In this document: positions 1 to 64,000 of the stretch, one piece after another
Layout: every line of letters starts with the position of its first letter
Position numbering within the stretch: the stretch's first letter is position 1
Origin: Rufibacter hautae
GTDB taxonomy: Bacteria > Bacteroidota > Bacteroidia > Cytophagales > Hymenobacteraceae
DNA: 64,000 nt
NCBI RefSeq assembly: GCF_008271695.1
Contig: NZ_VKKY01000003.1
Coordinates: forward strand, 1,426,001 to 1,490,000
Direction of reading: 5' to 3'
Notes under the pieces: model-generated
Database searches by the model: none
Told to the model about the DNA's origin: nothing
Seen by the model: only the letters and a program-made list of their open reading frames with translations
Program-made: the position numbers and the translations under genes

Positions 1-631
1 CGATCGTCTGTGGTTTGTCTGTCTGAAAATATTCGTTCAGAAGGTTCTCGAACCTCTCCAGAGCTCCCTTGTGGACATTGTCGCGGGTGATGAACTGGCG
101 GTCGTAGAAGCGGACGCAGTAGTTCAGCAGGAGCTCGATGTTGGAGGCGATGAGCCGTTTGCTGTGCTTGTCAACGGCATGCTCCAATTCATACTCGATT
201 TTCGAAAAACAGTCCAAAACGATTTTCCGCTCCCGCTCCGAGAGGTGAAGCGCCTCATTGGACTGGTAGCCGAAGAAGGAGTAATCCTGTATGTGGCGTC
301 CCAGGTCGGTACCGTGTATCAGGTCAGGGTGAAAAACAAGGGCATACCCTTTCGGCTGGTAGACCTCCCCGCTGCTGTCAACCGTGACCACCTGTCCAGG
401 ACCTATGAACACCAGCGTCCCTTCCTGGTAGTCGTAGGTAGCCCGGCCATACCGCAAATCCCCGCATACCACCTCTTTCAGGAAGATGGTGTAGAAACCG
501 AAGAACATGTTGGAGGCTGCCCTGGGGCTTGCCTTGGATAAATCCACCACACTCACCAGCGGGTGCAGTGTCCCGTGGTTGTTAAAGGCGTTGTAATCGC
601 CTACCGTCTCGAATCTTCTCAGGTTATCCAT
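1..631 (-). CDS. AraC-family transcriptional regulator (3' end outside window)
   Basis: Translating the minus strand from the ATG at 631-629 gives 210 uninterrupted codons (begins MDNLRRFETVGDYNAFNN) running off the left edge. The visible part resembles the N-terminal sensor region of Bacteroidota AraC-type regulators: a cupin-like beta-rich section with YDYQEGTLVFIGPGQV, then a helical stretch (LIASNIELLLNYCVRFYDRQF) that in this family precedes the DNA-binding domain. The HTH itself would lie outside the window, so the assignment rests on the N-terminal half. It is divergent from the aldo/keto reductase at 807 across about 175 bp containing repeated GGTAT/ATACC arms, so it probably controls the redox cluster to its right (inference). 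Confidence 0.75.
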   Translation of the reverse strand, partial: MDNLRRFETVGDYNAFNNHGTLHPLVSVVDLSKASPRAASNMFFGFYTIFLKEVVCGDLRYGRATYDYQEGTLVFIGPGQVVTVDSSGEVYQPKGYALVFHPDLIHGTDLGRHIQDYSFFGYQSNEALHLSERERKIVLDCFSKIEYELEHAVDKHSKRLIASNIELLLNYCVRFYDRQFITRDNVHKGALERFENLLNEYFQTDKPQTI

Positions 632-711
632 AATCTCATTTGGTTTAAGCCATTCAAAAATAACGTTTTACCCGCCTCTAACCTGAAGGCCCTGCCCCGA
701 TCAGTAATAAT

Positions 712-767
712 GGTATGGATACCCGTAATCTGTATAACACCAAGGTATATACGGCCCCATACCTTTG
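712..767 (+). promoter_or_regulatory. Promoter -7 box and GGTAT/ATACC arms for the redox cluster
   Basis: TACCTTTG at 760-767 fits the Bacteroidota -7 consensus TAnnTTTG and lies 40 nt before the ATG at 807. Just upstream are GGTAT-GG-ATACC (712-723) and a GGTAT/ATACC pair at 744-748 and 759-763 that overlaps the -7 box. Such repeated arms between a divergent AraC-type gene and its target are candidate operator half sites; this role is inferred. Confidence 0.45.
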
Positions 768-779
768 CCGTAGTAATAA

Positions 780-2662
<1,883 letters not shown>

Positions 2663-2823
2663 GCCGTAGCAAGTGCAATAATGTATAAAAGAGCTGGTAA
2701 AGAGGAAATCGTTCTACTTACCGTTCACCCGGGTTCTTAGATAGGAAAGCTAACCTCCTTAATATAACCCACCCCTGAAAGAAGCAGGGCAAAACCAACT
2801 TCTCTCACCACTCAAATTCAACC

Positions 2824-4005
2824 ATGGAGAATACGACAAGCAACAACTCGAAAAGCGGAATGAAACGCCGCGACCTACTTAAGACCGGTTTGCTGCTGGC
2901 CGGAGCGGCTATGCTGCCCAGCGCTTGCACCACGCTGGCGGCAAGTTCAACCAGCGGCAACGCATTGCCCTCCAACCAGAAAGCCTCCACTGTCAAGGGC
3001 CGCCGGAAACTGGGCAAACTGGAAGTGTCCAGCGTAGGACTGGGGGTGCAGAATATGAGCCGCAAGTATACCACGGAGGTTCCTTCCCGGACCGAGATGC
3101 ACCACATCATCCGGACTGCTTTCGACCAGGGGGTCACCTTTTACGATGCCGCCGAGGCCTATGGGCCGCATGAGGTGGAACGGATCCTGGGCGAGGGCGT
3201 CGCCCCCTTCCGGGATAAAGTGGTCATCACCTCGAAGTTCGGCTGGAACATCGACCAGGAGACGGGAGCACGGCGACCCGGCTTGAACAGCCGTCCGGAC
3301 CATGTCAGGAAAGTGGTGGAAGGGATGCTGAAACGCCTTCGCACCGACCGTATCGACCTGCTGTACCAGCACAGGGTAGACCCGGCGGTTCCGATCGAGG
3401 ATGTTGCCGGTTTGATGAAAGACCTTATCACAGAGGGAAAGGTGCTGCACTACGGTCTTTCCGAACCGGGCCTACAGACCGTGAGGCGGGCCCACGCCGT
3501 CCATCCCGTCACGGCTATCCAGAACGAATACTCGCTCATCTGGCGCGGGCCGGAAAAAGAGGTCATTCCCCTCTGCGAGGAGCTGGGCATCGGTTTCGTG
3601 CCGTGGAGCCCATTGGGTGTGCAGTTCCTGACCGGCTGGATTGACGCCAACACCCGTTTCGCCCCGGGCGACATCCGAGCCGTAGAGTCCCGGTTCTCTC
3701 CGGAGAATCTACCGAACAACCTGAAGCTGGTGGATTTGGTGAAGAAGTGGGCTGCCCAGAAAGAAGCCACCCCTGCCCAAATATCACTGGCTTGGCTGAT
3801 GGCGCAGAAACCCTGGATCGTGCCTATTCCTGGGACCACCCAGATGGCGCACATGCTGGAAAACAACGGAGCCGATCACGTGCGGTTTTCCGCGGAGGAA
3901 GTACGTCAATTCACTGCCGAATTAGCCCAGGTTGAAATCAAGGGAGAGCGCCTGCCGCAGATGGTACTCCAGTTTTCCGGGGTCGAGGCAGCGCCGAAGA
4001 AATAA
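2824..4005 (+). CDS. Tat-exported aldo/keto reductase
   Basis: A 393-residue protein: a twin-arginine leader (KRRDLLKTGLLLAGAAML, RR at 15-16) and then an AKR barrel from about residue 60. Tetrad residues are D108 and Y113 (FYDAAEAYG), K138 (ITSKFGW) and H183 (YQHRVDPAVP); cofactor segment IPGTTQMAHMLEN. A Tat leader on an AKR implies folding with its nicotinamide cofactor before export. A cysteine after the leader (LPSAC, C35) could be a lipid anchor, though the lipobox is poor. It is a paralogue of the preceding cytoplasmic enzyme and begins about 160 nt after it. Confidence 0.9.
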   Translation: MENTTSNNSKSGMKRRDLLKTGLLLAGAAMLPSACTTLAASSTSGNALPSNQKASTVKGRRKLGKLEVSSVGLGVQNMSRKYTTEVPSRTEMHHIIRTAFDQGVTFYDAAEAYGPHEVERILGEGVAPFRDKVVITSKFGWNIDQETGARRPGLNSRPDHVRKVVEGMLKRLRTDRIDLLYQHRVDPAVPIEDVAGLMKDLITEGKVLHYGLSEPGLQTVRRAHAVHPVTAIQNEYSLIWRGPEKEVIPLCEELGIGFVPWSPLGVQFLTGWIDANTRFAPGDIRAVESRFSPENLPNNLKLVDLVKKWAAQKEATPAQISLAWLMAQKPWIVPIPGTTQMAHMLENNGADHVRFSAEEVRQFTAELAQVEIKGERLPQMVLQFSGVEAAPKK

Positions 4006-4146
4006 GGTGGGGGCTTTGCCTGACCTGACCGGCCAGAAACCGAAAGGTTGCCAGGCAGGTAGGGGTTACTGCTGAAAGTAGCAAGAGGCAAAACTACCGC
4101 CGTTATTGACAGGATGTTACATCAGGAAATCTAAAGAAGAAAAACC

Positions 4147-4599
4147 ATGAGACTAGTATGGTCTGCAATATTATTGATTGTCGGTTTAACCACGCAAGCG
4201 GAGGCCCAAAATGCGCCTATTTTCCCGAAAGGCGAAAAGGCGGCCAATGTGCATCATGTGGGGAATGTCTGGCTGAACGAGATAAGCCCGGCCGATAGCA
4301 CCTTTGCTTTCGGCATTTCCGTGGCCACGATGGAGCGCGGCGCGAGGTTGGATTGGCATAAGCATCCGGGTGGCCAAATCCTGCTGATTACCGAAGGAAC
4401 GGGCTATTATCAGGAAAGAGGCAAACCGAAGCAAACCGTCCGGAAAGGCGAGGTCGTTAAATGCCAACCGGGCGTGGAGCATTGGCATGGCGCAACCCCT
4501 ACCACCGGTGTTACCTACCTGGCCACCAGTCCAGCGCTAGACGGGAAAACCATCTGGTTGCAACGGGTATCGGATGCGGAATATTCCAAAACGAACTAG
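4147..4599 (+). CDS. Exported cupin-domain protein
   Basis: A 150-residue secreted protein: signal peptide of about 20 residues ending QAEAQ, then a single cupin fold. Cupin motif 1 is GARLDWHKHPGGQ with metal ligands H71 and H73; the usual third ligand, Glu, is replaced by Q77. Motif 2 contains PGVEHWHG (H112, H114). It closely resembles the cupin at 7858 in this cluster, with the same Gln substitution and the same ERGKP segment. Cupins of this small kind often accompany carboxymuconolactone decarboxylase-like proteins, as here. Enzymatic activity is unknown. Confidence 0.88.
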   Translation: MRLVWSAILLIVGLTTQAEAQNAPIFPKGEKAANVHHVGNVWLNEISPADSTFAFGISVATMERGARLDWHKHPGGQILLITEGTGYYQERGKPKQTVRKGEVVKCQPGVEHWHGATPTTGVTYLATSPALDGKTIWLQRVSDAEYSKTN

Positions 4600-4663
4600 A
4601 AGCTTGTTAGACACCTAGAAAGGTAACGCCACTCCTGACCCTTCACTCAAAAGATATACCTCC

Positions 4664-5131
4664 ATGAAAGTATCCATTCTCGGGCTTTGCCTATTAGGAT
4701 TGACGGTGTTTGTGTCCTGCACCACCCAGAAAAAAGCAGGTTCCCCCGCTGCGGATGCCCCGCATTCGGAGCAGGAAATCATAAACCTCTCCAAACAGAA
4801 ATGGGAATGGATGGCAGACAAGAAAGCCGATACCCTGGCCGCCCTCTTCCATGAAAACGCCATGTTCGTCCATATGGGGGGAAGCTGGGGAAAGCAACAG
4901 GAGGTTAATATCATCAGAAGCGGCGGGATTCATTACAAACATGCCGAAATCCAGGAAACGTCGGTGAAGTTCATCGGTAACACGGCCATCCTTCTGAGTA
5001 AGATCCGGCTATTGGCCGTGGTAGGCGGCAACGAGGTCACCAATCCTTTTATAGTAACGGAGGTGTATGTGAAAGAAGGGAATAAATGGGCCTTAGGCTC
5101 TCTTTCTTTCACCAGGCTGATGGGTAATTGA
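4664..5131 (+). CDS. SnoaL-like/DUF4440 (NTF2 fold) lipoprotein
   Basis: A 155-residue protein with a lipoprotein signal (lipobox VFVSC, C19) and then an NTF2-like alpha+beta domain typical of DUF4440/SnoaL-like proteins: an N-terminal helix (SEQEIINLSKQKWEWMADKK), a LAALFHENAMFVHMGG segment and a terminal curved sheet ending NKWALGSLSFTRL. Members of this fold bind small molecules or act as isomerases/hydrolases, and no specific activity can be assigned. The stop codon lies inside the possible upstream extension of the next gene, so the two are probably translated from one message. Confidence 0.85.
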   Translation: MKVSILGLCLLGLTVFVSCTTQKKAGSPAADAPHSEQEIINLSKQKWEWMADKKADTLAALFHENAMFVHMGGSWGKQQEVNIIRSGGIHYKHAEIQETSVKFIGNTAILLSKIRLLAVVGGNEVTNPFIVTEVYVKEGNKWALGSLSFTRLMGN

Positions 5132-5208
5132 AACCCTATCCTACAGGGTATTCAGCCGGTATAATGGGAATCTCGGCCCCAACTAAAGCAATTAAACCGA
5201 CTACCTCT

Positions 5209-5826
5209 ATGGTACAGCTACTTTTAGTGTTCTTTTTCTTATTCTCCTCTTGCTCTTCCCCCCAAACGGAGGATACTGATGTCAAACCAGCCCCTGGCTT
5301 AAATCCAGAAAAAGTATTGATTGTGTATCTGTCCCGGACAAACAACACCAAGGCCATAGCGGAGATAATTCACAAAAAGGTCGGGGGGACTTTGGTCGCG
5401 TTGGAGTTGGAGAACCCTTATCCCAAAGACTATAGACAGATTGTGGAACAGGTGGCCAATGAAAATGCCACGGGTTTCCTGCCGCCCCTGAAAACAAGGA
5501 TCACCGGTATCCAAAACTATGACGTGGTGTTTATCGGCTTCCCTACCTGGGGCATGCAACTGCCCCCGCCCATGAAAAGTTTTCTGAGGCAATATGACCT
5601 GAGCGGGAAAACCATCGTGCCTTTCAACACCAATGCGGGCTATGGGGTAGGGAGTACTTTCGAGACCGTGAAAGCCTTGGCGCCCAACAGCAAGATACTG
5701 GAAGGCTTCACGACCAAAGGCGGTGTGGAAAGAGACGGTGTTCTGTTTGTGATGGAGGGGGAAAAGGAAAAGCAGGCCCAGGAGGAAATAACGAAGTGGC
5801 TGAGGAAAATCAATCTGGCTAAATAG
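5209..5826 (+). CDS. Flavodoxin-family lipoprotein
   Basis: Flavodoxin fold with an FMN-phosphate loop (VLIVYLSRTNNTKAIAEII, SRTNNT at about 42-47) and FIGFPTWGMQLPPP and PFNTNAGYGVGS blocks expected around the isoalloxazine ring. The frame is open from a TTG at 5128 with another ATG at 5164; the ATG at 5209 directly precedes a lipoprotein signal (MVQLLLVFFFLFSSC, C15) and gives 205 residues, so it is preferred. A membrane-anchored extracytoplasmic flavodoxin next to exported reductases suggests an electron carrier on the periplasmic face (inference). Confidence 0.85.
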   Translation: MVQLLLVFFFLFSSCSSPQTEDTDVKPAPGLNPEKVLIVYLSRTNNTKAIAEIIHKKVGGTLVALELENPYPKDYRQIVEQVANENATGFLPPLKTRITGIQNYDVVFIGFPTWGMQLPPPMKSFLRQYDLSGKTIVPFNTNAGYGVGSTFETVKALAPNSKILEGFTTKGGVERDGVLFVMEGEKEKQAQEEITKWLRKINLAK

Positions 5827-5875
5827 GAGGGTCTATACCCGGATATTTGGCAAATAATACATTTCCCTAAAAGCA

Positions 5876-6994
5876 ATGCATCGATTTAACATAATACCCG
5901 AAAATCTTAAGGCTGTTTTCTTCTTGTTTATAGCATCGTCTCTTTTTTCGGCTTGTGCCATAATTAAAGGTACAAGCCCCAGAGCGATAGTGATCCAGGA
6001 ACAAGGCAGTTTCGCGGTCGGTGGCACCGTGGTCACGAATCCCGGCACTTTCGATCCTATCAAACACGGTTCCTACAACCCGGTAAACCAACCCTCCGAG
6101 GGGCAGACGCTGCACGGAGACCATGCCTATGTCTTTTACCAGGTACCGGTAAAGGCCCGCAGGCTACCCCTGGTGTTCTGGCATGGCCACGGGCAGTCGG
6201 CGAAGACCTGGGAGACCACCCCTGATGGGCGCGAGGGATACCAGAACATCTTCCTGCGCCGCCGCTTTCCGGTTTACCTGATGGACCAGCCCCGACGGGG
6301 TAGGGCGGCGCGGAGCACAAAGCCCGTCAACATCACGGCTGCCGCCGATGAGCAGCTCTGGTTCGGTATCTTCCGCCTCGGCACCTACCCGGACTTCTAC
6401 CCGGGGGTGCAGTTTCCCAAAGCCCCGGAGGCCCTGGACCAATTCTTCCGCCAGGGGGTGCCCAATGCAGGACCCTACGATGCCCAGGTGAACATTGATG
6501 CCGTCTCTTCCCTGCTTGACAAAGTAGGACCGGGTATTTTGGTCACCCACTCACAGAGCGGCGGCCCGGGGTGGCGCACGGCCATGAAAAACGACAAGGT
6601 AAAGGCAGTCGTCGCTTTCGAGCCGGGCGGTGATTTTCCGTTCCCCGAGGGCGAAACCCCGGAAGGCATAAAGCTCGCCGGGCGTACAGTCACCCCGCCG
6701 GCCATCCCAATGGCGGACTTCATGAAGCTCACCAAAATCCCTATCATCATCTACTACGGTGACAACATTCCGGAGCAGCCTTCCGAAAACCCGGGCAAGG
6801 AGCAATGGCGGGCGTTCCTTGCCATGGCAAAGCAGTTCCGGGATGCGGTGAACCGCCACGGCGGGGACGTGACCCTGGTGCACCTGCCTGAGATAGGGAT
6901 CAAAGGCAACACCCACTTCCCCATGTCGGACCTGAACAACGTTCAGATCGCTGACCACCTGTCAAAGTACCTTGAAGAGAAGGGCCTGGACTAA
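5876..6994 (+). CDS. Exported alpha/beta hydrolase (lipoprotein)
   Basis: A 372-residue protein with an N-terminal hydrophobic segment ending FSACA, suggesting a lipoprotein. The alpha/beta hydrolase core shows an oxyanion strand LVFWHGHGQS, a YLMDQPRRGRAARS loop and the nucleophile elbow VTHSQSGG (probable nucleophile S226; the usual first Gly of GxSxG is replaced). The likely acid and His are near the C-terminus (KGNTHFPMSDLNN). Substrate unknown. It sits between the flavodoxin and the carboxymuconolactone decarboxylase, all in one direction. Confidence 0.86.
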   Translation: MHRFNIIPENLKAVFFLFIASSLFSACAIIKGTSPRAIVIQEQGSFAVGGTVVTNPGTFDPIKHGSYNPVNQPSEGQTLHGDHAYVFYQVPVKARRLPLVFWHGHGQSAKTWETTPDGREGYQNIFLRRRFPVYLMDQPRRGRAARSTKPVNITAAADEQLWFGIFRLGTYPDFYPGVQFPKAPEALDQFFRQGVPNAGPYDAQVNIDAVSSLLDKVGPGILVTHSQSGGPGWRTAMKNDKVKAVVAFEPGGDFPFPEGETPEGIKLAGRTVTPPAIPMADFMKLTKIPIIIYYGDNIPEQPSENPGKEQWRAFLAMAKQFRDAVNRHGGDVTLVHLPEIGIKGNTHFPMSDLNNVQIADHLSKYLEEKGLD

Positions 6995-7051
6995 TCTGGA
7001 AACTGTACCCAATCAGTGAGAATGACCCATATTTCCTAGAATGGCACCCCT

Positions 7052-7792
7052 ATGAAGAAACTGCGATTTTATTTCCTGCCTTTTTACGCAGCCCTTGTAT
7101 TTTGCCTTCCAGTTAGCCTGTATGCGCAGAGCAGACCCCAGGGAACTGAGACTTTGGATGCCAGGCAGCGGCATATCGTTACCATATCCTCCTTCACGGC
7201 GAAAGGGGATTTGGCACGCCTGGGTACAGCGTTAAATGCCGGGCTGGACGCCGGGCTGACCATCAACGAGACCAAGGAGGTACTGATTCACCTGTATGCC
7301 TACTGCGGCTTCCCCAGGAGCCTTCAGGGGATAAACACGCTCATGGCGGTGCTGGAGAAGAGAAAGGCGGAAGGGACAATAGACAAGGTGGGAAGGGAAG
7401 CCACGCTAGCGGTCATTGGGGAAAATAGATACGAGAAAGGGAAAAAGGTACTGGAGGCGCTCACCGGGCAACCGGAGAAGGAGCCTAAAACCGGGTACGC
7501 GGCCTTCAGCCCGGAGATAGAGGTGTTTCTGAAAGAGCATCTGTTCGCTGACCTTTTCGGCCGGGGCATCCTGAGTTACCAGGACCGGGAGATCGCCACC
7601 ATCTCCGCCCTGATCAACCTAGGGGGAGTGGAGCCGATGATGCGGTCCCATATGGCCATAGCGCTGAACCTAGACATCACTGAATCCCAGCTGAGGCACC
7701 TGCTTTCCCTCGTGGAGTCGAACGTCGGGAAAAAGGAGGCCGAGTCCGGCAGGCAGGTGCTTGCCGCCTTACTGGCTTCAAGGAAGAAATAA
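7052..7792 (+). CDS. Exported carboxymuconolactone decarboxylase-family protein
   Basis: A 246-residue protein with a signal peptide (cleavage after SLYAQ) and two CMD/AhpD-like helical repeats, one around residues 35-110 (HIVTISSFTAKGDL, LIHLYAYCGFPRS) and one around 150-225 (DREIATISALINLGGVEPM). The family includes decarboxylases and AhpD-like peroxidase partners; only one obvious cysteine (in YAYCGF) is present, so a CxxC AhpD disulfide chemistry is not supported. It is followed after about 65 nt by a cupin gene, a frequent pairing. Confidence 0.88.
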   Translation: MKKLRFYFLPFYAALVFCLPVSLYAQSRPQGTETLDARQRHIVTISSFTAKGDLARLGTALNAGLDAGLTINETKEVLIHLYAYCGFPRSLQGINTLMAVLEKRKAEGTIDKVGREATLAVIGENRYEKGKKVLEALTGQPEKEPKTGYAAFSPEIEVFLKEHLFADLFGRGILSYQDREIATISALINLGGVEPMMRSHMAIALNLDITESQLRHLLSLVESNVGKKEAESGRQVLAALLASRKK

Positions 7793-7857
7793 GGGAAAGA
7801 TAGGAGAGTTACTCCCCAACAGTTCTTTTATCCCCAACAAACCAAAATCTATCCGAT

Positions 7858-8349
7858 ATGAAAAATACTGTCAAAAGACTGGCTATCCTGTTCGCGGTGT
7901 TCGGCATGCACGCCCTAGAGGCCGAAGCGCAAAACGCAAAGGAAGCGACCCAAGCCCCGGGTGCCCTTTACGCCAAGGGTGTACGGGCCCCAGCCGCCAA
8001 CTTCACCGGTACCGTCTGGGTGAACATGCTGGTGACCTCCCAGGACAAGCTGGACAGCGGGATTGGGAGCGTCACGTTTGAGGCTGGGGCGAGGACGAAT
8101 TGGCACAGGCATCCAGGTGGGCAGGTGCTGCTGGTTACCGAAGGCAAGGGCCGCTACCAGGAAAGGGGTAAGCCGCCGAGGGTGATACAAAAGGGTGATG
8201 TGGTGAAATGCCCCCCTGGGGTAGACCATTGGCACGGTGCCTCGCCTGATACTGGGCTTACCCATATTGCCATCTCCACCAATGCAGAGAAAGGGGGGGC
8301 GGTATGGTTGGAAAGGGTCTCCGATGAGCAATTCAACAGCTTCAAATAA
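7858..8349 (+). CDS. Exported cupin-domain protein (second copy)
   Basis: A 163-residue paralogue of the cupin at 4147: signal peptide ending EAEAQ, then NWHRHPGGQ (H83, H85, with Q89 at the usual Glu position), TEGKGRYQERGKP and PGVDHWHG (H124, H126). Shared blocks between the two copies are strikingly similar, indicating duplication within the cluster. It follows the carboxymuconolactone decarboxylase-like gene with a short gap, so they are probably cotranscribed. Function beyond metal-binding cupin is not assignable. Confidence 0.88.
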   Translation: MKNTVKRLAILFAVFGMHALEAEAQNAKEATQAPGALYAKGVRAPAANFTGTVWVNMLVTSQDKLDSGIGSVTFEAGARTNWHRHPGGQVLLVTEGKGRYQERGKPPRVIQKGDVVKCPPGVDHWHGASPDTGLTHIAISTNAEKGGAVWLERVSDEQFNSFK

Positions 8350-8533
8350 GGTCTTTAGCACTGGAAAGCTGCCCTAGGTCTGAAATCACTGTTTTAATGG
8401 AGTCCAGTTATATACCCTCAACTTTAGTGAGGAATTGATCATAAAAGTTTACATTGACCAACATGTGCCTTCATGATTTCATCATCAGCTTGGCAGCAAA
8501 CAATCAATAGGTTACCAAAAATAAACTTCAGAA

Positions 8534-10795
8534 ATGACACATCAAAAAACCTCCATGAGCAGGCGAACATTCCTGAAAACCTCGGCCCTCGCCGGAGGCG
8601 GACTGATGATAAGTTTCACCTGGCTGTCGGCCTTCAGCCCCGCCGAGGCGAAAAGCGATCCTGCCCTTCCGGGAAACTGGGTGGAGATCAACGGGTACAT
8701 CAAAATCACCCCCGACGGCACCATCAAGATCCTGAACCCCAACCCGGAGTTCGGGCAGAACGTGATGACCTCCCTACCCATGATCATAGCCGAGGAGCTG
8801 GACGCGGACTGGCAAAGGGTAGTGGTGGAGATGGGACCGCACGACAGCGTGAAACTGGGGCCGCAGTTCACCGGCGGAAGCAACTCGGTGCGGATGTACT
8901 GGAAACCCCTGCGCGAGGCCGGGGCGGCGGCGCGCCAGATGCTGCGGGAGGCCGCAGCCCAGACCTGGGGGGTGCCTTTAGAGGAAGTGACTACCACGTC
9001 CGGCGTGCTTTACCATGTGAAAAGCGGCAAATCAGGTGCCTACGGCAGCTTTGCGTCTAAGGCCTCCGGCATTCCCCTCCCCAAAGAAGTGAAGCTGAAA
9101 GAGGCGAAGGACTTCAAGGTGGTGGGAAGCTCAAAGAAAAACGTGGAGGGTCGGAAAATCGTCACCGGCGGGCCCCTTTTCGGGTTGGACTACCAGCAGC
9201 CGGGCATGCTGATCGCCATGATCGAGCATCCGCCCGCCTTCGGGATGAAGCTGAAATCCTTCGATGCATCCGAGGCCCTGAGAATGCCAGGCATCACCGA
9301 TGTCTTCACCCAAAAACTGTATGAGAACGGCTTCGAGCAGGGCGGTTTCGACACCCGGACCTTCAACGACCTGCTGGTGGTGGTGGGCAAGACCACTTGG
9401 GAGGTGATGCAGGCCCGCAAGAAACTGAAAGCCCTGTGGGAACCCGCCGGCGACACCAAGGACACCATGGGCGGAAGGGGCCAAAAAAGGGAAGTCATCG
9501 TTCCCGGGGAGCTGGAAAGCACGGACGCCCAGCTCCGGAAAATGCAGGAATACGCCGCCAAACCCGCCCAACAGCTGAGGAAGGACGGCGACCCCGAGAC
9601 GGCCTTCAAGAATGCGGCCCAGGTCATTGAGCGCACCTACAACGCCCCTTTCCTGGCCCACAACTGCATGGAGCCGATGAACTTCTTCGCCCATGTCACG
9701 GAAGAGAAAGCTTTGCTAGTGGGTCCGCTGCAGGCCCCGGGTTGGACAGAGCCCACCCTTGCCAAGATCCTGAACCTGCCCCCTGACAAGATCGAGATCC
9801 GGATGACCCGCATGGGTGGGGGCTTCGGCCGCCGGGCCTACGGACATTACCTGACAGAGGCGGCCCTGATCTCCAGGAAGGTGAAAGCGCCGGTCAAGCT
9901 GGTCTACACCCGCGAGGACGATATGACCTACGGCATCTACCGGCCCATGTACACGGCCACCTACCGGGCCGCCCTGGACAAAGACAAAAAACTGGTTGCC
10001 TTCCACGTGAAAGGCGGCGGCATCCCCGAGCATCCCATCCACGCCAACCGGTTCCCGGCCGGGGCGGTCGACAATTACCTGGCCGAGGGATGGCAGATCC
10101 CCTCCAATATCACGATTGGGGCTTTCCGGGCACCTCGGTCAAACTTCAACGCGGCCGCCGAGCAATCGTTTTTGGATGAGTTGGCCGAGGCGATGGGCAA
10201 GGACCCGATCGACCTTCGGCTGGAGCTGCTGAAACGGGCCAAAGAGAACCCCGTGGGGAAGAACAACGAGTACGACGCCGACCGCTACGCCGGGATTCTG
10301 AAACTGGTGCAGGAAAAATCGGGGTGGAACAAGGCCGAAAACAAGAAATACAGCCGGGGCGTGGCCGCTTATTTCTGCCATAATTCCTATGCGGCCCATG
10401 TGGTGGATATGGTCATGAAAGACGGTCAGCCCTACGTGGAGCGGGTGTTCAGCGCCATTGACTGCGGGATCGTGATCAACCCCGACGCGGCCACGAACAT
10501 GGTGCAGGGAGCCGTGGTGGATGGGATTGGGAACGCTTTCTACGGGGGGCTCACGCATAAGAACGGGGCCGCGGAACAGACCAACTTCCATAATTACCGG
10601 ATCATCCGGATGCACGAGGCCCCTAAGAAGGTCGAGGTCCATTTCGTACAGAACGACATTGACCCCACCGGTTTGGGCGAGCCGCCCTTCCCGCCCGTTT
10701 TCGGGGCCGTGGCGAACGCCCTGTACAAATCGGTCGGCAAACGCTTCTACCAACAGCCCTTCAGCCCGCAGCTGAATAATTCCAGTATCCTTTGA
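8534..10795 (+). CDS. Molybdopterin-binding subunit of xanthine dehydrogenase family, isoquinoline 1-oxidoreductase beta type
   Basis: A 753-residue Tat substrate (MSRRTFLKTSALAGGG) of the single-chain IorB type. Molybdenum-cofactor motifs are seen: RMGGGFGRR at about 427-434, and GLGEPP near the C-terminus, where E716 is the expected catalytic base of molybdenum hydroxylases. The family hydroxylates aromatic or N-heterocyclic compounds or oxidises aldehydes using water. The Tat leader places it in the periplasm, with electrons leaving through the 2Fe-2S subunit and cytochrome encoded next. The natural substrate is unknown; no cofactor maturation genes are in the window. Confidence 0.93.
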   Translation: MTHQKTSMSRRTFLKTSALAGGGLMISFTWLSAFSPAEAKSDPALPGNWVEINGYIKITPDGTIKILNPNPEFGQNVMTSLPMIIAEELDADWQRVVVEMGPHDSVKLGPQFTGGSNSVRMYWKPLREAGAAARQMLREAAAQTWGVPLEEVTTTSGVLYHVKSGKSGAYGSFASKASGIPLPKEVKLKEAKDFKVVGSSKKNVEGRKIVTGGPLFGLDYQQPGMLIAMIEHPPAFGMKLKSFDASEALRMPGITDVFTQKLYENGFEQGGFDTRTFNDLLVVVGKTTWEVMQARKKLKALWEPAGDTKDTMGGRGQKREVIVPGELESTDAQLRKMQEYAAKPAQQLRKDGDPETAFKNAAQVIERTYNAPFLAHNCMEPMNFFAHVTEEKALLVGPLQAPGWTEPTLAKILNLPPDKIEIRMTRMGGGFGRRAYGHYLTEAALISRKVKAPVKLVYTREDDMTYGIYRPMYTATYRAALDKDKKLVAFHVKGGGIPEHPIHANRFPAGAVDNYLAEGWQIPSNITIGAFRAPRSNFNAAAEQSFLDELAEAMGKDPIDLRLELLKRAKENPVGKNNEYDADRYAGILKLVQEKSGWNKAENKKYSRGVAAYFCHNSYAAHVVDMVMKDGQPYVERVFSAIDCGIVINPDAATNMVQGAVVDGIGNAFYGGLTHKNGAAEQTNFHNYRIIRMHEAPKKVEVHFVQNDIDPTGLGEPPFPPVFGAVANALYKSVGKRFYQQPFSPQLNNSSIL

Positions 10796-10827
10796 TCCAT
10801 TGAATTTCCACCGTTTATACCTTCGCC

Positions 10828-11298
10828 ATGATCAAACTTACCATCAATAAGAAACCTTATCAAGTGGAAGTAGACCCGGATACCCCGTTGCTGTGGGTGC
10901 TCAGGGATGCGCTTGGCCTAGTCGGGACCAAATACGGCTGCGGCGTCGCCCAGTGCGGGGCGTGCGTGGTGCACCTCAACGGGGAGGCGGTGCGTTCCTG
11001 CGTCACGAAGGTGAGCCGGGCTGCCGGGCAGAAGGTGGTCACCATCGAGGGGCTTGCGGCAAAGGCCGACCATCCCGTGCAGAAGGCCTGGCTGGAGCTG
11101 GACGTGGCCCAGTGCGGTTACTGCCAATCGGGGCAGATCATGGCAGCCGCGGTGCTCCTGAAAGAGAACAAGAACCCGACGGACGCCGACATCGACGCGG
11201 CAATGGCAGGCAACATCTGCCGGTGCGGAACCTACCTGCGGATCCGCGAGGCCATCCATCTGGCGGCGGAGATGCAGCGCAAGGGCAGCAATGGCTAA
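10828..11298 (+). CDS. 2Fe-2S subunit of molybdenum hydroxylase, isoquinoline 1-oxidoreductase alpha type
   Basis: A 156-residue electron-transfer subunit with both expected clusters: the plant-ferredoxin-like site C38-x4-C43-x2-C46...C58 ([10 protein letters not shown]) and the helical site C96-x2-C99...C131-x-C133 ([16 protein letters not shown]). It lacks its own signal peptide, consistent with co-export with the Tat-bearing large subunit (known for this family). It starts 32 nt after the large subunit gene, the usual partner order for IorB-like systems being either way round. Confidence 0.95.
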
Positions 11299-11425
11299 CA
11301 CCGGCGGGATAGGCTGCCCATAAAGACTCAATACAAGAGCCTTCAGAAACCTATGCCAAGCATCATAGGCGGAAATAGGCCTAGCAGTAGGTCAACACAC
11401 ATCAGCTTCGAAACAGAATCTTTCT

Positions 11426-12097
11426 ATGAAACAGCATCCTGAATACGGAACCCGTACTTCGGCATTGATGAAAATCATAACCACATTGTCGGTCTTTATC
11501 TTTCTTGTTACAGCGGTTACCACGGTGTACAGCGGCGATTATGTAATTTCCAAGAGTACGGAAACCAGGTTAACTGACAGCGTACCCGTACCTTTAAAGG
11601 CGGAACGGGACAGCGTGGCGTCGGTGCAGGCCTTTAGCAAAGTCTACAAGGTGCTGATGAGCCCCCGCTGCATGAACTGCCACCCGGCTGGCGATGTCCC
11701 GCTGCAGGGGGATGACAGCCACCTGCACACCATGCTGCCCCAGCGCGGCGTGGACGGCAAGGGCGTTTATTCCATGAAATGCGGGAACTGCCACCAACCT
11801 GAGAACACCCCTGGCCTGAACACCCCGCCCGGCAACCCGGAGTGGCACCTGCCGCCGGCCCGCATGAAGATGATCTTCCAGGGCAGGACACCCCACCAAT
11901 TAGCCAAACAGCTCGTGAACCGCAAGCAGAACGGAGATAAATCTTTGGAGAAGTTGCTGGAGCACGCCGATGATACGCTGGTGTTGGCAGGCTGGCACCC
12001 CGGGGAAGGACGCACGTTGCCGCCTATGAGCCATGCTGAGTTTAAAAAGGCTTGGACTACTTGGATAGTAAAGGGAGCTTATGCCCCAAATCCTTAA
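11426..12097 (+). CDS. Exported diheme c-type cytochrome, partner of the molybdenum hydroxylase
   Basis: A 223-residue protein with an N-terminal hydrophobic segment and two heme c motifs, CMNCH (82-86) and CGNCH (119-123). An alternative ATG at 11468 gives a cleaner signal peptide (MKIITTLSVFIFLVTAVTT). The pattern of two CxxCH close together followed by PPARMKMIFQGR and an Isoq-type C-terminus fits the cytochrome that accompanies IorAB-like dehydrogenases. It would pass electrons from the 2Fe-2S subunit towards the respiratory chain. It ends the cluster and is followed by a terminator hairpin. Confidence 0.85.
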   Translation: MKQHPEYGTRTSALMKIITTLSVFIFLVTAVTTVYSGDYVISKSTETRLTDSVPVPLKAERDSVASVQAFSKVYKVLMSPRCMNCHPAGDVPLQGDDSHLHTMLPQRGVDGKGVYSMKCGNCHQPENTPGLNTPPGNPEWHLPPARMKMIFQGRTPHQLAKQLVNRKQNGDKSLEKLLEHADDTLVLAGWHPGEGRTLPPMSHAEFKKAWTTWIVKGAYAPNP

Positions 12098-12177
12098 ATA
12101 GAATGAACTAATGCCGCACCATTGGATTGGTAATCCTAGGAACACCTAGAGGTGTCAATTTCATTAAAACAAACATC

Positions 12178-12212
12178 AGCCGCATTTCCTTAACGGGTAT
12201 GCGGCTTTTTTG
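12178..12212 (+). terminator. Rho-independent terminator after the redox cluster
   Basis: Stem AGCCGCAT (12178-12185) with ATGCGGCT (12199-12206), followed by a T run. It sits about 80 nt after the diheme cytochrome stop and closes the redox gene run. Confidence 0.75.
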
Positions 12213-12621
12213 CATTTACTTCTTCGAATACCCTATTGCTCTGGGGAAAATGGCGGTGAAATGAACTAGGCTTATCTACAGAAATTCAAAGGAATTAATT
12301 ATAGGTTACCAAGCAAATAGACACGGAACCCAGGTCTTCCCAAATCCCGAAAAACGGCCGTTTACTAGGACATTGGTGTTTATTCTAACGCCTGCCTGTG
12401 TTGATTATAGAAGTGTCCCAGATGGACATCCCACAAATCAAATCTGCATGATGTTTATGAGAAGGTATTTGTGAGATGCCTTACTTTAAAAGATAACCGA
12501 CTACTCGCCTAGTAGAGTTAGCACCACTTAGTCAAATCAGCTGAGTATTTCGCTTCAAAATAATCCCTGCCTCAAATACTCAGTTGGCTGCTTGTTTGGC
12601 TATGTTCTGTTGCCTACTTTC
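12213..12621. other. Non-coding stretch left of the recombinase element
   Basis: No convincing gene. The only structure noted is an inverted repeat CTGAGTATTT (12541-12550) / AAATACTCAG (12574-12583). The stretch is clearly more AT-rich than the recombinase gene that follows. Confidence 0.5.
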
Positions 12622-12656
12622 GCTTCAGTTCTAGCAAATGTCTAAATTGAAGTGAT

Positions 12657-13295
12657 ATGGAGATAAAAGAGACGCCTGCCAAGGCCATCATCTACACCCG
12701 CGTGTCCACCGGAGGGCAGACCACCGACCGGCAGGCGAGGGACCTGCGGGAGACCGGCTACGAGGTCGCGGAGGTGTTCTCCGAGAAGGTGTCCGGGTTC
12801 AGCAAGTCGATAGGGGAGCGGCAGGAGCTGCAGAAGGCCCTGGCCTACCTGGAAAAGGAGGGGGTCAAGTGCCTGCTCATCCACGAGATCTCCCGCCTGG
12901 GCCGCAACACCACCGAGGTGCTGAACCTCTTGAAGGAGCTGGAGGGGAAGGGTGTCTCGGTCTACATCCACAACCTGGGCCTCACCCTCTCGGCGGAGAA
13001 CGACTCCAACCACGTCTTCACCAAGCTCGTGATCACCATCATGGCGGACCTTGCCCGGATGGAGAGCGAGCAGCTGAGCCTCAGGATCAGGTCCGGCATC
13101 CGCAGCCGCAAGGCCGACGGGCTCCATACAGGTAGGAAGGTCGGCTCCCAGGAAAGCCGGGAGAAGTTCCTGGCCAAGCACAAAGAGGTGATCAGGTACC
13201 TGAGGCTGGGCCGGTCCTACCAGGAGATCACCAAGCTTACCGGGGCCGCGCCCTACACCATCTCCAAGGTGAAGAAGGCGCTGGCCGAAGGGTAG
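12657..13295 (+). CDS. Serine recombinase (resolvase/invertase family)
   Basis: A 212-residue protein with the N-terminal resolvase domain: catalytic serine S17 in YTRVSTGGQT, then IHEISRLGRNTTEVLNLLK with the conserved Arg residues of the active site, the long E helix (ADLARMESEQLSLRIRSG) and a short C-terminal HTH (SYQEITKLTGAAPYTISKVKKAL). Size matches small resolvases/invertases rather than large integrases. It starts 16 nt inside a 19-bp repeat that recurs inverted at 18432. Very GC-rich compared with the sequence just upstream, consistent with acquisition. It may act on the bounding repeats, or invert DNA locally. Confidence 0.93.
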   Translation: MEIKETPAKAIIYTRVSTGGQTTDRQARDLRETGYEVAEVFSEKVSGFSKSIGERQELQKALAYLEKEGVKCLLIHEISRLGRNTTEVLNLLKELEGKGVSVYIHNLGLTLSAENDSNHVFTKLVITIMADLARMESEQLSLRIRSGIRSRKADGLHTGRKVGSQESREKFLAKHKEVIRYLRLGRSYQEITKLTGAAPYTISKVKKALAEG

Positions 13296-13797
13296 GGGAA
13301 ACGGGTTCCTCCCGGGTCTCAGGTTCCCAGGTCCCGGGGACAAGCCGGCGCAGGACAGATTCGCCAACTGCGCCAGGTGTGTCTCGGTGGGGTTTCTTGG
13401 GTCCATATCTACCTTTACGTTGGAATGCGGGAAGCGTGCGTGACGGGAGAAATGCAACGCAGGGCAGGGTAAGAACGGAACCCCTGGGAGAGATTCCCCG
13501 CCTGTACTGTGGCTGTGGAGGGGTAGCCCGAAAGAACCCTCTATTCCGACTCCCTCCTTCTGCCCTCAGGCATGCCACCGGACTTCCGCTCCGCCCCGGA
13601 CGCTTGCCCACCTATGGCATTCCCACAAAGCAATGTACTTTTATATTATTCGCGCAAAAGCTTGTATTAAATAAATAATATATACATATTAGAATAATCA
13701 TTTGCACTACCACCTGAATACAGCCAGAACCTCGGCCGGCCTGTGCGCCGCCGCCGCTGTCCCCCGATAGCCTTTCCCCACCAAAACCCATATAAGG
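13296..13797. other. Intergenic, GC-rich then AT-rich
   Basis: About 500 nt without a gene I can support. The first 320 nt are GC-rich; 13630-13700 turns sharply AT-rich (runs of ATAAATAATATATAC type) and probably holds the promoter of the methyltransferase gene. No clear hairpin or repeat seen. Confidence 0.4.
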
Positions 13798-14748
13798 ATG
13801 GAAACAACGGAGATGAGCCGACGGGTGGCTCCCTACCTTCAGCCCGGCAAGGCGCCCGCCCTCTCGGGCGATTACCTGGAGTTCCCGCTGAATGACCCGG
13901 GCGAGGGCCTGCTGGCCAACGCCTTCTACTTCGGGCACCCCGGGTGGGCCGAGGAGTACCTGACCTACTGCCACCGCAGCGAGGCCTTCACCGGCCGCTG
14001 GAAAGCCGCCATCGGGGACTGGGCGGGGAAGGTGGTGGTGGACATCGGCTGCGGCCCGGGCAACGTCTACGCCTCGCTGGGGGGCGGGCCCGCCCTGCTG
14101 ATCGGGGTGGACGTGGCCCCGGCCTCCCTGCGCCTGGCCAAGGGGCTGGGCTACGCCACGGTGCTGGCGGACGCCTCGGACCTGCCCTTCGCCTCGGGCT
14201 TCGCCGACGTGGTCACCCTCAACGCCACGCTCCACCACTGCCAGGACATGGGGGCGATCCTAAGGGAGGCGGCCCGGCTGGTGAAACCCGGCGGGCTGCT
14301 GGTCACCGACCACGACCCGCAGCGCAGCGCCTGGGACTACCGGGGGCTGGCCAAGCTGCTGTGGGACGCGCGCCTGGTGATCTACAAGCTCGCCAAGCAC
14401 AGCTTCCACAAATCGGGTGACCAGCAGGCCCGGGCCCTGGCCTCCGAGCTGCACCACCGACCGGGCCACGGCGTCACGGAAGGGTTCTTCCAGGGCATCC
14501 TCCAACCGCTGGGCTTCGAGGTGCGGGTCTACCCCCACAACCACGGTCTGGGGGCCGAGGTACTGCAGGGGCAGGCGGGCCCGGCCGAGTTCAAGTACCG
14601 CCTGGGCAACCTGCTCTCCTACCGCAACCCCGACGCGAAAACCAGCGCCCTCACCCTGATGTGCGTGGCCCGGAAGCCCTCCGCCGACGGTCTCCGGGAA
14701 AGCCCGGCCGCAGCGAAAAAGGCAGAAAGCGCCTACCCACAGCGGTGA
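13798..14748 (+). CDS. Class I SAM-dependent methyltransferase
   Basis: A 316-residue protein with the Rossmann-type methyltransferase core: motif I VVVDIGCGPG (79-88), an acidic residue ending strand 2 (LIGVDVAPAS), LADASDLPFASGFADVV (motif II/post I) and LKPGG-type motif (ARLVKPGGLLVTDHDP). Methyltransferase_11/UbiE-like; substrate unknown. The C-terminal third (KLAKHSFHKSG to LMCVARKP) resembles no domain I recognise. Extremely GC-rich, in the middle of the putative recombinase element. It has no obvious functional neighbour. Confidence 0.88.
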   Translation: METTEMSRRVAPYLQPGKAPALSGDYLEFPLNDPGEGLLANAFYFGHPGWAEEYLTYCHRSEAFTGRWKAAIGDWAGKVVVDIGCGPGNVYASLGGGPALLIGVDVAPASLRLAKGLGYATVLADASDLPFASGFADVVTLNATLHHCQDMGAILREAARLVKPGGLLVTDHDPQRSAWDYRGLAKLLWDARLVIYKLAKHSFHKSGDQQARALASELHHRPGHGVTEGFFQGILQPLGFEVRVYPHNHGLGAEVLQGQAGPAEFKYRLGNLLSYRNPDAKTSALTLMCVARKPSADGLRESPAAAKKAESAYPQR

Positions 14749-14846
14749 CCATCCCTGACCGGCCATTCTCGGTGGCTGCCGCCTTCCCTTGTCTCCGGAG
14801 CCTCCGGGTACCCGGTGGGCTGTTGAGGGATGGATTTTTCCGGCAC

Positions 14847-15254
14847 ATGGCAGAAGCTACACATATGGAGCGCTGGGGCAGGAAAACCGACCTTCTTTTC
14901 GCGGCCTTGGCCCTTACCGCCATCGGCGGCATGGGGACCCTGGCCTGGCTGGCCTGCTCGGGCGGGGACGGCTCCCGCTACGCGGCCCCCGCACTGGTTC
15001 TCCTGCTGCTCCTGTACCTGGCCTTGGGTCTCCTGGGCCCGGCCCCCAAGGCAGGGGGCGGGAACCCTGCGCCCGCGGCATGCCCAGGCCCACCGGCCGT
15101 GGGGAGCGGGGAAGCCCCAACCCGAATGCAGGTATCCTACCGGCTGGGCGCTGGGAACAGGGCCGGGCACCCTGCTCGGAAGGCCGCCCCTGAGCGGGGA
15201 TACTCCCCGAAACGCCTCTGGCCACGGGGCAAAAAAGAAGCCGCACACCTTTAG
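14847..15254 (+). CDS. Small two-helix membrane protein (copy 1 of a local pair)
   Basis: A 135-residue protein, or 129 if started at the ATG at 14865 (MERWGRK). Two hydrophobic helices are visible: FAALALTAIGGMGTLAWLA and APALVLLLLLYLALGLLG, then a Gly/Pro-rich charged tail. A homologue is encoded at 28704-29105 on the minus strand; both have MER-GR, GMGTLAWLA-SG, SRYA-PALVLLLLLY, a PK-GG segment, HPA and a final GYS/RYS...R block. Conservation of protein sequence across two copies supports it as a real gene. The stop codon falls in the loop of a hairpin that terminates the opposing gene. Function unknown. Confidence 0.6.
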   Translation: MAEATHMERWGRKTDLLFAALALTAIGGMGTLAWLACSGGDGSRYAAPALVLLLLLYLALGLLGPAPKAGGGNPAPAACPGPPAVGSGEAPTRMQVSYRLGAGNRAGHPARKAAPERGYSPKRLWPRGKKEAAHL

Positions 15255-15268
15255 GGGATGTGCGGCTT
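15230..15268 (-). terminator. Terminator hairpin (minus direction) next to repeat copy a
   Basis: AAGCCGCACA (15238-15247) pairs with TGTGCGGCTT (15259-15268). The A run at 15231-15236 becomes a T run on the minus strand, so it terminates leftward transcription of the small gene at 15376-15549. Confidence 0.7.
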
Positions 15269-15295
15269 GTATGGTTGCCTTGAAACGATACCTTT

Positions 15296-15316
15296 CCAGA
15301 GCGCATGCGGATAGAC
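15296..15316 (-). repeat. Dispersed repeat core, copy a
   Basis: On the minus strand this reads TCTATCCGCATGCGCTCTGG, one of six copies of TAYCCGCNYGCGCTCTGRRG in the window. As in other copies, a terminator hairpin lies 30-60 nt downstream in the same orientation. Confidence 0.7.
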
Positions 15317-15375
15317 GGTAAATGCCTCAAAGCATCATGGTAGACTCTGATACGGGCTAATTGCCAGGGGGTTGC

Positions 15376-15549
15376 TCACCATCCCTCGCTCCATACCAAG
15401 AAATCCTCCGAGCAGAACCTGTTCAGGGCGTAGCTGTAGGCTGCGTGGAAGCTGGAGAATCCCGTGTAGACGGTGCCCCCTCTCTTGACATAGTAGGGCT
15501 TTGGGACATAGGGGCCTAGGTTCTTCTTGGGGTGGGTGGCTTGGGTCAT
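15376..15549 (-). CDS. 57-residue orphan protein (YAL-RFCSE family, intact copy)
   Basis: A short minus-strand gene with ATG at 15549 and TGA at 15376, encoding a Tyr/Phe/Trp-rich protein (GPYVPKPYYVKRGG, AAYSYALNRFCSE, ending FLVWSEGW). A second, broken copy is found at 29959-30190 with recognisable PYYV/HYYV, YAL-RFCSE-F and W residues, and similar DNA. Conservation of the same protein pattern in two places supports it as a genuine gene family rather than chance. It is followed by repeat copy a and a terminator in its own direction. It resembles no family I know; function unknown. Confidence 0.55.
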   Translation of the reverse strand: MTQATHPKKNLGPYVPKPYYVKRGGTVYTGFSSFHAAYSYALNRFCSEDFLVWSEGW

Positions 15550-15603
15550 CGTGGTCTTTTCTGTTGTTTGTCTTAAGGCGGTTACGGTCAGCCTATTGCA
15601 GGG

Positions 15604-16008
15604 TTATACTTTGCTCTTCGCTAGCTTTCTGATTAGATCCAGGGCCTCTGCGGTAAGGGGCTTGAGGAGGTAATCGAATGGTCCGAGTCCTTTGGCCTGT
15701 TCGGCGTATTGGCGGGGTTTGGCATTGGAGAGCAGGACTATCTTCGGGGTGAGCGGTAGTTGGCGGCAGGCTTCCAGGAACTCGAATCCGTCCATATCGA
15801 CCAAGTACGGGTCGAGGAGGATGAGGTCAGGGCAGGCGGCTGCTTCCTCTGGGGTGGCGCAGCACCTGAGCAGCATCTCGTGGGCCTGCTCCCCGCTGTC
15901 GGCGGCGTTGATTTCCTCGGTGAACCCTGCCTGCTGCATGAGTATGGTGCTGAGATACGCGCTGATGGGGTCGCTGTCCACTAACAACACCTTCTTGAAT
16001 CTTTTCAT
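15604..16008 (-). CDS. Orphan single-domain response regulator
   Basis: A 134-residue receiver domain only. Acidic pocket D11 and D13 (VLLVDSDP), phosphoacceptor D66 (DLILLDPYL), S94 at the Thr/Ser position (KIVLLSNAK) and K116 (LLKPLT). There is no output domain and no histidine kinase nearby, so it would act as a phosphate shuttle or protein-interaction switch, as CheY- or SpoOF-like proteins do. A related single-domain receiver is encoded at 30484, in a block that shares other gene families with this one. Confidence 0.9.
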   Translation of the reverse strand: MKRFKKVLLVDSDPISAYLSTILMQQAGFTEEINAADSGEQAHEMLLRCCATPEEAAACPDLILLDPYLVDMDGFEFLEACRQLPLTPKIVLLSNAKPRQYAEQAKGLGPFDYLLKPLTAEALDLIRKLAKSKV

Positions 16009-16083
16009 TTCCGCCTGGGCTTGGGTGCGCTGGGTTGCCGAACCATACGGTTGGCGCTAATAGTGGGGGGAGAGTAAAGGTAC

Positions 16084-16122
16084 AAAAAAAAGCAGCCGCG
16101 CACCTCTTGGGATGCGCGGCTG
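16084..16122 (-). terminator. Terminator hairpin (minus direction) next to repeat copy b
   Basis: CAGCCGCGCA (16093-16102) pairs with TGCGCGGCTG (16113-16122); the A run at 16084-16091 gives a minus-strand T run. Confidence 0.7.
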
Positions 16123-16132
16123 TAATCGACTT

Positions 16133-16215
16133 TAATTCCCCTCAGAGCGCGAGCGGGTAAGGGGTTGACAGACAATCATGAAAACGGGAATCTAGTACTT
16201 AGTCATACCCCTGGG
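16133..16215 (-). repeat. 83-bp inverted duplication, left copy, containing repeat copy b
   Basis: Reverse complement of this segment matches 30241-30323 with about three substitutions and one single-base indel. It includes repeat core copy b (minus strand CCTTACCCGCTCGCGCTCTGAG at 16141-16162). The two copies lie inverted about 14 kb apart. Confidence 0.8.
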
Positions 16216-16268
16216 TGTTCACCAAGTTTCAGGGATGCCTAAATACAGGTGTTTAAACTTGATAATTA

Positions 16269-16304
16269 GGTATTTATATGTTAAATAGGGTATTTATATG
16301 TTAA
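16269..16304 (+). repeat. Tandem 16-bp direct repeat upstream of small membrane protein gene
   Basis: GGTATTTATATGTTAA occurs at 16269-16284 and again at 16289-16304, a 20-bp period (two helical turns). Placed 110-150 nt upstream of the gene at 16417, it could be a protein-binding site. Otherwise 16009-16416 holds only the hairpin and repeats listed. Confidence 0.6.
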
Positions 16305-16416
16305 GCAGTGCGGTTTATACCTAAGGGGACCATACACAGAGGGGCGGTGAAAGGGGAGGGTCAGATGGTTTGGGTAGACCCATATCCTTTATCCACATAC
16401 AGTCTATTGATAGAAT

Positions 16417-16623
16417 ATGACAAGAACAACAGAGCCTATGCCGCGATTGGGGAAAGGAACCAGACGCAACACCCTTACACTAGTGATTGTTTTGGGTGCC
16501 GCTTCCCTGGGGGTTGTGTACATGCACAGGGAGAATTATGCCGCCAATGCGGTGATGATGGTAGCCCTGGTGTTCTCTCTTATCGTGGTCTTCTTTGTCT
16601 TAGAGCGGCTCACGAGGCAGTGA
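16417..16623 (+). CDS. Small two-helix membrane protein
   Basis: A 68-residue protein, basic at the N-terminus (RLGKGTRRN), with two predicted membrane helices (TLTLVIVLGAASLGVVYM and AVMMVALVFSLIVVFFVLE) separated by a short polar loop (HRENYAAN), and a basic end. Topology resembles the pair at 14847/28704 but sequence does not match. No family recognised. Supported mainly by the clear alternation of charged and hydrophobic segments and an ATG start. Confidence 0.5.
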   Translation: MTRTTEPMPRLGKGTRRNTLTLVIVLGAASLGVVYMHRENYAANAVMMVALVFSLIVVFFVLERLTRQ

Positions 16624-16856
16624 AACAACGCATCTGACAGGATATTCCTCTTTATTGAATTTTGCCTATCATTTGCCAAGAAACCACAAAGCTGATGGGT
16701 ACCGCGGCCTGTGGTTGCTTTGGGACGTAGCTGGCGAAAGCGGATAGTGGTAAGTGTTTCAAAGCACCATTTGGAAGTTTGTAGTTCGGGCTCATTCCAG
16801 TAAGTTGCCTCACCAGCTCTTCTTTGTACTTGGGGTCCTTTCCTAAAAGGCCAAAT

Positions 16857-17106
16857 GGTACGAAACTGTACCCGAAACAGGTGCAATCCGCTCGGATTGC
16901 ACCTGTTTCGGGGGACAATCATCCAACCAAAAAGGGAAAGTGGTACAGAACTGCACCACTTTGAGTACCTGTTTTACCAATAATTTTCAGGTAAGCACCT
17001 GTAAATCAATAAAAACAGTAAAAATAGGCATTTTAACGGGTGTGAAACCACACCCAACCCCACGTCCCGCGCTGCGGACCGGGTGCAATTGCACTTGGTC
17101 CGCAGC
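16857..17106. repeat. Cluster of five inverted repeats
   Basis: In order: GGTAC-N6-GTACC (16857-16872); a perfect 20-bp arm pair 16871-16890 / 16893-16912 with a 2-nt loop; AAAGTGGT / ACCACTTT around 16937-16962; CAGGT-AAGC-ACCTG near 16990; and a nested palindrome at 17071-17106 (GCTGCGGACC arms around GTGCAATTGCAC). No T run follows the strongest ones, so they are not ordinary terminators. A minus-strand frame (16652-16918, from a TTG) overlaps the left part; I could not decide whether it is a gene remnant. Confidence 0.7.
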
Positions 17107-17144
17107 TGATATATGAGCGGGTTGCTGGGCGATTTGCGCCTGTC

Positions 17145-17708
17145 CTATTCCTTAGGTACGCCAACCTGACTATTCATGAATGCTTGGAACTCCTGCTCGC
17201 TGATCAAGTTCTCTGCCGCGAAACCCTTGGTGCTGCCGAGGGCATACGCCTTGTTTCCCTCACTCTCGCGCTGCAGGGCTTCGGCCACCACCTGCGCGAA
17301 GGACAGCGGCTTCTCCCCGGCATGCAGCAGGGAAGGGACTTCCGGGTAGTGGAACAGGACCTGCCCGCCATGGCAGTGGTCATAGTATTCCTGGGCCGTG
17401 CCGAACCGGTTCCCGTAGCGGCCCTGGTCGGCGCAGGCCTGGTCCAGCACGAAGGGGACGAGCCGGCCGTCACGGAGGTAGAAGCCCAGCGTGAGGGTAT
17501 ACCGCTGTCCACCGTGGGAGAGGCTGCCGACCGTCAGGTGGCTCACCTTCTGCCATTGGTACTCTTGGTGGGGGGTGGGGACCAGCCCGCTCGCCTGGTG
17601 GCGGGTGTAGAAAAGGACGAACAAGTCCTGGCAGGGAACGGTGGACTCCACGGTGAGGTCCACCGCCAGCTCCTCTTCTTTGTCTAAATCCTGAAGGTAG
17701 ATCAGCAT
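17145..17708 (-). CDS. Hypothetical protein, divergent from controller-like HTH gene
   Basis: A 187-residue protein. The frame extends upstream to 17780, but the ATG at 17708 (MLIYLQDLDKEEELAVD) fits best since the extension overlaps the regulatory region. Mixed alpha/beta composition with a beta-rich first half (DLFVLFYTRHQ, RYTLTLGFYLRDGRLVPFVLD) and a polar segment GRYGNRFGTAQEYYDHCHGG. No signal peptide or membrane helix, and no family recognised. It is divergent from the HTH gene at 17856 across two ACTATAGT boxes and may be its regulatory target (inference). Confidence 0.7.
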   Translation of the reverse strand: MLIYLQDLDKEEELAVDLTVESTVPCQDLFVLFYTRHQASGLVPTPHQEYQWQKVSHLTVGSLSHGGQRYTLTLGFYLRDGRLVPFVLDQACADQGRYGNRFGTAQEYYDHCHGGQVLFHYPEVPSLLHAGEKPLSFAQVVAEALQRESEGNKAYALGSTKGFAAENLISEQEFQAFMNSQVGVPKE

Positions 17709-17794
17709 GTCGTTATGGTTTGGTGAAAGGGTTCTCGCCGCCGCTCTGGAAGCACCATGCCCCAGGAGGCAGCCCACCAAAGATACTAAATGCA

Positions 17795-17850
17795 GACTAT
17801 AGTCCGTGGAGCGGAGACCCTTATTTAGGCTCCTTTGTGCATACTATAGT
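17795..17850. promoter_or_regulatory. Two ACTATAGT operator boxes (C-box like)
   Basis: GACTATAGTC at 17795-17804, continuing as GTCCGTG, and ACTATAGT at 17843-17850, 6 nt before the HTH gene start. The sequence GACTATAGTCCGTG is close to the operators of restriction-modification controller proteins (C.Esp1396I type, from memory). The second box would overlap the translation start region, suggesting autorepression. Confidence 0.6.
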
Positions 17851-17855
17851 CACAG

Positions 17856-18107
17856 ATGGAGGAGAGGGCGTTCGGGTCGGTCATGCAGGAGCTCAGGAAG
17901 GGGAAGGGGTTGAGCCAGGAGGAGCTGGCCTTCCGCTGCGGTCTGGACCGCACCTACATCTCCCTGCTGGAGCGGAGCCTCAGGGTGCCCACCATTGTGA
18001 CCCTCTTCAAGGTCAGCGTTGTGCTGGAAATCAGGCCCGAGGAGTTCATCGCCCGCATGAACGTGCAGGACCGAAACTATGGGGAAGGAAGCCATCTGGA
18101 TCAGTGA
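17856..18107 (+). CDS. XRE-family regulator resembling restriction-modification controller (C) proteins
   Basis: An 83-residue protein consisting of one HTH_3 domain: MQELRKGKGLSQEELAFRCGLDRTYISLLERSLRVPTI, with recognition helix around LDRTYISLLER. Length and sequence pattern match C proteins, which time expression of restriction endonucleases. The upstream ACTATAGT palindromes support this relationship. No restriction or DNA-methyltransferase gene is adjacent (the methyltransferase at 13798 is not of the DNA-methylating type by its motifs), so it is either orphaned or controls the divergent gene at 17145. Confidence 0.85.
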   Translation: MEERAFGSVMQELRKGKGLSQEELAFRCGLDRTYISLLERSLRVPTIVTLFKVSVVLEIRPEEFIARMNVQDRNYGEGSHLDQ

Positions 18108-18259
18108 AATACCTTGGAGCCTTTTCGTGCGCAGCTTCTGCCCATTGGGCCCATAGCTGGTTGAGAGTAGGCAGTGCAATCAGAAACCTCGGATGTTCCT
18201 ATAACAACCTAAGCAGTAGGACGTATAAAACCCATAATCAATGCTTCCGGCAGTCCGTC

Positions 18260-18329
18260 TTTACCCGCTTGCGCTCTGAAGAAACAATGCCTGGAGTACT
18301 TTCTGTCTTTATCCGCATGCGCTCTGAAG
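18260..18329 (+). repeat. Dispersed repeat core, tandem copies c and d
   Basis: TTTACCCGCTTGCGCTCTGAAG at 18260-18281 (split here as TTTACCCGCTTGCGC then TCTGAAG) and the matching copy at 18308-18329, exactly 48 bp apart. Both belong to the six-copy family and are followed by the hairpin at 18365. Confidence 0.75.
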
Positions 18330-18364
18330 ACAGTGTTTGAACCCATTTTGGACTTGCTCCAAAA

Positions 18365-18405
18365 AATAGACCGCGCATCTTATGAGGTGAGCGGTCTATT
18401 TTTTT
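18365..18405 (+). terminator. Bidirectional terminator after repeat copies c/d
   Basis: AATAGACCGC (18365-18374) pairs with GCGGTCTATT (18391-18400), with a T run after and an A run before. Confidence 0.75.
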
Positions 18406-18561
18406 GTGCGGTCACCCTGCTCTGATCCTGCCATTTGCTAGAACTGAAGCAAAACTAAACGCACTAAACTGCCTAGGCAAGCAAAAAATAAAGCGTTTGA
18501 AGTATGTGTTATTTTGAAGTGAAACATTTTGGAAAATATATATTCAACGCTTAGAATATTG

Positions 18562-18569
18562 TAAATTTG
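18562..18569 (+). promoter_or_regulatory. Promoter -7 box for the esterase gene
   Basis: TAAATTTG matches TAnnTTTG and lies 42 nt before the ATG at 18611; the flanking region is AT-rich. No good -33 box seen at the usual spacing. Confidence 0.45.
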
Positions 18570-18610
18570 AAAGCCTGTAGTTTGCGGCCTTGTTGACCCT
18601 GCCAGTACCC

Positions 18611-19816
18611 ATGAGGTCCCTTATTCTCGCTCTGTTGCTTCTTCCCTCTCTTTGCCTTGGCCAATCGGCCAGGCCATCCAATAACCAGGTTTCCATCGGG
18701 ACGATCGAAACCATTCATTCCACCATCCTGGAAGAGGACCGGGAGGTTTGGGTGTATGTGCCTAAGGGGGCCGGGGGCAAAACGCGCTACCCGGTGATGT
18801 ACCTCCTGGATGGGAGGGACTTTTTCCATTCCATGTCGGGGATAGTAGCTGAACTGGGCTCGGTCGGAAGGATGCCCAAAATGATCGTGGTAGGCATCAT
18901 CAACAATGACCGGGGAGGCGACTTCACCCCCACCCGCTCCATGTTCAGCCGGGACGGGATGGTAGACCCTGATTTCAGGAACTCGGGCCGGGGGGAGAAA
19001 TTCCTCTCCTTTGTCCAGGGGGAGCTGATGCCCTATATCGAGTCCCGCTACAATACGGAGCCCTACCGCATGCTGGTGGGCCACTCCCTCGGGGCCCTGG
19101 CGGTCCTCCATGCGCTGGTGAACCACCCATCCCTGTTCAACTCCTATGTGGCCATAGATCCCAGCGTTTGGTGGGACAATCATCTCATTGCCAAACAGGC
19201 CCAGAAAACCCTGACCCAGAAAGACTACGCCGGGAAAAGCCTCTTCTATGCAGTCTCCAACACCATGGAGAGGGGAATGGATACGATCCGGGTCATCAAA
19301 GACACAGCGTATGCCAACGGCAACGTACGCAACCACTTCCATTTCAGGGAGGTTCTCCGGAAAAGCAAGAACCTGGCATGGGCTTGGAAATACTACCCGG
19401 AGGACAACCACTCCTCGGTGCCGCTGCCCTCCCAGTATGACGCGCTGCGTCAGCTCTTCAAGAAGTATGAGATGGGTAAGGAATTGGGTGATTCCACCAT
19501 CACGGTGGAGTACATCAGAGACCATTACCGTGCGGTATCCGCCATGCTGCAGTACCCTGTTGCGCCTTCCGAAGGTACTGTCAACATTCTGGGCTATACC
19601 GCACTAGGCAATAAACAGTACGGCAAGGCTTATGAGTTCTTTAATATGAACATTGACAACTACCCCACCAGCGCCAATGCCTTTGACTCTATGGGCGACT
19701 ACTATCTGGAGCGGGGGGATAAGGAGAAAGCCATGGAAGCCTTCAGAAAAGCGCTGTCTCTGGAGGAAGTGGCCGAAACCAGAAAGAAGCTGGAGATGCT
19801 ACAGGCAAAGGAATAG
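18611..19816 (+). CDS. Exported alpha/beta hydrolase (IroE/Fes-like esterase) with C-terminal TPR
   Basis: A 401-residue protein starting at the ATG at 18611 (the frame opens at a TTG at 18590). Signal peptide MRSLILALLLLPSLCLGQ; putative esterase (PF00756-type) domain to about residue 285 with YLLDGRDFFHS, nucleophile S159 in VGHSLGALA and His in EDNHSSVPLP; then TPR-like repeats (ANAFDSMGDYYLERGDKEKA, FRKALSLEE). This architecture is common for exported esterases of Bacteroidota acting on siderophores or acylated sugars; substrate not assignable. Confidence 0.9.
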   Translation: MRSLILALLLLPSLCLGQSARPSNNQVSIGTIETIHSTILEEDREVWVYVPKGAGGKTRYPVMYLLDGRDFFHSMSGIVAELGSVGRMPKMIVVGIINNDRGGDFTPTRSMFSRDGMVDPDFRNSGRGEKFLSFVQGELMPYIESRYNTEPYRMLVGHSLGALAVLHALVNHPSLFNSYVAIDPSVWWDNHLIAKQAQKTLTQKDYAGKSLFYAVSNTMERGMDTIRVIKDTAYANGNVRNHFHFREVLRKSKNLAWAWKYYPEDNHSSVPLPSQYDALRQLFKKYEMGKELGDSTITVEYIRDHYRAVSAMLQYPVAPSEGTVNILGYTALGNKQYGKAYEFFNMNIDNYPTSANAFDSMGDYYLERGDKEKAMEAFRKALSLEEVAETRKKLEMLQAKE

Positions 19817-20209
19817 AACGGCCGCTGACCATGCTTTGCCCAGGATTTGGAAGATGCGTTCGCACCCATGCCGGGCGAGCGCATCCGTCTGCAGCTCCAG
19901 CCTTTGGTCTTGGGTGGAGCCCCTTGCGTATCCTATCTTCATGAACCTATCTCATAATCTGTCTCAAAAAATAATAAACCATTTTGATTTCTGAGATGGC
20001 TATTCGGGACGGAATAGAAGTCATAAAGGCAGGTCAAGTACAAGACCAAGTTTAACCCAACAAACGGGTGGAACCGGGGAAGCCCTTTGGGAGTAGAGAG
20101 GGCAGAGCGCTTTACGGGGCAGCCATTGCCCCTGCCTTGCGGCTCTTGGCTGACCGCTTCCCCAAAGCCCAGATCATTAAGTATCAAACCCTTAGGCATA
20201 TCGTATCCC
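19817..20209. other. Intergenic stretch with no recognised feature
   Basis: About 390 nt between the esterase and the small protein gene. I see no gene, strong hairpin or repeat; open frames here lack starts or protein-like composition. Confidence 0.4.
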
Positions 20210-20482
20210 ATGGGAAAAAACCTTGAGCAGCTCCAGGGCGTCCAGCGAACCCTGGAGCAAGTGCGCGACCAGGGACAGGTCTCCCTCTCGACGGTGCAGG
20301 AGCTTATCTCCAGAGCCCTGGAGGAGATATCCGCGGCTGAGGCGGGCAGGCACCACCACCCGCTCTTTCTCAGGGCCGAAAAGGGGTTGAGGGAGGCCAG
20401 GGAGAAAGCCCTGGGGCACTACACGGAGGACGCTGCCCATGCGGCTATCACCGTGTTTCTCTACGAAAAAGGCGCACTTTAG
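20210..20482 (+). CDS. Small helical hypothetical protein
   Basis: A 90-residue, almost wholly helical protein from the ATG at 20210 (MGKNLEQLQGVQRTLEQVRD); the frame is open further upstream without a good start. Segment LISRALEEISAAEAG is followed by HHHPLFLRAEKGLREAREKA and ITVFLYEKGAL. A weakly similar layout occurs in the 107-residue protein at 29454 (LIKEAQGELGQLE, then H-GLITAQVTLLEAA). Function unknown. Confidence 0.5.
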   Translation: MGKNLEQLQGVQRTLEQVRDQGQVSLSTVQELISRALEEISAAEAGRHHHPLFLRAEKGLREAREKALGHYTEDAAHAAITVFLYEKGAL

Positions 20483-20693
20483 CCGTTGCAAGGTGGTGCC
20501 CCCTTTTTAAGGCGATTGGGGCTTCCAGTGACAAAGGCCCCTACAGGAAAGCCGGAAGAACAATGAAAGAGAGGGAAGAGTTACACAAAAAATAGATTAG
20601 CTCGCAGGAGGGTAAGTACCACTTGGGGCCCTTCTGCGTAATACAGCTCAAAGGCACTAAACTGTAAAGGTGAGCCTACCACAGCATAAAACT

Positions 20694-21341
20694 ATGGACC
20701 AAGATAAAGTAAGCCTCATCCAGGAGAGGTTCCCGCAGCTGGAGCCCGCCCTGTTGCAAGAAATCGCACAAGCAGGCACCGTCAAACACCTGAAGCCCGA
20801 GGATGAGGCCCTGAGAACCGGGCAGTTCCTGAAATCCAATGTGCTGGTGCTGGACGGCCTGGTGAAAGTCTACCGCGAGGACGAGGAGGGCGATGAGTTC
20901 CTGATGTATTACCTGGAGGGCGGGAACGCCTGCGCGCTGTCCATGATGTGCGCTGCCCGCAACGAGCAGAGCCAGGTGATGGCCAAGGCTGTGAGCCCCT
21001 CCGAGGTGCTCATGATCCCGGCACACGTCTCCGAGCAATGGCTGGCCAAATACCACAGTTGGCATAACTTCATCATCGCCTCCTACCGTGCCCGCTTCGA
21101 TGAACTGCTCCAGACCCTGGACAGCATCGTATTCAAAAGCCTAGACGAGCGCCTGGTGTTCTACCTGAAACGCCATCAGAAAGTGATGGGCCGGGAAGTA
21201 CGTCTCTCCCACCAACAGATTGCGGAGGAACTCAACAGCTCCCGGGAGGTGATCTCCCGCCTCCTGAAGAAACTGGAGCAGACGGGGGCGGTTAACCTGC
21301 AGCGCAGCTACATAGAAATCAAAAACCTGGACCTGTTCTAG
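20694..21341 (+). CDS. Crp/Fnr-family regulator of the sulfur locus
   Basis: A 215-residue regulator: cyclic-nucleotide-binding-like N-terminal domain (residues about 15-125), dimerisation helix (LDERLVFYLKRHQKVMG) and Crp-type winged HTH (LSHQQIAEELNSSREVISRLLKKLEQTGAV). The frame opens at a GTG at 20670, but the ATG at 20694 (MDQDKVSLIQE) is preferred. It heads a locus of sulfide/persulfide detoxification genes, each preceded by the palindrome GTGAC-N4-GTCAC, the first copy starting 5 nt after its own stop codon, so it is the likely binder. Regulators of this kind control TauE/persulfide dioxygenase genes in Cytophagales; the signal is unknown. Confidence 0.9.
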   Translation: MDQDKVSLIQERFPQLEPALLQEIAQAGTVKHLKPEDEALRTGQFLKSNVLVLDGLVKVYREDEEGDEFLMYYLEGGNACALSMMCAARNEQSQVMAKAVSPSEVLMIPAHVSEQWLAKYHSWHNFIIASYRARFDELLQTLDSIVFKSLDERLVFYLKRHQKVMGREVRLSHQQIAEELNSSREVISRLLKKLEQTGAVNLQRSYIEIKNLDLF

Positions 21342-21345
21342 GTCT

Positions 21346-21389
21346 GTGACAATAGTCACTGTAGCCCTCTAACCCCCACCCTACCTTTG
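21346..21389 (+). promoter_or_regulatory. Crp-type operator and promoter of TauE gene
   Basis: GTGACAATAGTCAC (21346-21359) is a perfect GTGAC-N4-GTCAC palindrome; the -7 box TACCTTTG follows at 21382-21389 after 22 nt. Taking a start about 5-6 nt after the box, the palindrome centres near -41.5, the class II activator position. Confidence 0.75.
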
Positions 21390-21419
21390 TAGTGTTCATT
21401 CATAGAAACACTACAAAAG

Positions 21420-22265
21420 ATGGAAATACTAGGCTACATCGCGGCGTTGGTCATCGGCGTGTCATTGGGGTTGATCGGAGGAGGCGGCTCCATCCTGACC
21501 GTACCGGCGCTGGTTTACCTGCTGGGTCTGAACCCGGTAATCTCCACCGCCTACTCGCTCTTTATCGTGGGCCTCACCAGCCTGGTGGGCAGTTACCGCT
21601 TTTACAGGCAGGGGTTGGTGAGTCTGAAGACAGCTGTAGTCTTCGGGCTTCCTTCCATTGTAGCGGTGTATGCCACTAGGCGCTACATCGTGCCCGCTGT
21701 CCCGTTGAGTATCTTTACCATCGGTGGGTTCGAGGTCACCAAAGGCATCCTACTCATGCTCCTGTTTGCCGGGTTGATGGTGTTCGCCTCCATCAGCATG
21801 ATCAGGCAGAACAGGAAACCAGATGCATTGGCGGACGAGAACCTGGACCATGGCATACTGGAAGAAAACGGCACTCCGGAAACCCACCCGGAGCCGAAAT
21901 TCAACTACGCCGGCATCCTGGCAGAGGGCGCAGTGGTGGGAACCCTGACAGGCTTGGTGGGGGCAGGCGGCGGCTTTTTGATCATTCCGGCGCTGGTGCT
22001 CTTCTCCAAACTGGACATGAAGATGGCGGTGGGTACCTCCCTGCTCATCATCGCGGCCAAATCCCTCTTCGGGTTCATGGGCGATGTGGCTAACTATGGG
22101 ATCGACTGGGCTTTCCTGGGCGTCTTCTCCTCCCTTTCCATTATGGGCATCTTCCTCGGGTCCTATTTCTCGGCCAAGATACACGCTGACAAACTGAAGA
22201 CTTCCTTTGGCTGGTTTGTGCTGGTGATGGGCGTGTACATCATCGCCAAAGAGCTTTTCCTTTGA
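21420..22265 (+). CDS. TauE/SafE-family exporter (sulfite/sulfur anion)
   Basis: A 281-residue integral membrane protein with about eight helices in two halves, each carrying the TauE-type motif: GVSLGLIGGGGSILTVPAL near residue 20 and GTLTGLVGAGGGFLIIPAL near residue 180. The family exports sulfite, thiosulfate or other sulfur anions across the inner membrane. In this locus it would remove the sulfite formed by the persulfide dioxygenase encoded next. A charged cytoplasmic loop (PDALADENLDHGILEEN) separates the halves. Confidence 0.92.
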   Translation: MEILGYIAALVIGVSLGLIGGGGSILTVPALVYLLGLNPVISTAYSLFIVGLTSLVGSYRFYRQGLVSLKTAVVFGLPSIVAVYATRRYIVPAVPLSIFTIGGFEVTKGILLMLLFAGLMVFASISMIRQNRKPDALADENLDHGILEENGTPETHPEPKFNYAGILAEGAVVGTLTGLVGAGGGFLIIPALVLFSKLDMKMAVGTSLLIIAAKSLFGFMGDVANYGIDWAFLGVFSSLSIMGIFLGSYFSAKIHADKLKTSFGWFVLVMGVYIIAKELFL

Positions 22266-22285
22266 TCTCAGGGTGCTGCCCTTGT

Positions 22286-22329
22286 GTGACCTAAGTCACT
22301 GACCGGGCTTTCTTCGCCCGCTATTTTTG
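22286..22329 (+). promoter_or_regulatory. Crp-type operator and promoter of persulfide dioxygenase gene
   Basis: GTGACCTAAGTCAC (22286-22299), then 22 nt to the -7 box TATTTTTG (22322-22329): same geometry as the TauE promoter. Confidence 0.75.
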
Positions 22330-22363
22330 TATCGCAGAACTTAATAAACCAAAGATAAACACC

Positions 22364-23791
22364 ATGTTAGTAGAACAGATATATACCGGTTGCCTGGCCC
22401 AAGGCGCCTATTACGTGGAGAGCAAGGGCGAGGCGGTCATCATTGACCCGCTCCGCGAGATCCAGCCTTACCTAGCCAAGGCAGAAAGCCGCGGCACCAA
22501 GATCAAATACGTGCTGGAGACGCACTTCCACGCCGACTTTGTGTCCGGACATGTGGACCTGGCAAAGGCATCTGGCGCCCGGATCGTGTTCGGCCCTAAC
22601 GCGGAGACTACCTATGACGCCTACATCGCCCAAGACGGCGAGGAGTTGAGGGTGGGCGGGGTGACCATTAAGGTACTGCACACCCCCGGCCATACCATGG
22701 AGTCTACCACTTATCTCTTACAAGACGAGAACGGAAAAGACTACGCCCTCTTCTCCGGGGACACGCTCTTCATCGGGGACGTGGGACGCCCGGACCTGGC
22801 CGCCAAGTCGGAGCTGACCCAGGAGCAACTGGCCAGTCACCTGTATGAATCGCTCCGGGATAAAATCATGCCGCTGGGGGATGACGTTCTGGTGTACCCG
22901 GCGCACGGCGCCGGATCGGCCTGCGGAAAGAACATGAGCAAGGAAACGGTTGACACCTTGGGCCACCAGAAAGAAACGAACTACGTCCTGCGCGCCGACA
23001 TGACCAAGGACGAGTTCGTCAAAGAAGTGACCCATGGCCTCACCCCGCCGCCCAGCTACTTCCCGCTGAACGTGCTGATGAACAAACAGGGCTACGGCAA
23101 CATAGCCGACGTGCTGGAAAAAGGCTTGCAGGCCCTGGACTCGGAGGCGTTTGAAGCGGCCGCCAACAAGACTAGCGCTTTGGTGCTGGACACCAGGAAA
23201 CCGGAGGACTTTGCCCAGGGCTTCATCCCCAACGCCATCAACATCGGCATCGACGGAGGTTTTGCCCCGTGGGTGGGCACGCTGATCCCGGACATCAAGC
23301 AGCAGATCCTGCTGGTGACGGAAGAGGGCCGCGAAGAAGAGGTGGTGACCCGTCTGGCCCGCGTGGGCTATGACTACTCCATAGGTTACCTGAAGGGCGG
23401 TTTTGCCGCCTGGCAGAACGCAGGCAAAGAGACCGACTCCATCACCTCTATCTCCCCGACTGAGTTCGAGCAGCGCTACCGGCAAGACAGCACCCTGAAA
23501 GTGGTGGACGTGCGCAAACCAAGTGAGTACCTGTCGGAGCACGTGGAGACCGCAAGCAACGCGCCTCTCGACAACTTGAATGACTACCTGGCGGAAATAC
23601 CGAAGGACCAGGAAGTATTCCTGCACTGCGCCGGGGGGTACCGCTCCATGATTGCGGCGTCCATCCTGAAAGCCAGAGGGTATGACAACTTGGTGAACGT
23701 GCTGGAGGGTTTCAGAGGCATCTCCGGGACCGACGTACCTAGGACAGCCTTCGTGTGCCCGTCTACCTTCTTCAGGCAGGGGGCAAATTAA
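22364..23791 (+). CDS. CstB-like persulfide dioxygenase-rhodanese fusion
   Basis: A 475-residue cytoplasmic enzyme in three parts. Residues 1-250: metallo-beta-lactamase fold of persulfide dioxygenases (ETHFHADFVSGH with H54, H56, D58, H63; HTPGHTMEST; SGDTLFIGDVGRPDL). Residues about 260-350: a rhodanese-like domain whose active loop lacks cysteine (LLVTEEGREEE), so presumably inactive. Residues about 365-475: an active rhodanese domain with C422 in FLHCAGGYRS. This is the architecture of staphylococcal CstB, which oxidises persulfides to thiosulfate. It probably works with the neighbouring exporter and rhodanese. Confidence 0.94.
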   Translation: MLVEQIYTGCLAQGAYYVESKGEAVIIDPLREIQPYLAKAESRGTKIKYVLETHFHADFVSGHVDLAKASGARIVFGPNAETTYDAYIAQDGEELRVGGVTIKVLHTPGHTMESTTYLLQDENGKDYALFSGDTLFIGDVGRPDLAAKSELTQEQLASHLYESLRDKIMPLGDDVLVYPAHGAGSACGKNMSKETVDTLGHQKETNYVLRADMTKDEFVKEVTHGLTPPPSYFPLNVLMNKQGYGNIADVLEKGLQALDSEAFEAAANKTSALVLDTRKPEDFAQGFIPNAINIGIDGGFAPWVGTLIPDIKQQILLVTEEGREEEVVTRLARVGYDYSIGYLKGGFAAWQNAGKETDSITSISPTEFEQRYRQDSTLKVVDVRKPSEYLSEHVETASNAPLDNLNDYLAEIPKDQEVFLHCAGGYRSMIAASILKARGYDNLVNVLEGFRGISGTDVPRTAFVCPSTFFRQGAN

Positions 23792-23839
23792 GCGTCAACA
23801 GCAATCATTTACGGGTAGTGGATTGCATCAACTACCTGC

Positions 23840-23883
23840 GTGACATAAGTCACTGAACCAGGCCGGCAATGTCCCGACTTTCG
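23840..23883 (+). promoter_or_regulatory. Crp-type operator and weak promoter of rhodanese-YeeE genes
   Basis: GTGACATAAGTCAC (23840-23853), with a -7-like GACTTTCG at the same 22-nt distance (23876-23883). The implied leader is about 170 nt long and contains a 15-bp direct repeat CGAGTTCAAATACAC (24001-24015 and 24026-24040). Confidence 0.6.
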
Positions 23884-24056
23884 CAGAGTGATTTGGGACC
23901 AGGCGAAAGGCGTCTGAAATGAAGGAAGAGTGATGATCTGCTTTAAGTTGTTAAGCAGGCTAAAACAGAATTGTTGATAGAGAATAAGTCAGTCCCAATC
24001 CGAGTTCAAATACACCTTCAAAAAGCGAGTTCAAATACACTTTAAAAATAAGAGCT

Positions 24057-24383
24057 ATGTCTAATCAACTTGATCCAACCCCCAATTACTTCCAGGACCT
24101 GGACGGCAATGACTTCAAAGCTGCCTTCACCCGAGCAGGAAAAGCCGAGCTGCTGGACGTGCGAACCCCGGGCGAGTTCGCCTCCGGGTCCATACCAGGG
24201 GCTAAGAACCTGGATATGATATCCCCTAGTTTCAAAACGACCATAGCCAAGCTGGACAAGGGCAAAGAGTACTTTGTCTTCTGCCGCAGCGGAAACCGGA
24301 GCGGTTCGGCTTGTCAACTATTGTTCGAAAAAGGCTTGAAGGCATACAACCTGCAAGGCGGCATAGGCGCTTGGCCCAGGTAA
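24057..24383 (+). CDS. Single-domain rhodanese
   Basis: A 108-residue rhodanese domain with the active cysteine C76 in FVFCRSGNRS and the upstream LLDVRTPGEFASGSIPGA (CH2A-type) motif. No signal peptide, so cytoplasmic. It transfers sulfane sulfur between thiols or to cyanide. It leads a three-gene group with the two YeeE-like membrane proteins under the third operator and likely hands on or receives sulfur moved by them. Confidence 0.93.
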   Translation: MSNQLDPTPNYFQDLDGNDFKAAFTRAGKAELLDVRTPGEFASGSIPGAKNLDMISPSFKTTIAKLDKGKEYFVFCRSGNRSGSACQLLFEKGLKAYNLQGGIGAWPR

Positions 24384-24439
24384 TCGACTATATACGGAAC
24401 CAAGGGAATCGATAGGGCTTCCATTAAAAAAATCAAAAT

Positions 24440-24997
24440 ATGTTAGAAACACTCAGTCAACCATGGCCTTGGCACGTGTCCGGTGCGGTCATCGCCTTTA
24501 TCATGGTGGTCATGCTCTTCTTCGGGAAATCGTTCGGGTTCTCGGCCAATCTCCGGATCATCTGCGCCGCCTGCGGGGCCGGGAAGCGGGTCCCGTTCTT
24601 TGACTTCAACTGGAAAAACCAAATATGGAACATCCTGTTTCTGGTAGGTGCCATCTTGGGCGGGTGGATTGCCTCCACCTTTCTGTCTAACGGCGAGGCG
24701 GTCCAGATCTCTCAGGCTACCATCCGGGACATACAGCAATTGGGCTTCTCCGCGCCACAGGGCATGCAGCCGGAGGAGCTGTTCGGGATGGAGGCGCTGT
24801 CCGGCTTAAAAACCATTGCGCTTCTGTTGGGCGGAGGTTTGCTGATCGGATTCGGTTCCAGGTACGCCGGAGGCTGTACGTCCGGGCACGCCATCAGCGG
24901 GCTGTCAGACCTGCAGTGGCCCTCCCTGGTGGCGGTCATCGGCTTCTTCATAGGGGGCCTAATCATTACTTTCCTCCTGTACCCGCTCATTTTCTAA
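24440..24997 (+). CDS. YeeE/YedE-family membrane protein, first half
   Basis: A 185-residue membrane protein with about four to five helices. The family's signature cysteine lies in SRYAGGCTSGHAISG (C146). YeeE proteins import thiosulfate or move sulfane sulfur along conserved cysteines; here the transporter is split into two genes, as in PmpA/PmpB-type pairs from sulfide-responsive operons. An extra N-terminal segment CAACGAGKRVPFFD carries two more cysteines. Its partner begins 38 nt downstream. Confidence 0.9.
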   Translation: MLETLSQPWPWHVSGAVIAFIMVVMLFFGKSFGFSANLRIICAACGAGKRVPFFDFNWKNQIWNILFLVGAILGGWIASTFLSNGEAVQISQATIRDIQQLGFSAPQGMQPEELFGMEALSGLKTIALLLGGGLLIGFGSRYAGGCTSGHAISGLSDLQWPSLVAVIGFFIGGLIITFLLYPLIF

Positions 24998-25035
24998 ATA
25001 GGGTTATTCACACGAGTATTTAAAGACAAAGAAAC

Positions 25036-25449
25036 GTGAAAGGATTGAAATTCATATTGATGGGGATTCTATTCGGGATTGTGATGAGCAAGTCCGAGGC
25101 CATCTCCTGGTACCGCATCCAGGAGATGTTCCGGTTCCAGTCGTTCCACATGTACGGCATCATCGGTACGGCCGTGGTATTGGGTGCCATTGCGGTGTAT
25201 CTGATTAAGAAATTCAAAATGCGTGACTACCAGGGCAACCTTATCACCTTCACGCCCAAAGAGAAGTCCATCCCACGCTATCTGCTGGGGGGCATCATCT
25301 TCGGGTTGGGCTGGGCTCTAGTGGGTGCCTGCCCAGGACCGCTGTTCGTAAACCTTGGTTATGCGAACTGGCCTATTTTCATCACCATCTTCGGCGGCGT
25401 AGTAGGGACCTATCTGTACGGTGCACTTAGAGACAGACTGCCTCACTAA
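25036..25449 (+). CDS. YeeE/YedE-family membrane protein, second half
   Basis: A 137-residue membrane protein starting at a GTG (25036; GTG-AAA-GGA), with helices at about 5-20, 43-60, 83-98 and 105-125 and the signature WALVGACPGPLFVNLG (C99). It complements the preceding gene to make a two-subunit YeeE-like transporter. It ends the sulfur locus. Confidence 0.9.
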   Translation: MKGLKFILMGILFGIVMSKSEAISWYRIQEMFRFQSFHMYGIIGTAVVLGAIAVYLIKKFKMRDYQGNLITFTPKEKSIPRYLLGGIIFGLGWALVGACPGPLFVNLGYANWPIFITIFGGVVGTYLYGALRDRLPH

Positions 25450-25924
25450 ATTAATTGCTGTTCCTATAATGTCTTCTTATGTTCAGAAGGCAGATGGCTG
25501 CCATTTCTTAAAGGTGCCGTTTCCCGGAATATCGCAAGACTCGATTACAATTGTAGGTAGCCCTCAGAGACAGAAGCCAACATATAAGTCAACGCAGGAT
25601 GCACCGTTGCGGTCAACACAACCCTGCTCTATGGAATACCTTACTTCCTACCGTGATATCCTGCCATCTATAATTTAAAGAACATCCACTGCGGTTTGGT
25701 GCACCTGGTTCGGTTGTATCCCTGTTGGAGTCTCTGCCCCGATGGTAAGCCCTCTTCCCTTTAAATCCTACCAAATGCCAGATACGCCTTGGGCAGCGGT
25801 TTGGCACGGGGGGGCTAAGCACCCTACCGTACCCTAATCAATGAAACAGGGTGCCGGCAAACCCATTGTTTGCTTACGGCACCCTGTTCTCAGGTTACGG
25901 GGTATTCACTGGCTTTGAGTCCGC
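25450..25924. other. Intergenic region with terminator hairpin
   Basis: No gene supported. The notable structure is an 11-bp arm hairpin, ACAGGGTGCCG (25846-25856) with CGGCACCCTGT (25877-25887), just downstream of the minus-strand T9SS gene; it probably terminates that gene although the T run is short. Confidence 0.6.
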
Positions 25925-27412
25925 TCACTCCCTTTTGAGCAGTTTCACGGAACTCACCCCGGCTTTGCTGACCTTGCGGGCCAGGTACATGCCCTCGGCC
26001 ATGCCCCTGCCGTCCACCTCGACCCGGATCACCTCGTTCGCCTTTGCCCTTCCAGCCTTGAGCTGCCGCACCAGGTTCCCCTTCAGGTCGTAGAGGTTGA
26101 TGGCGTAGTCCTCGCCCCTCGTAGACTTGAACTGGACGGTGGCCCTGTCGCTGAAGGGGATCGGGTAGGCCGCCAACTTGGTATCCCTTGCGACGGCTTC
26201 CCTGGCGACGGCTTTCTTGGTGAGGGCAAGGTTGGAGGTGGACGGTGCGGCGGCGGACCTTATGGCTGGGGCAGCGGTGACTGCCTCATCATAGTTATCG
26301 CAGTCCGTCGCCTCCGACACGCAGGTGGTGCCAACCCTCCTTACCGTGATGCTGAAGCCCGCCCCGGCGGCTAGGCCAGGGAAGATGGGGCTGGGTTGCC
26401 AGGTCGCCCCCCCGTTCTTGCTGTACTCGTATTGGGAGCCTACCGGGGCGGTCACCGTCACCGTGCCGGTGGAAGGCCCGCAGAGGGACGGCTCCACCAC
26501 CGTCACGGCAGGCCGGATGACTTCGTCCGGCTGGGTGATCGTCTCGGAGGTCGTGGACTCGCAGCCGGCCGCGTCGGTGACGGTCAGGGTGTAGGTCCCG
26601 GGGACAAGGCCGGTCAGGTCTTCGTTATCCCCCTGCCCCGCAGGGATCATGCCCCCGCCGGTTGCTTCCCAGGAGAACGTATAAGGGGGCGTGCCGCCGG
26701 CAACGGTGGCGTTGACCGCCCCGTCGGCATCCCCGAAGCACGTCACGTTGGTCGCCACGGAGCTGGCGGTCAGGCCGGTGGCAACGGCGATGGCGGGCAG
26801 GGTACCGCATTTAGGGGCGATGAGCGCGGAGTTGACGGTGGCGCAGGTACTGTTCGGAGAGGCATCCGTCCAGGCCAGGAACAGGTTGGTCAGCTCTATG
26901 GTGGAGCCGCACTCATAGGTGATCTCCGTACCGGTCAAACCGGAGTTGGAGGCGGGGGAATTTACGATTTCCCTGACCAGGACCACGTCAAAAGGCAGGC
27001 TCGAAGTATCGTTTTTAGCAATGGGACCGTCGCAACCGGTCACCTCGGCGTTGTAGGTCACCTGGCCGGAGCTGTTCTTGATGACGAGGTTCCCCCAAAA
27101 GGAGAAGGCCCTGCGGAGGGAACTCGTCTTGTTATAGATGGAGAGCTCCAGCGGGGCGGTTATCAGCTCACCCGGCTCGCAGGATTGGCATTCATCCACC
27201 AGCAACCGGGCCCTCACCAGCTCCAGATCCTTGGAGGTACACCTGCTGGCGGAAGGCAGTTGCACTTGGGCAAAGGATGTGCCGGCCATGAGCAAGAGGA
27301 CCGCGAATAAGAAGGCGACCCGCCAGAACCTGAGCGGAGATATTGACGATTTGGCGCCACCATCCTCTGCGGCGGCGGAAACCAAAGGGACGGAAAAGAA
27401 CAGATTTTTCAT
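25925..27412 (-). CDS. Secreted T9SS cargo protein with SprB-like repeat
   Basis: A 495-residue secreted protein, starting at the ATG at 27412 (MKNLFFSVP); the frame is open upstream to 27460. An unusually long N-region precedes the hydrophobic signal segment (FLFAVLLLMAGTSFAQ). Residues about 220-295 form a SprB-type repeat (VTCFGDADGAVNATVAGGTPPYTFSW). The C-terminal 85 residues are a type A T9SS sorting domain (AYPIPFSDRATVQF, YDLKGNLVRQL, GMAEGMYLARKVSKAG). The N-terminal half has several paired cysteines. Probably cell-surface or secreted; function unknown, monocistronic. Confidence 0.88.
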   Translation of the reverse strand: MKNLFFSVPLVSAAAEDGGAKSSISPLRFWRVAFLFAVLLLMAGTSFAQVQLPSASRCTSKDLELVRARLLVDECQSCEPGELITAPLELSIYNKTSSLRRAFSFWGNLVIKNSSGQVTYNAEVTGCDGPIAKNDTSSLPFDVVLVREIVNSPASNSGLTGTEITYECGSTIELTNLFLAWTDASPNSTCATVNSALIAPKCGTLPAIAVATGLTASSVATNVTCFGDADGAVNATVAGGTPPYTFSWEATGGGMIPAGQGDNEDLTGLVPGTYTLTVTDAAGCESTTSETITQPDEVIRPAVTVVEPSLCGPSTGTVTVTAPVGSQYEYSKNGGATWQPSPIFPGLAAGAGFSITVRRVGTTCVSEATDCDNYDEAVTAAPAIRSAAAPSTSNLALTKKAVAREAVARDTKLAAYPIPFSDRATVQFKSTRGEDYAINLYDLKGNLVRQLKAGRAKANEVIRVEVDGRGMAEGMYLARKVSKAGVSSVKLLKRE

Positions 27413-28702
27413 GATGATAACGGAATGAATGTTGGATAGAACTGAGGTGATAGCAGCCAATTAACTCAACCGGAGGGCAGCGACTCGTTTTGTTCAGGCA
27501 CAGGAATGCACCGGATGGTTCCTTCGGGGAACCACCTGCTAGAGTTTGGGCCTGAGAAAAAGAAGGATGCCTTATCGGTTAAGACCTAAGGCGGGAAAAG
27601 AAAGAACTGTGGGTTCCTTCATAGGTGGGCGCAAAGCGGGACAGGAGCGAACCTGAAGCAGGAGGTCGCAGCAGACAAACGGCAAGGTCGGATCGAATCA
27701 CGCCCTGATTATTGGTGGGCAACAGACCTCCATGTTTACCTGTACAGGATTGTAGGATGAATTTAATAAAAAATATAGGTAAAGCAACAATAATCTATTA
27801 AACTTTATGTTAAATAAACCAGCCCTATCTCCGATTCACAACTGACACATAAACTACATGTTATTTCCTTCACATGGAACCCATGAGTCCGATCATGCTT
27901 TGGCCTGCTTTCTCCGCCCATAGGCTTGCCTTTGCGAACTCGGAGGCCTGAGGGAAACCTCTCCCGCCGTTTATGTACGGGAGCCATCCTTCCCATGGTC
28001 AAGGTTGCCCCACTGCCCAGGCCATACCGTGCCTGACATATTGTTCCATCAGGGATACCTTGGGTATCCAACCAAGGTATTCCCCGACCTGTGCTAAAAT
28101 ATCCGATGTTTAGCTTGTACCTTCCTTGGAAATAATTATCTTAATTTACCATTAGATTTTTGTTTAAGTGGAATGTCCTACCATACAGCAGGTAGGTTTC
28201 CTAAGTAAAAAGGGCACCCGTTAGGTGTCTTTTTTATTGGGATGGTATGGAGTTTAGCCTTATGGGAATGCGTTGGTTTGCCTAGGCGGCTAAGCGTTCC
28301 CTCCTAAATGGATTTCGCCATTGGGCAGTCCAGCGGTGCGCGTAAAAAGGACCCGGTGCTTGCGCCGTCATAAGCTGCGCCCGGGGAAGCGCCACTCACC
28401 CTGTTATTTACGGTCACGCCAAGGAGACGCATTCTTTTTTTCGTCCTATGATTCTGGCTTTTGCCATATATCCCTTATTTTGCGGAGCCGATGGTTTAAA
28501 AGTCTGTCAACCGTCGGCTTCAGTATGTATCTCACGATACATGAACCCTGTGGGCCACCTTCCTTGTCAGCTGGCGGCCCGCAGGGTCCTTCTCTCCCGG
28601 GCACCTTGGTTCACGTTGGAACCTATACCGAATAGTAAGGGGTAAGTACCCTGTCCCCGGAGATATATGCCACCCATCGTTTTTCGGGTCACAGGGAGTG
28701 CC
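27413..28702. other. 1.3-kb stretch without a convincing gene
   Basis: Short open frames here have no protein-like composition. A hairpin GGGCACC/GGTGTC followed by TTTTTT is at about 28208-28233, reading rightward, although no gene clearly precedes it. The region borders the second accessory block and may be decayed DNA. Confidence 0.4.
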
Positions 28703-28778
28703 CCTATCCGCTTGCGCTCTGGGGGAAACGGATCAGCCCTCCCACAGCCGTACCCCTTCCCTGGGTAGGGCTTCTTTT
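28703..28778 (+). repeat. Dispersed repeat core, copy e, with terminator hairpin
   Basis: CCTATCCGCTTGCGCTCTGG within 28703-28724, followed by a hairpin (AGCCGTACCC / GGGTAGGGCT around 28746-28772) and T run to 28778. As with copy a, it overlaps the 3' end of the small membrane protein gene on the opposite strand. Confidence 0.65.
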
Positions 28779-29105
28779 TTGCCCCATGCCCTGGATGCGT
28801 TCAAGGGAGTACCTCCTTCCAGAGGCGTTTTCCAGGGCAGGGTGCCCATCCCGTTCCTCTGACTCAATTCGAGACGATGCCAGCGCGGGCTCGGGGCCCT
28901 TACCCCCGGGTTTGGGCAGTAGTTCCAGGAGGCTCATAGCCATGTACAGGAGTAGCAGCAGAACCAATGCGGGAACCGCGTAGCGGGAGCTGCCCGCGCC
29001 TGAGCGGGCCAGCCAGGCCAGGGTCCCCATGCCTACGATGGCGGCCAGCGCCAATAACGCAAAAGGGAGGCCGGACCTTCTGCCGGCGCGCTCCATTGCT
29101 TCCAT
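28704..29105 (-). CDS. Small two-helix membrane protein (copy 2 of a local pair)
   Basis: A 133-residue homologue of the protein at 14847. Helices FALLALAAIVGMGTLAWLA and YAVPALVLLLLLYMAMSLLE, then a charged tail with GHPALE and RRYSLERIQGMGQK, matching the tail of copy 1. The last 20 residues are read through the repeat/hairpin cassette, so the true 3' end may have been altered. Its presence on both sides of a 14-kb region, together with other paired genes, points to duplicated accessory blocks. Function unknown. Confidence 0.6.
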   Translation of the reverse strand: MEAMERAGRRSGLPFALLALAAIVGMGTLAWLARSGAGSSRYAVPALVLLLLLYMAMSLLELLPKPGGKGPEPALASSRIESEERDGHPALENASGRRYSLERIQGMGQKRSPTQGRGTAVGGLIRFPQSASG

Positions 29106-29453
29106 CCTTTTCTGGTTTTACTGTGGAGTAAGGCTTCCGAGTGGGGACAGCTGCTGCTGGTACAGGCAGGCAGAGGATCTGGTTGATCCGCAGGCGGGAG
29201 TACAAATACTATCCCTAAGTTATAAATACTGAGCGTAAAATACAAGGGTTGCCATGGCTAATGTGGGACACCAGGAACCCACGGAAGCTTGCGTGTGGCT
29301 CCGGCTGGCTATGGCGGGGCCAAAACCATGGGGATGCCTGCCCGGCAAAAGGGATCACAGCCCAGGGAACTTCCCAGATTCCCCGGTCTTCCACCTACCC
29401 GCTTTAGTTTCTCCCATAGCCTCCGTTTCCGCCGCCTCACCCGTAAAAAGGAT

Positions 29454-29777
29454 ATGGACCGAAGAGACCGCACCGAGATGCGCCTGGCACGGCTAGGAGA
29501 CGTGAGCCGCAGGCTGGCCTTGCTGGCGCTCAGAGAGGCGCTACCCGACCCGCGGAGAGAACTCTGCCTGAAGATCGGAAGCCTTATCAAGGAAGCGCAG
29601 GGTGAATTGGGCCAGTTGGAGAACTTCATGAGGAGCCACGAGGGCCTGATCACCGCCCAGGTAACCCTCCTGGAAGCGGCGATACTCGCCACCAACCTCA
29701 GGCCCGGGGAAGCCCTGGAGACGGCGCAAACCGGGGTGGATTCGTTCCTGGAGAGCATGGGAGACAGGCACCGGTAA
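29454..29777 (+). CDS. Helical hypothetical protein
   Basis: A 107-residue, leucine- and arginine-rich helical protein starting at the ATG at 29454 (MDRRDRTEMRLARLGDVS); the open frame extends upstream to 29289 but that part is not protein-like. Segments ALREALPDPRRELCLKIGSL and LIKEAQGELGQLENFMRSHE suggest a coiled coil. Distant resemblance to the 90-residue protein at 20210. No known family. Confidence 0.5.
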   Translation: MDRRDRTEMRLARLGDVSRRLALLALREALPDPRRELCLKIGSLIKEAQGELGQLENFMRSHEGLITAQVTLLEAAILATNLRPGEALETAQTGVDSFLESMGDRHR

Positions 29778-29958
29778 GGCATGCCCGATACCCTCACCGG
29801 CGCGTCGGGTTTCCTCTGGGCAATCCCACGCCCACCGAAAGAGACCGGTTGGCCTGCTGGCAGGGAAGCACTGAAAACGGGGCGGGTTCTACGGAATCCC
29901 GGGCCCAGGCTGAAGCCTGGTCGGCAGAGTACTGTACGTTCGGACCAAAGAATACCTC

Positions 29959-30190
29959 ATGCTTGCCGTACCCACCCCATACCCGTTAGAACGCCCTAGG
30001 GATTGGGCCAGAGAAGCAGGTCCCAAGAAAGGCAGGCCATTACTATGTTACGTGGGGTGATGGCAAGGCGGAAGGCTCCGGCTCTTTCTGCGAGGCCTCC
30101 ATGTACGCCCTGAGCAGGTTCTGCTCGGAGGGTTTCACGACGTGGAACTACACTTGGCAAAACAACCGCACCATCCCGATAAATACCTAA
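29959..30190 (+). pseudogene. Broken copy of the 57-residue YAL-RFCSE protein
   Basis: The ATG at 29959 aligns in DNA with the start of the intact gene at 15549-15376 (shared CCCACCCCA), but its frame stops after 33 codons. The conserved part lies in another frame, from about 30002 to the TAA at 30188: HYYVTWGDGK, MYALSRFCSEGFTTW. One frameshift between them explains this. It is followed by repeat copy f and a hairpin, just as the intact copy is followed by copy a. Confidence 0.6.
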
Positions 30191-30240
30191 TTCTCAGGTG
30201 AAAACACGGCATATCGGCCACGCGTGAAACCTGGCGCGCG

Positions 30241-30362
30241 CCCAGGGGTATGGCCAAGTACTAGATTCCCGTTTTCATGATTGTATGTCAACCCCTTACC
30301 CGCTCGCGCTCTGAGGGAATTAGAATGGCCGCATGCCCCAAAAGGTGTGCGGTTTCCTTTTG
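30241..30362 (+). repeat. 83-bp inverted duplication, right copy, with repeat copy f and terminator
   Basis: 30241-30323 matches the reverse complement of 16133-16215. Repeat core f is at 30295-30316 (TTACCCGCTCGCGCTCTGAG). A hairpin GCCGCATGCC / GGTGTGCGG with a T-rich tail follows at about 30330-30362. Confidence 0.8.
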
Positions 30363-30483
30363 CGGACTGTATCCCCGGGCCGGACCTGGGGGCCAGGGGC
30401 CGGCGGCACAGCCACTCCACCCGGGAGACCCCGCTGCGGGTTGGCGACACCTACTGGGAATCTGACGGGTGACGCATGGGCAA

Positions 30484-30870
30484 TCAACCCAAGATACCCG
30501 CCAGGTCCTCATAGGTGAGCGGCTTGGGGAAAAAGGAGACTGAGGGGACCTCAACGGACCAGTCCGTGCTTGCGTAGCTGACCTTCCCGCTGTTCAGGAT
30601 GACCTTGGTCCGGCGGTAGTCCACCAGCCCGAGCCGGGCCAGCTCCTTGGCGAAGGCCACCCCGTCCATGCGGGGCATCTGGATGTCGGTGATGATCACC
30701 TGGGGGAGCGTGCCCCTGGCAGCGTCCGTCCGCAGCATCGCCAGCGCCTCCGCGCCGTCCCCGGCGGAGACGACCTCGCCCACGGAGTCGTGTTTCTTCA
30801 ACAGTCTCTTCAGAAGGAAGAGGTAAACCCCGTCGTCATCCACGAGCAGCACTTTCTTGGTCGATTCCAT
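30484..30870 (-). CDS. Orphan single-domain response regulator (second)
   Basis: A 128-residue receiver domain starting at the ATG at 30870 (MESTKKVLLVDDDG; another ATG lies 6 nt upstream; the frame is open to 31044). Acidic residues D11-D13, phosphoacceptor D62 (VIITDIQMP), S94 (KVILNSGK) and K116 (FFPKPLT). Like the receiver at 15604 it has no output domain and no kinase nearby. Its stop faces the hairpin of repeat copy f, so they are convergent. Confidence 0.9.
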   Translation of the reverse strand: MESTKKVLLVDDDGVYLFLLKRLLKKHDSVGEVVSAGDGAEALAMLRTDAARGTLPQVIITDIQMPRMDGVAFAKELARLGLVDYRRTKVILNSGKVSYASTDWSVEVPSVSFFPKPLTYEDLAGILG

Positions 30871-31136
30871 CAGCATCAGCGTTAAGTCACTACAATGGCA
30901 CCCTGCCAATGCTTTTGAAGTCGCCGCTCGCAACGGTGGGGTTGGAAGGTGGGCGTCCACGGGTTCGCCGTGCGCTCCGGTGGGGTAGAGTCCAGTGATC
31001 AGAACATCCCCTAGCCTATACGTACCCCGGGCAGGTTTGAACACCGGAACGAGAATGATTTATCCAGGGGGAGGAACCGAGGGCTTGTCTTCGAGGGGCG
31101 GGGGTGTGTTTCCCGGATTGGAACGAGGAGCCGAAC

Positions 31137-31313
31137 ATGAGAATGAACATCGCCGTGGTGGACGCCGGGGCCAACCTGACGTCCTTCGCCCGCATGGACG
31201 GGCTCCCGATCATCGGGGGTAACGGTGAGGTCATCGGGGCTATCAGGGTGTCGGGAAGCACGGTGGAGAATGACCATGCGGTGGCGGAGGCCGGGGTAAG
31301 GGCCCTTGCATAG
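31137..31313 (+). pseudogene. GlcG/HbpS-family remnant with internal deletion
   Basis: 58 codons from the ATG at 31137. MNIAVVDAGANLTSFARMDG matches the second strand region of GlcG/HbpS (PF03928) proteins, and it is joined directly to LPIIGGNGEVIGAIRVSGST, which normally lies some 45 residues further on and leads to the C-terminal TVENDHAVAEAG. The N-terminal helix of the family is also missing. So this is a collapsed copy, in frame but unlikely to fold. The family binds heme or small acids. Confidence 0.75.
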
Positions 31314-31470
31314 CACGGGGAAACCTCTCTACGCCCCTCCCCCATCAAGGCCCTTCTGCTTGGGGGCTTTATGTATGTGGCCTACGGCACATAAAGCCCC
31401 TTATGTTAAGCTTAAACCTAAACATTAAGCTTATAACCGTTTTTATGTAAAGCAAACAAGGACAGTATAG

Positions 31471-31894
31471 TTAATTTATTTTCACAACCTTGTACACCAA
31501 CACCTGCGAGCCTGTGGTGATGTGCAAGATATAGAACCCTCTCACGTTTACCTTCAATACCTGAACCATCCTCTCGACGGGGAACCAGTTCCGGTGCTCC
31601 TTTATGAATCCGTATACCGCCAGTCTCCCCTGAAGAAGATGCTGGTGGCCTTTTGTTAGGATATCGCGCTCCAGGCTGCGCCTCCCTTAGTTCCTTTTGC
31701 AGCCGCTTGCTCTCTCACTGGTCCTCTGTCAATTCTGCAGTCGGGGGCGCAGGAGAGTAGGCCCTGTTGCGCCGCTTGCTGAGCCTGCTGGCGTCTATCC
31801 CCAGCTCATCGGCCACCTCCTTTACAGAACCCCTCGCAAAGGAGAGCTCCACGGCCATCTGCATGAAGGATGTATCGAATACACGTTTGTTCAT
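31471..31894 (-). pseudogene. Degraded IS3-family insertion sequence remnant
   Basis: Minus strand from the ATG at 31894: MNKRVFDTSFMQMAVELSFARGSVKEVADELGI and SRLSK match the HTH of IS3 OrfA, stopping after 59 codons at 31715. Downstream, RLQKELREAQ (leucine zipper) and FIKEHRNWFPVERMVQVLKV (start of OrfB) follow in shifted frames. The OrfB part breaks off after about 25 residues; the catalytic DDE region is absent. The frame continues as GFYILHITTG and SQVLVYKVVKIN to a stop at 31471, which looks like the end of a T9SS sorting domain rather than IS sequence. Confidence 0.75.
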
Positions 31895-32005
31895 ATGCTC
31901 TCAAGTTAACAGTTTAATCAAAACTGCCCTGCTTGAACCCTCCAGTTAAAGGTAGCAACTCCAATATCAGGGAGCTACCTAAGTATTCGCTTGTAACTGT
32001 TTTCA

Positions 32006-32827
32006 TTACCTAAATAATTCAGGCTTATTGTACTCCATTACCTTCACCTGAAATTTTGCATAGCTATGGTCACCGGAAGGCAGGCGCCAGATGCCTTCGG
32101 CTTTAGTGGGAACAACCACTCCATATATCTCTTGGTAGTCGCTGAATCTGCCAACCCACGTTTCCAGGGATTTTTCTCCCATGTAGCGCTTAGTTTCCAT
32201 TACAGTTATTTCACCAAGAGCATTGAAGCTGACATTATAGGTAACCGTGAGTTGGTTATAGGTAAAGCGTAGGCGTGCTGTGTTTTCATCGATATGCGAC
32301 CAACTTAGGTTTTTGGTAGGTAACAAGTTGGTAGGAAACCAGGCGCTTTCACCTAACCACCGTAGTAATTCCCCCTCATCATAGGTAGGACCGGTGCCCT
32401 CAGCAACTTGAAGGAGCGAGAACAGTTTTACTTTCAGGCTTCCCTGCCCATTCAGAAACATGTCTCGGGCGGTGAAGAAAGCGGTAGTGCCTATCCAGAT
32501 GAACCCGGGGGTAGGAGCGGTAAAATACTGTTCCCCTTTAATGTCAACCCAACCTTTCTTTAAATCGGTTTTGAATTGCCCAACGTGCCGTAATCGTACA
32601 TGATTGATATAAGGCTGACCTTCTTTTAGTACATGTTTAAAATACCGCTGTACAGGCGCAGGTAAGCCCACTAGCTGCGCATGGGAAAAGTATTTTCCAG
32701 TGGTTGTTTCTGAGCCAGCAAACAGCCGTTTTACTTCGCTTTTTAATTGATAGGCAGCCCATGCTTTGACTAGTGAAAAGGCAGCGATAAGCGATACTAG
32801 AATAGATACAGTCCGTTTCATGTTCAA
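32006..32827 (-). CDS. DUF6544-like exported or membrane-anchored protein
   Basis: A 273-residue protein with an N-terminal hydrophobic segment (VSILVSLIAAFSLVKAWAAY) and a largely beta domain: LPAPVQRYFKHVLKEGQP, QFKTDLKKGWVDIKGEQYF, GELLRWLGESAWFP, LRFTYNQLTVTYNVSFNALGE. These match DUF6544/DUF6920-type proteins as I remember them (LP-PV-RY, E-LRWL-E--W-P). Function unknown. Two ATGs compete for the start (32827, 32821). It is monocistronic. Confidence 0.75.
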   Translation of the reverse strand: MNMKRTVSILVSLIAAFSLVKAWAAYQLKSEVKRLFAGSETTTGKYFSHAQLVGLPAPVQRYFKHVLKEGQPYINHVRLRHVGQFKTDLKKGWVDIKGEQYFTAPTPGFIWIGTTAFFTARDMFLNGQGSLKVKLFSLLQVAEGTGPTYDEGELLRWLGESAWFPTNLLPTKNLSWSHIDENTARLRFTYNQLTVTYNVSFNALGEITVMETKRYMGEKSLETWVGRFSDYQEIYGVVVPTKAEGIWRLPSGDHSYAKFQVKVMEYNKPELFR

Positions 32828-32981
32828 TACTTAAATTGTTAGATCGTAAGCATCGTAGGGTCAATATTAGTGGATTGGATACGCCCGATTTTAACGGCTG
32901 ATTATCTTTTAAACCTTTGTCCAAAGAGACATGGACCATCATGAGATTCTAACCGGCTAACTTCTCTCTGGCAGCAAAAAG

Positions 32982-33308
32982 CTACTTTACCAAAACCATC
33001 TTGAAATCAGTTTCGGCGTTGAGTGAGTGCGGTACAGTAGCCGGAATCATGATGATAGCGCCAGGCTGGAGCAATTGGGAGGTGCCGTGGATGTGGAAAG
33101 AGCAGGTACCCTCCAGCATGATGAGCAGGGCCGCAGTTGGTGTGGTGTGGGTCTTCAGTTCCTGACCTTTGGCGAAGGCGAACAGATGCGTTTTATGATG
33201 TTCCTGGTCTAGCAAAATCTGATGAGCGAATTTGGAAGTCTGATACTCCAGTTTATTCGCCAAGTTCTCTAACTGTACTCCTTCAGGAGCTTGGGTTGGG
33301 TGTGCCAT
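32982..33308 (-). CDS. Small cupin-domain protein
   Basis: A 108-residue single cupin domain: FAKGQELKTHTTPTAALLIMLEGTCSFHIHG (motif 1, with a weaker histidine set than usual) and GAIIMIPATVPHSLNAETDF (motif 2). No signal peptide. Such proteins are often small-molecule sensors or isomerases of unknown substrate. It begins 12 nt after the end of the membrane protein gene upstream, so the two are an operon. Confidence 0.85.
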   Translation of the reverse strand: MAHPTQAPEGVQLENLANKLEYQTSKFAHQILLDQEHHKTHLFAFAKGQELKTHTTPTAALLIMLEGTCSFHIHGTSQLLQPGAIIMIPATVPHSLNAETDFKMVLVK

Positions 33309-33320
33309 GGGTTTAAAGGT

Positions 33321-33794
33321 TTAGGAGTGAACGGCGGTGGTTTGATAAGAATCAGTAACGGTACGCTGCCGGAAAACCGCTGAGGCCGTGCCCAGTAACA
33401 TGCCAAGTTTGAAGACCTCCAGGCCCACATAGACATGGTGCAGGTTAGAGGGAGTGGGCACTTGGCCCGCAATGATCTGCAGCGCTCTGGCATCCAGGGC
33501 CGGTAAGAGCCACAAAGTTTGCAAGGCCATCACCAAAGCCAGCAGGAGCGCAGGGAAGACAATCTTGAAAGAAGCCTGGTTGTAAAATAGCCCGATCAGT
33601 ACCACGCTGCAGAACACCAATTCAAACTTGTTCAGAAACCCGAAGACCAACCGGCCAATTCCCAACCCAATGGCGAGCGTGACCTGCGGGGCAGTGAATT
33701 TTACCGGGGCTTCCAGAAAGGAGATGCCCAACACCATACCCGCCCATAAGAGTAGAGAAAAAAGAATGACCTGGGTTAAAAAAGAAGATCGCAT
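33321..33794 (-). CDS. Four-helix membrane protein, unknown function
   Basis: A 157-residue protein from the ATG at 33794 (MRSSFLTQVILFSLLLWAG); an upstream ATG at 33818 would add 8 residues. About four membrane helices: the N-terminal one, one around RLVFGFLNKFELVFCSVVLIGLF, one in IVFPALLLALVMALQTLWLL and one in VYVGLEVFKLGMLLGTASAV. The layout recalls DUF4149/TMEM205-like proteins, but I cannot confirm it. In an operon with the small cupin and divergent from ccoI. Confidence 0.75.
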   Translation of the reverse strand: MRSSFLTQVILFSLLLWAGMVLGISFLEAPVKFTAPQVTLAIGLGIGRLVFGFLNKFELVFCSVVLIGLFYNQASFKIVFPALLLALVMALQTLWLLPALDARALQIIAGQVPTPSNLHHVYVGLEVFKLGMLLGTASAVFRQRTVTDSYQTTAVHS

Positions 33795-33897
33795 AAGCTG
33801 AATCTTTAAGGGAAACAAACCGCTTTAGATGCGGCAGGAATGATGCAAATGTCTGTTTCGCGGGCGGGAGCTTCAATGAGATGCATCATGTTCTGGT

Positions 33898-33941
33898 ATG
33901 ACCACCGTCATCCTTCCCGCAAAACCGCCCCAGTACTTTTG
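33898..33941 (+). promoter_or_regulatory. Fnr-type operator and promoter of ccoI
   Basis: ATGACCACCGTCAT (33898-33911) is a perfect ATGAC-N4-GTCAT palindrome; the -7 box TACTTTTG is at 33934-33941, 22 nt later, placing the operator near -41.5. Confidence 0.75.
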
Positions 33942-33966
33942 TAAGTGAGAAAAGTACTGTAAGGCC

Positions 33967-36417
33967 ATGAGGGAATCTGCCACCATCCTTGTTGAAGAAA
34001 AAGAACACTGTTACCACTGCGGTGACGAGTGCACCAATGAACCCATCTATACCGATGAAAAGGCTTTCTGCTGTTCGGGTTGCCAGGCGGTGTATGAACT
34101 GCTGTACGCCAACAACCTGTGCACCTACTATAACCTGGAAGAAGGCGAAAAACCAGGCGTAACGGTCAGCACCGAGGACGTGCAGGTAAACCAGTTCGTG
34201 TACCTGGATGAACCCGCCACCTTAAACCAACTGCTCACTTTCCAGAGCGACACCTTAAGCAAAGTGCTGTTCCATATCCCCAACATGCACTGCAGTTCCT
34301 GCATCTGGCTTTTGGAGAACCTGTTCAAGCTGGACCAGGGCGTGGTGGAGTCACGGGTGAATTTCCCGCGCAAAGAAGTCTCTATTTCCTATCATCCGCA
34401 GAAAACTAAGCTCAGCAACTTGGTCACGCTGCTGTATAAGATTGGCTACGGACCCACCCTGAACCTGTCCAGCTTGTCTGGGAAGAAGCAGAAGCGAGAC
34501 ATCGGGGTGAATCTGAAGCTGGGGCTGGCGGGCTTCTGTTTCGGGAATACCATGCTGTTGAGCTTCCCGGAGTACTTCGCGTTTGGCGAGGAGGTGAAGC
34601 ATCAGTTTGGGGCTTTCTTTGGGTGGGTCAGCATTGTGCTGTCGTTGCCGGTGTTGCTGTATAGTGCGCGGGGCTTCTTTGAATCGGCATGGCAGTCTTT
34701 GAAGCAGCGGCACATCAACCTGGATACGCCCATCAGTTTGGGATTGGCCTCGTTGTTTAGCGTGAGTTTGTACGACATCTTCCTGCAAAGCGGGCCCGGC
34801 TACTTGGACTCTTTCACCGGCCTGGTATTTTTCATGCTGATTGGTAAATACGTGCAGAAAACAACCTATGACGCCCTGGCCTTCGACCGCGACTACAAAG
34901 CCTATTTTCCTATTTCAGTAACAGTTTTAGAAAAAGGGGCCGAAAACGTAATGGCGGTAAAAGAACTAACCCCTGGCAAGCGCATCCGCATCCGGAACCA
35001 GGAGCTGGTGCCCGCCGATGCCATTCTGCTCCGCGGCTCGGCGTTTATTGACTACAGCTTTGTGTCTGGTGAATCGGCGCCGGTGCCCAAAGTAGCCGGT
35101 GAGATCATTTACGCGGGTGGCCGCCAGGTGGGCGAAAGCATTGAGCTGGAGGTGATCAAAGACGTATCTCAGAGTTACCTCACGCAGCTCTGGAACAACG
35201 ATGTGTTCAAGAAAGAGAAAAGTTACTTTGGCGTAGGCACCTACGCCGATAAGGTGGGTGGTTACTTCATAACGGTGACCTTGTGCATTGCTTTGGGCGC
35301 TTTGGTGTACTGGGTGCCGCGCGATACCGATATGGCCATCAAAGCCTTTACCTCGGTGCTGGTGATTGCCTGCCCGTGTGCCCTGTCTTTGAGCGCGCCG
35401 TTCACTTTGTCCAATGCCCTTCGCATTTTTGGCAAACAGAAATTCTACCTCAAAAACGGCGATGTAGCCGAAACGCTAGCCAAAGCAGATACCCTGGTCT
35501 TTGATAAAACCGGCACCTTAACCGAGAGTACCCAAACCGATATCGCCTATGCGGGAGATCCCCTGAGCGCCGAGGAAGAAAGCCTTTTACGCTCGGTATT
35601 GCAGCATTCCACGCACCCTTTGAGCCAGGGCTTGTACCAGTTCCTGACGGCCCCGGTGCAACCCGTAACGCAGTACCAGGAGATTTCCGGCGAAGGCGTG
35701 CAAGGCGTGGTGGCCGGAGTGCTGGTAAAAGTAGGTTCTCGCAGTTTTGCGGGCGGCAAACAGTTACCCACCGAATCTGTTGGGTTGGCCACCCGGGTGT
35801 ACGTGCAGCTAGGGGAGGAGCGGAGCGGCGTCTTCACGTTCTCCAATCACTACCGCGAGGGATTGCCGCAACTGGTACAGGAACTACAACGCCAGGGCAA
35901 GAAGTTGGCTGTGCTGTCGGGCGACAACGATGCGGAGCGGGAAAACCTGCAGCGCATTTTCGGGACGGAGACTACCCTGCGGTTCCACCAATCGCCCGCC
36001 GATAAACTGGCCTACATTCAGCAACTGAAGCAGGAAGGCCACAAGGTGATCATGGTGGGCGATGGGCTGAACGATGCCGGAGCCTTGCAGATGAGTGACG
36101 CGGGTATCTCGGTGACCAACTCGGTGAACGGTTTCTCGCCCGGCTGCGATGCCATTCTGGATGCGGGTTCCTTTACCAACCTGGCTCTGTACCTGCGGTT
36201 CTCCCGCCGCAGCCTCAACGTCATTCTGGGCTCGTTCATGGTGTCTTTCTTTTACAACATCATCGGGCTTTCTATGGCAGTAAGCGGACAGTTCACCCCC
36301 GTGGTATCGGCTATTCTCATGCCCATCAGCTCCCTGAGCGTAATTCTCTGCTCTGTGCTGGGCGTGAGGTGGGTGGCTCTTCGGATGGGTTTGTTACAGG
36401 CTAAAGGGGAGAAATAA
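33967..36417 (+). CDS. ccoI: Copper-exporting P1B-type ATPase for cbb3 oxidase assembly
   Basis: An 816-residue heavy-metal P-type ATPase of the CcoI/FixI kind. N-terminal Cys-rich metal domain (CYHCGDEC, CCSGC at 35-39), HMA domain with MHCSSC (C109, C112), six-to-eight membrane helices with the transport motif ACPCA (468-472), phosphorylation site DKTGT (D513) and hinge GDGLNDAG. It delivers copper for the CcoN active site across the inner membrane. It lies upstream of the cco structural genes, separated by a DUF5655 gene and an AT-rich gene. Preceded by an Fnr-type operator. Confidence 0.94.
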   Translation: MRESATILVEEKEHCYHCGDECTNEPIYTDEKAFCCSGCQAVYELLYANNLCTYYNLEEGEKPGVTVSTEDVQVNQFVYLDEPATLNQLLTFQSDTLSKVLFHIPNMHCSSCIWLLENLFKLDQGVVESRVNFPRKEVSISYHPQKTKLSNLVTLLYKIGYGPTLNLSSLSGKKQKRDIGVNLKLGLAGFCFGNTMLLSFPEYFAFGEEVKHQFGAFFGWVSIVLSLPVLLYSARGFFESAWQSLKQRHINLDTPISLGLASLFSVSLYDIFLQSGPGYLDSFTGLVFFMLIGKYVQKTTYDALAFDRDYKAYFPISVTVLEKGAENVMAVKELTPGKRIRIRNQELVPADAILLRGSAFIDYSFVSGESAPVPKVAGEIIYAGGRQVGESIELEVIKDVSQSYLTQLWNNDVFKKEKSYFGVGTYADKVGGYFITVTLCIALGALVYWVPRDTDMAIKAFTSVLVIACPCALSLSAPFTLSNALRIFGKQKFYLKNGDVAETLAKADTLVFDKTGTLTESTQTDIAYAGDPLSAEEESLLRSVLQHSTHPLSQGLYQFLTAPVQPVTQYQEISGEGVQGVVAGVLVKVGSRSFAGGKQLPTESVGLATRVYVQLGEERSGVFTFSNHYREGLPQLVQELQRQGKKLAVLSGDNDAERENLQRIFGTETTLRFHQSPADKLAYIQQLKQEGHKVIMVGDGLNDAGALQMSDAGISVTNSVNGFSPGCDAILDAGSFTNLALYLRFSRRSLNVILGSFMVSFFYNIIGLSMAVSGQFTPVVSAILMPISSLSVILCSVLGVRWVALRMGLLQAKGEK

Positions 36418-36435
36418 GCGATTTGTTTTGAAGCG

Positions 36436-36478
36436 TTTAGGGTCTGTTTTTGGGAAAACAGACCCTAAATGTTTTTTT
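36436..36478 (+). terminator. Terminator after ccoI
   Basis: Perfect 15-bp stem: TTTAGGGTCTGTTTT (36436-36450) with AAAACAGACCCTAAA (36455-36469), then a run of T to 36479. Confidence 0.9.
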
Positions 36479-36500
36479 TGTTTAAACAAGGTGGTGCGGC

Positions 36501-36923
36501 TTACTTTCCCTTCTCCGCATCCAACTCATACGCCAGCCGCATGTAGTGTAGCACTTCCTCATTGATGTCTTCAGGCTCATAAAGCCTTAACCAATGGTTG
36601 GTTAGCTTTTCGCCAATATGGCCAATTTTATGGAAGCACAGCGTATCAGTATAAACCTTATTCAGCGGAATGTAAATGTCTATGAAGTTTCTACCCAGTT
36701 TGTAAATCATGCAGAAGCGGGTGTTCTTGGCCAATGAGAGCATAGACTTGGATGGGTGAATCCTGAAATCCCCAATGGTACGGTACTGTTCCAGAAAATG
36801 ATGGTACAAGGATACGGTCTTCTCAGATCTGCCGCTCAGGAAATCAGCCTCGGTTTTCTCCAAGCAGGAGTGGGTCTGATTGTTTCTTAGGAAAGATTGG
36901 GTGCAGGTGGGGCAGGTCCACAT
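36501..36923 (-). CDS. DUF5655-domain protein with Cys-rich N-terminus
   Basis: A 140-residue protein. MWTCPTCTQSFLRNNQTHSC forms a possible zinc-binding knuckle (C4, C7, then H/C), followed by a DUF5655-like domain (KTVSLYHHFLEQYRTIGDFRIHPSKS, SLAKNTRFCMIYKLGRNFIDIYIPL). DUF5655 occurs in small DNA- or stress-related proteins of unknown function. Convergent with ccoI, monocistronic. Confidence 0.8.
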   Translation of the reverse strand: MWTCPTCTQSFLRNNQTHSCLEKTEADFLSGRSEKTVSLYHHFLEQYRTIGDFRIHPSKSMLSLAKNTRFCMIYKLGRNFIDIYIPLNKVYTDTLCFHKIGHIGEKLTNHWLRLYEPEDINEEVLHYMRLAYELDAEKGK

Positions 36924-37217
36924 GGGCGGTTGGCGTTTTGGGCTTAATCTCAGGAAAATAGGTCGAAATCAACTATTCCCCAAAAAGGATAACAGAACAT
37001 CAGTGGAAAGCTGAATTGCATGAAGGGTTGAACACGGTGTTGAGGCTTAATCTTATAGAAGTGTTTTATGCTGGTTTGTGAAAAAATGGCTCAAAAACTA
37101 AGTGTTCAAAATATACTCACTAGCATGGAAGTAACTTTCGCTATATAGAGTATACTTAATTAAAAAATATTTTAAATTGTCTTTCAATTAGATTGAATAC
37201 AAATTAAATGAATCAGT

Positions 37218-38132
37218 ATGGATGATGTGTTTTACAATAAAGGAAGCTATTCTTGGAGTGATTTGGAAGAATTAATAAAGAACGAAGTAGAAGAAAATTT
37301 AAATTTAGATTATAAATCATCTAGGTCTTTAGATAAAACAGATCAAAAGAAGACCGAGATTGCCAAAGATATAAGTGCTTTTGCTAATTCCAATGGAGGA
37401 ATTATTATATATGGTATCGAAGAAGAAAATCATAAACCAGTAAGTTTTTCTTTTGTAGACGGAAAAATAATTACGAAAGAATGGCTTGAAAATGTAATAG
37501 ATGGAAATATTCACCAGAGGATTTCTGGTATAAAGATTTTTCCTATAAGGCAAGATGGAGATTTATCTAAAACAGTGTATCTAGTTAAGATTCCAATTAG
37601 TACAGATGCACCCCACATGAGTGTAGATAATAAATACTATAGAAGATATAATTTTAAATCTGTTCCAATGGAAGAATACGAAGTTCGGCTATTATATAGG
37701 AGAGAATCTTTGTCTGAAATGGAATTTAGCATTATTAGGATAAAGCATGTAGGAATAGAAAATGAGAATCAAATAGCAATGATGAAGAGAGAATTCTCAA
37801 TTCATGTTAAAAATATAGGTAAATCGCTTGAAAAGAATTGCAAAGTTGAAGTAGAGATGTTTGATGTTGATCATGCCAATATTGTTATACATCTTGATAA
37901 AAACTCAAATACTTCTTACAGGATATCTGAAAATAGTAAAGCAATAGTTTCAGGTTATAATACTGCTCCAATCTTTCCTGATGAAGAAGTTGCATTGCTT
38001 AGGTACTCTATTTCGGTAAATCTAAATTATTTTGAATATTTTATGAATAATGCTGTTTTTAAGGTTAAAATATATGACTCATATTCTACTAAAGAAGATT
38101 ATTTTAAATTGAGAAACCTTAAGTTAAATTAG
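37218..38132 (+). CDS. AlbA_2 (Schlafen-type) domain protein, AT-rich insert
   Basis: A 304-residue protein. Residues about 12-140 are an AlbA_2/Schlafen-like ATP- or nucleic-acid-binding domain: ESLNLDYKSS-type motif (EENLNLDYKSSRSLDK), EIAKDISAFANSNGGIIIYGIEE and a DAPHMSVDNKYYRRYNFKS block. The rest is beta-rich and unrecognised. The gene and flanks are far more AT-rich than their neighbours, and it interrupts the cco region between ccoI and ccoS, indicating horizontal acquisition. AlbA_2 proteins often serve as regulators or defence components; the role here is unknown. Confidence 0.85.
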   Translation: MDDVFYNKGSYSWSDLEELIKNEVEENLNLDYKSSRSLDKTDQKKTEIAKDISAFANSNGGIIIYGIEEENHKPVSFSFVDGKIITKEWLENVIDGNIHQRISGIKIFPIRQDGDLSKTVYLVKIPISTDAPHMSVDNKYYRRYNFKSVPMEEYEVRLLYRRESLSEMEFSIIRIKHVGIENENQIAMMKREFSIHVKNIGKSLEKNCKVEVEMFDVDHANIVIHLDKNSNTSYRISENSKAIVSGYNTAPIFPDEEVALLRYSISVNLNYFEYFMNNAVFKVKIYDSYSTKEDYFKLRNLKLN

Positions 38133-38220
38133 TGAAATTAACTATGTAGTTGAATAAATTTTTGTTTTAAATAATAATTTAGTTCTTGTATTTACTCTTA
38201 TTTGTATTTAAATATATTTG

Positions 38221-38256
38221 AAAAGGCACGGAAGTAACTTTCGTGCCTTTTCAAAT
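38221..38256 (+). terminator. Terminator after the AlbA_2 gene
   Basis: AAAAGGCACG with CGTGCCTTTT (38221-38251), an extended hairpin about 90 nt after the stop. Confidence 0.75.
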
Positions 38257-38299
38257 TTAACCTATCCAACCACCCGTCTGACATCAATCACCGCCTAAA

Positions 38300-38343
38300 C
38301 TGACGCACGTCATCTTTTCAGCGCAACCTTTACCTGACCTTTG
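38300..38343 (+). promoter_or_regulatory. Fnr-type operator and promoter of the ccoS-ccoNOQP operon
   Basis: CTGACGCACGTCAT (38300-38313; core TGAC-N4-GTCA) with a -7-like box GACCTTTG at 38336-38343, again 22 nt downstream. Confidence 0.7.
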
Positions 38344-38434
38344 TAACAACTGAAAGGGCTAGGTAAGCGCCGAAGCGGACAAACTCACTTCTCTACCGCT
38401 GCCGCCTGTTTCAGGAGAGAAAACCGGCAGTACC

Positions 38435-38641
38435 ATGAACATCATTTTCCTTTTAATCTGCATCAGTCTACTGGTGGCCATCCTGTTCCTGGGGGCTTTC
38501 CTGTGGGCGGTGCGGTCCGGTCAGTACGAGGACGACTACACGCCCTCTGTGCGCATTCTCTTTGACAATGAATTAACTAAAAAGCAGCCTATTACTTCTA
38601 TTTCTACTAAATCTATGGAGGACACCGCACATGTTAGCTGA
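38435..38641 (+). CDS. ccoS: cbb3-type cytochrome oxidase assembly protein CcoS
   Basis: A 68-residue protein with a single N-terminal membrane helix (IIFLLICISLLVAILFLGAFLWAV) followed by the typical RSGQYEDDYTPSVRILFD, the CcoS signature. CcoS is needed for cofactor insertion into the cbb3 oxidase. Its 3' end overlaps the ccoNO start by 11 nt, giving translational coupling. Confidence 0.92.
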   Translation: MNIIFLLICISLLVAILFLGAFLWAVRSGQYEDDYTPSVRILFDNELTKKQPITSISTKSMEDTAHVS

Positions 38642-40817
38642 GGTTCTAAAAGCTCCGGGCGAAGCGCTCAAAGAACGCGTCCGGACCGTTGAAACATTCT
38701 ATTATGACAACAAGATTGTCCGCGATTTCGCCTATGCTACCCTGTTCTGGGGCGTAGCCGGAATGCTCATCGGGGTGATCATCGCGTTCCAGTTGGCGCG
38801 CCCCGAGCTTAACATGGGCACCGAGTACACCACCTTCGGGCGGGTACGGCCTTTGCACACCAATGCCGTGATCTTCGCGTTTGTGGGCAACGGTATTTTC
38901 ATGGGCGTGTACTACTCTCTGCAGCGTTTGTGCAAGGCCCGCATGTACTCAGACAAGCTCAGCAAGATTCACTTCTGGGCCTGGCAACTGATCATTGTCT
39001 CTGCGGTCATCACGCTTCCGTTGGGCTACACTACTTCTAAAGAGTACGCCGAGCTGGAGTGGCCTTTTGACATCGCCATTACGGTGGTGTGGGTGGTGTT
39101 CGGCTGGAACATGTTCGGGACCATCATCAAACGCCGCGAGCGCCACATGTATGTGGGTATCTGGTTCTACATCGCCACATTTTTGACCGTAGCCGTGCTG
39201 CACATTGTGAACTCTTATGAGATTCCGGTGACGTTTATGAAAAGCTACTCTGGTTACGCCGGGGTGCAGGATGCGCTGGTGCAGTGGTGGTATGGCCACA
39301 ACGCAGTCGCGTTCTTCCTGACCACGCCGTACCTGGGCATGATGTACTACTTCCTGCCCAAGGCTGCGAACCGCCCCGTGTACTCTTATCGCTTGTCTAT
39401 CATTCACTTCTGGTCTTTGATCTTCATCTACATCTGGGCCGGACCTCACCACTTGCTGTACACTGCCTTGCCAGATTGGGCGCAGTCTTTGGGCGTTGTG
39501 TTCTCTGTGATGCTGCTGGCACCTAGCTGGGGCGGGATGATCAATGGTCTTTTAACCCTGCGCGGTGCTTGGGACAAAGTGCGCGAAGAGCCAGTGTTGA
39601 AATTCATGGTAGTCGCGATCACGGCTTACGGCATGGCCACCTTTGAAGGGCCACTCATGTCCCTGAAAAACGTGAACGCTATTGCCCACTACACAGACTG
39701 GATAGTGGCCCACGTACACGTAGGCGCCCTGGGCTGGAACGGCTTCCTGACCTTCGGTATCCTGTACTGGTTGTTGCCGCGCATCTTCAGAACCAAACTG
39801 TACTCCAATAAACTGGCCAACTGGCACTTCTGGTTAGGCACGCTGGGCATCCTGTTCTACGCCGTACCTATGTACTGGGCCGGGTTCACCCAAGGCTTAA
39901 TGTGGAAACAGTTCAACAACGAAGGCTTGCTCCAGTACCCTAACTTCCTGGAGACCGTGCTGCAAATTGTACCTATGTACTACCTGCGCGGTATTGGCGG
40001 ATTGCTGTACCTGAGCGGCGTGTTCCTGATGATCTACAACGTCATCAAAACCGTGAAAACCGGAAACCTTTTAGCCAACGAAGAAGCCCAGGCCGCTCCC
40101 CTGATGCCTGCCGTGGTGATCAAAGGCGAGACCCCGCACAGTGGTGGGCACTGGCACAGATTGATTGAGCGCCGTCCGGTACAAATGGCCGTGTTTGCTA
40201 CCGTGGCCATCCTGATTGGTGGTTTGGTTGAGATGATTCCAACATTCCTGATAGAATCTAACGTGCCTACCATTGCCAGCGTGAAACCATACACCTCCCT
40301 TGAGTTGCAGGGCCGCGATGTCTACATCAAAGAAGGCTGCGTGAACTGTCACTCTCAGATGGTGCGACCGTTCCGCTCTGAGACCGAGCGCTACGGCGAG
40401 TACTCAAAGGCAGGAGAGTTTGTGTATGACCGTCCGTTCCTGTGGGGCTCTAAACGTACCGGTCCTGATTTGCACCGGGTAGGAGGGAAGTACCCGCACA
40501 GCTGGCACTACCACCACATGCTGGACCCCACCTCCATGTCTCCGGGTTCTATCATGCCGGCGTACCCCTGGTTGCTGGAGAAAGACCTGGACACCTCAGA
40601 CACCAAAGCGAAGATTGAGACTTTGGCCAGCTTAGGAACTCCGTATGCCCCCGGCTACGCCGAAAGAGCCAACGAAGACCTCCTGCGCCAGGCCCGCGAA
40701 ATCACCGCCGAACTCAGGAAAGAGAACATTGAGGTGAAACCTGAGAAAGAGATTGTAGCCCTCATTGCCTACCTGCAACGCCTGGGCACCGACATTAAAG
40801 TGAAAGAAGAAAAATAA
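38631..40817 (+). CDS. ccoNO: Fused cbb3 oxidase subunits I and II (CcoN-CcoO)
   Basis: A 728-residue fusion. Residues 1-490: CcoN heme-copper oxidase core with about 12 helices and the conserved histidines (RPLHTNAVIFAF, WWYGHNAVAFFLT, IWAGPHHLLYT, WIVAHVHVGALGWNG). After another helix, residues about 550-728: membrane-anchored monoheme cytochrome CcoO with CVNCHSQMVRPF (heme motif C570-x2-C573-H574) and the distal Met region (SPGSIMPAYPW). The fusion is characteristic of Bacteroidota. It is the terminal oxidase for growth at low oxygen. Confidence 0.96.
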   Translation: MLAEVLKAPGEALKERVRTVETFYYDNKIVRDFAYATLFWGVAGMLIGVIIAFQLARPELNMGTEYTTFGRVRPLHTNAVIFAFVGNGIFMGVYYSLQRLCKARMYSDKLSKIHFWAWQLIIVSAVITLPLGYTTSKEYAELEWPFDIAITVVWVVFGWNMFGTIIKRRERHMYVGIWFYIATFLTVAVLHIVNSYEIPVTFMKSYSGYAGVQDALVQWWYGHNAVAFFLTTPYLGMMYYFLPKAANRPVYSYRLSIIHFWSLIFIYIWAGPHHLLYTALPDWAQSLGVVFSVMLLAPSWGGMINGLLTLRGAWDKVREEPVLKFMVVAITAYGMATFEGPLMSLKNVNAIAHYTDWIVAHVHVGALGWNGFLTFGILYWLLPRIFRTKLYSNKLANWHFWLGTLGILFYAVPMYWAGFTQGLMWKQFNNEGLLQYPNFLETVLQIVPMYYLRGIGGLLYLSGVFLMIYNVIKTVKTGNLLANEEAQAAPLMPAVVIKGETPHSGGHWHRLIERRPVQMAVFATVAILIGGLVEMIPTFLIESNVPTIASVKPYTSLELQGRDVYIKEGCVNCHSQMVRPFRSETERYGEYSKAGEFVYDRPFLWGSKRTGPDLHRVGGKYPHSWHYHHMLDPTSMSPGSIMPAYPWLLEKDLDTSDTKAKIETLASLGTPYAPGYAERANEDLLRQAREITAELRKENIEVKPEKEIVALIAYLQRLGTDIKVKEEK

Positions 40818-40880
40818 GTCCTGCTTCTGGTCCTTTCCAGGTATAGGGAAGGGCCGGAGGAAGGCACAAAAGATACGACC

Positions 40881-41075
40881 ATGTATAAAAGCGTTTTACA
40901 ATCCATAGACGGCATCGAGATCTATCCCATTATCTCTTTCGTCATTTTCTTCGCCTTCTTCCTGGGGTTGATTGCCTACGTGGTGGTTGTGAAGAAAGAG
41001 CACATCCAGAGCATGAAAGCCATGCCGCTGCAAAACGAAAACGGATTTGACCACCCACTAGACCTACGGTCATGA
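40881..41075 (+). CDS. ccoQ: CcoQ-like small cbb3 oxidase subunit
   Basis: A 64-residue single-helix protein (YPIISFVIFFAFFLGLIAYVVVV, then a charged tail KKEHIQSMKAMPLQ). Position between ccoNO and ccoP and its size identify it as CcoQ/FixQ. The stop overlaps the ccoP start codon by 4 nt. Confidence 0.85.
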   Translation: MYKSVLQSIDGIEIYPIISFVIFFAFFLGLIAYVVVVKKEHIQSMKAMPLQNENGFDHPLDLRS

Positions 41076-42280
41076 AACGATTGATACCCTACCTGGCATC
41101 CGCGCTGTTACTGGCCGGAATTGCCAACCCTGCCGCCGCGCAGGACGCCGTGAAAGGCAAAGCCGTTTTTGACGCCAACTGCGCTGCCTGCCACGCCGTG
41201 CAGGAGCAAGTGGTGGGCCCCGCCCTCAAAGACGTGCACAAACGCCGCGATGAGAAATGGATCGCTGACTTCGTGAAGAACTCCACCAAAGTCATCGCCA
41301 CCGGCGATAAACAAGCCGTGGAAGTGTTTAAGAAGTTCGGGAAAGTGCAGATGACCAGCTTTGAAGGCACGCTCTCAGACGGCGACATCAAAGACGTGAT
41401 TGCCTATGTCAAAGAAGAAAGCGACAAGCCCACCGAAGCCAAAACTCCGGAAGTAGGTCCCACTGACCCGGGCAAGGGAGAAGGCGCCGACCCGCCCCAG
41501 ACCAGTTTCCGATTTAAAGCTTTGCCGCCTACCACGCAGGTGTTGGTAGTACTCATTGGTGCCTTGGTACTTATGGTATTTGGAGCCTTGGTGGCTACGT
41601 TCATTCAGGCGCTGCCCTTGCTGAGCCACCTGTATGACAAGCCTGCCCTGCGGAACACACCAATGGCCCGCTTTGTAGCCTTGTTACGCGGAGACACCTC
41701 TACCATCACGGGCAAACACAAAGACATTCTCATGGAAGACCACACCTATGACGGTATCTTTGAGTTTGACAACGACCTGCCGCCTTGGTGGAAGTACATG
41801 TTCTACGCGACCATCGTGTTTGGCGTGGCTTACCTGCTGCACTACCACGTGTTCCAAAGCGGGAACCTCCAAATCGCCGAGTACCAGGCCGAGGTGCAAC
41901 AAGCTTCTCTCCTGAACCCCGCCGGCAACAGCGAAGGCAACGTGAACGAAGTCACCAACTTCAAACCGCTCACCGAAGCTCCTAAACTGGAAGCCGGGAA
42001 AGCCGCCTTCATCCAGAACTGTGCCGCCTGTCACGGTCAGGAAGGCCAAGGGGTGGTTGGTCCTAACCTAACGGATGAGTTCTGGCTCCACGGCGGAGAC
42101 GTGAACGACATCTACAAAACCATCAAATACGGCGTAACCAGCAAAGGCATGGTGGCCTGGCAGAAAAAGCTCAGCGATGACCAAATCCTGGAAGTGTCCA
42201 GCTACATCCTCAGCATCCAGGGCAGCAAACCCGCCAACGCTAAAGCCCCGCAAGGTGAGAAATACGTGCCTAAGAAGTAA
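41072..42280 (+). CDS. ccoP: cbb3 oxidase cytochrome subunit CcoP with extra N-terminal cytochrome c domain
   Basis: A 402-residue protein: signal peptide (ending NPAAAQ), a cytochrome c domain with CAACH (C37, C40, H41), a Pro-rich linker, a membrane helix (VLVVLIGALVLMVFGALVATF), the CcoP core with YDGIFEFDNDLPPWWKYMFY and its helix, then a C-terminal cytochrome c domain with CAACH (C317, C320, H321). Typical proteobacterial CcoP has two tandem hemes after the helix; here one heme domain sits in front of the membrane part, which implies a rearranged electron entry. Followed by a strong terminator. Confidence 0.93.
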   Translation: MKRLIPYLASALLLAGIANPAAAQDAVKGKAVFDANCAACHAVQEQVVGPALKDVHKRRDEKWIADFVKNSTKVIATGDKQAVEVFKKFGKVQMTSFEGTLSDGDIKDVIAYVKEESDKPTEAKTPEVGPTDPGKGEGADPPQTSFRFKALPPTTQVLVVLIGALVLMVFGALVATFIQALPLLSHLYDKPALRNTPMARFVALLRGDTSTITGKHKDILMEDHTYDGIFEFDNDLPPWWKYMFYATIVFGVAYLLHYHVFQSGNLQIAEYQAEVQQASLLNPAGNSEGNVNEVTNFKPLTEAPKLEAGKAAFIQNCAACHGQEGQGVVGPNLTDEFWLHGGDVNDIYKTIKYGVTSKGMVAWQKKLSDDQILEVSSYILSIQGSKPANAKAPQGEKYVPKK

Positions 42281-42317
42281 AGTACATTACACCCTTTATT
42301 AGCTTAGTTTCAGCGGA

Positions 42318-42344
42318 GCCTCTGCCATTTTGGTAGAGGCTTTT
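42318..42344 (+). terminator. Terminator after ccoP
   Basis: GCCTCTGCCA (42318-42327) pairs with TGGTAGAGGC (42331-42340), then TTTT. Confidence 0.85.
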
Positions 42345-42452
42345 GCGGTTTAAAAAGGATTTGTTTTTTTGGGTTGTTGTGTGTGGGTGGTATGTTGATG
42401 CCAGACTGGTAGTGTGTTCGGACAGCCAAATTTTTGGATGTCTTTTGCTTTT

Positions 42453-42540
42453 GCTGGCGGAGGGCCGCTGCTTTCATGGGTATATGAGCTATGAAACAAC
42501 CAAACATAAAAAACTGAGGTAACAACGGTCCTCCGCCAGC
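42453..42540. repeat. 88-bp nested palindromic element
   Basis: Outer 11-bp arms GCTGGCGGAGG (42453-42463) and CCTCCGCCAGC (42530-42540) enclose an inner stem (TTTCAT...ATGAAA). It lies in the 540-nt gap between ccoP and ccoG. Form and position resemble a small non-autonomous palindromic unit. Confidence 0.65.
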
Positions 42541-42667
42541 ATAAATAGACTACGCGTATCCCAAAATCTGCTTGTCCTCCTTCTGAAATATATCCTGCCT
42601 TGGGCAAACCTCATTTCAAAGCTCTTTTCCTCAAAACACCTCCAAAAAACCATTAGTCAGGCAAAAT

Positions 42668-42733
42668 ATGACAAAGATCATTTTCGCCAATGATGAACGA
42701 GGTGGTAAACGGCTGCCCATGCCGGTAATTTTA
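42668..42733 (+). promoter_or_regulatory. Fnr-type operator and possible promoter of the ccoG operon
   Basis: ATGACAAAGATCAT (42668-42681). The best -7-like match, TAATTTTA (42726-42733), is about 44 nt downstream, which would place the operator near -64 rather than -41.5; weaker than the other sites. Confidence 0.5.
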
Positions 42734-42823
42734 CAATGTGCTTCAAAGGGTCAAAACCCATTATAAGAGCACTGTGAAAGTTAACCCCCTTCTCGCTGCC
42801 GGGCGCTCAACCGGTAAGAGACT

Positions 42824-44224
42824 ATGAGCACACTTGTAACAGATCCAGAAACCTATAGAGACACCATCTCCACGGTAGACAAAGACGGGAAAAGGGTGTG
42901 GTTATACCCTAAAAAGCCGAGCGGAAAACTCTACCAGTACCGCAAGTACGTAAGCTATGTGCTTTTAACGCTCTTGTTTACGGGGCCGTTTATGAAAGTA
43001 AATGGATTGCCCTTGCTGCTGTTCAACATTCCGGCCCGCAAGTTTATCTTGTTCGGGATGATTTTCTGGCCGCAAGATTTCTTTATCCTGCTGGTGGGCT
43101 TTATGGCCTTTATCCTGTTCATCATCCTGTTTACGGTGGTGTACGGACGGGTGTGGTGTGGTTGGGTGTGCCCGCAGACCATCTTCATGGAGATGGTATT
43201 CCGCCGCATTGAGTACTGGATTGAAGGCGATGCACCCAAGCAGAAGGCGCTAGACAAAGCCCCCTGGACCACGGAGAAAATCTGGAAGAAAACGACCAAG
43301 CATACCTTGTTCGTGCTGGTGTCTTTCTTCATTGCGCACACCTTTCTGGCCTATATTATTGGCGTGGAGGAGCTGCAGAAAATTGTCACTGATGGTCCGG
43401 CTGCCCACGCGGGTGGTTTGTTCTCGCTGGTGCTGTTCACCGGGGTGTTCTACTTCGTGTTTGCCAAGTTCCGGGAGCAGGTGTGCACCATTGTATGCCC
43501 TTACGGAAGGCTACAAGGCGTGATGCTGGACAAGAAATCCCTGACCGTGGCCTATGACTACGAGCGCGGAGAGCCCAGGGGCAAACTCCGCAAAAACCAG
43601 GTCCGTACCGAGGGGGATTGCATTGACTGCCACCAATGCGTGCAGGTATGCCCCACGGGCATTGACATCCGGAACGGGGCTCAGCAGATGGAATGCATTA
43701 ACTGCACGGCCTGCATTGACATCTGTAACTCCATCATGGATCTGGTGAACAAGCCGCATGGGCTGATCCGGGTGGCCTCAGAAGAAAGCATCTCAGAGAA
43801 GAAGCCCTGGGCGTTCACGGCCCGCATGAAAGCGTACACTGCGGTTCTGGTGTTGTTGATAGGCGCATTCGTCACCTTGCTTATTACCCGCAGCAACATT
43901 GACGCCACCATTCTCCGCACGCCGGGCATGCTCTACCAGCAAACCGATAAAGGTACCGTCACGAACCTCTACAACATCACGCTCATCAACAAAACCGATG
44001 AGGAACTGCCCATCACGTTGAAATTGCTTTCCTCAGAAGGTTCCATCAAAGTGGTGCGCAACGAGTTGGTGCTACCCAAACAGGGCTTGGTGGAAGGCGT
44101 GTTTTTCGCCGAGATTCCTAAAAAAAGGCTGGAATCGGCTTCTTCTCAAATTGAGATCGGCGTCTTCAGCGGAGACAAACTCATTGCCACCGAGAAAACC
44201 AAATTCCTAGGGCCGGGCCTCTAA
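42824..44224 (+). CDS. ccoG: cbb3 oxidase assembly protein, polyferredoxin CcoG
   Basis: A 466-residue membrane-bound polyferredoxin. Membrane helices in the first half with CGWVCPQTIFME and CTIVCPYGRLQG; two 4Fe-4S motifs CIDCHQCVQVCPTGID and CINCTACIDICN around residue 265-305; a further helix and a C-terminal IgG-like FixG domain (ITLKLLSSEG). CcoG is a Cu(II) reductase feeding copper into cbb3 assembly (established for homologues). First gene of a run with ccoH, a TauE/SafE-like gene and a Usp gene. Confidence 0.94.
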   Translation: MSTLVTDPETYRDTISTVDKDGKRVWLYPKKPSGKLYQYRKYVSYVLLTLLFTGPFMKVNGLPLLLFNIPARKFILFGMIFWPQDFFILLVGFMAFILFIILFTVVYGRVWCGWVCPQTIFMEMVFRRIEYWIEGDAPKQKALDKAPWTTEKIWKKTTKHTLFVLVSFFIAHTFLAYIIGVEELQKIVTDGPAAHAGGLFSLVLFTGVFYFVFAKFREQVCTIVCPYGRLQGVMLDKKSLTVAYDYERGEPRGKLRKNQVRTEGDCIDCHQCVQVCPTGIDIRNGAQQMECINCTACIDICNSIMDLVNKPHGLIRVASEESISEKKPWAFTARMKAYTAVLVLLIGAFVTLLITRSNIDATILRTPGMLYQQTDKGTVTNLYNITLINKTDEELPITLKLLSSEGSIKVVRNELVLPKQGLVEGVFFAEIPKKRLESASSQIEIGVFSGDKLIATEKTKFLGPGL

Positions 44225-44271
44225 ACTACCACCACTCAGGACTCAGAACTCAAGACTCAGAACTTTTCATT

Positions 44272-44745
44272 ATGAACACAAAAGCACTTCCCCAAAAAGC
44301 CTCCTGGTGGCCTAAGCTGATCATAGCCGCCTTTGTCTTCTTTGCCCTATTCATCGGGAACATGGTACGGCAGGCGATGAAATCTGATGTGAACCTGGTA
44401 AGCCAGGATTACTACCAGAAAGAACTGGCTTTCCAGCAGCACATGGAACAGGTAAAAGCCACGCAGGCCCTGGATTCACAGGTTTTGCTCACCCACGTGC
44501 AGGCTGCGGAACAACTCAGTATTGTGTTTCCGGCAGGGGTGAAGACTGCACAGGTGGACGGTCAGATCCTCTTTTTCCGGCCATCAGATGCCAAACAGGA
44601 CATTACCTTGGCTCTGAACCTGAACGAAGACGGGCAGCAACACATCAGGACCGCAACCCTGGCCAAGGGGTTGTGGCGCGTACAACTGAACTGGAAACAG
44701 GCGGGCAAAGCCTATTACCTGCAAAAAGATTTCACCATAGAATAA
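44272..44745 (+). CDS. ccoH: cbb3 oxidase assembly protein CcoH (FixH)
   Basis: A 157-residue protein with one N-terminal helix (LIIAAFVFFALFIGNMV), then the FixH pattern QDYYQKELAFQQHMEQ and a beta-rich periplasmic part ending GLWRVQLNWKQAGKAYYLQKDF. CcoH stabilises the cbb3 complex during assembly. It is followed by the next gene after 1 nt. Confidence 0.92.
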   Translation: MNTKALPQKASWWPKLIIAAFVFFALFIGNMVRQAMKSDVNLVSQDYYQKELAFQQHMEQVKATQALDSQVLLTHVQAAEQLSIVFPAGVKTAQVDGQILFFRPSDAKQDITLALNLNEDGQQHIRTATLAKGLWRVQLNWKQAGKAYYLQKDFTIE

Positions 44746-44746
44746 C

Positions 44747-45472
44747 ATGATCTGGACAGGGTTCATACTGGGCATTCTAGGGAGTTTCCATTGCGTGGGC
44801 ATGTGCGGAGCCATTGCCTTGTCTTTGCCGGTGGGTAAGGGCAGCGGCTGGTCCTTTGTAGCAGGGCGGTTCCTGTACAACCTTGGCCGGTTAGTCACCT
44901 ATAGCCTTTTAGGGGCAGGGGCGGGGTTGTTGGGCAAAAGCCTGCAACTGGCTGGTCTGCAACAAACGCTTTCTATTGTATCCGGAGTGTTGATTCTGCT
45001 GCTGGTAGTGGTACCTGCCACCACTTCTGCCAAATTCAGGAAGGCGACCGGACTGGAGAGCATGCTTCAGCAGGTGAAGGTATCCATGGGCTTTTTCTTC
45101 CAGAAGAAAGGCGTTTGGGCCTTGGGTGCGGTGGGCCTGTTGAATGGCTTACTGCCCTGTGGATTTGTTTATTTTGCTCTTGCAGGAGCCGTGAGCATGC
45201 CTACTGTGGCAGATTCCATGCTGTATATGCTACTGTTTGGGGCAGGGACGTTCCCGCTGATGTTCTTGCTTTCCCTCTCAGGAAAATACATTCAGCTGGG
45301 GCTGCGCCGATTTTTTACCAAAGTGATTCCGTACGCCGCCACCTGCCTGGCTATTCTGTTTATCCTGCGCGGCCTGAACTTGGGTATTCCATACGTGAGT
45401 CCCGCTACACCTAATTCAAACCTGGCCGATTCGTCCATGGCTACCTGTCATCCTGCTACTGTAAATCCCTAA
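44747..45472 (+). CDS. TauE/SafE-family (DsbD-like) membrane protein of cco cluster
   Basis: A 241-residue membrane protein with about six helices. GILGSFHCVGMCGAIALSLP and LNGLLPCGFVYFALAGA are the paired motifs of the DsbD_2/SafE family that regularly accompanies ccoGH. Their cysteines (C19, C24 and that in LLPCG) suggest a role in copper or thiol transfer during oxidase assembly, which remains unproven. A C-terminal tail STMATCHPAT-like segment carries one more Cys and a His. Confidence 0.88.
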   Translation: MIWTGFILGILGSFHCVGMCGAIALSLPVGKGSGWSFVAGRFLYNLGRLVTYSLLGAGAGLLGKSLQLAGLQQTLSIVSGVLILLLVVVPATTSAKFRKATGLESMLQQVKVSMGFFFQKKGVWALGAVGLLNGLLPCGFVYFALAGAVSMPTVADSMLYMLLFGAGTFPLMFLLSLSGKYIQLGLRRFFTKVIPYAATCLAILFILRGLNLGIPYVSPATPNSNLADSSMATCHPATVNP

Positions 45473-45493
45473 CTCAGATTTTCTCTTATCAAA

Positions 45494-46369
45494 ATGAAAA
45501 AAATACTCGTCCTCACTGATTTTTCTCAGAACAGCATTAATGCCTATGGCTACGCCGTAAAGATGGCCTGCCAGCTCAAAGCCGAGATTCTTTTGCTCTT
45601 CAGTACTAACGGAACCCCCTTGTCGCTCACGAATCAGCTCCAGTATTCCCAGCAGTTGCACAGCTTTGCCAAGCGCTATGCCTGTGATTCGCGGCGGCAG
45701 CAAAACCCACACAATACGGAGTGCCTGATCAGCGGAGATACCTGGGTTAGTTTGCTTCCCACAATGGCCTCTGTGCACCATCCAGATTTAATTGTGGCCG
45801 GATCGGGTTTGTTGGCGGTAATAGAGAGGAAAGGTCAGCAACTGAACTTACAGGAAATAGCCGGCAGTCCTGTGCTCTGGATTCCGGAGAAAGCCTTGTA
45901 CCAGCCATTAAAGCATTTGGTGTTTGTGACCGATTATTTGGATCAGGACCCCGAGGTAATTGACTTGGTAAAGAGGTATGCCCAGACCTTTGAAGCGGAG
46001 GTTTCTTCTGTGCACTTCTATTCTCCAGCAGAAAGAAAAAATCTGGCTGAGATCAAGAAGCAAGGGGCTGAATTGAATTGGGTACTGGGTAATCAAGGAG
46101 CCTGCCATATGCTGGAGGAGGAAGATATCATTGAAGGCCTGGAAGAATACACAGAAAAGTACGCGGTGGATTTGTTCCTGATCTCTACCCGCGATACCCA
46201 TGTTACGCACCAGTATCTACACCAGGTGTACCGTAAAACGGATGCTTGCCAAAACAGTATTCCGCTGCTTAATCTGTACCAAGCCAAGAATAACCCTTGC
46301 GCCAGAACTTGCACCCATTGCCAAGCTTATCATGCCCCATCAGAGGCTTCTTTAAGCCCTCAGCTATAG
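45494..46369 (+). CDS. Universal stress protein (two-domain) with Cys-rich tail
   Basis: A 291-residue UspA-family protein. It starts KKILVLTDFSQNSINAYGYAVKMA and has a second Usp-like half from about residue 140 (LKHLVFVTDYLDQDPEVIDL). The ATP-binding Gly loop (G-2x-G-9x-G) is degenerate. The C-terminus is unusual: NPCARTCTHCQAYH, three cysteines in CxxxCxxC spacing plus His, a possible metal or heme/thiol site. Last gene of the ccoG run, 21 nt after the TauE/SafE gene. Confidence 0.85.
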   Translation: MKKILVLTDFSQNSINAYGYAVKMACQLKAEILLLFSTNGTPLSLTNQLQYSQQLHSFAKRYACDSRRQQNPHNTECLISGDTWVSLLPTMASVHHPDLIVAGSGLLAVIERKGQQLNLQEIAGSPVLWIPEKALYQPLKHLVFVTDYLDQDPEVIDLVKRYAQTFEAEVSSVHFYSPAERKNLAEIKKQGAELNWVLGNQGACHMLEEEDIIEGLEEYTEKYAVDLFLISTRDTHVTHQYLHQVYRKTDACQNSIPLLNLYQAKNNPCARTCTHCQAYHAPSEASLSPQL

Positions 46370-46546
46370 AAGCGCCAGCATTTTTAGGCTGTTTTCAGGA
46401 AAAGACTACCAAAACGGATTAGTACCTTAGACCTTTATGGAAACCCGAAAAGATGATGAATCTCATTTTTTCGGGTTGCCCTTGTCATTCCCCTTGGCAG
46501 GCCACCTCCCTATCTTTGTCTTGTACTTTAAAGTTGAGAAGGCAAG

Positions 46547-47941
46547 ATGAACGTTTTAGAGAACCCCCTTCAGGAACAAGCCTTAGAAAAGCTTATCCAG
46601 AAATACAATGTCTCCGCGCCCAGGTATACCAGCTACCCCACGGTTCCGTTCTGGGACCAGCAGGCACCTACCACCGAGCAATGGTTCCAGGTAGTGGAAA
46701 AGGCCTTTACTGAGTCTAACGCCACCAAAGGCATCAGTTTGTACCTGCACCTCCCGTTTTGCGAGTCACTTTGTACCTACTGTGGCTGCAATACCCGAAT
46801 CACCAAAAACCATGGGGTAGAGCTGGGCTACATAGAAACCCTGCTGGCGGAGTGGAAGCAGTATGTCAGCCGTTTTTCTGAAAAGCCGATCATCCGGGAG
46901 CTACATTTGGGTGGGGGAACTCCTACCTTCTTTAGCCCTGAGAACTTGAGGATTTTGCTGGAAGGGATCTATGCCTCAGCGGAAATTCACCCGGAACGGG
47001 AGTTCAGCTTTGAGGGGCATCCCAACAACACTACGACTGAGCATTTGCAGACGCTGTATGACCTGGGCTTCAGAAGGGTAAGCTATGGGATTCAGGACTT
47101 TGACCCCTTGGTGCAGTTGACCATCAACCGCATTCAGCCCTTCGAGAAGGTGCAGCGGGCTACCGAGGAAGCCCGCAGCATCGGCTATGAATCGGTGAAC
47201 TTTGACCTGATTTACGGGTTGCCGCACCAGACTCCGGCCAGCGTGGAGGACACCATTAACCAGGTGGCCCTGCTTAGACCAGACCGGATCGCGTTTTATA
47301 GTTATGCCCACGTGCCCTGGGTGAAACCAAGCCAGAGAGGGTATTCAGAAAAAGACCTGCCTGCTGGACCCTCCAAAAGAGCTTTGTATGAACTAGGGCT
47401 GCAGATGTTCAGAGACCTGGGCTACCATGATATTGGCATGGACCATTTCGCTTTACCACAGGATGCCTTATTCTTGGCGCAGCAGAACGGCACCTTACAT
47501 CGTAACTTCATGGGCTACACCACCTGCCATACCGATCTGCTCATTGGATTAGGTGTCTCGTCTATCAGCGATGCCAAGTACGGCTACCTGCAGAACCTGA
47601 AGAAAGTAGAAGAATACAAAGCGGGCATTGCCAGCGGCAACCTGGCTATTCTGAAAGGTCATTTACTTACCCAAGAAGACTTAATCCGGAAGGAAGCTAT
47701 TTTAGATCTTGCCTGTAAAGGAAAGCTGCAACTTACTTCAGAAAACCTGTTCATGTTGGATGACCCTACCATAGCAAACCTGTGGCAGATGGAGAAAGAA
47801 GGATTGCTTTCTATGAAGGAAAGCGTGATACGCATTTCTGCATTGGGTCAGGCTTTTCTTCGGAACATCTGTATGTTATTTGACCAGAAGGTGAAACAAA
47901 CGGAGCAGGAGTTTTCCTCTACTTTCAGTAAGGCCATCTAA
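46547..47941 (+). CDS. hemN: Oxygen-independent coproporphyrinogen III dehydrogenase
   Basis: A 464-residue radical SAM enzyme of the true HemN type. The N-terminal YNVSAPRYTSYPT and the cluster motif FCESLCTYCGCN (C72, C76, C79) are diagnostic, with GGGTPT and the downstream YGLPHQT. It converts coproporphyrinogen III to protoporphyrinogen IX without oxygen, supplying heme for the oxidase under low oxygen. Monocistronic; shares a bidirectional terminator with the dehydrogenase gene. Confidence 0.96.
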   Translation: MNVLENPLQEQALEKLIQKYNVSAPRYTSYPTVPFWDQQAPTTEQWFQVVEKAFTESNATKGISLYLHLPFCESLCTYCGCNTRITKNHGVELGYIETLLAEWKQYVSRFSEKPIIRELHLGGGTPTFFSPENLRILLEGIYASAEIHPEREFSFEGHPNNTTTEHLQTLYDLGFRRVSYGIQDFDPLVQLTINRIQPFEKVQRATEEARSIGYESVNFDLIYGLPHQTPASVEDTINQVALLRPDRIAFYSYAHVPWVKPSQRGYSEKDLPAGPSKRALYELGLQMFRDLGYHDIGMDHFALPQDALFLAQQNGTLHRNFMGYTTCHTDLLIGLGVSSISDAKYGYLQNLKKVEEYKAGIASGNLAILKGHLLTQEDLIRKEAILDLACKGKLQLTSENLFMLDDPTIANLWQMEKEGLLSMKESVIRISALGQAFLRNICMLFDQKVKQTEQEFSSTFSKAI

Positions 47942-47963
47942 AGTAAGCCAAAGTACGATCGTT

Positions 47964-48030
47964 AAAACCCCCTCTGCGATTTGGGCACGTTTTCCTTAAA
48001 ACTTGCCCAAATCGCAGAGGGGGTTTTTGT
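47964..48030. terminator. Bidirectional terminator between hemN and dehydrogenase
   Basis: Perfect 24-bp arms: 47964-47987 (AAAACCCCCTCTGCGATTTG start) and 48004-48027, with A and T runs at the outer ends. Serves both convergent genes. Confidence 0.92.
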
Positions 48031-48057
48031 TTATAAATAGTTCAGACTGATTTGAAG

Positions 48058-49047
48058 CTATCCAGCAAACAACAGGTTTTCACATGCTGATCCGGTTTCA
48101 AAACACGTAAGATTGTGGAGGGTAGTATCGGCGATATTGGTCAGTGCGGTTTGGGTTAAAAATGCCTGATGGCCGGTTATCAGAACGTTAGGCAATGCTT
48201 TCAGTTGGGCAAATAATTCGTCTGTTAAGGGCTGGTCTGATAAATCCTGAAAGAAAAGATGCCTTTCATTTTCGTAGACGTCCAGGCCGGCGGCGCTTAC
48301 TTGTCCGTTTTGCAGCGCTTGGATAAGGTCAGCGGTATTGACTAAGCCACCCCGGCTGGTATTCAGAAGGAGTACTCCTTCTTTGGTTTTAGCCAGGGTT
48401 TCCGCATTGATCATATAATGGGTAGCAGCGTTAAGCGGAGCGTGCAGGGAGATGATGTCTGATTCACGCAGCAGGGTGTCAAAGGAGACAGATTCTATTG
48501 GAAAGCCTTGCGGCGCAGGCTCAACGACATCATACAATAAAATCCGGCAGCCAAACCCGTGCATGATCCTGGCGAACACGGCCCCAATTTTTCCTAACCC
48601 AATAATGCCAACGGTTTTTCCGTTCAGGTCAAATCCTATGAGATTGTCTAGGCAGAAATTATTCTGTTCAATTCTTTGGTGGGCCAGGATCAGGTGGCGG
48701 TTAAGAGCCAGAAGGAGAGCTGCCGTATGTTCTGCAATGGCGTAGGGCGAGTAAGCAGGCACCCGGGCAACCAGCATGCCCAGTTCTTTTGCTTTCTGTA
48801 AATCTACATAGTCAAACCCCGCCGACCGCAGTGCAACATATCTCACTCCCAGGTTGTGCAGGTACTCTAATACTTCGGCGGACGCATTATCAGAAGTAAA
48901 AAGCGCAATGGCTTGGCTTCCGACTGCTTTCTGTGCTGTCTCTAAGGTTAAGGTCTTGTTTACAAATTTTAGCTGGTGTTTCTGTTTGTTTGCCTTGGCC
49001 AGAAAATTTTGCTCAAACGGATGAGCACTATAAACCGTGATGCGCAT
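48058..49047 (-). CDS. D-2-hydroxyacid dehydrogenase (D-lactate dehydrogenase type)
   Basis: A 329-residue NAD-dependent dehydrogenase of the LdhA group. NAD-binding VGIIGLGKIGAVFARI (146-161), catalytic R232 (LLNTSRGGLVN), E259 (GLDVYENE) and H293 (ITGHQAFLT). The YENERHLFFQDLSDQPLTDE block is typical of fermentative D-lactate dehydrogenases. It would regenerate NAD+ from pyruvate at low oxygen, consistent with its neighbours. Confidence 0.9.
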   Translation of the reverse strand: MRITVYSAHPFEQNFLAKANKQKHQLKFVNKTLTLETAQKAVGSQAIALFTSDNASAEVLEYLHNLGVRYVALRSAGFDYVDLQKAKELGMLVARVPAYSPYAIAEHTAALLLALNRHLILAHQRIEQNNFCLDNLIGFDLNGKTVGIIGLGKIGAVFARIMHGFGCRILLYDVVEPAPQGFPIESVSFDTLLRESDIISLHAPLNAATHYMINAETLAKTKEGVLLLNTSRGGLVNTADLIQALQNGQVSAAGLDVYENERHLFFQDLSDQPLTDELFAQLKALPNVLITGHQAFLTQTALTNIADTTLHNLTCFETGSACENLLFAG

Positions 49048-49093
49048 GCTTCAGTAGTAAATAAAGTGAGCAGTTGAAATTGAGGTGCAATTT

Positions 49094-49972
49094 TCAGGAA
49101 TAGGATTCCTGGGTTAATTGCTCATGTAACTGTATCTTTTTTGGATAGCTTATGGTTTCCTGAAAGGCCAGCAAGGGAACTTGCGTTTGGAACAGCAGCC
49201 TTTTGGAAACGCTTCTATGCAGCAATTCTTCCAAAAAAACCTTCTCATGTGTAGCAATGGCCAATACCTCCGTTTGATTCTCCTGCACAAAATCAAAGAT
49301 CCCTTTTACCACGTCATCTTCCTTGCGTTGAATAAGACTGTAGTTTTCTACTGGAAAAGTTTTGATGATAGATTGAAGCAAAGAAAAATCTGGAACAAGA
49401 TTCAATTGCCGCTCAGACAAACAATTGATGATAGACACCTGTGCGTTGAAAGGAGTTGCCCATTGGAAGAGTTGCCGTAAAACTGAGGTCACCTCACTAT
49501 CTAAGTCGTACGCGAAAGCAATTTGATGGATTCCCTTGAACGTTGCATTTTGCGGAACTAATAATACCGGGCATTTAGCCTGATTCATAAAAGCCAGTGC
49601 GTTGGTGCCAAAGATCTTATCCAGAATCCCGCCCTGGCCGTGGGTACCCATGACCACAAAATCAACGGCATTTTGCGTAGCCAAGCTATTGACTTCGGCC
49701 ACAAAGTTGCCTAGGGTACAAACGGTCTGTAATTTTACTGGTACGGATATGCGCTTTTTTTCTGCTATGGTTTTGAGTTCATGTTCAGCATCTGCCAACA
49801 GCTGTGACGTAACAGAATCCAGAAAAGTATGATATTGAGAGAAGGTGGAGGCAACATCTACTACATGAACCAACAAGATTCTGGATTGGGTAACAGTGGC
49901 TACTGCCAAGGCGTATTCCAGGGCATTGCACGCAACGGCAGAAAAATCAGTGGGGACTAAAATCGTTTTCAT
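49094..49972 (-). CDS. Universal stress protein, two-domain
   Basis: A 292-residue tandem UspA protein from the ATG at 49972 (MKTILVPTDFSAVACNALEYA); the frame is open upstream to 50017. The first domain has the nucleotide-binding loop VMGTHGQGGILDKIFGTNA (G-2x-G-9x-G-S/T pattern); the second domain (KGIHQIAFAYDLDSEV onward) is less conserved. Divergent from the signalling operon across an Fnr-type site, so it may be under the same control. It is 46 nt upstream of the dehydrogenase gene and probably cotranscribed with it. Confidence 0.9.
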   Translation of the reverse strand: MKTILVPTDFSAVACNALEYALAVATVTQSRILLVHVVDVASTFSQYHTFLDSVTSQLLADAEHELKTIAEKKRISVPVKLQTVCTLGNFVAEVNSLATQNAVDFVVMGTHGQGGILDKIFGTNALAFMNQAKCPVLLVPQNATFKGIHQIAFAYDLDSEVTSVLRQLFQWATPFNAQVSIINCLSERQLNLVPDFSLLQSIIKTFPVENYSLIQRKEDDVVKGIFDFVQENQTEVLAIATHEKVFLEELLHRSVSKRLLFQTQVPLLAFQETISYPKKIQLHEQLTQESYS

Positions 49973-50065
49973 GGGCTTTCTTGGCTTATGGATGTTCTCA
50001 ATTGATACATAAGGCAAGTTATCCCAGACCGCCTCGGTAAGAAATGACCTTGTACAGCCACCAAG

Positions 50066-50110
50066 ATGACATTGGTCATCATTTTCATATCGGCAGAAAG
50101 GCTAACTTTG
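50066..50110 (+). promoter_or_regulatory. Fnr-type operator and promoter of the signalling operon
   Basis: ATGACATTGGTCAT (50066-50079), then -7 box TAACTTTG at 50103-50110, 23 nt downstream. Suggests the operon's own Crp-type output protein controls it; also lies between the operon and the divergent Usp gene. Confidence 0.7.
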
Positions 50111-50151
50111 GGTTTGGGAAAGAGTAACGGAGGAGCGAAAACCAGACGTGC

Positions 50152-51717
50152 ATGACTGAAGACCTTGATGGGTTTGCCACCTCATGGCAACAAAGCATAG
50201 ATGATAAAAATAGGCTGAAAGCCATTATAGATACAGCCATTGATGGAATCATCACCATTGATGAGCGGGGAGTTGTGGAGAGCGTGAACCCGGCGGCGGC
50301 CCGTATTTTTGGGTACCTTCCCGAGGAAGTCATTGGCCAGAACATTAAGTTGCTCATGCCGGAGCCAGACCGCAGCCAGCATGACCAGTACATTGATAAT
50401 TACCACCGCACCGGCATAGGCCAGATCATTGGCAAAGGCCGCGAGGTGTTGGGCAGGCGCAAAGACGGCTCGGTTTTTCCATTTCTGCTGAGTATCAGTG
50501 AGGTAAATCTGCAAAGTAAAAAGATTTTTACGGGTATTATCCATGACATCACCAACCTGAAGAAAGCCGAAGCGGCCCTGCGGGAAAGTGAGAATAAAAT
50601 CAACTCCATTATTCAGGCGGCGGTAGACGGCATCATCACCATTGATACCCGCGGCGTCATTGAAATGGTGAACCCCTCGGCGGCGAAGCTTTTCGGGTAT
50701 GAGGCAGGGGAGTTGTTGGGCCGAAGTATCAACGTACTGATGCCGGAGCCTGACCATAGCCAGCATGACAGGTACATGCACAACTACCATGAAACCGGCC
50801 ACAGAAAAATTATCGGTATTGGCCGGGAGGTCACCGGGCTGCGGAAAGACGGATCTACTTTTCCTTTCTACCTCAGCATAAGTGAGGTAGAACTTGCCGA
50901 CCGTAAAGTGTACACCGGCTTTATTCATGACATTACCCAACAGAAACTGAACGAGGAAAAGCTGAGGCGCTATGCCGCCGAACTGGAGCGCAGTAACCTG
51001 GAGTTGCAGGACTTTGCCTACGTTTCTTCCCATGACCTGCAGGAACCGTTGCGTAAGATTCAGGCCTTCGGGGACCGACTCAAGACCAAAGAGTACGCTA
51101 ACCTGAGTGACCAAGGAAAAGACTACGTAGACCGTATGCTCAACGCGGCTTCGCGTATGCAGAACCTTATCAATGATCTGCTTTCGTTCTCCAGGGTAAC
51201 CAGCAAAGCCAATCCGTTTGTGAAAGTGAGCCTAGACGCCATTCTAAGCGGGGTGTTGTCAGATTTAGAGGTGACCATTGAGCAGACGGGCACGCAGATC
51301 ATCCGGTCGCCGCTACCATCAATAGAGGCGGAGCCCACCCAGATGCGGCAGCTTTTTCAGAACCTCATCAGCAACGCCATCAAGTTCAGGAAAGAGGGCG
51401 AAAAGCCGGTGATTTCTATCTCCGCCAAGATTGTGCAGCACAAGGCGCACTTAACCGCTACCCCCGGTGATGAAGTAGTACAGATTTCCATTCAGGACAA
51501 CGGGATTGGCTTTCAGGAGAAATACCTGGACCGTATCTTCAATATTTTTCAGCGTCTGGAGGGGCAAAAATACGAAGGCTCTGGTATTGGCCTGGCCATC
51601 TGTCGCAAGATTGCCGTGCGGCACGGCGGCGATATCACGGCCCAGAGTCAGCCCGGGGTAGGCACCACCTTCCTCATCACATTGGCGTTGAAACAACCTC
51701 AAGACCAAGAACTATGA
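50152..51717 (+). CDS. FixL-like tandem-PAS histidine kinase
   Basis: A 521-residue soluble kinase: PAS1 (about 20-135), PAS2 (about 145-262), coiled coil, HisKA with H294 (FAYVSSHDLQEPLRKIQ) and HATPase (ISNAIKFR, DNGIGFQ, GSGIGLAICRK). Both PAS domains closely resemble the heme PAS of FixL (ILMPEPDRS-like LLMPEPDRSQHD and VLMPEPDHSQHD; IIGKGREV/IIGIGREVTG; RRKDGS/LRKDGS). However, the position of the FixL proximal heme His (DPHIIGIGR) is Gln91 in PAS1 and Lys219 in PAS2. No membrane helices. Overlaps the next gene by 4 nt. Confidence 0.93.
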   Translation: MTEDLDGFATSWQQSIDDKNRLKAIIDTAIDGIITIDERGVVESVNPAAARIFGYLPEEVIGQNIKLLMPEPDRSQHDQYIDNYHRTGIGQIIGKGREVLGRRKDGSVFPFLLSISEVNLQSKKIFTGIIHDITNLKKAEAALRESENKINSIIQAAVDGIITIDTRGVIEMVNPSAAKLFGYEAGELLGRSINVLMPEPDHSQHDRYMHNYHETGHRKIIGIGREVTGLRKDGSTFPFYLSISEVELADRKVYTGFIHDITQQKLNEEKLRRYAAELERSNLELQDFAYVSSHDLQEPLRKIQAFGDRLKTKEYANLSDQGKDYVDRMLNAASRMQNLINDLLSFSRVTSKANPFVKVSLDAILSGVLSDLEVTIEQTGTQIIRSPLPSIEAEPTQMRQLFQNLISNAIKFRKEGEKPVISISAKIVQHKAHLTATPGDEVVQISIQDNGIGFQEKYLDRIFNIFQRLEGQKYEGSGIGLAICRKIAVRHGGDITAQSQPGVGTTFLITLALKQPQDQEL

Positions 51718-52169
51718 CCCAAAGTAAAAGCATAGCTATTCTCATTGCCGACGACGATGCCGAAGACCGCATGCTCCTAAGGGAGGCCATGGAGGAAAAT
51801 CACTTACCAAACGAACTCTTCTTTGTAGAAAATGGCGAAGAGTTGATGGATTTCCTGTGCCACCGAGGCAACTATGCAGACAAGGAAGGCTACCCTTTAC
51901 CCGGCCTCATTCTCCTGGACCTGAACATGCCCAAGAAAGATGGGCGCGAGGCGCTAAAGGAAATCAAAGAAGACGTGAACCTAAAGCATATACCGGTGGT
52001 GGTGCTCACTACCTCCAAGGCCGAGGAAGACATCTTAAAGACCTATGATTTAGGGGTAAGTTCCTTTATCACCAAACCAGTGACGTTTGCCTCCCTGGTA
52101 GAAATGATCAAAACCCTAGCCGATTATTGGTTTGATTTAGTAGAACTGCCTAAAAACCCGAAGCTCTAA
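51714..52169 (+). CDS. Single-domain response regulator
   Basis: A 151-residue receiver of the Rcp1/phytochrome-associated type: IADDDAEDR acidic pocket, LILLDLNMPKKDG with the phosphoacceptor Asp, VVVLTTSKAEED and SSFITKPVTF with the Lys. Such receivers commonly pair with the DLQEPLRK-type kinases like the one just upstream, with which it overlaps by 4 nt, so it is the likely phosphoacceptor or phosphate sink. Confidence 0.93.
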   Translation: MTQSKSIAILIADDDAEDRMLLREAMEENHLPNELFFVENGEELMDFLCHRGNYADKEGYPLPGLILLDLNMPKKDGREALKEIKEDVNLKHIPVVVLTTSKAEEDILKTYDLGVSSFITKPVTFASLVEMIKTLADYWFDLVELPKNPKL

Positions 52170-52177
52170 TCTAACCC

Positions 52178-53428
52178 ATGCACATGGCAGAGACAGATAC
52201 TGAACCTATTAAGGTGTTGCTGGTAGACGATGACGAGGATGATTTTATTATCACCAGTGATATCATTCATGATATTCCGGCCCGGGTGTATTCCTTGGAA
52301 TGGGAGCCTTCTTTTGAGGGTGCTTTAAAGAAAATAGCCCTAAAACAACATGACGTCTATTTAGTAGATTACCGGTTGGGCGCGCATGATGGGCTGGAAC
52401 TGATTACCCAGGCCCTGCAAAACGGTGCCGTCGCTCCCTTTATTCTATTGACTGGGCAATCTGACCGCGAAACGGACGAGAAAGCCATGCGTTTGGGCGC
52501 TTCGGATTTCCTGATCAAAGGGCGGCTTACTTCCTTTGATTTGGAGCGTTCCATCCGCTACAGCATGGAGCATGCCAAAAGCCTGGCGGAAATCCAGACG
52601 CTCAACGCCGAGTTGGAAGAACGGGTAGCGGTCCGGACTCAGGAGTTGGCTCAGACAATCAATCAGCTGAAGGAAACAAACAAAAGCCTGTTTGAGGCCC
52701 AGCAGGAAATAAAGAAAGCCCTGCAAAAGGAGAAAGACTTGAATGAGCTGAAGTCCAGGTTTGTGACCATTGCCTCGCATGAGTTCAGAACCCCGTTAAG
52801 TACCGTCTTGTCATCGGCGTCTTTGATTGGGAAATACAAACTCACCGAGGACGATGACAAACGGCAGAAACATGTGAGCCGCATCAAATCGGCGGTGAGT
52901 AACCTTACGGGTATCTTAAATGACTTCCTGTCTTTGAGCCGGATTGAGGAAGGCAAGATTTATAATGTTCCCACCGATTTTGACCTCAGAGCCTTCATGG
53001 AGGAGATCCTAGATGAGATGCAGGGGTACATCAAAATGGGGCAGGTCATCCGGTACCACCACCAGGGAACACCGGCCACCGTTACCTTAGACAAGCAACT
53101 TGTCAAAAACATCGTGCTTAATCTGCTCTCCAATGCCAGCAAGTATTCCGCCGAGGGGAAAGAAATCCTCCTGACAACGGTGGTAGAAGCGGAGGATGTG
53201 AAAATTCAGGTCCAGGACCAAGGAATCGGGATACCGGAAGCAGACCAGAACCACTTGTTCACGCCCTTTTTCAGAGCCCAAAATGCGACCAATTACGAGG
53301 GAACAGGCTTAGGGCTCAACATTGTGAAGCGGTACGTAGACATCATGAACGGAACGCTCAGCTACTCCAGCCAGCAAAATGTAGGCACCACTTTTACGGT
53401 TCAATTCTTTAAAAAACCCTGCGTATGA
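52178..53428 (+). CDS. Receiver-histidine kinase (inverted hybrid)
   Basis: A 416-residue protein in the order receiver - coiled coil - kinase. Receiver: VDDDEDDF and D64 (VYLVDYRLG), LLTGQSD and a LIKG-type Lys. HisKA: H201 in FVTIASHEFRTPLS. HATPase: NLLSNASKYS, DQGIGIPEAD, GTGLGLNIVKRY. It begins 8 nt after the preceding receiver gene (ATG at 52178 or 52184) and overlaps the next by 4 nt. It can receive phosphate and signal on to the receiver-Crp protein, so a phosphorelay is plausible. Confidence 0.93.
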   Translation: MHMAETDTEPIKVLLVDDDEDDFIITSDIIHDIPARVYSLEWEPSFEGALKKIALKQHDVYLVDYRLGAHDGLELITQALQNGAVAPFILLTGQSDRETDEKAMRLGASDFLIKGRLTSFDLERSIRYSMEHAKSLAEIQTLNAELEERVAVRTQELAQTINQLKETNKSLFEAQQEIKKALQKEKDLNELKSRFVTIASHEFRTPLSTVLSSASLIGKYKLTEDDDKRQKHVSRIKSAVSNLTGILNDFLSLSRIEEGKIYNVPTDFDLRAFMEEILDEMQGYIKMGQVIRYHHQGTPATVTLDKQLVKNIVLNLLSNASKYSAEGKEILLTTVVEAEDVKIQVQDQGIGIPEADQNHLFTPFFRAQNATNYEGTGLGLNIVKRYVDIMNGTLSYSSQQNVGTTFTVQFFKKPCV

Positions 53429-54486
53429 AAAAGATTTTGCTCATAGAAGACAACCACGAGATACGGGAAAACATAGCCGAAATATTGTCATTAGCCAATT
53501 ACGAAGTGCTGGAGGCGGAACATGGCAAATCCGGCGTAGAGGTTGCAAAAAATGAAAAGCCAGACTTGATCATCTGTGACATCATGATGCCCCAGTTAGA
53601 TGGCTATGGCGTTTTGCATATGTTGAGCAAGAACCCGGCTACCTCGGGCATTCCTTTCATTTTCCTGACAGCTAAATCAGAGAAAGAAGACTTCAGAAAG
53701 GGCATGAACCTGGGCGCTGATGATTACCTCATCAAGCCCTTTGACGACCTAGAACTGCTGGATGCGGTGGAGATGCGCCTGAAAAAAAACGAGATCCTGC
53801 GGGCCGATTTTCAAAAGAACGCCCAAGGGCTGAACGACTTCCTGCAAGAGGCCAAAGGGATGCAGGAACTCAACAATCTCATCTCCAATGAGCGTAAGAT
53901 ATCGGTATTCAAGAAAAAGCAGCAGCTCTTTGCCGAAGGCCAATACCCGCATTCATTGTTCTTCCTGAATAAAGGCAAAATTAAAACATACAAAACCAAC
54001 GAGGAAGGCCGCGAATACATCACGAATTTGTATAAAGAAGGCGAATTCATTGGCTACCAGGACCTAGTGGAAGACCAAACCTACCGTGAATCGGCGGAGG
54101 CATTGGAAGACTCCGAGGTATGTATCATCAACAAAGACGATTTCAACTCGCTGCTTTACCAGAACCGCGACGTCGCCAACAAATTCATCAAAATCCTCTC
54201 CGGCAACCTGGCAGACAGAGAAGAACGGCTCCTGAAGCTGGCTTACAACTCCGTGCGCAAGCGGGTAGCCGAGGCCTTGTTGCTAGTGGAGAAACAGTAC
54301 CAGCAAAACGAAGGCAAAAACACCCAGGTGAATATTTCCCGTGAGGACCTCGCCAACATTGTGGGGGCTTCAAAAGAGACAGTGATCAGAACCCTTTCCG
54401 ACTTTAAAGACGAAAAGCTCATCAGCATCAAAGGCGGTAAAATCACCATCCTCAACCTGGAAAAGCTTATCAAGATGCGCAATTGA
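53425..54486 (+). CDS. Receiver-Crp/Fnr fusion transcription factor
   Basis: A 353-residue protein joining a receiver domain (1-125; D52 in LIICDIMMPQ, T82, K104) to a Crp-type regulator: cyclic-nucleotide-binding-like domain (about 155-265, ISVFKKKQQLFAEGQYPHSL) and winged HTH (about 290-345, ISREDLANIVGASKETVIRTLSDF). No Fnr-type cysteine cluster is seen, so input is presumably phosphorylation. In effect a FixJ-like input and FixK-like output in one chain. Best candidate for the protein that binds the ATGAC-N4-GTCAT sites near the cco and hem genes. Confidence 0.93.
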   Translation: MKKILLIEDNHEIRENIAEILSLANYEVLEAEHGKSGVEVAKNEKPDLIICDIMMPQLDGYGVLHMLSKNPATSGIPFIFLTAKSEKEDFRKGMNLGADDYLIKPFDDLELLDAVEMRLKKNEILRADFQKNAQGLNDFLQEAKGMQELNNLISNERKISVFKKKQQLFAEGQYPHSLFFLNKGKIKTYKTNEEGREYITNLYKEGEFIGYQDLVEDQTYRESAEALEDSEVCIINKDDFNSLLYQNRDVANKFIKILSGNLADREERLLKLAYNSVRKRVAEALLLVEKQYQQNEGKNTQVNISREDLANIVGASKETVIRTLSDFKDEKLISIKGGKITILNLEKLIKMRN

Positions 54487-54846
54487 GGTGGCCCTGTATA
54501 GCCCTAAATAAATTAAGTAAGCTTGCCAAACCCTACATATTCCGTCCCTCTTTGAAGGGGGTAGGGGGGATGACAAGGCCGAGTCAAAAACCGTTTTCCC
54601 ATGCTACAGGGAAAGGGCAACCACAAGGGATTGCTCCTACATTTCGGGAATGCCATGATCTGCACGAGTAATTATCTTAAGCCTTAAAACCGAGACGGAA
54701 GACGAGCACAGATTTTGGCATGTTAATAAACTTCCCGGTTTTATGAAAAGTATGTTTCAGGCCTAGTTTTCCAAATACGGCACCAAAACTGAAACCTAAA
54801 GTTCTTTAAGTAAAAAGCAGGTCCTTGAGAAAAGTCCTGTGAAAGA
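54487..54846. other. Intergenic region before hemA
   Basis: No gene supported. Apart from the operator and promoter at its right end I see no strong hairpin or repeat. Confidence 0.4.
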
Positions 54847-54890
54847 ATGACAAAGATCATATTCTGTCACCAGCTGTATCCCGAAATTTG
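54847..54890 (+). promoter_or_regulatory. Fnr-type operator and promoter of hemA
   Basis: ATGACAAAGATCAT (54847-54860), identical to the site before ccoG, with a -7-like GAAATTTG at 54883-54890, 22 nt downstream and 18 nt before the hemA start. Confidence 0.7.
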
Positions 54891-54908
54891 TAGGGTAATC
54901 TGGAACCC

Positions 54909-56183
54909 ATGCAGCCACAATTCAAAGCCCTTTCTTTATCTTATAAGAATGCACCCATCGCCATCCGCGAGATGGTTTCTCTGAACGAGATTGGGTGTAA
55001 GAACTTATTGGACAAGGTAAAAGAATTCACTTCTGCGCAGGAAGTGTTGGTACTCTCTACCTGTAACCGTACCGAGGTGTACTACAGCGCTGAAAAAGAC
55101 TTGTCCAAAGCAATCATCAAACTCATTGCCATAGAAAAAGGCTTTTTAGCTACCAGTACTGTTGCACCTTATTTCCTGACTATTTTGAACCATCAAGAAG
55201 CGGTGCGGCATTTGTTTAACGTAGCCATTGGGTTGGAGTCGCAGGTGGTGGGTGATTTCCAGATTCTGAACCAGGTAAAGAGAGCCTACGCCTGGGCCGC
55301 CGAGGATCAGGCCGTAGGGCCATTTCTGCATAGATTACTGCACACCATTTTTGCCACGAACAAACGGGTCAGCAATGAAACCGCTTTCAGAGACGGGGCT
55401 GCCTCAGTGGCCTACGCCACCGTTGAACTGGTGGAGGAAGTGACAAAAGGGATTGAGAACCCAAGGATATTGATGATTGGGGTAGGGGAGATGGGCAGTA
55501 CCGTTTGCCTGAACTTTCAGAAAACCAGCCTCAAAAACGTAGTGGTGGTGAACCGTACGCACCAAAAAGCAGCGGATTTGGCCAGAAGAGCCAATGCGCA
55601 GGCTGTTTATTGGGAAGACATCCACCAAGAGTTACAGCTGGCAGACGTGGTGATTTCCTCTGTCCCCGGCGACTGCTTCTCCTTGGGCAAAGAAAGTTTC
55701 CAGTTCCAGGCTCTTCAAAGCCCTAAGTTCTTCCTGGATCTTTCAATGCCGCGCAGTATTCAAGATGATTTGGCCACACTACCAGGCGTTAGGGTGTACA
55801 ATGTAGATACCATCAAGAACCGCGCAACTGAAGCCGTTGCCAAAAGACTGGCTTCGGTGCCAGCCGTCCAAAATATCATTTCTGAGGCTATAGCTGAGTT
55901 CAATGCTTGGGAAAGGGAAATGGAGCTTTCCCCGGTTATTCAGCAATTCAAAAACAAACTGGAAGAAATTAGGAAGCAAGAAGTGGCTCGTGCGCTGAAG
56001 AAAGTAAGTGGCCAGGAAAAGGAACTGCTGGAAAGCGTCACTAAAAACTTCCTAAACAAGATCATGAAATTGCCGGTGATAGAACTGAAAGCAGCGTGCC
56101 AACGGGGGGAGTCTGACGCTTTGTTAGACGGACTTGCGATGCTGTTTAAGCTGGAAGATCAAACCGAGTTTGTAGAAGCTTAA
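54909..56183 (+). CDS. hemA: Glutamyl-tRNA reductase
   Basis: A 424-residue enzyme making glutamate-1-semialdehyde from glutamyl-tRNA, the first committed step of heme synthesis. N-terminal catalytic domain with the nucleophile C52 in LSTCNRTEVYY and the GLESQVVGDFQILNQVK block, NADPH-binding domain (ILMIGVGEMGSTV, VVVNRTHQKA) and a C-terminal dimerisation helix. Slightly shorter than many GluTRs but complete. Placing it under the Fnr-type site links heme supply to oxidase synthesis. Confidence 0.96.
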   Translation: MQPQFKALSLSYKNAPIAIREMVSLNEIGCKNLLDKVKEFTSAQEVLVLSTCNRTEVYYSAEKDLSKAIIKLIAIEKGFLATSTVAPYFLTILNHQEAVRHLFNVAIGLESQVVGDFQILNQVKRAYAWAAEDQAVGPFLHRLLHTIFATNKRVSNETAFRDGAASVAYATVELVEEVTKGIENPRILMIGVGEMGSTVCLNFQKTSLKNVVVVNRTHQKAADLARRANAQAVYWEDIHQELQLADVVISSVPGDCFSLGKESFQFQALQSPKFFLDLSMPRSIQDDLATLPGVRVYNVDTIKNRATEAVAKRLASVPAVQNIISEAIAEFNAWEREMELSPVIQQFKNKLEEIRKQEVARALKKVSGQEKELLESVTKNFLNKIMKLPVIELKAACQRGESDALLDGLAMLFKLEDQTEFVEA

Positions 56184-56453
56184 TCCAGAATCAGAAAAAA
56201 ATGGTAAACCTGCTTTCCGGTTCCGAGAACATGTTTACTTAAGCTATTGGATTATTTTGAATCCCCTGGCATTGACCACTGCTCTCTATCTTTAATACTG
56301 GAATGGCTGAAATGAGGAGCTTGAGGTTAAGAACAACAGCATTTCAAATCCAAATTTAAGGGGCATCTTACCTCACAAAGGCATTCCATACTTTAGATTT
56401 TAAAATTATCGAGTTTGAGGATTTGTACGTAAATATGTATGCATTTAAAAATT

Positions 56454-56494
56454 AAAAGCCAGTAAGTCCTTGTCTTACTGGCTTTTAATTTTTT
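56454..56494 (+). terminator. Terminator downstream of hemA
   Basis: AAAAGCCAGTAAG (56454-56466) pairs with CTTACTGGCTTTT (56473-56485), followed by AATTTTTT. Confidence 0.85.
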
Positions 56495-57268
56495 ACTCTG
56501 TAGTCCGTAGGGTAGTTGAACTACTGGACAGCTGATTATTCTTAGTTTTTGAACTAGGCTGAGCATAATGATTGGTGCAAAAATGCCAGTCAAAGGTAAG
56601 GCCATTCAATCCTTTCTTACCCTTATTTTAGACCTTGCACCAGTAATGGGGTAGTTTATGGGTCTGTGTCAGGCACATTTTAAACTAAGGAAAATACCTA
56701 GCAACACAAAACAGACCTCCACGGCCTTAGACAAAACCCTCCACTCGGATAAACTACCGCCACAAGGCTACCAAGCCCCTCATAGGCTTTTCTGCAATGT
56801 TAACCGGTTTCAGGCTGAACAAATGGTTTTGTTCAAACTTTTTCGAGCCAGACTTTAGGTTACAAGAAATCCGGTGTTTTTTGAACGGATTTAAATTGAA
56901 TTTTTCCTTCTTTTGTTTGTTATTTTTCATGTGGCAAAGAGTTTTGAAAAAAAACATTTAGCAAATGGAAAAAAAATGAGCCTCAAGCCTTGTTTTTACC
57001 ATAAGCTTATTAAGTCATAAAAATTGAATTATTCTAATGTGTAGGGGTGGAGGTGAACTTAGAGATAAGCAAGCTTAATTATTGATTATATATTTCGACA
57101 TAAATCATTAATTCTGTTTTATATTTTTTAACAATAAAATAAGAGTCAATATGAGGGTGTTAAATCTAATATATACATAGGCTCGATGATGTTATTAATG
57201 TCGACGGAAACTGTCCCTGGTGTCAAATGTTGTCATAAAATATTTTTTTAACCTTAGCATGTGATTAA

Positions 57269-57315
57269 AATAATATATCACATTATAATTTATAATTATG
57301 ATGTGATATATTATT
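57269..57315. repeat. AT-rich 15-bp inverted repeat upstream of HTH-Rep genes
   Basis: AATAATATATCACAT (57269-57283) and ATGTGATATATTATT (57301-57315) are perfect complements with a 17-nt AT-only-like spacer. Candidate operator or origin-related site. Confidence 0.7.
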
Positions 57316-57544
57316 TATAACTCGAATAAATCATTTTAGGCTATCGGATAAATTGACTTTGTGAATTGTAATTCTCCCATTGATTACCCAGTATAGTGTT
57401 TTCTAAATATGCTGTAAGAAGGCTGTGATTGCCTGTATAAGGGGTGTAATGGGTGTATTGGTGTTAAAAAAAAGTCGTTCCTTTGTGGTCATAATTGAAC
57501 GTTTTACAAACCATTAAACATGAAGAAAGATTATTTAAACCCGC

Positions 57545-57952
57545 GTGAGTAGAAAGGGTGAAAGAGTGACAACAGGGGACGGTACACAGGTGCTTAGAGC
57601 CTGGAGACCGAGCTCGGAAGCAGGCGGAAAATCCGTTCTGTTATCAGAATCAATTGCTGTTGAATTAGGGAATTCAATCGGCTTTTTGATGGATCTACTA
57701 AAACCTTTTTTTGAGGAGATGGTCAAAGAAGCCGTCTCCAGCCACTTCCCTGCCAAAGAAACGAAGGAGCCGGAGGACTTTCTGCTCACCGTAAAAGAGG
57801 CGGCAACGCTGCTGTACGTGACGGAGACCACGATTCATGCATGGAAGAAGAATGGGATTATTCCCTTTCATCGGAAAGGCCGCCGGGTGTACTTCAAGCG
57901 GAGCGAGCTGCTCGCCTCCCTCAAGTCCGTCAACCTGAACTGGCAGAATTAA
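57545..57952 (+). CDS. Excisionase-type helix-turn-helix protein
   Basis: A 135-residue protein if started at the GTG at 57545, or 87 residues from the ATG at 57689 (MDLLKPFFEEMV), which I cannot choose between. The C-terminal half is an HTH_17/excisionase-like winged domain: LLTVKEAATLLYVTETTIHAWKKNGIIPFHRKGRRVYFKRSELL. Such proteins in Bacteroidota mobile elements sit directly upstream of a replication or mobilisation gene, as here. Confidence 0.8.
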   Translation: MSRKGERVTTGDGTQVLRAWRPSSEAGGKSVLLSESIAVELGNSIGFLMDLLKPFFEEMVKEAVSSHFPAKETKEPEDFLLTVKEAATLLYVTETTIHAWKKNGIIPFHRKGRRVYFKRSELLASLKSVNLNWQN

Positions 57953-58032
57953 CAAACTATTTCCAACCAAAGGTAGCAGGCCCGCAAGGCGGGTCCTGCC
58001 ACCGCTTTGCCAAACGACAAACAAAACGAACC

Positions 58033-59844
58033 ATGACAAAACGAATCCATGGGGCGGCCCAAGCCGCACAAGAGGGGGAAAATCCGCCCAAACCGGAGCC
58101 GCCGCTCTACTTCAAACTGCCCTGCAGCCTGGATCTGGAGACATTGCTCCCGGGGCGCCGAGGGAGAAAGCTCCGCCTGTATGCCTACCTCTGCCATATC
58201 ATCTACGAGAGGAGGATATGGGGACGGAAAGAGGAGGGGGATGACCCCTTCGTTCAGTTGGACAGCAGGTTGCTGCAGAGAATGTTGACTACGAAGGAGT
58301 GCAGATCGGTCATAGGGGACCTGGTCCGTGCAGGGGTGATAGAGGTTGACGGTAAATTCCGAATAGGAAAAGAGGGTGAGCCGGGGAAGTGCCTGGGCTA
58401 CCGGTTCACCCCGCGGTACGCAAACCAAGGGCCGAAGCAGGTGGCCATCCACAACAAGCCCCTTAAGAAGAAGGCAATGAGGGGAATAGAAGAGTTTAAG
58501 CCTTCTGTTGGGGAGGTGTTGGGTTTCCTCTACCGGCAGCTCGGAAGGATTAGGGTTGACCTGCCGAAGGGCTACGGTTTTGTGCTGTGGCCCGCTAGGA
58601 GGGAGACATACCTCAGAATGCTGGTCTGGATCAAGGCCAATCCCAAGGTCTGTTTCACCTACCCGAGGATTCGCCCCGCTTCCCGCCAAGCGGAATGGGG
58701 CCAGCGCGCAGCAAGGGGCCGTGCAGATTTGCACGGGGGTGTTGCAGATCTGCATGGGGGGGTGTTGCAGATCTGCACGGGGTGTGCAGGATTGCATGGG
58801 GGTGTTGCAGCCGTGCAACAAGCAGGGAAGGTGGTTGCACAGCTGCAACCAGGTAGGGGAAAAGGTGCCTTTGTTCAACGTATGGCTGCATCCTTGCGAC
58901 ACGTGGTTGCACCGGTGCACAACCAGCTGTCCATTTCGCGCGCAGGCACAAAGGGCACCGCCCTCCATTCAGGCGCCTTATTTTCGGTCCTTTCCGCCAA
59001 GCACCAACTCCTTTCCTGCCTTCCCCCCAAGGCTCCCTCTTCTTTTTCCTTTCTCTCTCCCCCTTATTCCTATCCCTATCTCCTCCCTCCTCCCTCCTCC
59101 CTATGTTATCACTTTTTAGACTTCAACACTTCCGCACGGCTGCTCCGCCTGGACAGGATGCACCAAGCCAGCATAGGGGAGGTCCCGTGGGACTTCAAGG
59201 TGGACGGGAAGACGGGGCGCCTGTTCACCAACCTCACCAACCTGAACAAGGAGCTCAGGCCGTTCCTGCGGCTGGACACTGGGCAGAGGATCGTGGGCAT
59301 CGACATCGGCGAGTGCCAGCCCTTCCTGCTGGGGATGCTCCTCCTGGAGCAGGCCCGGTCCCTGTGGCCGGAGGGGCTGCCCGGGGACGTAAGCCATTTC
59401 CTCGATCTGACGGAAAGCAGGAGTTTCTACCGCTTCCTCATGGACCGCTGCGGGATCGCGGAGGGGGAACGGGACGCTTTCAAGAAGACCATCTTCGGGG
59501 GGATCTTCTACTGCTCCGACTGGAAGGCCGAGCACCCCGATAACCTGGCAGGCAGGACTTTCATAGAGCACTTCCCAAGCGTGTATACTGCCATCAAGGG
59601 GATGAAAGGGAGGGATAGGAGCACCCTGCCGATTCAGTTGATGAGGAAGGAGAGCGAGATCGTCATACACGGGGTGTGCCGGCAGGTGGCCGAGATGGGG
59701 GACGAGGGCTTCTTCCTCGCCACGATCCACGACTGCATCCTCACTACGGAAGACAAAGCGGATATAGTGGAGGGACTGCTTGGGGGGATATTCATGAAGA
59801 GATACGGCAGGGTGCCATTCCTCAATAGGGAGGAGATCAACTAG
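58033..59844 (+). CDS. Rep-like mobile-element protein with repeat-rich central region
   Basis: A 603-residue protein starting at the ATG at 58033 (MTKRIHGAAQ); the frame opens earlier but overlaps the HTH gene. Residues about 25-215 look like a winged-helix replication-initiator region (LYFKLPCSLDLETLLPGRRG, VQLDSRLLQRMLTTKECRSVI). Residues about 228-360 are read through an array of TGCA-N4-TGCA palindromes and a polypyrimidine tract, giving low-complexity protein (ADLHGGVADLHGG; PPPSS). Residues 370-603 are a conserved-looking domain with IVGIDIGECQPFLLGMLL and FLATIHDCILTTEDKA, reminiscent of polymerase or primase-like mobile-element proteins; I cannot name the family. Confidence 0.7.
   Translation: MTKRIHGAAQAAQEGENPPKPEPPLYFKLPCSLDLETLLPGRRGRKLRLYAYLCHIIYERRIWGRKEEGDDPFVQLDSRLLQRMLTTKECRSVIGDLVRAGVIEVDGKFRIGKEGEPGKCLGYRFTPRYANQGPKQVAIHNKPLKKKAMRGIEEFKPSVGEVLGFLYRQLGRIRVDLPKGYGFVLWPARRETYLRMLVWIKANPKVCFTYPRIRPASRQAEWGQRAARGRADLHGGVADLHGGVLQICTGCAGLHGGVAAVQQAGKVVAQLQPGRGKGAFVQRMAASLRHVVAPVHNQLSISRAGTKGTALHSGALFSVLSAKHQLLSCLPPKAPSSFSFLSPPYSYPYLLPPPSSLCYHFLDFNTSARLLRLDRMHQASIGEVPWDFKVDGKTGRLFTNLTNLNKELRPFLRLDTGQRIVGIDIGECQPFLLGMLLLEQARSLWPEGLPGDVSHFLDLTESRSFYRFLMDRCGIAEGERDAFKKTIFGGIFYCSDWKAEHPDNLAGRTFIEHFPSVYTAIKGMKGRDRSTLPIQLMRKESEIVIHGVCRQVAEMGDEGFFLATIHDCILTTEDKADIVEGLLGGIFMKRYGRVPFLNREEIN
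58721..58919. repeat. Iteron-like array of TGCA-N4-TGCA palindromes inside the Rep-like gene
   Basis: Seven 12-mers: starts at 58722, 58743, 58766, 58785, 58806, 58836 and 58908, the first five spaced 19-23 bp. The second and third are TGCAGATCTGCA; the last is the perfect palindrome TGCACCGGTGCA. A purine-poor tract (almost all C/T) follows at about 59000-59105. Confidence 0.8.
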
Positions 59845-60152
59845 GAAATGGAAGCAATAAACAATGAGAGCATTGGTCCCATGCCGACAAATCGCTGCAA
59901 CGTAGCCTATGGTGCCGGAACCCCAGTGAGAGGTCCCCCATCAGGCAATCGCACGGGGAAGAAGGTGCCTTTCCCCTCCAAGGGATCCATTATGGGTGCT
60001 GAGAAAATGAGCTTTCGGCCAAGGTATCCATCAGGGTGCTTCGGAAAGGCCTTGTGAAGTATGGGGGAGAATTTTGTAATAGCCAGTGCTCACCCCGAGG
60101 CTGGAAGCAAGGCACAGAGAAATCAATTAAGTAAATTTTTATTAAAATCAAG
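59845..60152. other. Intergenic region between Rep-like and hypothetical gene
   Basis: A 69-codon frame from 59848 exists but has no protein-like composition. The last 40 nt are AT-rich and likely the start region of the next gene. Nothing else seen. Confidence 0.35.
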
Positions 60153-60860
60153 ATGAAAAAGAACCAACATAAAAAGAACCAACATAAATCGAGCAAAGAA
60201 AAACAGAGCGTAAATGAAGACAAGGAGTTTCAACGTTTTTTCGAGGAAAAGCTCAAAATGTATGAGGAGGATTTAACTCTTCCGGAGTTTGAGTTTGTGG
60301 TGAGCTCTGGACGGAGAATGGCTTATATGGTGCTTCAAATGGTAAGGGATGACAATGAGGCATTGGTGTCGGCTGGCAATGGTAAGGCCTTGCACCCTGA
60401 CGGTTACCATCTCAATGAGAAATGTGCCGAAGTGATGATCCGCTTGTTGAATGTGTTATATGATGTGGGGGCAAAAGGGCGCCTTGTCAGAGAGCAATCA
60501 ATAGGCACGCAGGTACCGATGAGCACACAGAGCGAATTGATCACCTCAGACCAGACTGAAAAGTGGGCTGAGCGCCATAATCCCTCAGCCATGCTCAAAC
60601 GGTATGAGAGATTCGAGAAAATGGAAGATTTCCCGTTCCTGATGGAGATGGGGCAACAGGGAATAAACAGTTCGCTGGAAATGGCTGAACGCGACCTCAT
60701 AGAAATAATGGACAAAGGCGGTGATCTGCAGTCTGACCCAGTGTACCAGATCACAGTGAAATGGGTCGAGTCGATGCGCCGGGTGAAGGAGATCCTGAAA
60801 GGGGCAAGGGAAAGGGGCGCCTCCGGGTTTGTCTTTCAGAGCGACAGTGCCACTGCCTAG
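60153..60860 (+). CDS. Hypothetical protein of the Rep block
   Basis: A 235-residue soluble, helix-rich, charged protein. The N-terminus is a Lys/His/Asn repeat (MKKNQHKKNQHKSSKEKQ), then FQRFFEEKLKMYEEDLTLPEFEF, a central helical part (AYMVLQMVRDDNEALVSAG, CAEVMIRLLNVLYDVG) and ITVKWVESMRRVKEILKGARERG. No signal peptide, membrane segment or family I recognise. Co-directional with the HTH and Rep-like genes and probably part of the same element. Confidence 0.7.
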   Translation: MKKNQHKKNQHKSSKEKQSVNEDKEFQRFFEEKLKMYEEDLTLPEFEFVVSSGRRMAYMVLQMVRDDNEALVSAGNGKALHPDGYHLNEKCAEVMIRLLNVLYDVGAKGRLVREQSIGTQVPMSTQSELITSDQTEKWAERHNPSAMLKRYERFEKMEDFPFLMEMGQQGINSSLEMAERDLIEIMDKGGDLQSDPVYQITVKWVESMRRVKEILKGARERGASGFVFQSDSATA

Positions 60861-61402
60861 GAAGTCCATCCAGTCCAATTACCTAAAAACTGTTAAAAGC
60901 TACATCATAAGCTCGCGCCAACGGGACAGTGTTTCCCTTCAATAGAAGGCGCATGTTGCGCCGAATGCATCTATGCCCTTACGCCGGCGCATAGAACAGG
61001 AATCGAATCTACTTTAAATTTAATGCAACGATATCTAGAATCCTCTGGGAGGTGCCAGGCAGGTACTCTTGGATTGGGTAGGGCGCCGCCATGCCCTGTC
61101 AGTGCGTTTGAAACAGCTGGGCATGTGCAAGGAGGTAGGGCCCAATCTGGGCATTGTCTATTAACAAATCTGGACAATGTAAGGAAAGCAGTGGTAGGTG
61201 TTGAATTGCCTGATCCTTCGGCAAAATATAAATGTAATTATCTAGACCTGCTATCGCCATCCTTACTTCTGAGGGACAAATTACCCCTTGCATGTGGACA
61301 GGGAATGCTAATCTATATTCGGGATGTTCCAGATAGGAAGGAATGAGGTTGTGTAGGAACAGCCATTATTTTCGCTGCAGCATCTATCAACGATAGTTGT
61401 CA
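60861..61402. other. Intergenic region, no feature supported
   Basis: About 540 nt. A frame at 61023-61346 is open but unlike a protein. No strong hairpin seen other than short GC stems near 60945-60985. Confidence 0.35.
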
Positions 61403-61666
61403 ATGATAATCCAGAAGATTAAAGCCCTGAAAAATAACCTGAAGTCTACTTTCATTTACAAACAAGAAAGGAAAGTTCAGGAGAGTGATAAAAGTTTAAA
61501 CCCTACCCAAAAAGCAACCCCAAGGCTACAGGAAGAAAAAGGCGGAAACGAAAACTATTTGTTCATGATGGATTTGCTTTTGGGCTGGCCAGGAGCAAGG
61601 GTGAGAAAAACCGTGAATACTTCCTTTCTTTGGGTAAAAAAAGAAAAAAGCGAATATGGTATTTAG
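61403..61666 (+). CDS. Possible small basic protein
   Basis: An 87-codon frame from the ATG at 61403 (MIIQKIKALKNNLKSTF), lysine-rich, ending LGWPGARVRKTVNTSF and WVKKEKSEYGI. Composition is protein-like and AT-rich as expected for the block, but there is no family match or other support; it may be chance. It precedes the bidirectional terminator beside the tRNA. Confidence 0.3.
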   Translation: MIIQKIKALKNNLKSTFIYKQERKVQESDKSLNPTQKATPRLQEEKGGNENYLFMMDLLLGWPGARVRKTVNTSFLWVKKEKSEYGI

Positions 61667-61846
61667 TACTCAAATGCTGAATGCATCAAGAGAAAACTTT
61701 CACTCGAGGGAACTACAAAGTAGATAAATGTTTAGCACAACGCCGCTCTTTAACCGCTATTATTCAAAAAGTAAGTAAAAGAGAAGCAAATGAAAGTAGA
61801 TAAGCAAAAATGGCTAAGGTGTCCGAATAATTTCCGAAGCAAAATA

Positions 61847-61879
61847 AAAAGCCCCTTAATTTTAAATTAAGGGGCTTTT
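61847..61879. terminator. Bidirectional terminator beside tRNA-Arg
   Basis: AAAAGCCCCTTAATTT (61847-61862) and AAATTAAGGGGCTTTT (61864-61879) form a perfect 16-bp stem; it ends the minus-strand tRNA transcript. Confidence 0.9.
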
Positions 61880-61882
61880 CTG

Positions 61883-61954
61883 TGGCCACGCCAGGAATCG
61901 AACCTGGATCGAGAGCTTCGGAAACTCCAATACTATCCGTTGTACTACGTGGCC
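61883..61954 (-). tRNA. tRNA-Arg (anticodon CCG)
   Basis: The minus strand folds as a cloverleaf: acceptor GGCCACG/CGTGGCC, D arm GTAC...GTAT, anticodon loop TTCCGAA (anticodon CCG, arginine codon CGG), T arm CCAGG-TTCGAAT-CCTGG, discriminator A, no encoded CCA. Its 3' end faces the Rep block, a usual arrangement for elements integrated at tRNA genes, but no duplicated 3' end is visible in this window. Confidence 0.93.
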
Positions 61955-62134
61955 CGGAATTGCGATGGCAAATGTAGGAAATGACCACCAAGAAAGAAAG
62001 GCCCTTCCGGCGTTTTTTGCCGGATTCAGGAAAAAGGGTTAAAAAAACGGCAGCGTGGCAGAGATGGTCTCTAACATTTTAAGCTTATAACAGTTTACAC
62101 AAGAAGACCATTTCAATTACCAAAGCTTAAACCT

Positions 62135-62554
62135 ATGAAAAGATTGTATACGGCGGAGGTTACCGCCACCGGTGGCCGCAATGGCCAGGTAAAGTCAACG
62201 GATGGAATCATTGACATGCCCGTGCGCGTGCCTGAAGGATTAGGCGGCAAAGGCGGCGCTACAAACCCAGAGCAGCTTTTTGCAGCGGGCTACTCGGCCT
62301 GTTTCCAGAGCGCCCTGCAGTTGGTTGCCGGCAAGCAGCACATCAGGTTAGATGAGAAATCTACCGTTACCGCCCACGTAGGGTTAGACCAGTTTGAAGA
62401 CGGACGCTATGGTTTGGCGGTGCAGCTAGACGTGAAAGTAGATGGCGTGGACAAAGCCAAAGCTGAGGAGCTGGTGAGCCAGGCGCATGAAGTATGCCCG
62501 TACTCAGTAGGCACCAAAGGCAACATTGAGGTAAAACTGAACGTGCTGAACTAA
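62135..62554 (+). CDS. ohr: Organic hydroperoxide resistance protein, Ohr/OsmC family
   Basis: A 139-residue thiol peroxidase of the Ohr subfamily. Both redox cysteines are present, C56 in GYSACFQSAL and C121 in VCPYSVGTKGN, with E46 in TNPEQLFAAG, the Ohr pattern. It reduces organic and fatty-acid hydroperoxides using lipoylated or dithiol donors in the cytoplasm. Monocistronic, with its own terminator; no OhrR gene nearby. Confidence 0.95.
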   Translation: MKRLYTAEVTATGGRNGQVKSTDGIIDMPVRVPEGLGGKGGATNPEQLFAAGYSACFQSALQLVAGKQHIRLDEKSTVTAHVGLDQFEDGRYGLAVQLDVKVDGVDKAKAEELVSQAHEVCPYSVGTKGNIEVKLNVLN

Positions 62555-62593
62555 GCCCCTTTGTTTTAGGCTTATTCTACCCAAATCACATAA

Positions 62594-62633
62594 GAAACGG
62601 GAGCTACCATCTTGGTTGCTCCCGTTTCGTTTT
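62594..62633 (+). terminator. Terminator after ohr
   Basis: GAAACGGGAGC (62594-62604) pairs with GCTCCCGTTTC (62618-62628), then GTTTT. Confidence 0.88.
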
Positions 62634-62756
62634 AAAAAAGGTTGATGGGTTGTACAGAGGCTGTCCATGTGATTTGCCGTTGCAGTTTACCTCTCGGCAA
62701 GGTGCTTTGGCACGTTTCACAGCTATCCTTCAGAATCAATCATCTCCATCTGTTAC

Positions 62757-63599
62757 TTACTTCACCTTCGGGTAGAAGTCAGAGATGGAGTGGGTGTAGG
62801 TCATGTCGGTGAGGGGTTTGATGCGCTGGAAAACGGTGAGGTTCTTGGCGCCCTGGGGCACCAGCATGAGGCTGCCCGGTACACGGTCATCGGTGAAGCG
62901 GTTGTCCAGGCGGGTGTCAAAGTAGAATAGGTAAGGGGCTACCCAGGGGAAATACTCAGCGGCAGTAGTGCCGGAGAAGGAAACCACTTGAAGGTCTGGG
63001 GCGCCGGCCGCAAATGCCTGCTGCAATTCCACCGCGTTCAGGGGCGTTCCTTTCAGGGTTGGAATCACATCAAACTGCCCATCTACCATGATCCACTTTT
63101 TCTGGTCGCGTAGGTACGCCTCAGCCACCACATGACCAGCCCCGAATTCCACCGTATCAGCGTTCTCCATTTTCAAGGCCAGGGAGCGGGCCGGGATTCC
63201 CAAAGAGTTAAGGGCGCCGTTCAGGACCATGCCGTACTCCACGCACCGGAATTTCTTGCCTGTGGCGGCTTCCTCCAGAATAGATAGGGGATCGTTTTTG
63301 AGCGGGGTATTGGAGCCATTGTGGTCCCATTGCCGCCGCACCCAATTGCAGACAACTTTTACGCGCTCAAAATCATTCTTCTTGCCCGCAACCACCTTCT
63401 CCAACTCGTATCTGGTGCGCATTTGGGTGAGATAGGCGTCTTGCGGGGCACTTCTTACAAAGGTTGGTTTCACTTGGGGTGAGGTAGCAAACTGCAGCAT
63501 TTTGGCCTCTGGGGTTTGGGCCTGAGCCACGAAGGAACCTGTGAATGAGAGGGAAACCACCAACGCCAATAGCGTGGGAGATTTAAAGGGTTTTTTCAT
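62757..63599 (-). CDS. Exported transglutaminase-like protein
   Basis: A 280-residue secreted protein: signal peptide (LLALVVSLSFTGSFVAQAQ), then a transglutaminase-like core with the catalytic Cys in GKKFRCVEYGMVLNGAL, His in GAGHVVAEAYL and Asp in KKWIMVDGQFDV, in the order C-H-D expected for the fold. The upstream KVVCNWVRRQWDHNG helix is also typical. Such periplasmic proteins of Bacteroidota are usually of unknown substrate. Monocistronic. Confidence 0.88.
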   Translation of the reverse strand: MKKPFKSPTLLALVVSLSFTGSFVAQAQTPEAKMLQFATSPQVKPTFVRSAPQDAYLTQMRTRYELEKVVAGKKNDFERVKVVCNWVRRQWDHNGSNTPLKNDPLSILEEAATGKKFRCVEYGMVLNGALNSLGIPARSLALKMENADTVEFGAGHVVAEAYLRDQKKWIMVDGQFDVIPTLKGTPLNAVELQQAFAAGAPDLQVVSFSGTTAAEYFPWVAPYLFYFDTRLDNRFTDDRVPGSLMLVPQGAKNLTVFQRIKPLTDMTYTHSISDFYPKVK

Positions 63600-63670
63600 A
63601 GTAGCGGTTTAGTAAAATAAGGTTTAGGAGAAGAGCTACAAAGAAGGTCATTGGTTGCACCAAGCCACAA

Positions 63671-63704
63671 AAAAAGGCCTTTCTGTTTTCAGAAAGGCCT
63701 TTTT
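63671..63704. terminator. Bidirectional terminator after VWA gene
   Basis: AAAAAGGCCTTTCTG (63671-63685) and CAGAAAGGCCTTTTT (63690-63704), perfect 15-bp stem with a 4-nt loop; serves the minus-strand VWA gene. Confidence 0.9.
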
Positions 63705-63809
63705 CTCATATTTAAATCGTTGATTATATGCCATTTCTGGCAAAACAATTATTAAATGTAACTCGCCTTATTTGGGAGGTAAGCACAAAAACTATTGAAA
63801 AGGTAAGAT

Positions 63810-64000
63810 TTAAGTCACTTTGATGGACTGCGTGGCTGCCCACTGGCCAATATCCTGTTTGCTCAGCGCGTGGGCCATTAGGTCTGGGAACAGGTCTGGG
63901 GTGCAGGCAAATACCGGTATACCAATGGAAGCAAAGAACTCAGCGTTGCGATGATCATAAGAGGGAGCGCCGTCATCGTTGAGGGCTAGCAGGGTGATGA
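63810..64000 (-). CDS. VWA-domain protein, CoxE-like (C-terminus only)
   Basis: The minus strand reads ITLLALNDDGAPSYDHRNAE, FFASIGIPVFACTPDLFP, then DLMAHALSKQDIGQWAATQS to a TAA at 63810. This is the C-terminal end of a von Willebrand A/CoxE-like protein of the kind encoded next to MoxR-type AAA ATPases; the start lies beyond the window. Assigned from recall of the LFPDLM-A-L pattern. Confidence 0.6.
   Translation of the reverse strand, partial: ITLLALNDDGAPSYDHRNAEFFASIGIPVFACTPDLFPDLMAHALSKQDIGQWAATQSIKVT

Follow-up and report, generated by a model that had tools for sequence, protein, structure and literature searches.

The perfect 19-bp inverted repeats around a serine recombinase gene in Rufibacter hautae are part of longer, res-like sites, copies of which are dispersed among related soil bacteria and often mark swapped neighbouring DNA. 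We put the probability at roughly 55% that the recombinase is a Sin-like resolvase whose dispersed sites serve as exchange points, in the manner of dif modules but through a serine enzyme. The window, by which we mean the whole stretch of 64,000 nucleotides that was analysed, contains two such sites in inverse orientation, with a mosaic, probably in part plasmid-derived cargo between them (Table 1).

Table 1. Features of the two sites and of the interval between them, in window positions.
Feature	Position	Strand	Remarks
Outer extension of left site, type C	12393..12546	+	Common to both R. tibetensis plasmid sites
Left res-like site, whole module	12548..12655	+	Repeat homology and site model
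Putative site II	12552..12574	+	Head-to-tail half-sites GCTTCA (12552) and GCCTCA (12569), 17 bp apart
Putative site I	12622..12653	+	32-bp imperfect inverted repeat; central AA 12637-12638
Small serine recombinase, 212 aa	12657..13295	+	PF00239, E 7e-31
SAM-dependent methyltransferase	13798..14748	+	PF08241; high GC
Small protein	14863..15254	+	Membrane nature read from sequence only; DNA relative at 28884-29096 (-)
Single response-regulator receiver domain	15604..16008	-	Domain search
68-aa small protein	16417..16623	+	No family above its cut-off
1.26-kb module	16816..18077	.	Copies: C5 86.6%, G001 71%, protein-level G002:C12
Palindromes	16871-16912, 17071-17106		Within 1.26-kb module
Protein without assigned function	17145-17708	-	In 1.26-kb module
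Restriction-controller-like HTH	17856-18107	+	In 1.26-kb module
Non-coding right-hand module	18140..18412	-	Adjacent to right site; matches G128, from a different genus, at 85%
Terminator-like hairpin	18356-18409		In non-coding right-hand module
Right res-like site	18417..18524	-	Inverted relative to left site
Putative site I of right module	18419..18450	-	Right arm degenerate: TCAGAGC vs TTGAAGC

A scan of the window placed GCTTCAGTTCTAGCAAATG at 12622-12640 (+) and its exact inverted copy at 18432-18450, as the initial annotation had claimed; the recombinase ATG likewise lies 16 nt inside the left repeat, at 12657. Matches to the 19-mer with up to three mismatches would be expected 0.01 times in the window by chance. 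Its only two exact copies in the genome form this pair, and other contigs hold one copy with one mismatch and one with two. The annotated repeat length of 19 bp proved too short. The 19-mer is the best-conserved stretch of a repeat of about 108 bp (12548-12655 and 18417-18524), and left/right homology extends outward both ways (68% over 93 bp, with a model match of 108 bp). RNA structure was rejected for this repeat, as a consensus fold of five sequences gave only three pairs and was not convincing.

The 19-mer corresponds to the left half and centre of putative site I plus 2 bp more, and site I ends 3 nt before the recombinase ATG. In the layout test, the half-sites of putative site II lie 70 and 53 bp upstream of site I. 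As judged from these sequences, it is well supported that an inverted site I with a head-to-tail site II forms a res-like site with a Sin-type layout. The dyad of the own site scored 14 (z 2.0), which is below the best shuffle (max 15), and the dyads of relatives G008_2L, G008_1rec, G013, L087, L090 and G102b scored above every shuffle. In this test G006 was wrongly anchored and the wrong dyad was chosen in G040; both sites are visible in other results. Direct-repeat half-sites with a 17-bp spacing stand near -70/-53 in 8 of the 25 upstream regions tested, own included, G008_1rec has such a pair at -60/-43, and the layout test detected none in the other 16. The type C extension contains an inverted repeat, CACAAAT...ATTTGTG, spotted by eye, and the own left extension matches those of the two R. 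tibetensis plasmid sites, G008_2L (76% over -153..-3) and G008_2R (76% over -146..-71).

Conservation falls past the central AA of site I in the site alignment, where the information content is 1.61 bits for the left half, 1.88 for the central AA, 0.81 for the right half and 0.22 beyond. The same layout, with GCTTCA-like half-site letters, also precedes recombinases in G082, G040 and G102, and two Pontibacter relatives (55-57%) have this dyad and direct-repeat layout upstream with other half-site letters. The drop in information and the recurring layout both favour sites that act as exchange points. As read from the upstream regions, the central dinucleotide varies among related sites (AA, CT, CA). 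Conversely, two Persicobacter plasmid relatives (55-56%) have no clear module upstream, which weakens the exchange-point reading, as does the limitation of the direct-repeat pair to about a third of the regions.

The recombinase belongs to the resolvase/invertase group (PF00239), and a PDB search returned the gamma-delta, Tn3 and Sin resolvases as its solved relatives. A Pfam match to an INTS6-type C-terminus was below its cut-off and was disregarded. We consider the protein a probable Sin/beta-like small serine recombinase acting on res-like sites. Recombinases 74-100% identical to it, or fragments of them, occur at seven Rufibacter loci, and the module lies in front of all seven; in G013, a transposase read as IS3-like from its sequence stands between site and recombinase. 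This supports the exchange-point reading. Together with the Pontibacter layout, it makes the earlier assumption that these repeats belong to the recombinase as its sites well supported. Since one close relative is encoded on a named R. tibetensis plasmid, the recombinase probably serves plasmids. Viral contigs contained 12 relatives, the best 36% identical.

Among 200 genomes of the family, the site model found copies in 17, amounting to 42 with partial ones included; this count was made with stricter filters that lose weak matches. Copies in Rufibacter numbered 35. The initial annotation had named wide occurrence of the 19-mer away from the recombinase as evidence against its reading, and this was found in part, with 28 of these 35 sites having no close recombinase beside them. 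Strong sites were single in 20 of 26 cases within the fetched stretches. A second strong site was present at only two of the seven recombinase loci (~9-10 kb fetched on each side); this and the degenerate arm of the right site weaken the exchange-point reading. Near recombinases of other genera, second sites were weak matches at best. G002 has one direct site pair, 8.5 kb apart, and the sole other inverted pair, on the R. tibetensis plasmid, holds other cargo. The proposal that the repeats bound an element that moves as one piece is not supported, given the single sites and this different cargo. It finds no support in R. latericius either, whose contig C4 is collinear with the left flank from C3:1425687 to window position 12364 and where homology ends there, roughly 180 bp short of the left module; on that contig the right flank has no match.

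The most serious competitor, quite possible if on balance improbable, is an ordinary resolvase with its res site. Here the window would contain a plasmid multimer-resolution pair in the chromosome, the second site would be a relic, and exchanges would be rare accidents without a role. The mostly single sites at recombinase loci are consistent with this, as are the recombinase relatives on plasmids and, in R. latericius, another resolvase and a replication-initiator-like gene (read from the sequence) just past the same left flank. The many sites lacking a close recombinase argue against it, and so does the reassortment of flank types.

Clustering of the flanks (single-linkage, BLAST E 1e-3, same register) showed that left and right types pair freely among 32 copies. 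Left type A occurs with right R0, R3 and others. Right R0 in turn is found beside left A, left C and one singleton, R1 beside left B, left D and singletons, and R3 beside left A, left E and one singleton. Membership of R1 is weak for G002_1b, G003_10 and n_L203, and G013, where an insertion separates site and recombinase, falls outside the R0 cluster. Near-identical long overlaps from shared DNA were left out (own left/right, G008_2 left/right, G002 1a/1b). Members of left type B may be orthologous loci, as may those of type D, so these types do not count as independent exchanges. The best-placed flank break falls within site I; the similarity of G002_1a and G011_178 is 0.78-0.96 per scoring window up to position 92 and close to background beyond (0.60, 0.51). 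In the vicinity of the site, G011_178 has DNA in common with G014_2 and G000_C2b on the right side only, and loci with left flanks 91-93% alike have differing right sides. The free pairing, the inverted pair in R. tibetensis and the break after position 92 all support exchange at the sites. The support is weakened by the MBL group, where identity declines gradually from -100 to 92 without a sharp step, and by the fact that flank breaks could also stem from other mobile elements or decay.

Part of the cargo recurs on a Rep3/ParA contig elsewhere in the genome. The high GC reported for the left half was borne out (0.699 at 14-15 kb). The description of all genes as orphans was not, given the copies of the 1.26-kb module in the same genome (contig C5) and in G001, and a 76% copy of the first part of the small, putative membrane protein. 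A fold search with the protein at 17145-17708 (mean pLDDT 66) gave no match with E <0.001. Palindrome loci number five in 16 Rufibacter genomes, all within ~5 kb of a site, which favours the exchange-point reading. For four of the five, however, the contig also has a Rep3-like match, and the linkage may then reflect nothing more than plasmid carriage.

According to the exchange-point reading, the enzyme would cut site I at its central AA and join two such sites. Site copies left in chromosomes and plasmids would then be exchange points, where the DNA flanking one side would be swapped for that at another site. With the two window sites, the enzyme could invert the interval; with other sites, it could gain or lose it. 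This reading is weakened because no inverted or circular form was seen, nor any clean empty site in 16 Rufibacter genomes searched with the right-flank esterase, the cytochrome gene of the left flank and 4.5 kb of DNA from the right flank.

An invertible segment, compatible with the other readings, is unlikely. The enzyme would invert 12638-18434 and change expression. Inverted sites flank the segment in the window; they share their central AA and enclose the recombinase, R. tibetensis has the same layout, and beta recombinase is reported to invert between inverted six sites. Against this stand the fact that no inverted form was seen, the unlike cargo of the two cases and the weak arm of the right site.

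Small MITE-like elements, or a transposon bounded by inverted ends of ~108 bp that either the serine recombinase or another transposase would mobilise, would account for dispersed copies with right modules R1 and R3 beside different left flanks, but are highly unlikely given the accessory-site layout, the differing right sides of similar left flanks and the lack of a DDE transposase among eight interval proteins scanned. The repeats were rejected as transposon termini since they are members of a longer site family that is mostly single per locus.

Sin/resH and beta/six resemble the present system in having a small serine recombinase and a compact site made up of an inverted site I and a head-to-tail site II; in such systems the architectural protein HU binds between the two. 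Here the site is about 102-108 bp, compared with 86 bp for Sin (PMC2428073), with a 32-bp site I, other half-site letters and numerous sites that stand alone in chromosomes and plasmids. Sin is selective for directly repeated sites, according to PMC2764113, which weakens the exchange-point reading. Tn3-family tnpR/res likewise combine this resolvase family with a res beside the gene; their res has three dimer sites (PMC2428073) rather than a two-part site, and their DDE transposase between terminal inverted repeats has no counterpart among the eight interval proteins. Mpi-type master DNA invertases (NF009949) were the best NCBIfam match, but the score of 64.6 bits is below the cut-off of 272. 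Acinetobacter Rep_3 plasmids have dif/pdif modules (XerC/XerD), in which cargo lies next to short recombination sites in plasmids and chromosomes and modules are shuffled (PMC12907356, PMC13141974). The sites described here share this arrangement, but the linked enzyme is a serine rather than a tyrosine recombinase, and the sites are longer, with an accessory part, and far sparser. Whereas dif modules each lie between two sites, many per plasmid, pairs here are limited to two of the seven recombinase loci and the direct pair in G002.

Resolvase sites are usually seen as private to one plasmid or transposon and guarded against intermolecular recombination. A broader proposal, tentative and rather doubtful, is an equivalent of dif modules that relies on a serine recombinase. 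Sin-like res sites, dispersed but alike in a fixed central AA, would be genome-wide compatible docking points, through which plasmids and chromosomes of Rufibacter and neighbouring genera exchange cargo, driven by a recombinase that travels with one site. If true, the system would supply serine recombinases whose related sites vary in half-site letters and central dinucleotide, useful for specificity studies, and solo sites with exchanged flanks would mean that a resolvase system can remodel genomes in the way dif modules do.

A 19-bp inverted pair had been described in the initial annotation, and GCTTCAGTTCTAGCAAATG at 12622-12640 does recur as its exact inverse at 18432-18450. These were the only exact copies in the genome of R. 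hautae (5.84 Mb, 8 contigs), where near-copies occur on contigs C2 (C2:1691107, one mismatch) and C5 (C5:15509, two mismatches). The length of 19 bp did not hold, since both copies are alike beyond the 19-mer, with 68% identity over 93 bp going outward. DNA searches with the flanks located this longer res-like module elsewhere in the genome at C5:15435 (via the left flank) and C2:564145 (via both). A sequence model of five copies matched 14 of the 16 Rufibacter genomes at E <= 0.1. A 26-copy model, searched with stricter filters, gave 42 matches at E <= 0.001, some partial. Of the 200 family genomes, 17 had matches: 11 of the 16 Rufibacter (35 matches) and six others (seven matches). The copies from which each model was built match it by construction.

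The recombinase gene or a fragment of it, 74-100% identical to that of the window, is present at seven Rufibacter loci (the window itself, three in R. tibetensis including one fragment, genomes G006 and G013, and a fragment in R. latericius). The module lies upstream in all seven, which makes it very probable that the repeats are the recombinase's own sites, as first proposed. In G013, an IS3-like transposase (identified from sequence) sits between the two. The module also directly precedes a recombinase relative in three genomes (G082, G040, G102; another genus of the family). Such a close recombinase is missing alongside 28 of the 35 Rufibacter copies, one of which (G008:C2:79153, R. tibetensis) lies ~1.7 kb from a 55% broken recombinase piece. 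Among the five of seven non-Rufibacter copies inspected, three have a recombinase, and the other two, the G128 copy and a second one in G102, are solo.

Within the module, a 32-bp imperfect inverted repeat, GCTTCAGTTCTAGCA-AA-TGTCTAAATTGAAGT (putative crossover site I), ends 3 nt before the window's recombinase ATG, and head-to-tail half-site copies (putative site II) lie 70 and 53 bp upstream. By itself, the window's dyad scored 14 against a shuffle maximum of 15 and so is not above all shuffles. Eight of 25 upstream regions, a set in which G006 and G040 were assessed at a wrong position, contained a 17-bp-spaced pair at about -70/-53 (the window, R. latericius G003, the G008 fragment, G013, two Pontibacter, G082 and G102b). 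A further R. tibetensis copy has equal spacing but at -60/-43, and Pontibacter keeps the layout with half-site letters ACTCC versus GCTTCA. A single half-site of the two was found in G008_2L and L042. Nothing clear stood at the expected place in five Cyclobacteriaceae/Marivirga-type loci, four 40-42% relatives and fetched stretches L091, L092 and L094, and two Persicobacter plasmid relatives (55-56%) had no clear module. According to excerpts of PMC2428073 and PMC2764113, Sin likewise acts at a compact site with an inverted site I and a head-to-tail site II, a layout that the Sin paper also ascribes to the beta recombinase site.

Feature coordinates (window unless another stretch is named)
Feature	Position	Remark
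Left module	12548-12655 (+)	
Right module	18417-18524 (-)	
Recombinase	12657-13295 (+)	212 aa
Left outer extension	12393-12546	common to both sites of R. tibetensis plasmid
Right third of cargo	16816-18077	palindromes, unknown protein, HTH
CAGAGCGCnnGCGGRTA-like motif	15297-15313, 16142-16160, 18261-18279, 18309-18327	
Different serine recombinase	L205 475-1170 (-), L211 2016-2735 (+)	231-239 aa
Hairpin-like type A extension	L022, L076, L078, L079	about 80-150 bp outside site
R. tibetensis plasmid 1 sites	147301-147409 (+), 152155-152256 (-)	recombinase between

Across 26 copies, the central AA of site I carried a mean of 1.88 bits of information; the left half had 1.61, the right half 0.81 and the sequence beyond it 0.22. 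Copies G002_1a and G011_178 have a common left flank over 2.06 kb, up to module position 98, after which they differ; windowed identity was 0.78-0.96 as far as position 92 and dropped to 0.60 and 0.51 thereafter, against a background of 0.46-0.50. The left flank of G002_1b and G011_111 is common over 6.4 kb, up to position 106, before they differ. When G011_178 is paired with G014_2, G011_111 or G000_C2b, similarity close to the site is confined to the right side and starts near position 68. In the MBL group, identity drops already between -100 and 92, and the break is not sharp. When the flanks of 32 copies were clustered (left, -400 to -3; right, 112 to 500), left and right types combined freely. 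Apart from E, which is two near-identical copies, every multi-member left type has at least two different right-hand partners (types or singletons). On the right, several left types or singletons are found next to each of R0 (recombinase), R1 and R3. Crossing over at site I would produce such reassortment, although part of it can also be mimicked by insertions and decay. The upstream extension of left type A appears, by eye, hairpin-like and conserved with paired changes between copies.

The 235-kb contig of R. tibetensis is plasmid NZ_CP012644.1. The window's layout recurs on R. tibetensis plasmid 1, with cargo that includes a patatin-like and a DUF4142 gene. Since simple arithmetic (6 sites in 5.84 Mb) predicts ~0.03 pairs within 6 kb, two such close pairs are unlikely to have arisen by chance.

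The window cargo is a mosaic. Copies of its right third, whose HTH has a PADLOC match (E 1e-14) to control proteins of restriction systems, occur on C5 (86.6%), in G001 (71%) and on G002:C12 (protein level). Genes for ParA and a Rep3 initiator are present on C5, and both have matches in G001:C117 and G002:C12; among the contigs compared, G008:C2 had an initiator match only, and a weaker one. Searching the 16 Rufibacter genomes located the palindrome in four of them, at five loci in total, each no more than about 5 kb from a site. Just inward of the right site, 270 bp have 85% identity with the flank of the solo G128 site. Outside the interval, R. latericius contig C4 is collinear (90-98%) from C3:1425687 to window 12364 and stops there, followed by a gene resembling a replication initiator and by another resolvase (each identified from sequence). 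This block measures 12.7 kb (L024 17688 to window 12364) and has sharp ends on both sides.

Further features were observed in and around the cargo. The HTH diverges from the conserved unknown protein in window 17145-18107 and in L213, L205 and L211, with ACTATAGT boxes between them that resemble C-protein operators; the pair is also present on plasmid-like contigs. In G002 and G001, a different serine recombinase adjoins the palindrome/unknown-protein/HTH module. In a second cluster (28400-30400, minus strand) lie relatives of several interval features, namely the small membrane protein, the stretch preceding the methyltransferase, the 16133-16277 repeat and a small ORF. The CAGAGCGCnnGCGGRTA-like intergenic motif recurs, often near terminator-like hairpins, and L077 has a similar stretch near 10845. 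GC content falls to 0.30 in 37001-38000, which overlaps ORF 37218-38132, versus 0.49 and 0.44 in the adjacent kilobases.

The literature searched contained no paper combining Rufibacter with resolvase and, by phrase, none on dispersed or solo res sites; titles and abstract openings described no such system, and further papers may exist. The closest working analogue, described in excerpts of PMC12907356 and PMC13141974, is found in Acinetobacter, where Rep_3 plasmids and chromosomes carry a dif-module system. The window system is not a member, because its enzyme is a serine recombinase and its sites are sparse.

The enzyme could possibly invert the interval: the title of a cited paper reports that beta recombinase inverts DNA between inverted six sites, whereas Sin is described in part of PMC2764113 as selective for direct repeats. 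Sequence comparison establishes the site family, its layout, its tie to the recombinase and the reassorted flanks. We give a probability of roughly 0.55 to the full reading, in which dispersed sites are points of DNA exchange. The recombinase would cut at the central AA, with synapsis through site II and a bending protein, and DNA would thereby be exchanged between plasmids and chromosomes.
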